Shown piece by piece: positions 1 through 35,117 of a stretch of 35,117 nucleotides of DNA. Each line of letters starts with the position of its first letter. Within the stretch, counting starts at the first letter, position 1. Below the pieces are notes generated by a model. It was not told the DNA's origin, ran no database searches, and worked only from the letters and a program-made list of their open reading frames with translations. This stretch comes from Nitrospiraceae bacterium. Its GTDB lineage: Bacteria > Nitrospirota > Nitrospiria > Nitrospirales > Nitrospiraceae. The stretch lies in contig JABFSG010000095.1 of NCBI GenBank assembly GCA_013140715.1, forward strand, positions 1 to 35,117, written 5' to 3'. The translations under genes were made by a program, and so were the position numbers.

Positions 1-761
1 GGTATGAAAAGGGCGCCTTTACCGGCGCGGTTGGAAACAAAGTCGGCCTTTTTGAATCGGCGAATGGGGGCACGTTATTTCTCGATGAAATAGGCGAGTT
101 GGGGCAAGCCGTGCAAGTCAAGCTGTTGCGGGTCATGCAAGACCACGAAGTCCGTCGCGTCGGCGGCACGACATCGACGAAGGTCGATGTCCGCATCATC
201 GCCGCGACGAATCGAGATCTCGAGCAGCTCGTCAAGGAGGGGAAGTATCGAGACGACTTGTTTTACCGGCTCAATGTCGTACGCATCACTTTACCGTCCC
301 TTGTAGAGCGGCGGGAAGATATTCCGATGTTGGTCCATCACTTCTTACAGAAATGTGCGACGGGGGGAGCGAATGCGGTGCGCGGGGTCTTGCCGGAAAC
401 GATGACGTTGTTACTGCAATACCGATGGCCTGGGAATGTACGAGAGTTGGAAAATGCCATCGAGCGGGCCGTCTCGCTGAGTCACGGTCCATTCCTCACG
501 CCGGACGATCTGCCTGCGTCGATCCGCCGAGCCGGGCTACCGTCGAAAGAAGCCGCCGGGGCGATCAGCCACAACGATGAAGGGAGTCTGTCGCTTGAAG
601 AGATAGAGAAGCGACATATCGTCCGCGTGCTGAAAGAAACCAAAGGGAATAAGGTCAAAGCTGCAAAGATTCTCGGCATTGACCGGCGCACGCTCTATCG
701 GATGGCGGAACGGTTTGGATTGGATCTGGGGGACGATGCCGACAGTGGAGAGACAGAGTAA
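1..761 (+). CDS. Sigma-54-dependent transcriptional activator (NtrC family), C-terminal part
   Basis: The gene enters the window already open; the reading frame starts at base 3. It encodes the second half of a sigma-54 AAA+ activator, which hydrolyses ATP to open promoter complexes of sigma-54 RNA polymerase. Visible in order are the GAFTGA loop that contacts sigma-54 (bases 12-29), the Walker B segment GGTLFLDEIGE, the sensor/arginine-finger region with RDDLFYRLNV, and a C-terminal Fis-type helix-turn-helix (NKVKAAKILGIDRRTLYRMAE). The N-terminal sensory domain and Walker A lie outside the window, so the signal is unknown; a response-regulator receiver is common in this family. It converges on the minus-strand gene ending at 853. 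Confidence 0.95.
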   Translation, partial: YEKGAFTGAVGNKVGLFESANGGTLFLDEIGELGQAVQVKLLRVMQDHEVRRVGGTTSTKVDVRIIAATNRDLEQLVKEGKYRDDLFYRLNVVRITLPSLVERREDIPMLVHHFLQKCATGGANAVRGVLPETMTLLLQYRWPGNVRELENAIERAVSLSHGPFLTPDDLPASIRRAGLPSKEAAGAISHNDEGSLSLEEIEKRHIVRVLKETKGNKVKAAKILGIDRRTLYRMAERFGLDLGDDADSGETE

Positions 762-852
762 GAATCGACGTCAGAAGATGTTGAGTCCGGTCGATGGCTC
801 TTCCGACCGGGCGGATTTCCCACCTGTGCCGCCTACCGCACATTCACAGGGG

Positions 853-1263
853 TCACTTACCGTTATCGGCCTTCAATCGATAGACGAGATGAGTGTCCGT
901 CTGCGAGACACCCTCGATCTCATGAATACGACTCAGGACCAACTGTGTCAGAGCGTCCTGGTCCGGCACCTCGGCCACCACAATAATATCCGGCTTGCCC
1001 CAGCAGGGATCGATCGTCTTGAGCTGCTTGATTCCGGACAGAGCTCGAACCACATCGCTCGTACGTCCCGGCAGTACATTGATAAGCACGTAGGCCCGAT
1101 CCGACAGGATCCTCCCACCATCGACCGGGGCGTGAATCGTACTCGGCACATCGGAAACGGCGGCATCGGCGTCAACGTGGCGAAGACCTGTCGCCTGTGT
1201 CGATGCGCGAGGACTGATAGGCGCTGGGAAGGGTACGGTGACAACGGATTTAGACTTCTTCAT
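853..1263 (-). CDS. Stand-alone Lrp/AsnC ligand-binding (RAM) domain protein
   Basis: A 136-residue protein. The last 85 or so residues (DRAYVLINVLPGRTSDVVRAL ... THLVYRL) match the beta-alpha-beta-beta-alpha-beta effector-binding domain of Lrp/AsnC regulators. No DNA-binding helix-turn-helix is present; the first 50 residues are low-complexity and probably disordered. Stand-alone RAM proteins are known to form oligomers and bind small molecules or modulate partners. The ATG at 1263 is chosen over an upstream in-frame codon because GAGGT lies five bases before it and because it starts 8 nt after the stop of the 464-residue gene upstream. The pair therefore looks co-transcribed. Ligand and partner are unknown. 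Confidence 0.85.
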   Translation of the reverse strand: MKKSKSVVTVPFPAPISPRASTQATGLRHVDADAAVSDVPSTIHAPVDGGRILSDRAYVLINVLPGRTSDVVRALSGIKQLKTIDPCWGKPDIIVVAEVPDQDALTQLVLSRIHEIEGVSQTDTHLVYRLKADNGK

Positions 1264-1271
1264 GGATGACC

Positions 1272-2666
1272 TCATTTCGGTGCAACGAGTAGATCGACGA
1301 CAAACGATTTGCTCACGCTCATGAGGCTCGCTTCGAGCCCCCGAGGGTTTCCGATGCGACCTTCCGGATCGTACATAAAGCACAGGAGTGTCGAACAGCG
1401 ACCATGGGATCGATACCGTTCTATGTCAATCTGAAGTTGGTCGCTAAGGTCTTTGACGTTGAGACCTGGGCGAGTTTTCTTGACGATCACCGCAAACCGA
1501 CCGTCGTCCAGCAAGAGCGTCGTACGCGGGGCTCCGCTCGAATAGTTCGGCGTCCACTCATCCGTGTCGACATTATCAAAATGAACCCGCAGGAGTGCGT
1601 GCAGCAGGTCCTGCACATCGATCTCGTCTTCCACGTTTAACGTGGCTCGATATTCCCCTCGCAGCCGCAATTGCCGTGCGACAGAGTGGAATCGACAACA
1701 GAGCATCTTCACAAGTTCGGCTGTGTCCGATCCGGCGTGAGGAGGCTGAGCGACGGGCTCCTGGTGCGAGGATGGCCCGGTCGGCATTGCGAGCCTCGAC
1801 TGCAACTGCGGAGGGACGGTAGGCAATTCCTGTATCTGGTGCTCCGACCTGACGGATGGAATGGGATGCATGATGGGCTCCTGTTCACGTCGTAATGGCT
1901 GGACTGGTTTGCCGGCATGTGCTGAAGCGGCCTGCTCGGGCTGTGGAGTGTATGGAGGCCGATGCAGGGGTACCGGGGAGACCTGCGCCTTCAGTTGAGG
2001 TCCGGTATTGGAGAGCGCGGACAGACTCGGGGCTACTGAAACCGGCGATGGTTCGGGCTGAGGGCCAGACGAACTCGGAGGCTCCTGCACTTTTGGAGAA
2101 GCTGTCGGTGCGATAGGGTGCTGTGGTGAAATCGACGCCGCCGTAGCTGAAGACAGGTCAAGATTCGTGGTCATCGCGACGGACATGAGCACTGGCGGCG
2201 GCGTAATCGGTGCCGTTTGCATCATCGTCATCTGAACCGTCGGAGTCGTTGGCGGCACTAGCGTCATCTGTGGACGCGTGGGTATCGGCGCATTTGGGAT
2301 CGTTGACGGGGCCTGCACAGGAGGCGGTCCTCCTTGAAGTTCACATTTCTTCTGCTCGAGCGTGGCGATAAAAGTCCTGATGAGTGCGATGCTCTGCTGC
2401 GTCTCCTCAGGACTGCCCATGAGGAGTTTGTGCTGCCGATGCTCTTGGAACTCGGGGGACTTCTCGCCAAACGTGCGACGAATGCACTCACGAAATTGCA
2501 ACTCTGTTCTGGCCCTGGCCGCGTCAAGATAGGGGAAGCCTTCTCGACCAAGGTCTTCCACCTGCGCGAGGAATTCCTGAAGGTTTCCGACGCCGCGGGT
2601 GAGCTCTTCTATCGTGGCGGCTTTGGACCGCAAGCGGGACTGTTCTGATGTTTTTGCTCGTGCCAT
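1272..2666 (-). CDS. Proline-rich protein with a C-terminal PD-(D/E)XK nuclease-like domain, probably catalytically dead
   Basis: 464 residues in three parts. Residues 15-110 are a charged helical region. Residues 113-312 are a Pro/Gln/Ser/Thr-rich linker of about 200 residues. Residues 318-464 are a globular domain. That domain (DEIDVQDLLHALLRVHFD, then WTPNYSSGAPR, VKKTRPGL and CFMYDPEGRIGNP) resembles the DpnII/MboI-like PD-(D/E)XK domain carried by many bacterial proteins. In active members I recall an R-x-D...(V/I)-E-V-K-K arrangement; here these positions read R-T-T (383) and V-I-V-K-K (394), so both acidic metal ligands appear to be missing. It probably binds rather than cuts. It is followed 8 nt later by the RAM-domain gene. 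The family match is from memory; the substitutions are read directly. Confidence 0.75.
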   Translation of the reverse strand: MARAKTSEQSRLRSKAATIEELTRGVGNLQEFLAQVEDLGREGFPYLDAARARTELQFRECIRRTFGEKSPEFQEHRQHKLLMGSPEETQQSIALIRTFIATLEQKKCELQGGPPPVQAPSTIPNAPIPTRPQMTLVPPTTPTVQMTMMQTAPITPPPVLMSVAMTTNLDLSSATAASISPQHPIAPTASPKVQEPPSSSGPQPEPSPVSVAPSLSALSNTGPQLKAQVSPVPLHRPPYTPQPEQAASAHAGKPVQPLRREQEPIMHPIPSVRSEHQIQELPTVPPQLQSRLAMPTGPSSHQEPVAQPPHAGSDTAELVKMLCCRFHSVARQLRLRGEYRATLNVEDEIDVQDLLHALLRVHFDNVDTDEWTPNYSSGAPRTTLLLDDGRFAVIVKKTRPGLNVKDLSDQLQIDIERYRSHGRCSTLLCFMYDPEGRIGNPRGLEASLMSVSKSFVVDLLVAPK

Positions 2667-2742
2667 AGAGTCTGGGAAAATACTAGCCTAGGCCCCACAA
2701 CGTGGCAAGAAAACATGGGAAAGCAAACAGACACTTCGAGAG

Positions 2743-2759
2743 CCGGTCACAGAGACCGG
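2743..2759. terminator. Short perfect hairpin downstream of tRNA-Arg
   Basis: CCGGTC and GACCGG are separated by five bases. It lies 60 bases beyond the tRNA 3' end on the minus strand and upstream of the gene starting at 2666. No U-run follows on either strand, so a terminator role is only a guess. Confidence 0.25.
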
Positions 2760-2821
2760 TAGCCGGACTGATTGTGCCGCGAGGGTGAGGAGGAAGCTCG
2801 ATAAAACAAGCGATCTTGGAT

Positions 2822-2898
2822 TGGTGCCCCCGATACGAATTGAACGTACGACAAACGGTTTAGGAAACCGCTGCTCTATCCAACTGAGCTACGGGGGC
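2822..2898 (-). tRNA. tRNA-Arg (anticodon CCU)
   Basis: The minus strand reads a full cloverleaf. The acceptor stem GCCCCCG pairs with the 3' strand ending in GGGGGC, followed by discriminator A and an encoded CCA. The D-arm is AGCTCAGTTGGATAGAGC. The anticodon loop is TTCCTAA with anticodon CCT, on a stem closed by GCGGT/ACCGT. The T-loop contains TTCAATTC. The 77 bases include CCA. It reads the rare AGG arginine codon. No integrase or attachment-site duplication is visible beside it. Confidence 0.96.
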
Positions 2899-2993
2899 AT
2901 GACATGAATCTAGCGCACTTGCATGGGGATTGAAAGGGGAGATTAGGCGAAAAATACGTCATTCCCACAGTTGACCTTTGCTTCACCCTTCAC

Positions 2994-3043
2994 GGCTGCT
3001 GAAAGCGCAGCGAGAACCATGCTGGCGGGCTCTTTCAGCACCC
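2994..3043 (-). repeat. Mini copy (F) of the GGATGCTGAAAAAG palindromic element
   Basis: About 50 bases bounded by inverted ends. On the minus strand it begins GGGTGCTGAAAGAGCCCGCC, matches the first 35 bases of the longer copies (through GGTTCTCGC), then jumps to the closing arm CTTTCAGCAGCC. It starts 2 bases after the TAG stop of the gene ending at 3046 and runs in the same direction. Confidence 0.65.
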
Positions 3044-3045
3044 TG

Positions 3046-3441
3046 CTAAGGCAAGACATTCTTTCTAATCGATCCTGGGTCCTCAGTATTACTCCATTCC
3101 TTTCCGTTCACTTCTGCCCATATTTCACGCACGATTCGTTGCTCGAAACCAAACCATGTCGGCTTGTCGCGTAACTCCTTAAGGTATTTGATGTCGGCAT
3201 CGGTCAGAGACTTCGGTCGTGGTTTAGTCGTGAGGACTTCACTGATCGCATCACGTTCTCTTAAAGAGGGTCGCACAACCGGCACACCTGGAAGTGACTG
3301 CCCCTGGCGTGCGCCTTGATTCATCTGTGTCAACTGCGTCTGAATGTATACAACCTCTTCAGCGCTCGACACTGCGATTACCGGTAGCACAGCAACCGTT
3401 GTGACCACGAAAAGGAGCCCCAAAACTTTAGACAAATTCAT
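3046..3441 (-). CDS. Small secreted protein of unknown function
   Basis: 131 residues. A clear signal peptide occupies residues 1-27 (MNLSKVLGLLFVVTTVAVLP then AVSSAEE), so the product is exported. The mature part is hydrophilic, with a Pro/Arg-rich middle and a lysine- and tryptophan-containing C-terminal half (DIKYLKELRDKPTWFGFEQR). No family was recognised. The ribosome-binding site is weak (GGCAGGG upstream of the ATG at 3441). The gene stands alone between the tRNA and the receiver-protein gene, and a mini palindromic repeat follows its stop directly. Confidence 0.75.
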   Translation of the reverse strand: MNLSKVLGLLFVVTTVAVLPVIAVSSAEEVVYIQTQLTQMNQGARQGQSLPGVPVVRPSLRERDAISEVLTTKPRPKSLTDADIKYLKELRDKPTWFGFEQRIVREIWAEVNGKEWSNTEDPGSIRKNVLP

Positions 3442-3636
3442 CTACCCTGCCTCTCTTCCTGCAACGATAGAGGGCCTGCCCAAAGGCCCAAGAAGTTTGA
3501 GCGATCGGTAACGATTCTACTTCGATCGGACGATGGAATATAACAAGGTGCGTCGAGGCCGGCAACGGGATGCGATCTACCGCGGCTACTTATGGACGAT
3601 TGGACGGTCGCGATTCAGGTGACGTGAAGCAGAAAA

Positions 3637-4143
3637 TTAGCCATACCATCGAACGCCCTGCTGGGCGATCGACCTCATGGTGGAGTCATCGAAGGAAAGC
3701 GGGGGAGCTGTGAGCACGGAATGGACCAGTTGCATCATGGTTTCGACAGAGAATGGTTTCTGGAGAAACGGGACCTGATTGCTGCCAATTCTGTATGCCT
3801 TGCGCTCTTGTTCCGACAGGCTCGACATCAGGATCACACGGAAGGTCTTCTTCATAGCCAGAGTACGTTGGATGACTTCGTGACCATGGACCCTCGGATA
3901 TGGATTTCCGGTGGAGGTCATTTGAAAGCCAGGCGGGGGCAGCATCAGGTCGGTCAGCAGCAGATCGATTGGCTGCTTGTGGGTAGCCAAAATCTTCAAA
4001 GATTCTGAACTGCCTTCCGCCTCAAGGACGGTGAACCCTTCGGCACGGAGTGTCTTGACACAGATCAACCTCATTGACGGATCGTCGTCAACGACCAGAA
4101 TCGTTTTCGCGAGGGAAGGCTGCATCGGTGTCTGCTTGTCCAT
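3637..4143 (-). CDS. CheY-like response regulator (receiver domain only) with a loop insertion
   Basis: 168 residues. The receiver fold begins at ILVVDDDPS, with the acidic pair at residues 19-20, phospho-acceptor Asp65 in LLLTDLMLP, Ser107/Ser108 in LMSSLS and Lys129 in FLQKPF. There is no output domain; about 25 C-terminal residues follow the receiver. Between the phospho-acceptor and helix 3 there is an unusual insertion of about 14-18 residues (PPGFQMTSTGNPYPRV), where most receivers have a tight MPxMDG turn. The start is supported by AGGAGG six bases before ATG 4143. No histidine kinase is adjacent, so it is an orphan regulator acting through an unknown partner. Confidence 0.92.
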   Translation of the reverse strand: MDKQTPMQPSLAKTILVVDDDPSMRLICVKTLRAEGFTVLEAEGSSESLKILATHKQPIDLLLTDLMLPPPGFQMTSTGNPYPRVHGHEVIQRTLAMKKTFRVILMSSLSEQERKAYRIGSNQVPFLQKPFSVETMMQLVHSVLTAPPLSFDDSTMRSIAQQGVRWYG

Positions 4144-4168
4144 GAAGACCTCCTGGTTCTGACAGATA

Positions 4169-4233
4169 CCGAACCGGTGAAACCGATCGTCGTGTTTGTA
4201 GGTGGTCGATACTCTACGTCTCTATCGGTTCGG
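4169..4233. repeat. Inverted repeat between DUF4340 gene and receiver gene
   Basis: CCGAACCGGT (4169-4178) and ATCGGTTCGG (4224-4233) are complementary at nine of ten positions and separated by 45 bases. It may end the ABC operon transcript or regulate the receiver gene downstream on the minus strand; no U-run was seen. Confidence 0.35.
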
Positions 4234-4259
4234 ATGTCGGAAACTTAAGTGGAGAGACT

Positions 4260-5627
4260 CTACGGCGCTTTCTCTGACTTGGCAGCCAAGAGTTCGTTCT
4301 TCGTAGGAATCTGGGTAAGCAGGTCGGCACGAATCTGGAATATGCCTGGTATCCGCTGCCCCATGGCGTAGGCAAGGCCGTCAGCATGGCTACCAATCGA
4401 GAGTTTCCCCGCGATCTTTCCATTCCTTCCCGTGGCAGTAAACTCGGCAGCCGGCGTCACGAGGCCGTAGGGCGCCAGTGGCCCTGCCTGTTTGATCACA
4501 CGTTCTTCGGCCGGGACATTGGCGACACGGCTGACAAACAAGTCGGTCGCCTGTTGGTCCAGCTTCTCAGCCGGACGATCTTCGAGGATCCACTCGTTCT
4601 GTTGATTGATCAGCACATATTGTTCGGTCAGCGTCTTAACCGAAAGGATGGCGATGTCGGTGTAATCAATGCCGAGCAGCCGTTTGTCCTGGAATATAAA
4701 TAGTTCCTTGGTCAGGTCTTTGATGACAGCGGCATTGACGCGGTAGAGCGGGCCGTCGCGGCTCGTCTCCGCAATCGCTGCGCCGCCTGCCTCGCTCGGT
4801 TGATACAGTTTGACTGTCTGATCGCCATCGGTCGTATGAATGGCAATTTTCACTTTCGGCAGGGTGAGTGTTTTGGCCAAGGCGTCGCGTTCGGGTCCCG
4901 GATCGACGATGCCCTGCGCCCTGAGGTCTTCGAGCCTAAAGAGAAGGGTCCTCACTTCTGTCTGATCGGCTTCGGCTTCGATCGGGTAACGAAGTTTCCA
5001 CTTGCTCTTGGGTTTTTCCTGCCCCTGATAGAGCACGATCTCGGTAGTCGGATAGGTGAGGCGTATCCGTTCGACGTCGCCTTGCGAGACGTGCAAAATA
5101 TCCTTACGCCGAAAGGTCATGACGGTCTTGTTCACGAAGTCTTTTGGAGCCAAAGTGGTAAGCAAGACCTTCCGGTCCGACTCACGTAGGACATAGAGCG
5201 TGGAAGAAAGGGGACCGCTATCCCCGATGGAGAAGGTCTCCCGCGCGGTGCCGGCTACAACAGTGATAGTCGTCACCGGATTGTCGAGTCCAAAGGGACC
5301 CAGATTGGTCGGTCGATCCTCAACGACACGGGTCACAGTTCCGGTCACCAATGCTCGGATCAGATTTTGTACTTCCCGCTGATCGGCTTCGGTCTTGAGG
5401 GGCGCGGTCAATATCCAACCTTGCTGGGGAGTCCGAGCGAAGGCAATTTCCTGCCGGTCGGTCTTGATCGTGAGCCCGGAGAGGGTGTCCTGGTCGAAGA
5501 GCAACACCTTCTTGTCCGCGATATCCTGTCGCTCGTGCGATTCTTTCTGTGGGAGTTCGATGACATAGAGATACAGGCCAAGTCCGGCCAGCACGAATAC
5601 CATGAGGAGTGTGGGCCAGTAACGCAT
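4260..5627 (-). CDS. DUF4340 domain-containing membrane-anchored protein
   Basis: 455 residues. A single N-terminal membrane helix (residues 4-23, WPTLLMVFVLAGLGLYLYVI) precedes an extracytoplasmic part made of repeated beta-rich segments typical of DUF4340, such as KTEADQREVQNLIRALVTG and EAEADQTEVRTLLFRLEDL. Members of this family are habitually encoded after a GldG-like gene in ABC operons and are thought to be periplasmic components of that complex; the biochemical role is unknown. ATG 5627 is preferred over a TTG at 5663 because it lies 4 nt after the GldG-like stop and places the hydrophobic helix at the N-terminus. It is the last gene of the operon. Confidence 0.88.
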   Translation of the reverse strand: MRYWPTLLMVFVLAGLGLYLYVIELPQKESHERQDIADKKVLLFDQDTLSGLTIKTDRQEIAFARTPQQGWILTAPLKTEADQREVQNLIRALVTGTVTRVVEDRPTNLGPFGLDNPVTTITVVAGTARETFSIGDSGPLSSTLYVLRESDRKVLLTTLAPKDFVNKTVMTFRRKDILHVSQGDVERIRLTYPTTEIVLYQGQEKPKSKWKLRYPIEAEADQTEVRTLLFRLEDLRAQGIVDPGPERDALAKTLTLPKVKIAIHTTDGDQTVKLYQPSEAGGAAIAETSRDGPLYRVNAAVIKDLTKELFIFQDKRLLGIDYTDIAILSVKTLTEQYVLINQQNEWILEDRPAEKLDQQATDLFVSRVANVPAEERVIKQAGPLAPYGLVTPAAEFTATGRNGKIAGKLSIGSHADGLAYAMGQRIPGIFQIRADLLTQIPTKNELLAAKSEKAP

Positions 5628-5631
5628 CGAT

Positions 5632-7155
5632 CTACAATCGTCGTCGTTTGCGCCAAACGACAATGCCGGAGAACAACATGGCGGCAGGCAGAAGAATGAC
5701 CTGGAGGTAAAGCAGCGCTCGTTCCTGCAAGGGGTTGGGGGTAAATGGGCGAAGCGCGGAATCTTTTGGAACGATCGCCATCATGTTCCGTTCTTCAGCC
5801 AGCCACGCAGCCGTGTGGAGGAAAAAGTCGCTGTTGCCGGGAAAGTTCACAAAGGCATTGGTCGCAAATGTAGAATTGCCGATGACTACGATCGCAGGAT
5901 GCGGTTTGCCTTCCTCCTGCGCGGTCTTCGGTGAGAGGGCCACGGCCATTGACAGAGGGCCTTTGATATCTTCCTTTTCATCGAGACTCACGACGCGGCC
6001 CTTCATGTCGGTTTCTGCCCAGCTGTTCGGCGACGTTCTGGCAAGCGGTACATAGTCCCATGCGTTGCCGGCCTGTTCATCGAAGGTAATATGTCGCGCG
6101 AGAGGAAACAGCACAGCGGCAGAGAGGTCCTGTGTAATCTCATGTTCTGTGAACGTGCGGACAAGCAGAGACGTCAGATCCGCTTGGGCAAGCCGATCTT
6201 GCAAATCGACCAGCGCTCCGGGACCGACTCCCAGGCCCCATCGCTTGAGCAGAGGATTCAGGTCGGCCTGGGTATCAGGGTCGATGAGGAGCAGCAGATG
6301 GCCGCCCTTTTCGACATAGCTGTGAATCCGCTCTTGCTCCTCGGCGATTACCGGACGGCGAGGCCCAGCCACGACGAGGATAGCTGTGTGATCCGGCACC
6401 GCTTCCTCTTTGAGCAGGCTAACCGTGCCAACGTCGTAGCCCTGCTTGATCAAGATCTCTTTCGCGGAAAATAATCCCGTTCGTTCCCGATCGTCGAGAC
6501 TCGGCTCCCCGTGTCCTTCGAGAAACAACACCTGTTTCTTACTGTCTTGAGACACCCGGATCAGCGCCCCAGTCAGTTCCACTTCCGAGGGAGCGGTGAC
6601 CCGAACCGTCTGGCCGGCGCTTTGAAAAATGGCCATGTCGGTTCTTGAAATGCCGTAGCTTTGAGCGATTTTTGGCTGGCGTTCCGGGTCGACGAACTCC
6701 ACTGAGATCTTCGGACTTGCCTGCCGATAACTGTCAAGCCGTTCTTTGTACGATTGATAACCGGGATCCTTTTCTCTGGTGAAGACGGTGATGCTCACCT
6801 CCCGCGAGAGATTCCGCAATATGCGATACGTTTGAGGAGCGAGGGAGAAGTTCTGGTTCTCCGACAGATCCCAGCGAATCGAGTGGCGGGCGGCAAGAAA
6901 ATTGACGATCAGGAGAATACCGATGAAGAGGACGATCATCAGCAGACTGTTTGCGCCCATGCGCGTAGAACGGCGGGAGGAGAAGGCTTTCAGGCTGATG
7001 AAATGGACGACAAAAAAGACCATGAGACAGAAAAGCGCCGATCCTTCCAGGAGAGTGACCAACCAGAGTTTCTCCGGGACGAGGCTGTAGCCGATCGCTC
7101 CAGCCACGGCAAGAGTCACTCCGATCACGCCAAGCGGAATCGTCTTGAGGTTCAT
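5632..7155 (-). CDS. GldG-like ABC transporter auxiliary protein
   Basis: 507 residues. Three helices lie near the N-terminus (about 5-25, 30-52 and 65-85). A long extracytoplasmic region follows, beginning WDLSENQNFSLAPQTYRILR, which is the hallmark of the GldG/ABC-type auxiliary domain, and then the segment VLFLEGHGEPSLDDRERTG. One C-terminal helix ends in WRKRRRL. Family members partner with an ATPase and permease in envelope export or gliding machinery; the substrate is unknown here. ATG 7155 overlaps the permease TGA by 4 nt (ATGA), indicating translational coupling. A longer in-frame extension to 7488 only mirrors the permease gene in another frame. Confidence 0.92.
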   Translation of the reverse strand: MNLKTIPLGVIGVTLAVAGAIGYSLVPEKLWLVTLLEGSALFCLMVFFVVHFISLKAFSSRRSTRMGANSLLMIVLFIGILLIVNFLAARHSIRWDLSENQNFSLAPQTYRILRNLSREVSITVFTREKDPGYQSYKERLDSYRQASPKISVEFVDPERQPKIAQSYGISRTDMAIFQSAGQTVRVTAPSEVELTGALIRVSQDSKKQVLFLEGHGEPSLDDRERTGLFSAKEILIKQGYDVGTVSLLKEEAVPDHTAILVVAGPRRPVIAEEQERIHSYVEKGGHLLLLIDPDTQADLNPLLKRWGLGVGPGALVDLQDRLAQADLTSLLVRTFTEHEITQDLSAAVLFPLARHITFDEQAGNAWDYVPLARTSPNSWAETDMKGRVVSLDEKEDIKGPLSMAVALSPKTAQEEGKPHPAIVVIGNSTFATNAFVNFPGNSDFFLHTAAWLAEERNMMAIVPKDSALRPFTPNPLQERALLYLQVILLPAAMLFSGIVVWRKRRRL

Positions 7156-7919
7156 TTCCACCGTGCCGAGTCCACCACCCGGTGGGCTAAAAAGAGCATC
7201 AAGACCACCGCGCTGAAAAAATATACGAGGTCTTTCGTGTCGACCAGCCCACGCACCAAATGATCGTAGTGCTCCATGAACGACACATACGAAACCGCCT
7301 GCCCGACTGCCGTATCCCCCAGCAGCGATCCCAATCCCGAGAGGAGCCAGAGGACCAGTAACAGGCCGATGCTCACGAAGGCTGCGACAATCTGGTTTTC
7401 GGTCAAGGCCGAGGCCAGCACGCCGACGGAGAGAAAGAGGGCGCCGAGTAGGACTAATCCAAGATATCCGGTTAGTACGGGATACCAATCGAAATCGCTG
7501 AATAGGGCGAGCATGAGCGGCATAATGCTGGTCAGTCCGAGTAAGCCCAGAAACACGAGAAATACGCCCATGAACTTGCCGACCACGATTTCATTGATAC
7601 GGATCGGAGAGGTCAGTAAGAATTCAAAGGTGCGGAGCTTGCGTTCTTCGGCGAATAACCGCATCGTCAGGATGGGCAGAATAATCAGAAGAATAAACCT
7701 GGTGCTGGCAAACAGATTCCGGAAGACCAAATCGTTCAGATTGAGCTGGGCGCTTCCCTGCACCTGCATCAGTTGAATGGCCTGGGCTCCGGCAAAGACC
7801 ACATAGAGATAGGCGAGCAGCCCCACGACCAGGAGAAACACGGCACCCACGGCATACACCACAGGCGAGACGAAATACGAACGCAGTTCTTTTGCAATGA
7901 TCGCTTGGACTGGAGTCAT
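7152..7919 (-). CDS. ABC-2-type transporter permease (GldF-like)
   Basis: 255 residues with six predicted membrane helices, starting MTPVQAIIAKELRSYFVSPVVYAVG. That opening and the motif MRLFAEERKLRTFEFLLTSP are typical of ABC-2 permeases of the GldF/NosY type. The gene begins 5 nt after the ATPase stop and overlaps the GldG-like gene by 4 nt, so the order is ATPase, permease, GldG, DUF4340. It would form the membrane channel of that complex. Similarity to gliding proteins does not imply gliding motility, since the same set is widespread in non-gliding bacteria. Confidence 0.93.
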   Translation of the reverse strand: MTPVQAIIAKELRSYFVSPVVYAVGAVFLLVVGLLAYLYVVFAGAQAIQLMQVQGSAQLNLNDLVFRNLFASTRFILLIILPILTMRLFAEERKLRTFEFLLTSPIRINEIVVGKFMGVFLVFLGLLGLTSIMPLMLALFSDFDWYPVLTGYLGLVLLGALFLSVGVLASALTENQIVAAFVSIGLLLVLWLLSGLGSLLGDTAVGQAVSYVSFMEHYDHLVRGLVDTKDLVYFFSAVVLMLFLAHRVVDSARWK

Positions 7920-7924
7920 GCTGG

Positions 7925-8896
7925 CTAACCGGCCGGTTCTACTGAGGCGACTACTGCGTCCGGCGCGAGAGCTTCCTCATGTCTGGTCAATTGAAGGAAC
8001 ACGTCTTCCAACGTCATGGAAATGGCTTTCAGTTCGAGCAGTCCCCATCCACTGGCAACCGCCAAACGGGCTACTTCTTCCCGCACGTCCTTCCCAAGCT
8101 CACACTCCAGAAGATAGGTACCGGAGTCACCGCCCGCAAAGACGTTTTGGACCCCCGACACTGCCTTCAAACGACTGTTCGTGTCGGCTACGGGGGATTT
8201 GAGTGTCAGCGAAATCTTCTCGGACTGGCGCAGGCGAGCCGAAAGCTGCTCCGGTGTATCTTCGGCCACGATACGCCCGCCGCTGATGATCACCACGCGC
8301 TGACAGACGGCGGTGGCTTCGGGGAGAATGTGGGTGCTCAGGATCACAGAATGGGATCCAGCCAGGTTCTTGATCAGTTCTCGAATTTCGATAATCTGTT
8401 TGGGATCGAGGCCGACGGTCGGTTCATCCAGAATTAAGATCGGAGGATCGTGCAGCAACGCTTGGGCCAACCCGACTCGTTGACGAAATCCGCGAGACAG
8501 ATTCCCGATGAGCCGCTGTTGTACCGTGCCAAGACCGAGCCGCTCGACTTCACGCTGCATGGATGAGGTGAGAGTTTTTCCGCTCAGACCGCGAAGGCGA
8601 CCGACGAACGTAAGATATTCTGCGACCGTCAATTCCTGGTATACCGGAGGTGTCTCAGGTAAATAGCCGATCCGGCGCTTCACCTCCATTGGCTGGTCCG
8701 CACAATCAAATCCTGCTACCTTCGCGGTCCCCTCGGTGGATGGCATAAAACAGGTCAGGATACGCATGGTAGTAGTCTTGCCTGCCCCGTTCGGACCCAG
8801 GAATGCCAACACCTCGCCCTTGGCAACGGAGAAACTGACGCGATCTAGAGCGGTATGTTGTCCATACCGCTTCGTAATCTGCTGAACTTCAATCAT
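7925..8896 (-). CDS. ABC transporter ATP-binding protein (GldA-like)
   Basis: 323 residues. Walker A is GPNGAGKT (residues 34-41), the signature motif is LSRGFRQR (133-140), Walker B is ILILDEPTVGLD (153-164), and the switch histidine lies in ILSTHI. The C-terminal 90 residues form the extra domain seen in ABC-2 ATPases of the CcmA/GldA type. It energises the permease encoded directly after it and is the first gene of the four-gene operon. No clear Shine-Dalgarno sequence precedes ATG 8896. The 200-base divergent region up to 9099 should hold its promoter. Confidence 0.95.
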   Translation of the reverse strand: MIEVQQITKRYGQHTALDRVSFSVAKGEVLAFLGPNGAGKTTTMRILTCFMPSTEGTAKVAGFDCADQPMEVKRRIGYLPETPPVYQELTVAEYLTFVGRLRGLSGKTLTSSMQREVERLGLGTVQQRLIGNLSRGFRQRVGLAQALLHDPPILILDEPTVGLDPKQIIEIRELIKNLAGSHSVILSTHILPEATAVCQRVVIISGGRIVAEDTPEQLSARLRQSEKISLTLKSPVADTNSRLKAVSGVQNVFAGGDSGTYLLECELGKDVREEVARLAVASGWGLLELKAISMTLEDVFLQLTRHEEALAPDAVVASVEPAG

Positions 8897-9098
8897 ATGT
8901 AGTGATTGGATCGATTGCGTCGGGGAATATTGCCCGCTCGTCGGTCAAGAGGCACCCTACCAGGCAATACGTCGGCATCTTACTCAGTCGGATTGGGGCA
9001 GTCAATATCGTGTTCGAATCCGTGCAACTTTACACATTTTCTCCACCCTGATAGAGTCCGCCCTCCCATGCGCAGGCCTGCCGAAAGGAAATCTATCA

Positions 9099-9443
9099 AT
9101 GTCGAGGACGGGTCAAGCGTGGATGGCAGTGTTCGCCGTCACCACGTTGATAATACTGTCCTCTATCCTATCTGACGTTGAGGCAGCCGACGGACGAACC
9201 TATCGGGTCCACGGCCAAGTCATCGCCGTGAATATCGCCCAAGCCCCCTACATGATTGTCATCAAGACACCCTTGACCCAGCATAACGATATGACTGTTG
9301 GAGCTAAGGTTACAGCACAAACCAGGATTGTACGAAAAAGGACAAAGATCACCTTGCAAACGATCAGAGTGGGGGAGGGGGCATGGCTGACCTATGTCAA
9401 ACAGCGTGATGGGGTTATTGCTCGGACCATTCAGGTTCAGTAG
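9099..9443 (+). CDS. Small secreted protein of unknown function
   Basis: 114 residues. A signal peptide covers about residues 1-29 (AWMAVFAVTTLIILSSIL, then VEA before ADG as a likely cleavage site). The mature part of about 85 residues is beta-strand rich (RTYRVHGQVIAVNIAQAPYM; MTVGAKVTAQTRIVRKRTKI; GAWLTYVKQRDGVIARTIQV) and looks like a single small barrel, comparable in pattern to DUF5666-like proteins, though this match is uncertain. AAGGA precedes the ATG by a good distance. It is divergent from the ABC operon and has no evident operon partner. Confidence 0.75.
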   Translation: MSRTGQAWMAVFAVTTLIILSSILSDVEAADGRTYRVHGQVIAVNIAQAPYMIVIKTPLTQHNDMTVGAKVTAQTRIVRKRTKITLQTIRVGEGAWLTYVKQRDGVIARTIQVQ

Positions 9444-10010
9444 CGCTTCTGGGTCAGACCATCGAGATATACCGGGTAGGGTCACAACAGGATTCGAGGA
9501 TAACCTTCGAGGTAGATGGGCTATCGCGCAGTTTCAAGTCGGGCGAATCAAACCTTCCTTATCTGTATCGATCATGGGTTGACGGGAACAAGTACTTTCT
9601 TCTATAAATGGCCCCCAACATGCTGGTGAAAAAGTCTGTCGGTTGCTTTCTCAAAACCTGTGAAGCGCAGCTTACGAGAATTCTCCCTCTGAGTCTGCCA
9701 GGGAAAGTGAACGAAGAAGACAGCCTTTTTGAACAGCCTGTAAACCTGTACCCCTGTTGAGCCTGGCATGCGGACTACCGGCGTTTCACGTTTCGAGTCG
9801 GTTTTTCAGCTGCCAATTAGGGTACCAGCCAATATTGACAGTTCATTGTCGTACAGTTTTTTAGCGATCCCACTCCTTCCCTTCATCCCAAGGTAGGGGG
9901 ATAGGGCTACGCTCTCGGTATTGTTGAACGACCGGTTGGGCCGTACTGTGATGGAACACAGGCCAGTATCCTGTGTGACAGTCGGCTTAACCAGGAACAA
10001 GAGGTGTTTG
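9444..10010. other. Long intergenic region without a supported gene
   Basis: 567 bases with no convincing coding frame. It contains a degenerate copy of the dispersed palindromic element (9619-9740) and a short hairpin ACACAGG/CCTGTGT (9956-9976) that falls in the leader of the RlpA-like gene. A TTGACA at 9835-9840 could be a -35 box, but the matching -10 (TTTTTA) is poor. Confidence 0.5.
9619..9740 (+). repeat. Degenerate copy (E) of the GGATGCTGAAAAAG palindromic element
   Basis: The left end CATGCTGGTGAAAAAGTCTG and the right end GCCTTTTTGAACAGCCTG correspond to the ends of the better copies, at the expected spacing of about 120 bases. The internal hairpin is not recognisable. It lies 176 bases after the nearest stop codon, unlike most other copies. 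Confidence 0.4.
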
Positions 10011-10853
10011 ATGCTCAGTCGATCTCTCGGAGGCAGCCGGCAGCTGCTATGGGTGCTGTGTCTCAGTCTGGGAATGCTCCTGAGTGCCTGTTCATGGGTC
10101 CCTAAAGGAGCCTCTCCATTGGATGTAGGGATTGAGGATCGCGGGGTCGCATCCTGGTATGGCGAATCGTTTCATGGCAAACAGGCGGCCAACGGTGAGC
10201 TGTTCGACATGAAGGCCTTAACCGCTGCCCATAGGACTCTCCCGCTCGGCAGTGTAGTTCGGGTTGTCAATCTCAAGAACGGAAAGCATGCCCATGTGAA
10301 AATCACTGACCGGGGTCCCTATGTTAAAAATAGGATCCTCGATCTTTCTCGTGGGGCAGCAGCTCAGTTAGGAATGACGGAAGGGGGCCTTTCCGTTGTA
10401 CGGGTTCAGGTGGTTGGAGAACGACGGCCAGCTGCCCTGCTCTCTTCTAAGGCCATGGAGACAGCATCCGTTGCCCTTATTCTCGGCAGCCTAGTCCCAT
10501 CAGGGGCCACAGAGGCCTCTTTCTCAGATTGGGAAAAGTCTGCCCCCCAACTGGCCTATCCCCTTCGGCCACCTTTCGGCGATATCTGGATCCAACAACG
10601 TGCCAGACGTTTGATAGGGCCGCAGGCGCCAGACCATACCGACCATACGGAAATTTCGACCGCCATTCTCACTCAGCTCCCTCAGCCAAACAGCCTGGCT
10701 ACCGGAGTTTCATTTTTTGAACGGTCGTGGGTATGGCACAATAGAACTATCGGAGCATCCTCTTCCGATCCGGTATCTAGCCTTACACTTTATGCAAAAA
10801 GTCATTACATTACACAGGCTTATCAGAGTAAGCCTCGTTCGTTTCTCGTCTAA
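10011..10853 (+). CDS. rlpA: RlpA-like lipoprotein (septal ring lytic transglycosylase family)
   Basis: 280 residues. A lipoprotein signal ends in LLSAC with lipidated Cys27. The double-psi beta-barrel of RlpA follows (GVASWYGESFHGKQAANGE; AHRTLPLGSVVRVVNLKNGK; KITDRGPYVKNRILDLSRGA), including the conserved DRGP. RlpA proteins cleave denuded peptidoglycan strands at the septum or act as structural envelope proteins. The usual C-terminal SPOR domain is absent; about 145 residues without a recognised domain follow the barrel. ATG 10011 is preferred because AGAGGTG lies five bases upstream and it places the signal peptide at the start; the open frame upstream to 9921 has no such support. Confidence 0.88.
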   Translation: MLSRSLGGSRQLLWVLCLSLGMLLSACSWVPKGASPLDVGIEDRGVASWYGESFHGKQAANGELFDMKALTAAHRTLPLGSVVRVVNLKNGKHAHVKITDRGPYVKNRILDLSRGAAAQLGMTEGGLSVVRVQVVGERRPAALLSSKAMETASVALILGSLVPSGATEASFSDWEKSAPQLAYPLRPPFGDIWIQQRARRLIGPQAPDHTDHTEISTAILTQLPQPNSLATGVSFFERSWVWHNRTIGASSSDPVSSLTLYAKSHYITQAYQSKPRSFLV

Positions 10854-10867
10854 ATAAAAGAACCTAT

Positions 10868-10926
10868 GGCCTATGGCTTGACTATGGGACAGGGGCAGGA
10901 TTCTCTACCCTCCTATACCATAGGCC
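10868..10926. terminator. Bidirectional terminator-like hairpin between convergent genes
   Basis: GGCCTATGG (10868-10876) pairs perfectly with CCATAGGCC (10918-10926), and the inner arms (TATGGGACAGGG against CCCTCCTATA) pair further. It sits exactly between the stop codons of the RlpA-like gene (10853) and the convergent gene ending at 10928, as expected for a shared transcription terminator. Confidence 0.65.
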
Positions 10927-10927
10927 A

Positions 10928-11395
10928 TTACAGCCAATCAGTGGCTTGCCTGGTCGGTGGTTCAGTCATCCGCCCGGCAAGCGCCTCACGAATCGTTTGG
11001 CTCACCAGGTCTAGCTCCCCCACATCAGATGCAGGAACGATCCAGGCATCCGGCGGTTCCAGTTCGATGCGATAGTGCCTCTTCCCCGCAGAGAACCATT
11101 CAATGTATGGATGAGGAGCGAGGTTCGGATGGGGGTCGAACGAAATCAGGTTCACATCCCCGATCTGTGGATTTTCCATATCGCCAAGCACTTGACCGGC
11201 AAAATCTTCGTCCTCAAATCGATGGTTCCGAAACTGAATGACTTGTCCCTCGATATCGGCCTTGAAATTGCCTCGTAAATACATATCGACAGGACCGATC
11301 ACTGCAAACACGATCCGTCCCACGATTGATCCATTCACACGATTATCCAGAAATCCCTCTTGCACCCAACGTCCATTGCCAAATTTTTGCGACAT
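10928..11395 (-). CDS. Conserved hypothetical protein, soluble
   Basis: 155 residues with no signal peptide or membrane helix. It opens MSQKFGNGRWVQEGFLDNRV, continues with beta-rich segments (GRIVFAVIGPVDMYLRGNF; IEGQVIQFRNHRF) and an acidic stretch GDMENPQIGDVNLISFDPHP, and ends in a helical tail. I have an impression of a conserved family of unknown function but no named domain can be assigned. AGGGAGT precedes ATG 11395. It follows the EamA gene by 18 nt and is probably co-transcribed with it. Confidence 0.75.
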   Translation of the reverse strand: MSQKFGNGRWVQEGFLDNRVNGSIVGRIVFAVIGPVDMYLRGNFKADIEGQVIQFRNHRFEDEDFAGQVLGDMENPQIGDVNLISFDPHPNLAPHPYIEWFSAGKRHYRIELEPPDAWIVPASDVGELDLVSQTIREALAGRMTEPPTRQATDWL

Positions 11396-11413
11396 GTGAC
11401 TCCCTGTAACGAG

Positions 11414-12283
11414 TTAAGCCGGCTGAACGGTGCCGACTGCCGGTAACGGCGGCTGCGGGCCACTTCCATAAGCGCCCACCAACACCGCCAACAAAATCAG
11501 TCCACTTCCAACCCACCCCTGAAGATCCAACGTTTCCCCCAGAAAGTACCATGAGAGCCCGGCTGCATAAGCCGGTTCTGAGGCAAAAATTAATGCCACC
11601 TGCTGCGCCGGTACAATGCGCTGCACCCACATTTGAACGGCAAAAGCCCCGGTTGCCAGTCCTCCGGTCACCCCCAGTCCGATCAGCAACAGTGCCGTCG
11701 GCGCAAAGGCCTGAACCGGCGCCTGTTCAATCAGAAGAGTGGGAAGCAGCAAAACGACCATCGCCGCCATTTGCCAGGCAAACAGGGAGGGCGCATCCAC
11801 CTCGCGCGTAAACCGCTCGAGGCAGGCGATGTGAGCGGCAAACGCGATCGCACCGCCGAGCGTCAAGAAGTCCCCAAGATTCCCCGATGCGCTTGGCTTC
11901 ACCAGCAACCAAAGCCCCACCATAGCAATTCCCGTTGCTAGCCACACACGCCAGCCGAAGCGGCGCAAAATCAACGGCACGATGACGACATAGAGCGCCG
12001 TGATGAAGGCGGAATTCGAAGAGGTCGTATAGTACAGTCCGACCGTCTGGAAGACATAGCCAAGAAACAACCAGCAGGTGGCGATCGCACTGGCCCGCAA
12101 GACTGCCTGCTCACGGTGCAAACGCAATCTCCACAATAAAAACCCGCCCCCGACCAGCAGCGCTCCCAGGAGAAATCGAAGAAAGAGAAATGACAGTGGG
12201 GGAAGCTGCTCCAATACCGCTTTGGTGGCGGGAAACGTCGCGCCCCAGATAAACGTTGTCAACAGGAGTGCGAATCGTGGCAT
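11414..12283 (-). CDS. EamA/DMT-family transporter
   Basis: 289 residues, almost entirely hydrophobic, with about ten membrane helices in two EamA repeats. The opening LLTTFIWGATFPATKAVLEQ is typical of the first helix of drug/metabolite transporters (RhaT/YdcZ-like), and the second half contains FASEPAYAAGLSWYFLGETL, the conserved EP...GE motif of the final helices. It would move a small metabolite or amino acid across the inner membrane; the substrate cannot be read from sequence. No strong Shine-Dalgarno sequence precedes ATG 12283. It heads a two-gene unit with the gene at 10928-11395. Confidence 0.92.
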   Translation of the reverse strand: MPRFALLLTTFIWGATFPATKAVLEQLPPLSFLFLRFLLGALLVGGGFLLWRLRLHREQAVLRASAIATCWLFLGYVFQTVGLYYTTSSNSAFITALYVVIVPLILRRFGWRVWLATGIAMVGLWLLVKPSASGNLGDFLTLGGAIAFAAHIACLERFTREVDAPSLFAWQMAAMVVLLLPTLLIEQAPVQAFAPTALLLIGLGVTGGLATGAFAVQMWVQRIVPAQQVALIFASEPAYAAGLSWYFLGETLDLQGWVGSGLILLAVLVGAYGSGPQPPLPAVGTVQPA

Positions 12284-12296
12284 GGAGTCGAAGCAG

Positions 12297-12380
12297 TGCT
12301 GAGTGTTGAGTTATGGGTTCTGAGTATTCTGGCGAAACCGAAGCAACCGAGCCGGTCGCAACTCAGCACTTAGAACCCAG
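12297..12380. repeat. Inverted repeat upstream of the EamA gene
   Basis: CTGAGTGTTGAGTT (12300-12313) is complementary at 12 of 14 positions to AACTCAGCACTTAG (12360-12373), and GGGTTCTGAG can pair alternatively with CTTAGAACCC, giving two mutually exclusive stems. It follows the stop of the 69-residue gene on the minus strand, so it may terminate that transcript or act in the leader of the transporter gene. Confidence 0.5.
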
Positions 12381-12392
12381 GACTTCGTCTTT

Positions 12393-12602
12393 TTAGGCCT
12401 TGCACAACGCGCAACGCCGCCGCTCAGTTGTCCCTGCCTGTTCCATTGCAGCCAGGGCTCTCTCCTTATCTCGGTAATCGAACCATCCGCCTTCCCAAAA
12501 ATCGGTTGAGGAGCCGATCGATGTCGACGGAACCTCGGAACAACGATCCTTGTGGAGTGTGACCCGATCGATCGAGCGCGCGATGTGAATCCAATAGGTC
12601 AT
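12393..12602 (-). CDS. Small protein with H-x3-C and C-x2-C motifs
   Basis: 69 residues, no signal peptide. His17 and Cys21 (LHKDRC) and Cys64/Cys67 (RCALC) frame a middle segment FWEGGWFDYRDKERALAAME. The spacing suggests a small metal-binding domain resembling short bacterial proteins of the form HxxxC ... CxxC, but no named family is assigned. The ribosome-binding site before ATG 12602 is weak. It lies between two intergenic hairpins and is isolated from its neighbours. Confidence 0.6.
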   Translation of the reverse strand: MTYWIHIARSIDRVTLHKDRCSEVPSTSIGSSTDFWEGGWFDYRDKERALAAMEQAGTTERRRCALCKA

Positions 12603-12627
12603 AAAGGACCAGTTAGGCGTGAAGCAT

Positions 12628-12692
12628 AAGGGGTGAGGAGGCAGGAGAACGAAGCCACCTTGATCAATCGTTCCTTACTCCTTAGCCTTTCC
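12628..12692. terminator. Purine/pyrimidine hairpin between two small genes
   Basis: The left arm AAGGGGTGAGGAGGCAGGAG (12628-12647, continuing AACGA) pairs imperfectly with the right arm TCGTTCCTTACTCCTTAGCC (12668-12687). It follows the stop of the gene ending at 12698 on the minus strand, so it probably terminates that transcript. The composition resembles the hairpin at 20327-20403. Confidence 0.5.
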
Positions 12693-12697
12693 CTAAC

Positions 12698-12874
12698 TCA
12701 GGGCAGGAGCTGCCACTCATCCTTTTCAATGAAAACCTTTACGCCCGTCTCGAGCTTCTTGATATCGTCCTTCTCAAAGAGCCTCATATACCGCTCGATC
12801 CGATCCGGATCGTCGATCCGCTCTTCCTGCATCATTCCACCGACACTCTTATACTTCCGAATCAACAGAGACAT
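12698..12874 (-). CDS. Small hypothetical protein
   Basis: 58 residues starting MSLLIRKYKSVGGMMQEERI and ending VKVFIEKDEWQLLP, highly charged and probably helical (DDPDRIERYMRLFEKDDIKK). The start at 12874 is firmly supported by AAGGAGGAGG six bases upstream, so translation should be strong; an in-frame extension to 12934 has no such signal. No family recognised. It is divergent from the zinc-ribbon gene at 13001. Confidence 0.75.
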   Translation of the reverse strand: MSLLIRKYKSVGGMMQEERIDDPDRIERYMRLFEKDDIKKLETGVKVFIEKDEWQLLP

Positions 12875-13000
12875 CGAAATCCTCCTCCTTAAACCACTAG
12901 AAGTCAGGCTAACAAGACGAGTACAATAAGGCAAATCTCAACAGTCGGTCAAGAGCGACCTCTTGTGCGCTGTTTTCGAGCTCGCGTAAGGAGACGAACC

Positions 13001-13309
13001 ATGCCGATCTACGAGTATCGTTGCGGCCAATGCGAGAAGCATTTCGATGCCAACCAATCCGTTCATGCCAGAACGGAAGACACCCTCTGCCCCCACTGTA
13101 ACGCCCAGAGCGCCACACGGTTACTGTCGGCCTGCACAACACAGGTGAAAGGGACTCGCAAAACCGGCTTTGCCGAAATGAAAGCCTATAGTATGTTAGA
13201 CGAGCGGATGGATAAGTTCGCCAAACTCCCGCCCCTAATGGGCAAACGCGCCGCACCATCCGAGAGTCCAGCTTCCGATCCTACGACCGGCGGCACAATA
13301 GAAAACTAA
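13001..13309 (+). CDS. FmdB-family zinc-ribbon protein
   Basis: 102 residues. The N-terminal MPIYEYRCGQCEKHFDANQS and two CxxC knuckles (Cys8/Cys11 and Cys30/Cys33, CPHC) define the FmdB/CxxC_CXXC_SSSS regulatory zinc ribbon, where the second knuckle is followed by a short turn and TRLLSA. The C-terminal 60 residues are disordered and Pro/Ser rich. Members have been described as putative regulators, but function is generally unproven. ATG 13001 is chosen because AAGGAGA lies just upstream and the family starts with MPIYEY. Confidence 0.92.
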   Translation: MPIYEYRCGQCEKHFDANQSVHARTEDTLCPHCNAQSATRLLSACTTQVKGTRKTGFAEMKAYSMLDERMDKFAKLPPLMGKRAAPSESPASDPTTGGTIEN

Positions 13310-13380
13310 GCCGAATTATAGCCGACATGTGAACAAGCGTCGTCCTCCCCTCCCCAGCGACCCTACCCCATGGAGATGAT

Positions 13381-14202
13381 ATGATCGCGCGGCTCCTGTG
13401 CTCGCTAGGTCTCAGCATTCTGCTTCACTGGGGAATGGCCTTTGTCGCCTTTGCAGAGGTCGCAGGAAGTCTTACCATCGCCGGCAATGGACCGGAGTTA
13501 TTGACCATCGAATCCCTTGCCCATGCATTTGAAAGGGCCAACCCGCGAGCCTACCTTGATGTCGTCTGGGACAGTAATTCACGGCCTGTGGAGATGGTAA
13601 AGTCCGGCCAGGCCCATATGGCCGTGACCGGAACCGAAGAGCCAAGCCTCACGGCAACGCCCATCGCCTGGGATGGAATCGGCATCCTTGTACACCTTTC
13701 TAATTTCACGAAAGAAGTGACCAGGCAACAGGTGGCCGACATTTTCTCGGGCAAGATCGCACTGTGGTCCGAACTCGGCGGTCCTGAGACGAAAATATTG
13801 GTCATCGACCGGCCTCGAAACCAAAACCTCCGCGATACATTTGAGTCGCAACTTGGAATAGCCGGCAAGATCACAAGCGCCGCCAGGACCATCGGCTCCG
13901 ATGAGCAAGTCGTCAAAACCGTCGTAGGAACTGTGCCCCCTCTGTCCGCAGTCGCCTACCTCTCCCTGAGCCAAGGATTATCCGTCGTCTCAAACGGTGT
14001 CGCGGTCAGGCTCTTGCCCGTCGACAAAGTCGAACCGGAGGGCCCCACCGTTAAAGACGGCCGTTATCCACTCCGACGCTCCGTCCTGCTCCTGTCCAAG
14101 AAGGGACCGAATCCCCTGGTTGAGGCATTCACTCAGTTCGCCCTATCTCCAGCCGGTCAACAACTCATTGCCGAGACCTATGTTACGATCAAAGAAAAAT
14201 GA
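13381..14202 (+). CDS. PstS-like periplasmic substrate-binding protein
   Basis: 273 residues with a signal peptide (about residues 1-26, ending AFAEVAG). The mature protein follows the PBP-like fold of phosphate-binding PstS homologues: SLTIAGNGPELLTIESLAHAF, GQAHMAVTGTEEPS, VHLSNFTKEVTRQQVADIFS and GKIALWSELGG, the last matching the IFxGxxxxWxxLG motif of the family. There is no ABC permease or ATPase nearby, so it is an orphan binding protein whose ligand need not be phosphate. GGAGA precedes ATG 13381. The IPT/TIG gene follows 35 nt later, probably in the same transcript. Confidence 0.88.
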   Translation: MIARLLCSLGLSILLHWGMAFVAFAEVAGSLTIAGNGPELLTIESLAHAFERANPRAYLDVVWDSNSRPVEMVKSGQAHMAVTGTEEPSLTATPIAWDGIGILVHLSNFTKEVTRQQVADIFSGKIALWSELGGPETKILVIDRPRNQNLRDTFESQLGIAGKITSAARTIGSDEQVVKTVVGTVPPLSAVAYLSLSQGLSVVSNGVAVRLLPVDKVEPEGPTVKDGRYPLRRSVLLLSKKGPNPLVEAFTQFALSPAGQQLIAETYVTIKEK

Positions 14203-14237
14203 TCGTATGATATCTTCATTGTTTGAAGGAGGTGCCT

Positions 14238-14696
14238 ATGAACAAAGGGCGATTGTCGCGGTCCATATTACTGGGATTCTTCCTATCCATAGCGTTACCC
14301 ATCGCAGGTTCCAATGGGGAGGAGCCAGGTGCGATGGTAGACGGCGCAGGGTTTACCCTCTATGGCACAGAATCGATCAAAGGGTTCGACGCTGGGAAGG
14401 TCGAACGGGACCCTATCTGCGATCGGAACAAGCGTCCCCGGATCGCTAGAGTCGAACCGGACGAGGCCAAGCCCGGGGATAAAGTCGTCATCACCGGCGA
14501 GAATTTCGGCACGAAGGAATGCTTCCATGCGGTCACCTTCAGCGCCGCCTCAAATAAGCCAGTGGACTTCAAGTTCATGAGCGATTCGGTGATCGAAGCG
14601 ACCGTGCCGGAGGCAAAAGCGGGGATGTCATTCGTCATCATCGTGGCAGGTGGTGGAAGCGCTCAGTCAAAACCGGTCTTGATCAAGTCTAAATAG
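14238..14696 (+). CDS. Secreted IPT/TIG-domain protein
   Basis: 152 residues. The signal peptide is MNKGRLSRSILLGFFLSIAL followed by PIAGSNGEE. After a linker, residues 74-152 form one IPT/TIG immunoglobulin-like domain: RIARVEPDEAKPGDKVVITG, ENFG, then VIEATVPEAKAGMSFVIIVA and GGGSAQSKPVLI. Such domains bind proteins or glycans at the cell surface or in the periplasm. The start is fixed by GAAGGAGGTG four bases before ATG 14238. It likely shares a transcript with the PstS-like gene, which suggests a joint periplasmic role (inference). Confidence 0.85.
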   Translation: MNKGRLSRSILLGFFLSIALPIAGSNGEEPGAMVDGAGFTLYGTESIKGFDAGKVERDPICDRNKRPRIARVEPDEAKPGDKVVITGENFGTKECFHAVTFSAASNKPVDFKFMSDSVIEATVPEAKAGMSFVIIVAGGGSAQSKPVLIKSK

Positions 14697-14910
14697 ATTT
14701 ATCCAGGAAGACTCCGCTCGTTGTGAGTCGTTTTACGGCTTGCGCGCCTGGGCGAAGACTACCGCAAACTGTATCCATATCCCTCTAAAGCCAGGCCTAC
14801 TATCACCAGGCCTCCCTCGACAGGACTCCTGACCCTATGCTAGTTTACGCGCTCATTTTTGCCTGAAAACTCGTCCACAATCGCATGCGATCTGAGGGAC
14901 TGGGGCCGGT

Positions 14911-16329
14911 ATGTTCAAGAAAATTCTCGTTGCCAATCGCGGCGAAATCGCCATGCGGATTATCCGCGCTTGCCGCGAATTGAACATCGCCACTGCAGCC
15001 ATCTACTCCGAAGCAGACTCGACCGGGATCTATGTCAAGAAGGCCGACGAGGCCTATATGGTCGGCCCAGGACCAGTCAAAGGTTTTCTGGACAGCCAAC
15101 AAATCGTCAGTCTGGCAAAACGTATCGGCGCCGATGCCATTCACCCAGGCTATGGATTTCTTTCAGAAAATTCGCAATTTGCACAACTCTGCCATACCTC
15201 CGGCATTACCTTCATCGGTCCCTCACCAGAAGCCATCGACTTGATGGGAAGCAAGATCAAAGCCCGCGAGCTGGCCAAGCGGGTTGGGGTACCGATAGTC
15301 CCTGGAACCGATGGTGGAGTCACAGACGTCAAGGAAGCCCTGTCGTTCGCACAAGACACAGGCTACCCCGTCATTATTAAGGCGAGCGCAGGTGGGGGAG
15401 GACGCGGTCTCCGGGTGGTGCGATCGGATACCGAGCTGCGTGAGAATATGGCAGTTGCGTCACGAGAGGCCCAGTCTGCCTTCGGAAATGGAGTGGTCTT
15501 CCTTGAGAAGTATATCGAGCGACCGCATCACATCGAATTCCAGATTCTGGCCGATCGACACGGCAACATCATCCACTTAGGCGAACGCGATTGCTCGATT
15601 CAACGCCGACACCAAAAACTCATCGAGATCGCTCCATCCTTGATTCTTACGCCACAGCTTCGCGCCGAAATGGGCGAGGCAGCCATCACCATCGCCAAGG
15701 CGATCGATTATGACAATGCCGGCACCGTCGAGTTCCTCCTCGATCAGGATAGCCGGTATTACTTCATGGAAATGAACCCGCGTCTCCAAGTCGAACATAC
15801 AGTGACCGAGCAGATTACGGCGATCGACATCGTGCGCAATCAGATCGCCATTGCAGCCGGCATGCCTCTTGAGGTCACGCAAGAGGAAGTCACGCTCCAA
15901 GGCCATGCCATCCAATGCCGCATCAACGCAGAAGACCCGAAGAACAACTTCCGGCCCTGCACCGGCACCATCACTGCCTATCTCTCGCCGGGTGGAATCG
16001 GGGTCCGTATCGACGGAGCCGTTTACAAAGACTACACGGTACCACCCTACTATGACGCCCTCCTGGCCAAGCTCACCGTGCGTGGCCGTACGTGGGAAGA
16101 AACCGTCAGCCGCATGAGACGATCGCTTGAAGAGTACGTCTTGCGCGGAGTGAAGACGACGATCCCTTTTATGATGGAGATTATGCAGGATCGGGACTTT
16201 CTGGCAGGGCATTTCGATACGTCCTACCTAGAAACCCATCCTGACCTGTTCAACTATCATGATTTCGAGCAGCCGGAGGATCTGGTGCTGGCACTCTCTG
16301 CCGCCATTGCCGCCTACGAAGGGTTGTAG
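14911..16329 (+). CDS. pycA: Biotin carboxylase subunit (pyruvate carboxylase subunit A / AccC-like)
   Basis: 472 residues. It carries the full biotin carboxylase architecture: MFKKILVANRGEIAMRIIRA, HPGYGFLSEN, the glycine-rich ATP loop KASAGGGGRGLRVV, QRRHQK, EMNPRLQVEHTVTE and a C-terminal domain with INAEDP. It uses ATP and bicarbonate to carboxylate biotin. The carboxyltransferase/biotin-carrier gene follows at 16536, so the pair most likely forms a two-subunit pyruvate carboxylase making oxaloacetate, rather than acetyl-CoA carboxylase; propionyl-CoA or 2-oxoglutarate carboxylase are alternatives. A palindromic element begins 2 nt after its stop. The ribosome-binding site is weak. Confidence 0.93.
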   Translation: MFKKILVANRGEIAMRIIRACRELNIATAAIYSEADSTGIYVKKADEAYMVGPGPVKGFLDSQQIVSLAKRIGADAIHPGYGFLSENSQFAQLCHTSGITFIGPSPEAIDLMGSKIKARELAKRVGVPIVPGTDGGVTDVKEALSFAQDTGYPVIIKASAGGGGRGLRVVRSDTELRENMAVASREAQSAFGNGVVFLEKYIERPHHIEFQILADRHGNIIHLGERDCSIQRRHQKLIEIAPSLILTPQLRAEMGEAAITIAKAIDYDNAGTVEFLLDQDSRYYFMEMNPRLQVEHTVTEQITAIDIVRNQIAIAAGMPLEVTQEEVTLQGHAIQCRINAEDPKNNFRPCTGTITAYLSPGGIGVRIDGAVYKDYTVPPYYDALLAKLTVRGRTWEETVSRMRRSLEEYVLRGVKTTIPFMMEIMQDRDFLAGHFDTSYLETHPDLFNYHDFEQPEDLVLALSAAIAAYEGL

Positions 16330-16331
16330 CA

Positions 16332-16494
16332 GGATGCTGAAAAAGTCCGCCAGCAGCGTTCTCGCATTGCTCAGAGGCTCAACGTACCGAAGCGTACGCC
16401 TCGCCTCTTCGCTCGCTGCGGCCTTGTTTGGGACAAGGCGCGCCTCGGCGCGCCAGGGTTGGGCGGGTGAGAAAGTTGGCCTTTTTGAGCATCC
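16332..16494 (+). repeat. Palindromic element, copy A, inside the carboxylase operon
   Basis: 163 bases with terminal inverted repeats GGATGCTGAAAAAG and CTTTTTGAGCATCC (one mismatch). An internal hairpin CGTAC/GTACG lies at 16383-16398. This copy has an additional GC-rich inverted section (GGCGCGCC near 16438) absent from copy B. It begins 2 nt after the stop of the biotin carboxylase gene and ends 41 nt before the start of the next subunit gene. Confidence 0.85.
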
Positions 16495-16535
16495 TCTGTG
16501 CGAATATCCAGCTGTCCAAGTTTAAGCAAAACATC

Positions 16536-18488
16536 ATGGCAACACGACGACCCTCACAAACACAGGCCCCCAAGAAACGGACAGCCGGACCAGCCGTCAG
16601 GACATCGAAAACACGTGCCCGCAGCGGCCAAGAGCTGACAATACAGCCGGCGGCTGGCAAATCCATTCTGATCACCGATGTCGCCCTGCGCGACGGCCAT
16701 CAATCGCTCTTAGCCACACGCATGCGGACCGAAGACATGCTGCCCATCGCCCAAAAGCTGGACGCCGTCGGCTATTGGTCGCTCGAGGTCTGGGGTGGCG
16801 CCACGTACGATACCTGCCTCCGCTTCCTCAAAGAGGATCCCTGGGAACGGCTCCGTGCGCTACGGGCCGCCATGCCCAACACCAAACTCCAAATGCTGCT
16901 CCGCGGGCAGAACTTGGTCGGATATCGGCACTATGCCGACGATGTGCTGGAACGGTTCATCGAACGGTCCGCTGCCAATGGAATCGATGTCTTTCGTATC
17001 TTCGATGCACTGAACGATATCCGTAATGTCGAGCGAGCCATGCGGGAAGTGAAGGCCTGCGGCAAACATGTCGAAGCTGCCATCAGCTATACCGTCAGTC
17101 CTGTCCACAGTGTCGATCGTTTTGTTGACATGGCGAAACAGCTTGAAGATTTGGGAACCGACACGCTCTGTATCAAGGACATGGCCGGGCTCTTGGCGCC
17201 GCTCGACGCATACCATCTCATTCGTCGAATCAAAGCAGCGGTTAAGGTCCCGCTTCACTTGCATTCGCACTACACATCGGGAATGGCCTCCATGACCTCC
17301 CTTATGGCAATCCTGGGAGGGTTGGACATGCTGGATACGTCCATCTCGCCCTTGGCCGGTGGCACGTCGCATCCATCGACGGAAACGCTGGTAGCCTCGT
17401 TGCGCAATACCCCTTACGATACAGGGCTGGACCTCGCTTCGTTCCTCCCGATCACCGAATACTTCCGCACCGTTCGACGAAAGTATCGGCAGTTCGAAAG
17501 CGAGTTCACCGGGGTCGATGCCGAGATCCTCACCTCGCAAATTCCCGGAGGCATGCTCTCGAATCTGGCCTCGCAGTTGACTGAACAGAATGCGCTCGAC
17601 CGGATTAAAGAGGTCCTGGACGAAGTACCGCGCGTCCGAAAGGAAATGGGCTATCCCCCGCTTGTCACCCCAACCAGTCAGATCGTGGGCACCCAAGCCA
17701 CGCTCAACGTCTTGACTGGCGAACGGTACAAAGTCATCACCACGGAAACCAAGAACTACTTCCTCGGACTCTACGGGCGGGCGCCGGGACCTCTCGATCA
17801 CGACATTATGGCCCGCGCGATCGGGGACGATCTGCCGATCAAGACGAGGCCTGCCGATCGCTTGGAACCTGAACTCGAGGCTACGAGAAAAGATCTCCCC
17901 GCCTCGGCCACAACGGTGGAAGATCAGCTGTCGTTCACCCTATTCCCCTCGATCGCGCGAGACTTCTTTGAGGCGCGCGAGAAGGGAGACCTGACCTTGG
18001 AGCCTCTCGAGAGCTTCTCGTCCAGTGGATCGGCTGCAGCCACCGAGCTCCATTTGGCCCCAGCCGAATTCAACGTCACGGTCCACGGCGAGACCTATCA
18101 CATAGCCGTGTCAGGTTCTGGACGGAAAGTCGACGGCCGCAAACCCTATTACATCCGGGTCAACGACAAGCTCGAAGAAGTCTCGTTGGAGCCGATCCAG
18201 GAAATCCTGGCCGGAGTGCCGGAAGCCCCCGGTCCCGAGGGTGGCGCCAAACGCAAACGCCCCAGACCCTCTAAACCAGGAGACGTGGCCCCACCCATGC
18301 CCGGCCGCGTCGTCAAAGTGCTTGTCGGGATCGATACCCTCGTCAAGGCCGGCACCCCACTCATGATTATCGAAGCCATGAAGATGGAAAGTCAGGTCCC
18401 GGCGCCGATCGACGGAAAAGTAACCGCTATTCTGGTCGCCGAAGGCGACAACGTGAAGACGGATGAGACAGTCATCCAGCTGGAGTAG
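16536..18488 (+). CDS. pycB: Carboxyltransferase/biotin carrier subunit (pyruvate carboxylase subunit B / oxaloacetate decarboxylase alpha-like)
   Basis: 650 residues. After a 42-residue basic leader the HMGL-like TIM barrel starts (ITDVALRDGHQSLLATRMR), with metal/substrate motifs LEVWGGATYD, the carboxylated lysine region CIKDMAG and HLHSHYTSG. The conserved carboxylase domain follows and a C-terminal biotinyl domain carries EAMKMES with biotinylated Lys616. No beta or gamma sodium-pump subunit is present, which argues for pyruvate carboxylase rather than membrane decarboxylase. ATG 16536 is used; the open frame upstream to 16428 lies inside the repeat element and is not family-like. No clear Shine-Dalgarno sequence, perhaps because the element separates it from subunit A. 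Confidence 0.93.
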   Translation: MATRRPSQTQAPKKRTAGPAVRTSKTRARSGQELTIQPAAGKSILITDVALRDGHQSLLATRMRTEDMLPIAQKLDAVGYWSLEVWGGATYDTCLRFLKEDPWERLRALRAAMPNTKLQMLLRGQNLVGYRHYADDVLERFIERSAANGIDVFRIFDALNDIRNVERAMREVKACGKHVEAAISYTVSPVHSVDRFVDMAKQLEDLGTDTLCIKDMAGLLAPLDAYHLIRRIKAAVKVPLHLHSHYTSGMASMTSLMAILGGLDMLDTSISPLAGGTSHPSTETLVASLRNTPYDTGLDLASFLPITEYFRTVRRKYRQFESEFTGVDAEILTSQIPGGMLSNLASQLTEQNALDRIKEVLDEVPRVRKEMGYPPLVTPTSQIVGTQATLNVLTGERYKVITTETKNYFLGLYGRAPGPLDHDIMARAIGDDLPIKTRPADRLEPELEATRKDLPASATTVEDQLSFTLFPSIARDFFEAREKGDLTLEPLESFSSSGSAAATELHLAPAEFNVTVHGETYHIAVSGSGRKVDGRKPYYIRVNDKLEEVSLEPIQEILAGVPEAPGPEGGAKRKRPRPSKPGDVAPPMPGRVVKVLVGIDTLVKAGTPLMIIEAMKMESQVPAPIDGKVTAILVAEGDNVKTDETVIQLE

Positions 18489-19455
18489 CCCAATAGACCA
18501 TTGTGCCCCCGGTCGTGCATGTGGACAGTGGCTCATGGTACTGTTCGCGTTCACCCTCCTGTGCCACATCATGACCGCCTGCTCATCCCCACCCTCGATT
18601 CCAACACAAATTGATGCGATTGAGCGCATGCCCGTCCAGACTATTCTCGTCCGCAACCAACGGATCGCCTATTTGGACGTCGGCACGGGCCCGCCGGTCA
18701 TCCTGATCCACGGATTCGGGGGATCGATGTGGCAATGGGAGTATCAGCAGCACAGGCTGTCACAGCACTTTCGCGTCATCACGCTCGATCTGCCGGGCTC
18801 CGGACTGTCCGATAAACCTGAGATCGACTACAGGCCGGATCAGATGTTGGACTACTTTGTCGGATTTATGGACGGCCTGAAAATCCCACAGGCCACATTA
18901 GTCGGCAATTCTATGGGCGCAGGCTTGGCTATCGGTATGGCGCTGACACACCCAACACGCGTCGGTAAGCTCGTCCTGATCGACGGCTTGCCACAACAGA
19001 TCATGACGAAACTGACCAGTCCGTCGGTCAGGCAGGCCTTAGAAACCAGTGCGCCGGCTTGGCTTGTCTCGTTCGGCAATATGCTCTTCGGCGGACTGAT
19101 GACCGAGTCCGTCTTAAAAGAAATCGTGCATGATCCGGCACTCCTCACACCGGCGGTCATCGAACGATCCAATCGAAACCGTCAACGCCCGGGACTCATT
19201 AAACCCCTTCTGACCGCCAGAGAAAACCTTCCGTTATGGGAGTCGGGATTTGCCACACGCATTGGTGATATTATCCACCCGACCCTGGTGATCTGGGGAG
19301 AAGAGGACCGGGTATTCCCCATCGCCGTGGGCGAAGAACTCCACCGGACCATCAAGGGGTCGCAATTCATCAGAATACCCGCTGCAGGACACATTCCGCA
19401 GTGGGAACGACCGGAAATGGTCAATCTGGGACTCATCACGTTTATGGAACCGTAA
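18463..19455 (+). CDS. Alpha/beta hydrolase, probable lipoprotein
   Basis: 330 residues. The hydrolase core shows HGFGGSMWQWEYQ (oxyanion loop), nucleophile Ser in GNSMGAG, Asp in WGEEDRVFP and His in AAGHIPQWE, a complete catalytic triad. A hydrophobic N-terminal stretch ending MTACSS suggests a lipobox. The start is uncertain: ATG 18463 overlaps the carboxylase gene by 26 nt and gives a 24-residue tail before the hydrophobic stretch; ATG 18535 would start directly at MVLFAF. The substrate is unknown; esterase, lipase or haloperoxidase-like activities are all possible. Confidence 0.88.
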   Translation: MRQSSSWSSPIDHCAPGRACGQWLMVLFAFTLLCHIMTACSSPPSIPTQIDAIERMPVQTILVRNQRIAYLDVGTGPPVILIHGFGGSMWQWEYQQHRLSQHFRVITLDLPGSGLSDKPEIDYRPDQMLDYFVGFMDGLKIPQATLVGNSMGAGLAIGMALTHPTRVGKLVLIDGLPQQIMTKLTSPSVRQALETSAPAWLVSFGNMLFGGLMTESVLKEIVHDPALLTPAVIERSNRNRQRPGLIKPLLTARENLPLWESGFATRIGDIIHPTLVIWGEEDRVFPIAVGEELHRTIKGSQFIRIPAAGHIPQWERPEMVNLGLITFMEP

Positions 19456-19660
19456 TAGGATGCCGACAATCCGCCGGTCCGAATATCGGTATGGGCCTGT
19501 CTCGCACGATGACCCTGCGGAATGGTATGCTCGTGCGCTGTATACATGAGGATCGACGAGTCTCTGCCATGCCGATCGTTCTTCTATCCCTTGCAGGAGC
19601 AGGTACGAACCAACGTATTCTTGTTTAACGAGGCACCGTCACTTCATTAAGGAGGGTATT

Positions 19661-20317
19661 ATGAGGGCAGCACATCAGATGATCGTCGGGACCGCACTGT
19701 GCATGACGCTCGGACTCGCCGGATGCGGAACGACCGGCGGCGCGAATTTTCTCTATAAGAACATCACCGTTGCTGACGGCAGTACTGTGGCAGGGGACGG
19801 CCATACGGTCCTTTTTAAGGGAACCCCCCTCGCCCTCTCGGGGAATGGGATTAAGGTTGGCGACCGCCTTCGGGAGGTGAACCTGACACAGGGAGATCTG
19901 TCGCCGATCTCTATCACCGAAACCAAGGGTAAAGGCAAGGTTCGGATCATCAGCGTCGTCCCCTCTCTCGATACTCCGGTCTGCGAACAGCAGACCCACT
20001 ACCTGAGCGAGAAAAACAAAGGCCTCGATAAGATGGTCGAACTGGTAACCGTGAGCCTTGACACTCCCTTTGCGCAAAAACGATTCGCGGGAGAAGCCCA
20101 CATCAACAACGTGACGTTTCTCTCGGACCACCGAGGCGCCGAATTCGGAGCGACCTATGGACTCTTCCTCAAGGGGCCCCACGTTCTGGCCCGTACCGTC
20201 ATGGTCGTGGACGCCAACAACACCGTGCGGCATCTGCAAATCACACCCGAACTGACTCAGCTGCCGAATCTGGATGAGGCCTTCGCAGTGGCCAAATCAT
20301 TGATTACCGGAAGCTAG
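19661..20317 (+). CDS. tpx: Thiol peroxidase (Tpx-like), lipoprotein-anchored and lacking the resolving cysteine
   Basis: 218 residues. The lipoprotein signal ends LGLAGC (Cys22). The Tpx peroxiredoxin domain follows (FKGTPLALSGNGIKVGDRL; SVVPSLDTPVCEQQT with peroxidatic Cys108; VSLDTPFAQKRF; GAEFGATYG). In Escherichia coli Tpx the resolving cysteine lies in RFCG; here the same place reads RFAG (Ala143), and no other cysteine follows. It should therefore act as a one-cysteine peroxidase needing an external reductant. It detoxifies peroxides at the membrane surface. AAGGAGGG precedes ATG 19661. Confidence 0.92.
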   Translation: MRAAHQMIVGTALCMTLGLAGCGTTGGANFLYKNITVADGSTVAGDGHTVLFKGTPLALSGNGIKVGDRLREVNLTQGDLSPISITETKGKGKVRIISVVPSLDTPVCEQQTHYLSEKNKGLDKMVELVTVSLDTPFAQKRFAGEAHINNVTFLSDHRGAEFGATYGLFLKGPHVLARTVMVVDANNTVRHLQITPELTQLPNLDEAFAVAKSLITGS

Positions 20318-20326
20318 GCCGGAGAA

Positions 20327-20406
20327 AAGGCTGAGGTCCAGGTTGAGGCTGAGGAGAGGGAAATGCACACTTCTCCCTAACCTTAGCCTTAACCTCAGCC
20401 TTCCTT
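20327..20406. terminator. Long purine/pyrimidine hairpin after the thiol peroxidase gene
   Basis: The left arm AAGGCTGAGGTCCAGGTTGA (from 20327) and the right arm ending TTAACCTCAGCCTTCCTT (20389-20406) pair over some 30 bases with small bulges. It starts 10 bases after the stop codon and ends 12 bases before the transhydrogenase ATG, so it probably ends the upstream transcript. Confidence 0.6.
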
Positions 20407-20418
20407 TAGAATGAACTG

Positions 20419-21834
20419 ATGGCCCAATACGATCTTCTCGTCATAGGGAGCGGGCCAGCCGGCCAGAAAGCCGCAGTTCAGGCTGCCAAGCTCGGTAAAA
20501 CCGTCGGCATCGTCGAGCGCAAGCAAGTCGTCGGCGGCGTCTCCACCAACACCGGCACCATCCCCAGCAAAGCCCTCCGAGAAGCAGTCCTCTATCTCTC
20601 GGGATTCCGACAACGCAACCTGTATGGAGCCGCCTATCGTCTCAAAAAGACGGTCACGATTGAAGATCTCGCGTTTCGCTCAAACCACATTATCAAAAAC
20701 GAAATCGGGATCGTGGAAGACCAGATGACGCGTAACCGCATAGATCTACTCTATGGAGAGGCCAGCTTCATCGATCCCCACCGGCTCAACATTCAACAGG
20801 CCGGCACGTCAACCGAACACTATGCCCACGTGATCGTCATTGCAGTCGGGACAGTGCCGACCAGACCGGCCAACATTCCGTTCGATGGTCACACGATTAT
20901 CGATACCGACGGCCTCCTCACGCTCAAACGCCTTCCAACCTCGATCGTCATTGTCGGCGGAGGGGTGATCGGCACAGAGTACGCATCGATCTTAGCCATG
21001 ATCGGCGTGCAGGTCGTTCTGATCGACAAGCGGCCGCGTTTGCTGGAATTTGTCGACGCTCAGATCATCGACGCCTTGCAACGTCAGATGACAGACATCG
21101 GCGTTACGCTCTGCCATGAGGAAGAAGTCGTCGCGATTCGGAAAGATTCCAATGGGCAAGTTACGGTCTCGCTGACACACCGGCCACCGATCACCACCAC
21201 GACACTCATGTATGCCATCGGACGCATCGGCGCAACGAAGTCCTTGAACCTGGATGCCGTCGGCCTCACGCCGGATACACGAGGCCGCATGACCGTCAAC
21301 GACCATTTCCAAACAGCGGTTCCCCATATCTACGCCGTCGGCGACGTCATCGGCTTTCCCGCCTTGGCTTCCACATCCATGCAGCAAGGGCGCCATGCCG
21401 CCTGCCATGCCTTTGGCCATCCCGACCACATAGACACAGACCTTCTGCCCTACGGCATCTATGCCATTCCTGAAATCTCCACGGTGGGACGGAATGAAGA
21501 AGAACTGGCCAAGGCAGGGATCCACTATGCGGTCGGCATCGCCCGCTATCGGGAAATCGCCCGAGGACAGCTGAGCGGCGATGAAACCGGCATGCTCAAA
21601 CTACTATTTAATCACCACACCCGTGCGCTCCTGGGTGTCCATATCATCGGAGAAGGCGCCACGGAGCTCGTTCATATCGGCCAGGCCGTCATGGCCTACA
21701 AGGGAACCATCGATTACTTCATCGATACGGTCTTCAACTACCCGACCCTGGCAGAATGTTATAAAGTCGCCGCGCTCGACGGCATCAATCGTTTACCGAG
21801 GCCCTGGCCGCAGCCGGCGCCAGATGAAGCGTGA
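20419..21834 (+). CDS. sthA: Soluble pyridine nucleotide transhydrogenase (Si-specific)
   Basis: 471 residues. FAD-binding GSGPAG (residues 10-15), a second dinucleotide fold IVIVGGGVIGTEYAS, the FAD-contact motif IYAVGDVIG and a C-terminal dimerisation domain with GEGATELVHIGQAVM match SthA. The redox-active CxxxxC of related disulfide reductases is replaced by STNTGT (residues 42-47) before IPSK, as expected for a transhydrogenase rather than a lipoamide or mercuric reductase. It interconverts NADH and NADPH in the cytoplasm. The Shine-Dalgarno sequence is poor. It starts just after a terminator-like hairpin. Confidence 0.92.
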   Translation: MAQYDLLVIGSGPAGQKAAVQAAKLGKTVGIVERKQVVGGVSTNTGTIPSKALREAVLYLSGFRQRNLYGAAYRLKKTVTIEDLAFRSNHIIKNEIGIVEDQMTRNRIDLLYGEASFIDPHRLNIQQAGTSTEHYAHVIVIAVGTVPTRPANIPFDGHTIIDTDGLLTLKRLPTSIVIVGGGVIGTEYASILAMIGVQVVLIDKRPRLLEFVDAQIIDALQRQMTDIGVTLCHEEEVVAIRKDSNGQVTVSLTHRPPITTTTLMYAIGRIGATKSLNLDAVGLTPDTRGRMTVNDHFQTAVPHIYAVGDVIGFPALASTSMQQGRHAACHAFGHPDHIDTDLLPYGIYAIPEISTVGRNEEELAKAGIHYAVGIARYREIARGQLSGDETGMLKLLFNHHTRALLGVHIIGEGATELVHIGQAVMAYKGTIDYFIDTVFNYPTLAECYKVAALDGINRLPRPWPQPAPDEA

Positions 21835-21950
21835 AGCGTGCCTCATGAAACGTATCTCGGTTTAAGTTTTCAGAGAATGGCCTCGATAACCAGAAACGTG
21901 CAACTCCACGCCCAAACGACGATTCACGAGCGACGATCTACGTAGAAAGA
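21825..21950. repeat. Possible dispersed intergenic repeat (GTGAAGCGT type)
   Basis: The stretch contains GAAGCGTGAAGCGTG, ACGTATCTCG and ACGATTCACGAGCGACGA. Related words (CGTGAAGCGTATCTCG; ACAATTCACAAACGACGA) occur in the same order at 34521-34650. The two could be copies of one intergenic element; similarity is patchy. Confidence 0.35.
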
Positions 21951-21956
21951 GGTCAC

Positions 21957-22625
21957 ATGTCCTTTACAGACCGGTTACGGCAACTCGCCACACCCATCTG
22001 GGATGCCCAACTGATCCATCCGTTCGTCACGGCCCTGGGCAAGGGGACCTTGCCTCAACAGAAATTCAAGTACTACATCCTGCAAGACGCGCGTTTTCTC
22101 GGCGACCTCGCCAGGGTCTTCTCTGCCGGAGCGCTGAGGGCGCCGGATTCAGAATCGGCCCTGCGCCTAACAAAGCTGGCCGAAGACACCATCGTGGTGG
22201 AACGCAGCCTGCACGAGGGATACGGAGCACGCTGGGAGATGAGCGCTAAAGAGATGTCGTCCGTGCCCATGGCGCCGACAAACTACGCCTACACCAGACA
22301 CATGCTTACCGTCGCCAATACTGGTTCGGCAGCAGAGATCCTCGTCGTTGCCCTCCCTTGCGCCTGGATCTACTGCGTCGTCGGGCAGCATCTCTTGAAA
22401 CAGGGTCCGCCCAAAAAGAACCATCCCTATCGGGACTGGCTCATGCTCTACGCTTCGCCTGAGTTTGCCGAGGTCCAGCGCTGGATGAGGGAGAAAGTGG
22501 ATCAATGGGCCAAGACGGCAGGCAAGGAAGAGCAGCGGCGGATGGAAGAAGCTTTTGTGATCAGTTCACGGTATGAGTGGATGTTTTGGGAGATGGCGTG
22601 GAACGAGGAGAAGTGGCCGGTGTAA
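21957..22625 (+). CDS. tenA: TenA-family thiaminase II / aminopyrimidine aminohydrolase
   Basis: 222 residues, all-helical. Key residues fall at nearly the positions known for Bacillus TenA: Asp44 (LQDARF), Tyr110/Tyr112 (TNYAYTRHM), nucleophile Cys135 (ALPCAWIY) and Glu207 (SSRYEWMFWEMAW). The enzyme hydrolyses aminomethylpyrimidine degradation products of thiamine to hydroxymethylpyrimidine, the substrate of ThiD, encoded at 29126 in this window. AGAGGT precedes ATG 21957. A TenA/PqqC-like protein with another substrate is possible but less likely given the conserved Cys. Confidence 0.9.
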   Translation: MSFTDRLRQLATPIWDAQLIHPFVTALGKGTLPQQKFKYYILQDARFLGDLARVFSAGALRAPDSESALRLTKLAEDTIVVERSLHEGYGARWEMSAKEMSSVPMAPTNYAYTRHMLTVANTGSAAEILVVALPCAWIYCVVGQHLLKQGPPKKNHPYRDWLMLYASPEFAEVQRWMREKVDQWAKTAGKEEQRRMEEAFVISSRYEWMFWEMAWNEEKWPV

Positions 22626-22950
22626 GAGGCGGGGCTGCAGGTGGGAGCCCCTGTGCTCGCAGAACGCGCACGATGAAACAGTGCTCGTCCGATGCGCGCA
22701 CGATGGGGCACCCCACCCACAGCCCCTTTTGATGCCACGGCCACAGTGACGGAGAGAAAAAGAGAAGGCCCTCGTTGGACGCGCGCAGTCTGGACCAGCC
22801 CTGCTGCCGGCCCGAAGAGCAACACCGAGCATTAGAGCGCGAAGGGAATAAAGAAACTTTAACAACCTCTGAACCGCTTACCTGCAGTTTCAGGAAGGGA
22901 AAAGTTTATGGTGCCCAAGGATCTGTGGTCCTAGGAAGAAGATTAATCTG
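22626..22950. other. Intergenic region between tenA and the AbiGi-like gene
   Basis: 325 bases without a supported gene. The first 100 bases are the large inverted repeat; the rest shows no clear promoter or coding frame. Composition changes here from GC-rich to more AT-rich, marking the left edge of the accessory patch. Confidence 0.5.
22631..22729. terminator. Large GC-rich inverted repeat after tenA
   Basis: The outer arms GGGGCTGCAGGTGGGAGCCC (22631-22650) and GGGGCACCCCACCCACAGCC (22705-22724, then CCTTTT) are largely complementary. The intervening 55 bases contain two near copies of a CGCGCACGATG word (around 22666 and 22695). It begins 6 bases after the tenA stop and ends in a short T-run, fitting a strong terminator, but the size suggests a mobile or REP-like element. 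Confidence 0.55.
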
Positions 22951-23625
22951 ATGTCTCAAACGAACGCAGCGATCGCGGATAAACTGGCCCGACTAAGCTC
23001 TGACTGCTCTTTTCTCCTCACTCACTTGGTACGTCAGAACAGGAAGCAACCCGATACCAAGGCAAGAGAAATCCTTCTCTCAATTCTCGATGCCGATACC
23101 ACGAGACCGAAGCCGCGTTTGAAAGCATCTCCGGTGGGCTGGTACAGCAGCGTGGCAAACGCTAAAGTCTTCAATCCGGAAACCATCAAATTTAACGGTT
23201 CAATTGAATCGAAAGCAGTTTGTTTTACGGAAAGTACTCTGCAAGGATTGAAAGCACATTGCGAAGTCTTTGATTCAAAGTACGGGATCGCGTTTGATCG
23301 AGACCTGCTGTTCAAGCGCGGCGCAAATCCCTGCCTGAACATTAGAAAATCATTGCTCAAGGAACCAATACAAACTCCAATCGATAAACACTCACGGAAT
23401 GTTTATAACTTCATCCCGTACCAGCTCCAACCCTTCGTCAATATCATTCATGAGAGTTTCGATGCGACGCACGAACGTGAATGGCGTTATCCTGGCGACT
23501 TTCCATTTAAGTACAAAGACGTCTTGTTTGTATTCTGCCCCGAGAAGGATTTCCCGAGGTTTTGCCCAATCCAGTCTTCAGGACGTCCGGTGCTTTTCGA
23601 CTTGGCCTGGCTGGATCGTTTATGA
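22951..23625 (+). CDS. AbiGi/DUF2971-like protein, possible phage-defence factor
   Basis: 224 residues, no signal peptide. The order of motifs AVCFTESTLQGLKAH, KYGIAFDRDLLFKRGANPCL, HEREWRYPGDFPF and KDVLFVFCPEKDF recalls the AbiGi/DUF2971 group (CFTE ... YGI.F ... EREWR), members of which were found in abortive-infection loci. This is a memory-based match. The region is richer in A and T than the flanking metabolic genes and the gene is not part of an obvious operon with tenA, so acquisition by transfer is plausible. The start ATG 22951 has only a weak ribosome-binding site. A small gene follows at 23754. Confidence 0.6.
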   Translation: MSQTNAAIADKLARLSSDCSFLLTHLVRQNRKQPDTKAREILLSILDADTTRPKPRLKASPVGWYSSVANAKVFNPETIKFNGSIESKAVCFTESTLQGLKAHCEVFDSKYGIAFDRDLLFKRGANPCLNIRKSLLKEPIQTPIDKHSRNVYNFIPYQLQPFVNIIHESFDATHEREWRYPGDFPFKYKDVLFVFCPEKDFPRFCPIQSSGRPVLFDLAWLDRL

Positions 23626-23728
23626 TCACTAACTGCTCAGTGCCATGCAAATTAAATGAGGGGCATTGCTTGACTTGATACTTCGCCCACCTCAATTCAA
23701 TTATTAGGAGGGAGTTCAGAAGCGTACG

Positions 23729-23767
23729 ATGACCCGAAGCGAAAAGGCGATTCATGCCGAAGTGTAA
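23729..23767 (+). CDS. Possible 12-residue leader peptide overlapping the next start
   Basis: A short frame MTRSEKAIHAEV has a strong ribosome-binding site (AGGAGGGAG, 23706-23714). It ends 13 bases inside the following gene, whose own ribosome-binding site is weak, so it could couple translation to the next gene or be chance. Confidence 0.3.
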   Translation: MTRSEKAIHAEV

Positions 23768-23984
23768 AGGAGACGAGCTCCGCACTGAATATTCCCGAGC
23801 CTCATTGGGCGCAGGGGTGCGTAAGAAGTACCTGAAGGAGTATCGCCGCGGAACAAACCTGGTCTTGCTCACACCAGAAGTTGCAAGAGCCTTTCCCTCG
23901 GAGAAAGCCGTCAACGACGCACTCAGTTCACTTATCACTGTCGCTCGACGAACAACCAGGTGGAATAGGCGTGGGAAAGAGTAA
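23754..23984 (+). CDS. Small conserved protein, antitoxin-like
   Basis: 76 residues, basic. The sequence KGDELRTEYSRASLGAGVRK, then KYLKEYRRGTNLVLLTPEVA and RAFPSEKAVNDALSSL matches a widespread small bacterial protein type (DELRPEYDF..GVRGKY..RY..GTNLVLL.PDVA..FP....VN.AL) that I recall but cannot name. Such proteins are often found near toxin-like genes, so an antitoxin role is possible but unproven. The start ATG 23754 has AAAAGG upstream; a stronger ribosome-binding site serves an overlapping 12-codon frame. Possible partner: the AbiGi-like gene 129 nt upstream. Confidence 0.7.
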   Translation: MPKCKGDELRTEYSRASLGAGVRKKYLKEYRRGTNLVLLTPEVARAFPSEKAVNDALSSLITVARRTTRWNRRGKE

Positions 23985-24184
23985 CGGACGGCATAAGCAG
24001 ATCGACGACGCGCCAGTACACTCTTCATCGGTTGTCATCACGTTCTTTCACGTCTGCACGCCTTGCATGATAGATCGCCATTCAAAGCCGCTCCTCTTGG
24101 GAACAGACATGCCGCTCGTCAGCTTTGAAACGATGGCCACGCCTGCACGAGCTCATTTTTCCGTGCGTACGGACGCGATCAGCG

Positions 24185-25183
24185 TCATTTACAATCCAAA
24201 CCCCCTCCGCCTGGGAGCACGAACGTCTTCTCTATCAAAATTCCAGTCTTGGTAAGAGCAAGGCGCAATCCATAAGTACGGCCGTTGTAACGCCAAAAGT
24301 GGTCAATGCCGCTAATTGAGCGTTTAGAGTGACGATTTATATTATCGGTTATATCGGTCAGGGTCACGGCGTTCACGGCGTGAGGTGTCCCCATGATAGC
24401 CCTAACTTCCTCTTCCGTCATACCATAGTGGAGATACTTGCATTGTTTTTCGAAGCCATGCTCCTCCTGCGTGATTCGCGATTTTGCACGCAGACTGATT
24501 TCCGAGAGTAGACGCTCCTGTGCATCGAGCTGAGCCTCTGCCTGTTTCAGTTGTTCCATCAGGGAGTCTGGATTCCGGCTACCACCCTTTGTAGAAGTGG
24601 TGGACTCGGGGATCTTGATGGCAAGCTGCTTCAGCAATCCCTCCACTTGCCGTTGCTGCATCTCGATGCGCTGTGACTTCTCCTGTAGGCTGGTCGAGTG
24701 ACCTTCCAGCGCATTTTGCTTCTCGATAAGCGAGCGCTGGAGCGCGATAAGTTCCTGTCTTGCCTTCTCCAATGATTGCTCCTGGCCCCGTGCTTGTTCG
24801 TTGAGGCGACCCTGGATTGCTACGAGCTTGGCGGCGGGGACGCGGAGGAGGCGATAAACGGTGACCGTCCCTTCTGGATTAGGCTCCTCATACGTCATTT
24901 GCGTTTCGATGACCAGACCTTGCGCTTCGAGGGAAGTGATTTGCGCATAGTTCATCAGCTCGATCTTGCCCTGTTCGAAGGCTTGCTTTCGTCCCTCCTC
25001 GAAAGATCGAGCTTTTGTAGCCACCCCAACAACAAAGAGGTCGTCTCCCTCCACGAAGGCCGATTTCTCCGCCCAGAATGGCTGATTCTCGTGGCCTGCA
25101 GGAAGCGCAGAGGCTGGCAGAAGAGTAATGGCGAGTAGGACCACCGAGTAGGCCACAATCCAAAATCCTTTTGGATACTGCAT
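24185..25183 (-). CDS. Exported coiled-coil protein with a BamE/SmpA-like C-terminus
   Basis: 332 residues. The signal peptide is followed by a mature N-terminal domain (FWAEKSAFVEGDDLFVVGVA; RSFEEGRKQAFEQGKIEL) resembling the LPP20-type fold. Next comes a long heptad-like coiled coil (about residues 125-245, rich in Gln, Glu, Leu). The C-terminal domain starts CKYLHYGMTEEEVRAIMGTP, the signature of SmpA/OmlA (BamE-like) proteins. It probably bridges envelope components. ATG 25183 is preferred over 25210 because GGGGTGG lies six bases upstream. It starts 27 bases after the preceding gene stop and is likely co-transcribed with it. Confidence 0.75.
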   Translation of the reverse strand: MQYPKGFWIVAYSVVLLAITLLPASALPAGHENQPFWAEKSAFVEGDDLFVVGVATKARSFEEGRKQAFEQGKIELMNYAQITSLEAQGLVIETQMTYEEPNPEGTVTVYRLLRVPAAKLVAIQGRLNEQARGQEQSLEKARQELIALQRSLIEKQNALEGHSTSLQEKSQRIEMQQRQVEGLLKQLAIKIPESTTSTKGGSRNPDSLMEQLKQAEAQLDAQERLLSEISLRAKSRITQEEHGFEKQCKYLHYGMTEEEVRAIMGTPHAVNAVTLTDITDNINRHSKRSISGIDHFWRYNGRTYGLRLALTKTGILIEKTFVLPGGGGLDCK

Positions 25184-25210
25184 AGCGACCACCCCTTTCA
25201 AATACATCAT

Positions 25211-25435
25211 TTAAGAAAACCCTTGGAGCGACTGCATGATATTGCGCTCGTTGCCGTCATCGAGGTTACTTCTCCAAATTCTCGTTTGTGTTTGATCTCG
25301 TCTAGTAACTTGATATGAGAGTGCGTCGTGCCACTGACCATCCATAGGTTTAATTTGTATAAGATTTTCTGGGTCCTCACCTAGTTGTTGATATAAACGG
25401 CTGATTAGTCCTTCAACTTGAGCTTGCGTCCTCAT
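25211..25435 (-). CDS. Small hypothetical protein
   Basis: 74 residues starting MRTQAQVEGLISRLYQQLGE, soluble, with no recognised domain. Expression signals are good: AAGGAGAG lies just before ATG 25435 and a -10-like TATTATA lies immediately upstream, leaving a very short leader. It is the first gene of a two-gene unit with the coiled-coil protein. Function unknown. Confidence 0.6.
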   Translation of the reverse strand: MRTQAQVEGLISRLYQQLGEDPENLIQIKPMDGQWHDALSYQVTRRDQTQTRIWRSNLDDGNERNIMQSLQGFS

Positions 25436-25545
25436 AACTCTCCTTTATAATAGCCAATGTATCCCTCACAAAAACCGCGTCAAAATGTCTCACGACCGAA
25501 CGCCGCCACAGGCACCGGCCGCTGAAAGCTGCAGTTGGCGCATCA

Positions 25546-26352
25546 TCACCGCCCGCTGTCCGAGACGTCGAACCTGCGACGCGTTCTCGAAAGGCGGTCA
25601 ACGAGATCGTCGTACGTCCTTGAGAGTTGCCCACCCAACTCGAACTGATCGCGCGCACGAGCTTGTTCTAGAACGATTCGAATGGATGTCGAAAGGGCCA
25701 GAGCCTGGCTTCGTGGATCGCTCCGCTGGTTGGGATGGACTGTGTCGGGCTGATCTCTAAAGAGGCCCAGCCCGAAGAAGCCACCGTGTGTAGCAGCGGA
25801 CAGGCGAGCGTAGTAGAAGCTCAGCTCTGGGGCCAGCAGGGCTTCGGCTGCCTCCTGGGGACGGTGATAGTAGTCGGACGCGTACCAGTAGGCGGGTAAG
25901 CGATCGTTGAAGATGAAGCGTCGCGCCTGCTCCTGGTTGACGCTGGGCAACCGCGCGATTCCGGCTTCGATCTGCCGGCGGTTGCTCCGCTGCAATTCGT
26001 CGTCAACTTCAGACAGCGTTGCCTTCAGGAAGTAATGTGTGCAGCGGAATCCACGCATCTCCGCCTCGTCTGCAGCCTCGACGATGATCGCCGTACTGAG
26101 GAGTAAATCCAGGAGTGTCCGCAAGAGCGGTGCGCAACAGGACACCCATCCCGTGGCGCAGAGGGCGAGAACGGCCCCGTGGAAGGCAACGGTATCAGCG
26201 CCAAGACGGTACAACGCACCTCCCGCAAGAGGGTAGGGGTGCCTTCCATCCCAGTGTGCGGCGATCGCGGCGTTCACCGCAACAGCGAACTCTGACGCTT
26301 CAGCGTGTAATCGCTCCAAAGTCGCGTCAATGATGGTGGTGTCCTGATCCAT
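25546..26352 (-). CDS. DUF5677-like helical protein
   Basis: 268 residues, mostly alpha-helical without a signal peptide. Segments GALYRLGADTVAFHGAVLAL, CAPLLRTLLDLLLSTAIIVE and the late motif YARLSAATHGGF resemble DUF5677-type proteins, in which a conserved R/E helix and an (A/S)xxxHG motif occur. Such proteins are frequent in accessory regions and integron cassettes; the function is unknown. ATG 26352 is preferred over an upstream TTG. Just upstream on the minus strand lies a CCGGTTG hairpin followed by GTTAGGC, reminiscent of an integron attC end. Confidence 0.6.
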   Translation of the reverse strand: MDQDTTIIDATLERLHAEASEFAVAVNAAIAAHWDGRHPYPLAGGALYRLGADTVAFHGAVLALCATGWVSCCAPLLRTLLDLLLSTAIIVEAADEAEMRGFRCTHYFLKATLSEVDDELQRSNRRQIEAGIARLPSVNQEQARRFIFNDRLPAYWYASDYYHRPQEAAEALLAPELSFYYARLSAATHGGFFGLGLFRDQPDTVHPNQRSDPRSQALALSTSIRIVLEQARARDQFELGGQLSRTYDDLVDRLSRTRRRFDVSDSGR

Positions 26353-26360
26353 CTTGGAAT

Positions 26361-26390
26361 TCGGCCTAACGTTCCGGTTGAGCAACCGGT
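26361..26390 (-). other. attC-like half site (weak)
   Basis: On the minus strand the hairpin CCGGTTGCTCAACCGG is followed by AAC and GTTAGGC, then 12 bases to the DUF5677-like start. GTTAGGC matches the attC core GTTRRRY, but the complementary outer core (GCCTAAC) was not found upstream, so this is at most a remnant. Confidence 0.2.
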
Positions 26391-26448
26391 TTTCCGCGAG
26401 CAGTAAACTGGTCCGTCTCGAACCGATTCTTGGAGGGCCTCTTCACTT

Positions 26449-26871
26449 TCACGGCCCTACTAAACTGTCCAGCTTCTCCAGGAAGTCCCGGATGTTGGCC
26501 GAGTTCTTGCCCCAGTCCTGCGCCTGATACGAGGTCGACGACACCTGAAGGCGTGTAGTGGTAGGAGCCAGTCTGCTGATCTCGATTGTGACTAAGCTAC
26601 CAAGCGTACTTAGATTCCAAGGTACCTTCACTTGAATGAACCCAGACTCGTGATTCGCGAGCTGTACTTCCCAGGACAGCGCTGCGGTAGCCGACAAGCT
26701 CAAACGGAACACAGTGTCGTAGTCTCGATAGTAGGTGGCGCCGTCCTCAGACCGACTAGAACACGCCACACAAAGGAGAACCGCACACCACAGAATCAGC
26801 ACGGCTTGCCGAGCCGACCGATCGATGAGCCCGCCCTGGAAGATCTGTCGAAGCTTGGATGCGGTACTCAC
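26449..26871 (-). CDS. Small lipoprotein, DUF3568-like
   Basis: 140 residues. A hydrophobic stretch ending LLCVAC (Cys37) is a lipobox, preceded by a long basic N-region. The mature part (ATYYRDYDTVFRLSLSATAA, then GFIQVKVPW and TIEISRLAPTTTRLQVSS) has the layout of DUF3568-type lipoproteins: one helix then antiparallel strands. The GTG at 26871 is preferred because GGAG lies seven bases upstream; the GTG at 26877 would be too close to it. Placement in the outer membrane or periplasmic face is inferred from the lipobox. No operon partner. Confidence 0.65.
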   Translation of the reverse strand: MSTASKLRQIFQGGLIDRSARQAVLILWCAVLLCVACSSRSEDGATYYRDYDTVFRLSLSATAALSWEVQLANHESGFIQVKVPWNLSTLGSLVTIEISRLAPTTTRLQVSSTSYQAQDWGKNSANIRDFLEKLDSLVGP

Positions 26872-26927
26872 TTTCACACTCCTTTGTCTGTTTAACTTTG
26901 TATTAGAAAAGAAATTGGAGGTCTGGC

Positions 26928-27026
26928 ATGACTATTTACTTTCATCCCGCGATTGATTCGTCGCTTGGCACCTCTCATGATCACTTACAAGCTCTGTTAC
27001 CTATCATCCCAGCACGCTGCAGGTGA
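26928..27026 (+). CDS. Short ORF, possibly a truncated gene start
   Basis: 32 residues starting MTIYFHPAIDSSLGTSHDHL. GGAGG lies six bases before the ATG. The length and position in an accessory patch suggest the 5' remnant of a lost gene, or a chance frame. Confidence 0.25.
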   Translation: MTIYFHPAIDSSLGTSHDHLQALLPIIPARCR

Positions 27027-27163
27027 ATCGTATCAACGGTTCCGCTGAAGACAAAACGTTTTCGACGAAACTGCGGGTTTTAGCTAAGAAAACGGTTCCA
27101 GGAATAGTTTGCCTAATGTCGAACTTATGACCATTCGAATAATCGGCCTGAATCTTGGTTGGG

Positions 27164-27243
27164 CTGAGGCTGCTGCTCGCCCTGCTAGGGCTTGCCTGTT
27201 GGTTGAATACCGGGCCACGGGCGGTGCCAGGGCTGTTGAGTGC
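27164..27243. repeat. Left member of a diverged direct repeat flanking the DUF4258/YgiT pair
   Basis: In one frame it reads WLNTGPRAVPGLL; the right member (27975-28055) reads WLNIGTRAEQGLI in the corresponding frame. By eye the core is about 60-65% identical in bases with few gaps. Confidence 0.35.
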
Positions 27244-27332
27244 CTTCTCGTACATGGATTTCTTCTCGTCCCTGGGAGTACACTCGTGCAAATATTGTGA
27301 TGATCGCGTTGCGCCCTGGCGAGTGACAGCCT

Positions 27333-27614
27333 GTGCATGAACGACTTCTGAAACGCTTTCGAGACAAGATCAGGGCTCGTGCGTATGTGATGACGGTTCA
27401 TGCCGAAGAGGAGATGACCGAGGATGACTTCACCATCTATGATATCGAACGAGGCATTCTGACAGGGCGCATCCTGGAGCGGCAAAAAGATTCGACCAGT
27501 GATGAATCAAAGTATCGCGTTCGCGGAAAAACCATCACGGGAGACCCCATTGAGCTACTTACCAAACTCAGTCCGACAGGAAAGCTTGTGATTATTACGG
27601 TCTATGATCCATAA
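27333..27614 (+). CDS. DUF4258 protein, toxin-like member of a toxin-antitoxin pair
   Basis: 93 residues. The core VMTVHAEEEMTEDDFTIYDI, ERGILTGRILERQKD, KYRVRG and the ending SPTGKLVIITVYDP match DUF4258 closely. DUF4258 proteins resemble RelE/MqsR-like toxins in layout and are usually followed by a YgiT zinc-finger antitoxin gene, as here 20 nt downstream. The start is a GTG at 27333, consistent with the family's helical N-terminus (LLKRFRDKIRARAY). Expected target would be mRNA, but this is inference from related systems. Confidence 0.85.
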   Translation: MHERLLKRFRDKIRARAYVMTVHAEEEMTEDDFTIYDIERGILTGRILERQKDSTSDESKYRVRGKTITGDPIELLTKLSPTGKLVIITVYDP

Positions 27615-27634
27615 AGAATGATACGAGGCACTTT

Positions 27635-27862
27635 ATGATCTGCGATATCTGTGAAAGCAAAGATGCGCTGGTTCGGAGAGTCACTCGGAGCTACGGCAAG
27701 GGTCGGAAACTCTTGGTAATCGAGAATGTACCGGTTGTGACCTGCCCAAGTTGCGGGGAAAGCTACCTAACCGCAGACGCATTGCATGAGATTGAACGCA
27801 TCAAGCTTCAACGCAAGCGTGTCGCACACCAGCGTCCCGTCGCGGTGGCTTCATTTGGCTGA
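27635..27862 (+). CDS. YgiT-type zinc-finger protein, antitoxin-like
   Basis: 75 residues. Cys3/Cys6 (MICDIC) and Cys37/Cys40 (TCPSCGESYL) form the zinc finger seen at the N-terminus of MqsA antitoxins. The rest (TADALHEIERIKLQRKRVAH) is a short helical tail; the DNA-binding helix-turn-helix domain of full-length MqsA is absent. It lies 20 nt after the DUF4258 gene in the same direction. It probably neutralises that protein. Confidence 0.85.
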   Translation: MICDICESKDALVRRVTRSYGKGRKLLVIENVPVVTCPSCGESYLTADALHEIERIKLQRKRVAHQRPVAVASFG

Positions 27863-27974
27863 ATCTACCCTCCTTCTTACTGCCTGTTGAAAAGTGTGCT
27901 ATTCCTCCACCCCATAGCATTAGCTCTGCTCCCATGACAATTCGATAGGTCTGGGGTCAACTTTCTGTGGGCTG

Positions 27975-28055
27975 GAGGTGTTGATTGCTCTGCCTGAACA
28001 TACCTATTGGCTGAACATTGGTACGCGGGCTGAGCAGGGGTTAATAGACTTGCCC
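27975..28055. repeat. Right member of the diverged direct repeat flanking the DUF4258/YgiT pair
   Basis: See 27164-27243. Here the reading frame is interrupted by stops, so the similarity is not obviously due to coding. It directly precedes the promoter of the FlgO-like gene. Confidence 0.35.
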
Positions 28056-28058
28056 TGC

Positions 28059-28086
28059 TGGACAGGCTATGCGCGCTGAGTATAAT
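28059..28086 (+). promoter_or_regulatory. Sigma-70-type promoter of the FlgO-like gene
   Basis: TGGACA (28059-28064) and a perfect TATAAT (28081-28086) are separated by 16 bases. The start site would fall near 28093, about 44 bases before the ATG at 28137. Confidence 0.7.
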
Positions 28087-28136
28087 GTGCCTTAGGGTTG
28101 AACTTGCCTCTTGTCTCAAAGGATAATTTCTCAGCA

Positions 28137-29114
28137 ATGAATCGTCTCTTGGTCATGGTCCTCCTTGCCATCGCTGTTCTCTGGGCAATTCCGTCTTATG
28201 CGGCGTCGCAATATGAGGAGAGCTTGAAGCAGTTGGCGGAGGGAGTGATCGCCGACGCGGTCAAGGCTGGGAGGGGACGGCTGGCGATGGTGGACTTTAC
28301 AGATGCCAAGGGCAATGTGACACCGATAGGGACATTTTTGGCGGAAGAGTTAGGCACCCAGATTCTGGTCGCAGGTGACATCAAAGTCGTCGACCGCACC
28401 ATGGTGGGCTCGACGTTGAAGAAGTTCCATGTCACGCAACTCGAACCGGCTCAGGCTAAAGGAGTCGGCCAGGCAGCCAAGGCTGTGCGGGCCGATGTAT
28501 TTGCGACTGGTTCATATCTGGAATCGCCGGACGGCTTTCGGGTGACGGTGAAACTATTCAGCCCCAGCACTGTGCAGTCCCTGGGCGCGACACGCGGCAC
28601 GATTCCTACAACCGGCCCGCTGGCGGAACTGATCAAGGAGACAAACAAGCCGCCTGTCGTGAAGGTGGATCTCACCGCCAAGCCTGCGCCACCGCCCGGT
28701 CTTGGCTTCTACAGTAACGATCATTATCAGCTGGTCGTGACCGCCCTGCACAAGCGGGACAAACAGGTCACGGCCGATATCACGATCGAGAATAAGTCCT
28801 CGCGCAATGTCAAAATGCTCTGCCTACTGCACGACACTCTGCTCGAAGATGAGCATGGTGGGCAGTGGAAGCTGGAGGTGGAGGACAACCGAGAAGGCCT
28901 CTGCATGCGCGGCATCGAGATCTCTCGACGGGGAAAGGGCCGGGCCGTGCTGACGTTCTCAGCGCCGGCCGACACGACCGGAAGCCAATTTACCTTTCGT
29001 TACCACGAGAAATTGCCAAGGCCCGATGCTCTCTTTTCAATCGAAGGACTCAAGACTGAATCGGCTGGAGCAGCTCCAGCGGCAGTCGACGTAATACCAC
29101 CACCATCCAATTGA
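28137..29114 (+). CDS. Exported FlgO/CsgG-like protein
   Basis: 325 residues with a signal peptide (residues 1-23, ending IPSYAAS). Residues 25-150 match the FlgO/TolB-N-like fold: YEESLKQLAEGVIADAVKAG, RLAMVDFTDAKGNVTPIGTF, LAEELGTQILVAGDIKVVDR. In Vibrio FlgO is an outer-membrane flagellar protein, but the fold is common in non-flagellar envelope proteins. The C-terminal 150 residues are beta-rich and end in a Pro/Ala tail. ATG 28137 is preferred over an upstream frame start because the signal peptide begins there. A good promoter lies upstream and thiD follows 11 nt after the stop. Confidence 0.82.
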   Translation: MNRLLVMVLLAIAVLWAIPSYAASQYEESLKQLAEGVIADAVKAGRGRLAMVDFTDAKGNVTPIGTFLAEELGTQILVAGDIKVVDRTMVGSTLKKFHVTQLEPAQAKGVGQAAKAVRADVFATGSYLESPDGFRVTVKLFSPSTVQSLGATRGTIPTTGPLAELIKETNKPPVVKVDLTAKPAPPPGLGFYSNDHYQLVVTALHKRDKQVTADITIENKSSRNVKMLCLLHDTLLEDEHGGQWKLEVEDNREGLCMRGIEISRRGKGRAVLTFSAPADTTGSQFTFRYHEKLPRPDALFSIEGLKTESAGAAPAAVDVIPPPSN

Positions 29115-29125
29115 TCGACAGGCAC

Positions 29126-29923
29126 ATGGACAGACAAACAATCAAACAAGTTTTAACGATTGCCGGATCAGACTCCGGCGGAGGAGCGGGAATTCAAGCC
29201 GACATCAAGGCCATGTCGGCCAATGGCGTGTATGCCATGTCGGTGATTACTGCCGTGACAGCGCAGAATACGGAAGAAGTCACCGACGTCTTCGAGTTGC
29301 CGACCTCGATCGTCGCAGCACAGATCGACGCCGTATTCGACGATTTCGACGTCGCAGCGGTCAAGACCGGGATGCTGTCCTCGGCAGCGATCGTCGAGGT
29401 CGTCGCCAGATTGTTGAAGCCTCAACGTGTCATGAATCTCGTGGTGGATCCGGTCATGATCTCGAAGACCGGCCATGTACTGCTTAAGCCGGATGCGATC
29501 GATGCCATCAAGACACAGCTCTTCCCTTTGGCCCTGCTCGTCACACCGAATATCCACGAAGCCCAACAACTATCCGGCCTTGAAATCAAGACCCTCGCTG
29601 ATGCACGCCGCGCCGCCAAGATCATTCATGGATTCGGCTGCAAGCATGTCTTGATCAAGGGAGGACATTTACCGACAGATCGAGCGACCGATCTGCTCTA
29701 CGACGGCCGATTCTTCAATGTATTCAAGGGAGAATTCATCGATACCCCCCACACTCATGGCACCGGCTGCACCTTCGCTTCGACTATCGCGGCCCATCTC
29801 GCGCTGGGCAAACCTATGAACGACGCAGTGCAGGCGGCCAAGTCCTATCTCACCGAAGCGATTCGTCACAGTCTGGCAATCGGTCACGGGACCGGGCCGA
29901 CGAATCATTTCTACTTTTTGTAA
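29126..29923 (+). CDS. thiD: Hydroxymethylpyrimidine/phosphomethylpyrimidine kinase
   Basis: 265 residues. Ribokinase-type motifs are LTIAGSDSGGGAGIQADIKA, VTAQNT, VVDPVMISKTGH, IKGGHL and HGTGCTFASTIAAHLALGK with the catalytic base Asp replaced as usual for ThiD by the GTGC loop cysteine. It phosphorylates HMP and HMP-phosphate for thiamine synthesis. ATG 29126 is preferred over TTG 29111. It lies 11 nt after the FlgO-like gene, and a palindromic element begins 8 nt after its stop. It acts downstream of TenA (21957). Confidence 0.93.
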   Translation: MDRQTIKQVLTIAGSDSGGGAGIQADIKAMSANGVYAMSVITAVTAQNTEEVTDVFELPTSIVAAQIDAVFDDFDVAAVKTGMLSSAAIVEVVARLLKPQRVMNLVVDPVMISKTGHVLLKPDAIDAIKTQLFPLALLVTPNIHEAQQLSGLEIKTLADARRAAKIIHGFGCKHVLIKGGHLPTDRATDLLYDGRFFNVFKGEFIDTPHTHGTGCTFASTIAAHLALGKPMNDAVQAAKSYLTEAIRHSLAIGHGTGPTNHFYFL

Positions 29924-29931
29924 GCTTCGCG

Positions 29932-30050
29932 GGATGCTGAAAAAGTCCGCCAGCGTCGTTCTCGCATCGCTCAGATCCTCAACGTACCCCAAGGGTACGC
30001 CTCGGACCTTCACTCGCTACGGCCTTGCTGGACAGTCTTTTTGAGCATCC
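29932..30050 (+). repeat. Palindromic element, copy B, after thiD
   Basis: 119 bases. Ends GGATGCTGAAAAAG and CTTTTTGAGCATCC (one mismatch as inverted repeats). The internal hairpin CGTACCC-CAA-GGGTACG is at 29983-29999. The order of blocks (GTCCGCCAGCGTCGTTCTCG, hairpin, CGGCCTTGCTGGACAG) is shared with copies A, C and D. It follows the thiD stop by 8 bases in the same orientation. Confidence 0.9.
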
Positions 30051-30082
30051 CACAAGAACATTCGCCCAGAATACCTCATGCG

Positions 30083-30128
30083 CAGATCTTCAAAATTCTC
30101 GCATGCAGAGATAGCTTTCAGTATTCTG
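30083..30128 (-). repeat. Possible mini copy (G) of the palindromic element
   Basis: On the minus strand CAGAATACTGAAAG ... GCGAGAATTTTGAAGATCTG resembles a 46-base collapsed copy like that at 2994-3043. It lies 17 bases before the ATG at 30145. Confidence 0.35.
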
Positions 30129-30144
30129 TCAGGAAGAGGACTCC

Positions 30145-31503
30145 ATGGGTCGATCTCCCTGCAGCCCCTTGACCTTTCTCATTACTGGATTTAGCTGGCT
30201 CCTACTATCCTCCCTGATGGGATTGGCCATCCTCGTCGGATCGGTCAATGGCACCCCGCTTCCTTCCTGGTTACGGTTGGTCCATGTCCACGGCCTTCTC
30301 ATCGGCGGCATCCTGCAACTCATGATCGGTGGGCTACTTGCCTCTGGATCGCTCAATGGCCAGAGCGACCGAACCCCCTCGAGCTCCCATCTATGGCTGT
30401 TCCTAGCACTGAATGCCGCGACAGCCGGATTGCTCGTCGGGCTCGGACTCGGAAACATGCCGATCGTCGGTGCGGCTGGGGCTGTCGTGATCGGGTCAGT
30501 CATCTCCATCGCGAACCGCGCCTGGCAGTACAAGCCGCAGAGTCTTCCTCAATCGGCCGACCCGTCCTGGTTGTACCGATTCTCTCTTATTGCGTTGCTC
30601 GTGGGCCTACTGGTTGGTGTCGCGATGGCCTTTCGACTGATGCCGGAATACTCTGCCCATGCGCGTCTTTTTCACCTGCATGCGATTCTGCTGGGTTTCA
30701 TCACGATGGCGATGATAGGCGCCACACACCACTTCTTGCCGATCATCCTGAACACTACGCTCTACAGCCAACGACTAGCCAAATTCGTCATGGGATTGCT
30801 CCCGACCGGTTTCATCGTCTTGATCGGCGGGTTTATCGCCTCGTCCCTCTATCTCGAACTTGCGATCGGAGGGCTACTCATCCTCGGCATCGTTCTTTAT
30901 GCCTATAACCTCTACCGTACCTGGGTGGCCTCAGGCCATCCTGGAAATGCCGCTTCCGACCACCTCTTAGTCGCAACATTTTTTCTGGTCCTTATGATGG
31001 TCATGGGTGTGCTCGTCGGAGCCAACTTTCTTCCACAACCTCCGGCGCTGCCGTTTGGAGCTTTACAGCTTGCAGCCTATACCCATATGGCCTTGATCGG
31101 GTTTATTCTACAGACTGTCTTTGGAGCTCTCTCCTATGGCATTCCTGAAATGTTGGTCACCAATCGCGTCTCGAGCAAGAAAAAGCAGGGACCCTATCGG
31201 GATCAACTGATAGCGATCATCGACCGGTGGCGGGCCATTCAACTGATTGGATTGAGCCTAGGAACGATGGGGTTCGGCCTACTCGCTGTCATGACCTGGA
31301 ACGTTCCACTCGGTTCTCTCTCTCTTCAGATCGCGACCTGGGTCACACTCGGCTTGCTCCTGAGTGGCTTGACTCTCTTTTCTGCAAAACTCGCCTGGGT
31401 TTTGGGGATTCGTCCGTTGAATAGTCTTGCCCCCTCTGTGGCACCAGAAGAAACGTTCCATCAACCTCTCAAGCGCGCGGTAGGCGAAACTCACCGGTTC
31501 TGA
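30145..31503 (+). CDS. 12-helix membrane protein with oxidase-like histidines (heme-copper oxidase subunit I-like or NnrS-like)
   Basis: 452 residues with twelve predicted membrane helices. Histidines sit inside or at helix ends: H47 and H49 (RLVHVHGLLIGG), H177 and H179 (LFHLHAILLGF), H195 and H196 (GATHHFLPI), H314 (AAYTHMALIGF). HxHxxLLGF-type motifs recall cbb3/NO-reductase-like subunit I and NnrS proteins, but the canonical order of six ligands (single, single, HH, HxH) is not reproduced, so haem or copper binding is only a possibility. AGGAAGAGG precedes ATG 30145. No oxidase subunit II or cytochrome gene is adjacent. Confidence 0.7.
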   Translation: MGRSPCSPLTFLITGFSWLLLSSLMGLAILVGSVNGTPLPSWLRLVHVHGLLIGGILQLMIGGLLASGSLNGQSDRTPSSSHLWLFLALNAATAGLLVGLGLGNMPIVGAAGAVVIGSVISIANRAWQYKPQSLPQSADPSWLYRFSLIALLVGLLVGVAMAFRLMPEYSAHARLFHLHAILLGFITMAMIGATHHFLPIILNTTLYSQRLAKFVMGLLPTGFIVLIGGFIASSLYLELAIGGLLILGIVLYAYNLYRTWVASGHPGNAASDHLLVATFFLVLMMVMGVLVGANFLPQPPALPFGALQLAAYTHMALIGFILQTVFGALSYGIPEMLVTNRVSSKKKQGPYRDQLIAIIDRWRAIQLIGLSLGTMGFGLLAVMTWNVPLGSLSLQIATWVTLGLLLSGLTLFSAKLAWVLGIRPLNSLAPSVAPEETFHQPLKRAVGETHRF

Positions 31504-31677
31504 TCGCCCGTATCTTTCTCCCTTCATCAAGTCGCCAGTTTCGACTCCCGACCGAATACGTAAACCACCGTCTTCTCTCGTAAAACTCCAAGGCCTATCG
31601 GCCAGCCTGTTTCTTGCTCTACCTATCGAGGTCTACCGTATGGCCTACTTCCACGGGCTTCACTAGGAGGGGCATCC

Positions 31678-32919
31678 ATGAACGACCAGATTTCACAAAT
31701 GGTTCCGGACCCCTGGCAGAGCCTCTTCCACCTCCTGACCATTCCGCTTGCGTGGATTCCCGACATGCAGCAGGCGTTAATCGGCTTCGTGTTGTCTCCA
31801 ACAACCGGCTGGCTGGCCGGTATCTATTACTTCCTCTTGCTATTTCCAGCGCTCCTATGGATCGGCGCTGTCTGGTGCACACACCTGACACTCTATACCT
31901 TACCGTTCCGCTCAGGCCGGATCGAGCTGCTCAAGACCCTGCTCCTTGCCTGGTGGGACATGGCGTTTTCCATTTGGATGTATTGGGTCGGGCTCGCCCG
32001 GTTCGTGATGGTCGTGTCCGGCTGGTTCTTCACGCTCGGCCGTCTGGCCCTCAAGCTTTTCGCCGAAACGATGAAGCAGCTCGTCATTCTCCCATTCAAG
32101 ATGACAGGTCAGATGACGCAAAGTTATTTTCAGCCCGGTGTGCCCTGGATCGCCTTTCTCTTGCTGATCTTCTGGGGCCTGCTCGAAGCGACGATCTTCA
32201 CCTACACGCTCATGCCGACGATTACAGAGGTCTTGGCAGGCATTACGGGATCGGAGGCTTCGCTCATGACCGGCTCTATCCTGTATGTCTTTTTGTTCCT
32301 GCTCATCCTGGGCAGCTTCGCCTGTATTCAGGTCTTGGCCGATGCGATCAAGAACCGTGAGTACCGCTATCTCGTGCAAATGCTGCTCGTCGAAGTCTTT
32401 GTCATGGTTTTTGAAGTGATGTTCCTCTACCGCGAACTCGTGGACGCGATCACGCCCTGGATCGCGCAGCAAACCGGCGAGCAGTTCAAGCTCGGTATCG
32501 GTTTCACGCTCTCTCTCGCAACCTTCAGCTGGGTCGGCGTCCGCGGCATGACCTGGTTCCTCTTCGGACAGTACGGCACACCTCCCTTGCGCTCATTCAT
32601 CTCGCGCCGCCCGATGTATCAAGCGGCGACCGAAGAGGAAACGAGCCGGCGAACGGCCACCGCGCCGGTGGTGTGGTGGCGCGCGCCATTGGACGACTTT
32701 AAGCGGGAAGTCGGATGGCTGCACGAGAAGACCTCTGAACTGATGGAGTACCTCATGCTGCCGGTGCTCCATGTCGTCGCAGCATTCCTGAACTTCGCCA
32801 TGATTCTCGTCACCGGCAAGCCGGTCTTTACCATCCCCTTCAAGAGCCTGAAAGATGTCGTCAACGCGCGTGAACACTTGCCGGCTATCCGGTGGGAAAC
32901 GAAGAAGGTCGCATCATGA
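31678..32919 (+). CDS. Polytopic membrane protein of unknown function, partner of a VWA lipoprotein
   Basis: 413 residues with seven or eight predicted helices (about 45-75, 87-120, 154-177, 196-220, 232-254, 271-295, 356-380, with a less clear one near the N-terminus). Aromatic-rich helices (AWWDMAFSIWMYWVGLARF) and a soluble loop of about 60 residues (SFISRRPMYQAATEEETSRR onward) stand out. No family was recognised. AGGAGGGG precedes ATG 31678. The stop overlaps the VWA lipoprotein start by 4 nt, so the two products should be made together and probably interact. Confidence 0.75.
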   Translation: MNDQISQMVPDPWQSLFHLLTIPLAWIPDMQQALIGFVLSPTTGWLAGIYYFLLLFPALLWIGAVWCTHLTLYTLPFRSGRIELLKTLLLAWWDMAFSIWMYWVGLARFVMVVSGWFFTLGRLALKLFAETMKQLVILPFKMTGQMTQSYFQPGVPWIAFLLLIFWGLLEATIFTYTLMPTITEVLAGITGSEASLMTGSILYVFLFLLILGSFACIQVLADAIKNREYRYLVQMLLVEVFVMVFEVMFLYRELVDAITPWIAQQTGEQFKLGIGFTLSLATFSWVGVRGMTWFLFGQYGTPPLRSFISRRPMYQAATEEETSRRTATAPVVWWRAPLDDFKREVGWLHEKTSELMEYLMLPVLHVVAAFLNFAMILVTGKPVFTIPFKSLKDVVNAREHLPAIRWETKKVAS

Positions 32920-33698
32920 AACGGAAGCCAGCGGCGGCCATCCTGGGCGCTTTGGCGGTGATCGTTCTTCTGGGAACACTGACGAGTTGCACCGGTGAAC
33001 CGACCGAGCTGCGCAAACCAAAGTCCACCCTCTTTATCGGTGTGGATGCCAGCGGTTCATTCCGGAGTTCGGGCCATTATGAAAACGCCCTGTCGTTTTT
33101 AGCCCATTACATCTATGGGCATATCAACGGACTCGGCGACCTGGAAAAACCACAGGCCATGTTTGTCGCGAGCATGGGTGGGAAACGCATGCGTGAACCG
33201 AAGAGCTTTCACCCGATCCATGAATTCGAAGGAAAAGAGGTATCGCAAATCGAAGCCGAACTGAAAAAATGGTTTCCCCCTACCGACACCGTGACGGACT
33301 TCAATCCATTCTTTTATGAAGTTGCGCGGATCACAAAGGAACGGAATCTCGTCCTTATCCCGGTCAACGTCGTCATCATTACGGACGGAGTGCCTGACTC
33401 ATCGGTCAGCGGCATCAAAGCCGGCGCGCGAGAACTGTATGAGAAGATCGATCTGAAGCCGCTGGAATACCTCTCGCGCAACGTCACCCTGCGCCTGGCC
33501 TATGTCAGCCCAAAGGTCGGTGAACAATGGCGGACCCACGTACCCCGTCAGCGAGTCCGGCTCTGGACAGTCGACGCAGACGTGATGCAGGGCTGGAAAA
33601 ACCAGATGCAGCCGGGAGCCGACATCCGTGAACAGGCCAAGTTCTGGCGCTGGTTGAGGGAAAACGTCGATTTCCGCATCCGGGCCAACAAGGGCTAG
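32916..33698 (+). CDS. VWA-domain lipoprotein with an intact metal-binding site
   Basis: 260 residues. The lipoprotein signal ends LGTLTSC (Cys25). A von Willebrand A-like fold follows at once: LFIGVDASGSFRSSG provides the DxSxS metal-ion site (Asp44, Ser46, Ser48); a threonine in PTDTVTDFNP and the aspartate of VVIITDGVPDS complete it. Such MIDAS sites bind Mg2+ and a ligand carboxylate, so the protein is expected to hold a partner at the membrane. ATG 32916 overlaps the preceding stop (ATGA). The C-terminal 60 residues are Arg/Trp rich. Unrecognised beyond the fold. Confidence 0.82.
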   Translation: MKRKPAAAILGALAVIVLLGTLTSCTGEPTELRKPKSTLFIGVDASGSFRSSGHYENALSFLAHYIYGHINGLGDLEKPQAMFVASMGGKRMREPKSFHPIHEFEGKEVSQIEAELKKWFPPTDTVTDFNPFFYEVARITKERNLVLIPVNVVIITDGVPDSSVSGIKAGARELYEKIDLKPLEYLSRNVTLRLAYVSPKVGEQWRTHVPRQRVRLWTVDADVMQGWKNQMQPGADIREQAKFWRWLRENVDFRIRANKG

Positions 33699-33745
33699 GA
33701 ACCTGCCGCTCCCTCCTTTCGCCGAACTCTGCTACAATCCCCGCC

Positions 33746-34525
33746 GTGGAAGAACCGCTTGTCTTCAGCGATCCCCTTGGCCATCGCGTCTCGGCCATCC
33801 TGACGATTCCAGGCCAGAGCACGGACCACATCGCAGTCCTCTGCCACGGATTTCTCTCCGGCAAAAACAGCACGACGAACAAGACCTTGACCCGCATGCT
33901 GACGGAACGAGGTATCGCTACATTTCGCTTCGATTTCTTCGGGCAGGGAGAGAGTGATGGACCGTTCGAAGAACTCACGACAACCCTGGCCGTACAACAG
34001 ACCGAAGCGGCACTGGACCTGGTGGTGTCCAGAGGCTATGGCCGAATCGGGCTCGTCGGCTCAAGCTTTGGAGGGCTCGTTGCCATCCTCACGGCAGCCA
34101 GGCACAGCAATATCGCCTGTCTGGCCCTCAAATGTCCTGTGGTGGATTTTGCGGAAGAACTTCGCTTAACGCTTGGGCCGGATGAGTTGGCACGGTGGAA
34201 AACCACGGATACGATTCCGGACATCATAGGAGGGCAGGATCGAGTTCGTTTGCGGTATGAATTTTACGAAGACTCCCTCAGACAGATCGCCTATGGCCCG
34301 GCTGAACGAATCGCCATGCCCACTTTGATTGTCCAGGGCGAGCAGGATGAATGTGTCCCCCTCCATCAAAGCCAGCGATTGCACGACGCGCTGGGAGGTA
34401 CGAAGAAGCTGGTTCTCCTACCGGATGCCGACCATCAATTCACTCGCGGCGAAGACTTTCACCAAATGACCACAGCAATCAGCGAGTGGCTCGTAACCCA
34501 TCTCCAGAATAAGCGTGATTCGTGA
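33746..34525 (+). CDS. Alpha/beta hydrolase (serine aminopeptidase/esterase-like)
   Basis: 259 residues, cytoplasmic. Motifs: CHGFLSGKNSTTNK (oxyanion region), FDFFGQGESDG, nucleophile GSSFGG, Asp in QGEQDECVP and His in DADHQFTR. The triad is complete. Related proteins act as esterases, feruloyl-esterase-like or acyl-peptide hydrolases; the substrate is not predictable. The start is a GTG at 33746, only 7 bases after a TACAAT box (33733-33738) and with no Shine-Dalgarno sequence, so the message may be leaderless. Confidence 0.9.
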   Translation: MEEPLVFSDPLGHRVSAILTIPGQSTDHIAVLCHGFLSGKNSTTNKTLTRMLTERGIATFRFDFFGQGESDGPFEELTTTLAVQQTEAALDLVVSRGYGRIGLVGSSFGGLVAILTAARHSNIACLALKCPVVDFAEELRLTLGPDELARWKTTDTIPDIIGGQDRVRLRYEFYEDSLRQIAYGPAERIAMPTLIVQGEQDECVPLHQSQRLHDALGGTKKLVLLPDADHQFTRGEDFHQMTTAISEWLVTHLQNKRDS

Positions 34526-34711
34526 AGCGTATCTCGTTATTTGCGCAAGACTCGCAAGACATGCGAGAAAAGCGAGACTGGCCGAAAGTGTCGTCTTCGT
34601 GAGTCGCGCGTGTTCAGCGCTTCTCGCTCACAATTCACAAACGACGAGTTAAGAACAACGCTGGAATACAAGTTGATCTACACCCAGCAGGTATGTAGCG
34701 ACCGCTCAATA

Positions 34712-34833
34712 GGATGCTCAAAACGGTCATCCAGCGAGGCCACAGGAGAGAAATAACCGGAGGCGTAGCCTCTCGGCTACGTTGAGGATTCTGACGAGAC
34801 GAGAACGAAGCTGGGGATCGTTTTCAGCAGCCG
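34712..34833 (-). repeat. Palindromic element, copy C
   Basis: About 122 bases. In the minus orientation it begins GGCTGCTGAAAACG and ends GTTTTGAGCATCC. The internal hairpin is CGTAGCC-TCTC-GGCTACG (34764-34781), where a C-G pair of copies B and D is replaced by G-C. It lies head-to-tail with copy D, 9 bases apart. Confidence 0.85.
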
Positions 34834-34842
34834 CTCCCGACA

Positions 34843-34964
34843 AGATGCTCAAATAGACGATCCAACAAGGCCGCAGGGAGTCTGGCGACTGAGGCGTACC
34901 CTCTGGGTACGTCGCAAGGAGACAGACGACCGAGAACGATGTTGGGTGTCTATTTCAGCATCCT
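34843..34964 (-). repeat. Palindromic element, copy D, after the FGE-like gene
   Basis: About 122 bases. In the minus orientation it begins AGGATGCTGAAATAG and ends CTATTTGAGCATCT: the ends changed together, keeping the terminal pairing. The internal hairpin CGTACCC-TCT-GGGTACG is at 34895-34911. It begins directly after the stop codon of the minus-strand gene ending at 34966. Confidence 0.88.
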
Positions 34965-34965
34965 G

Positions 34966-35117
34966 TCAGGATTTGGCGCAGCGGAAACCGGTATAGCTAT
35001 TGCGAGTTTCCGGCGGCAACTTGAATCGCCCATAAGAGAGGAGATATTTCGGCAGATCGGACCAAGACCCGCCTCGGAGCGCTTTGAACTGTCCCAGTTC
35101 CGGCCCTTGCGGATTTC
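34966..35117 (-). CDS. Formylglycine-generating-enzyme-like (SUMF1) protein, C-terminal fragment
   Basis: The last 50 codons before the TGA at 34966-34968 read into the window from its right edge. They contain LRGGSWSDLPKY and end NSYTGFRCAKS, the standard C-terminal signature of SUMF1/EgtB-type domains (RGGSW ... R ... GFRCA). These enzymes oxidise cysteine or histidine derivatives, or are fused to kinases and other modules. The N-terminus and so the precise role lie outside the window. Palindromic copy D follows its stop. Confidence 0.9.
   Translation of the reverse strand, partial: NPQGPELGQFKALRGGSWSDLPKYLLSYGRFKLPPETRNSYTGFRCAKS

Follow-up and report, generated by a model that had tools for sequence, protein, structure and literature searches.

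A gene-less transposon family of Nitrospira that inserts at YTAR tetranucleotides and often abuts TAG and TAA stop codons

Why do dispersed palindromic repeats begin directly after the stop codons of genes? The question was raised by the window (the whole stretch of DNA analyzed, 35,117 nucleotides from a Nitrospiraceae bacterium), in which the initial annotation had noted seven related elements, four of them with the left end 2–8 bases after a stop codon and always reading in the direction of the gene. It had proposed either a mobile 3' UTR, terminator or RNA stabilizer, or an insertion which targets or creates the stop. The features of the window are listed in Table 1. The four copies are placed as described: at pycA (junction TAG followed by CAGGATGC, 16327-16331), at the gene at 3046 (TAG followed by CAGGGTGC, minus strand), at the gene at 34966 (TGA followed by CAGGATGC, minus strand), and at thiD, where the stop lies 8 nt before GGATGC. 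The stretch at 30083-30128 had been counted as a separate element, but it is part of the tail that belongs to the focal copy at thiD. An Rfam search of the window gave one tRNA match only, and no Rfam family matched the element. A minus-strand tRNA gene is located at 2825-2898, near the short copy at 2994-3045, and positions 34712-34965 contain two tandem tail-less palindromes in the same orientation, separated by 9–10 bp.

Table 1. Element copies and associated features in the window (CM, covariance model).
Feature	Position	Strand	Basis
Focal MITE copy, full mobile unit of 199 bp: left terminal repeat CGGGATGCTGAAAAAG, palindrome, tail, decayed right end ...CAGTATTCTG	29930..30128	+	Tail and right-end consensus; thiD loci of relatives with and without a copy
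Palindromic core of focal copy (element of the initial annotation)	29932..30050	+	CM match 1-118, E 1.4e-28
Tail of focal copy, including 30083-30128	30051..30128	+	Aligns with same-locus tails of relatives ending CAGCATTCTG before CTAG
Focal left target duplication, decayed: TTCG (CTAG in relatives)	29926..29929	+	Comparison with relatives
Focal right target duplication, decayed: TCAG (CTAG in relatives)	30129..30132	+	Comparison with relatives
pycA-pycB copy, directly after pycA stop TAG (16327-16329); longer palindrome, most of tail lost	16330..16494	+	CM match; unoccupied sites in relatives
Tail-less copy abutting TGA stop of gene 34966-35115 (minus strand)	34843..34965	-	CM match
Second tail-less copy, in tandem with the 34843..34965 copy	34712..34832	-	CM match
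Short copy with internal deletion, abutting TAG stop of gene 3046-3441 (minus strand)	2994..3045	-	Direct sequence reading; no CM match at E<=0.01
Divergent, decayed relative	9619..9740	+	Direct sequence reading; no CM match at E<=0.01
thiD, present TAA stop 29921-29923	29111..29923	+	TIGR00097, 354.6 bits (cut-off 204.95)

The repeats are copies of a gene-less, non-autonomous transposon (MITE) of approximately 200 bp, most full units being 190–209 bp long. The palindrome of 118–122 bp is the left part of this unit, so the element had initially been drawn too short: its right end lies ~78 bp past the palindrome. This extra inserted sequence became apparent when pycA loci with and without the element were compared among relatives, and a ~78 nt tail, which ends with GTTTTTCCGCAGCCTG and is followed by YTAR, is common to the copies. 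Terminal inverted repeats are CAGGATGCTGAAAAAG at the palindrome end and CAGGCTGCGGAAAAAC at the tail end (13 of 16 positions identical); a rarer sister type has the ends CAGGCTGTTGACAAA and CAGGGTGTTGAC. The unit is well within the length range of MITEs (<500 bp), and no gene was assigned to it. A right end could be recognized in 53 of 127 palindrome copies, and many had no recognizable tail. We assume that tail-less palindromes arose by decay, the alternative being a shorter mobile form.

A covariance model, which the initial annotation had suggested together with a scan of related genomes, was built from an alignment of 18 copies. Run against the genome (3.58 Mb), it detected at least 130 copies (E<=0.01; 150 of 2123 candidates were scored), and it had matches in 32 of 32 genomes of the genus. 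In a scan of the phylum, 80 of 245 genomes matched, mostly in the same family, with 10 congeneric genomes and 51 of the 52 further family members listed; outside the family, matches came next from the order to which it belongs, and a few genomes beyond that had low-copy matches. When named genomes were scanned for an exact pattern, the matches listed were Nitrospira, Nitrospiraceae and Nitrospirae/Nitrospirota records only. The family is common in Nitrospira, and its stop spacing recurs there. With genes predicted, approximately, by a simple dicodon-based caller over ~680 kb surrounding the copies, the stop was located exactly 2 nt before GGATGC, abutting CAGG, in 40 of the 85 copies in this genome that had an upstream gene on the same strand; among 65 further copies, drawn independently from other genomes of Nitrospira, the same spacing occurred in 25 of 41. 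Genome-wide, the non-random distance to stops noticed in the window is far beyond chance.

The direction of the elements was a different matter. Among 133 full-length copies, the stop lay exactly at the palindrome end in 39 and at the tail end in 22, so 22 of the 61 stop-abutting copies are inverted and the elements do not always read in the direction of the gene. A weak bias remains, both at stops (39:22, p = 0.04) and between tandem genes (50 copies with and 25 against the genes, p = 0.005). Starts of minus-strand genes also clustered near the palindrome end. We suspected a gene-calling artefact, but the genes proved to be real, and the cluster is explained by inverted insertion at the stops of closely spaced tandem genes.

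The identity of the stops was informative. The 61 abutting full-length copies adjoined TAG in 40 cases, TAA in 21 and TGA in none, compared with 121 of 322 neighboring genes (38%) ending with TGA (p = 8e-12); the target is therefore the tetranucleotide YTAR and not the stop codon as such. A search with the palindrome alone placed 2 of 40 stop-abutting copies at TGA, one of them in the window. YTAR was present on both sides of 56 of the 133 oriented full-length copies, and the pair was identical in 40 of the 56 (10,000 shuffles: mean 20.4, maximum 32), an excess that indicates a 4-bp target duplication. The first bases of the flanking tetranucleotides were C/C in 37 copies, T/T in 12 and discordant in 7; the last bases were G/G in 37, A/A in 10 and discordant in 9. 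An occupied pycA copy of a relative (L336) had suggested a duplication of 2 or 3 bp, which was rejected because both outer bases agree independently in this pooled table. An early test for duplication that used tails of this genome only was not significant. Among 73 copies away from stops, YTAR occurred on the left in 38 and on the right in 39, and 20 had identical duplications. Insertion occurs at YTAR, with CTAG preferred, and TAG and TAA stops lie within this motif. The same target, Py-T-A-Pu with CTAG most frequent, is known for E. coli IS5 (PMC5493358; PMC10359306). The proposal that insertion targets the stop was therefore close to the mark insofar as YTAR contains TAG and TAA, but the stop is neither recognized as such nor created.

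Flanking duplications bear on two other kinds of mobile elements. Single-strand insertion by a Y1 transposase yields no target duplication. An element of the REP/RAYT or IS200/IS605 type, inserted as a single strand beside a tetranucleotide, would fit a palindromic repeat which adjoins a tetranucleotide, and one Y1_Tnp gene is present in the genome; this origin is nevertheless extremely improbable, being contradicted by the copy of the tetranucleotide on the far side and by the absence of element ends of that type beside the Y1 gene. That gene (G000:C102:813-1160, L183), the sole Y1 (RAYT-like) transposase gene, has an RHS-like repeat protein as its neighbor, and no copy of the family lies in its vicinity. 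Integron cassettes, whose attC-like recombination site would follow the stop in a constant orientation, would likewise account for a palindrome immediately after stops; they have a practically negligible probability, as the elements are scattered next to ordinary housekeeping genes, in either orientation and with target duplications.

Could the element itself supply the stop, truncating genes by insertion into coding sequence so that they end at the TAG of its left flank? CTAG or CTAA directly precedes CAGG in most copies, and for some genes the reading frame runs into the element and stops at an internal TGA (5 copies of this genome, at -9). However, such truncation should use the two frames with stops at the left end about equally, and the observed numbers were 40 adjoining stops versus 5 inner TGAs. 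It is also contradicted at two loci, pycA and thiD, where unoccupied sites, at pycA in many relatives, end at the same native stop, and we regard it as very unlikely. At thiD, unoccupied sites in relatives read AATCCTAG then GAGACTGACG, with CCTAG. Occupied thiD loci of different relatives contain forward and inverted copies with differing internal sequences, suggesting that the same stop was struck repeatedly. The gene ends with TTG CAA GCC TAG before CGGGACGC in relatives (CGGGA after the junction), TTG TAA GCC TAG before TGGAATGC in the closest relative (TGGAA after the junction), and TTG TAA GCT TCG before CGGGATGC in the window. Judging from these sequences, the focal copy originally abutted an ancestral TAG; thiD gained its TAA two codons upstream, with decay of CTAG later, which explains the 8-nt offset of this copy.

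We searched for a source of the transposition activity with the PF01609 profile and then with the transposase on contig C6 of this genome as query. Intact insertion sequences were found in two relatives, at L410 (1,319 bp) and L418 (~1.32 kb), both having CAGGCTGCGGAAAAAC at both ends, identical in 16 of 16 positions to the tail end of the MITE. With the NCBIfam IS5 model (NF033581, cut-off 140), their transposases scored 280.6 and 267.4 bits, and in L410 the insertion sequence and a full MITE are ~110 bp apart. Flanks are CTAG/CTAG in L410 and CTAG/TTAG in L418. Homology between MITE and insertion sequence is confined to the end sequences, and between the palindrome end of the MITE and the IS end 3 of 16 positions are mismatched. 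For the sister type, a separate insertion sequence is intact in L405 (flanks CTAG/CTAG) and also present at the edge of C6; the C6 transposase scored 119.8 bits, below the IS5 cut-off of 140, and transposases of the two types are 37% identical. No intact autonomous copy with the MITE ends was found in this genome, in which the sole clear relative, on C6, has the sister-type end CAGGCTGTTGACAAAC. The IS1380 family (PF13701) was considered as well; it gave few matches, and the search yielded no autonomous element of that type.

The elements are thus very probably mobilized by a trans-acting DDE transposase of the IS5 family, with the peak at stops arising from target sequence plus purifying selection. 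The transposase would cut YTAR with a 4-nt stagger and join the MITE, and the tetranucleotide would be copied on both sides. If the YTAR is the stop of a gene (Y-TAR), an intact stop would be kept in either orientation of the element and the gene would be undamaged. Selection would purge insertions at YTAR inside genes and, probably in part, insertions upstream of genes. The peak would then require neither recognition of stops nor a 3' UTR function. Of the 182 YTAR sites within 60 nt downstream of stops, 90 (49%) are the stop itself, which received 61 of 96 elements (64%; odds ratio 1.8, p = 0.03). As the stop makes up about half of the YTAR sites near gene ends, the peak is nearly accounted for. 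The excess grows when every non-coding YTAR site is taken as reference, with 46% of copies observed at stops versus ~14% expected, suggesting that the target motif alone is insufficient; the rest of the excess probably reflects selection against insertion upstream of genes, together with genes missed by the caller.

The transcript of the element may have a role of its own. On either strand, the focal sequence (29924-30060) can form a long hairpin (plus, -51.5 kcal/mol, z -4.4; minus, -69.7 kcal/mol, z -6.7), and the minus strand had the more stable fold in 86 of 99 copies, with a mean difference of 6.9 kcal/mol compared to 3.0 in the shuffled control. Nine pairs of the hairpin changed on both sides, a number reached in 0 of 500 shuffles, and slid controls gave 0–3. 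This covariation, the stable fold on both strands and the orientation bias would be expected of a functional mobile 3' UTR, in which a hairpin with T-runs on both strands terminates transcription or protects mRNA and selection retains copies after stops. We consider this rather doubtful as the cause of the stop peak. Inverted copies are frequent at stops; full-length copies avoid genes ending with TGA, which a 3' UTR would serve equally; one copy separates pycA from pycB, and strong termination at that place would keep transcription from reaching pycB; and a palindrome may covary through conversion between its arms without function. In addition, a terminator consensus scan of 29900-30150, with loops limited to 3–8 nt, called no standard terminator in the focal copy, in whose fold the T-run pairs with an A-run. 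A mobile 3' UTR, terminator or RNA stabilizer is therefore not established as the function of the element, and a secondary role is compatible with the covariation and bias. Compensatory changes and the ~2:1 bias hint at selection on the transcript, and arm conversion and avoidance of polar effects could also produce both. It is possible, if unlikely, that Nitrospira partly recruited this stop-landing family as ready-made 3' UTR hairpins, through selection on the transcribed hairpin; such hairpins would then tune the stability of mRNAs, or polarity, in pycA-pycB and similar operons. The strong hairpin at 16330-16494 lies within this pair, which is expected to be co-transcribed.

We found no earlier description of the element in the open-access papers searched. 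It resembles insertion sequences of the IS5 family with a YTAR target (E. coli IS5; NF033581) in the 4-bp YTAR duplication, the preference for CTAG and the IS5-family DDE transposase of the matching autonomous copies, but it is a MITE without a transposase, and 3 of the 16 positions of its left end do not match the IS end. Among bacterial MITEs, stable hairpins are known from the QMITEs of Coxiella and pneumococcal RUP, BOX and SPRITE (reviewed in PMC10969869). Like these, the Nitrospira element is short, non-coding and intergenic, with terminal inverted repeats, a target duplication and a stable transcript fold; unlike them, it abuts TAG and TAA stops exactly, combines a long covarying palindrome with a separate tail, and is genus-wide, most genomes containing ~100 copies or more. 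Intergenic palindromes that often follow genes are also typical of REP/BIME elements, whereas the present element is longer, has a target duplication and has a DDE rather than a Y1 partner. A striking genome-wide pattern can be explained without new biology, as a YTAR-targeting transposon has safe sites at TAG and TAA stops. By the same logic, IS5-type elements of other bacteria are predicted to be concentrated at TAG and TAA, but not TGA, stops. The copies also provide a natural set of orthologs with and without a strong 3' hairpin, useful for studying expression effects in nitrifying bacteria.

Several additional features of the family and its surroundings were observed. A mismatch in the stem at position 8 (G versus G on the plus strand, C versus C on the minus strand) was conserved in every aligned copy, including 29932-30050. 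Seven loci (L002, L003, L006, L011, L014, L021 and L337) had a common 23-nt left end and very different interiors, among them polypurine/polypyrimidine hairpins (AAGGTTGAGG, TTTGGTTTATT); a free-standing hairpin resembling these interiors is present at 20327-20402 of the window. Another pair of elements was represented by an unrelated palindromic insert at a CTAG target in the pycA-pycB gap of relative G013 (L338, ends CCTGTCCGACATTG) and a transposase-bearing element with a CTAG duplication (L394, 1319-2917, ends GAGCCTGTCCGACATTGA).
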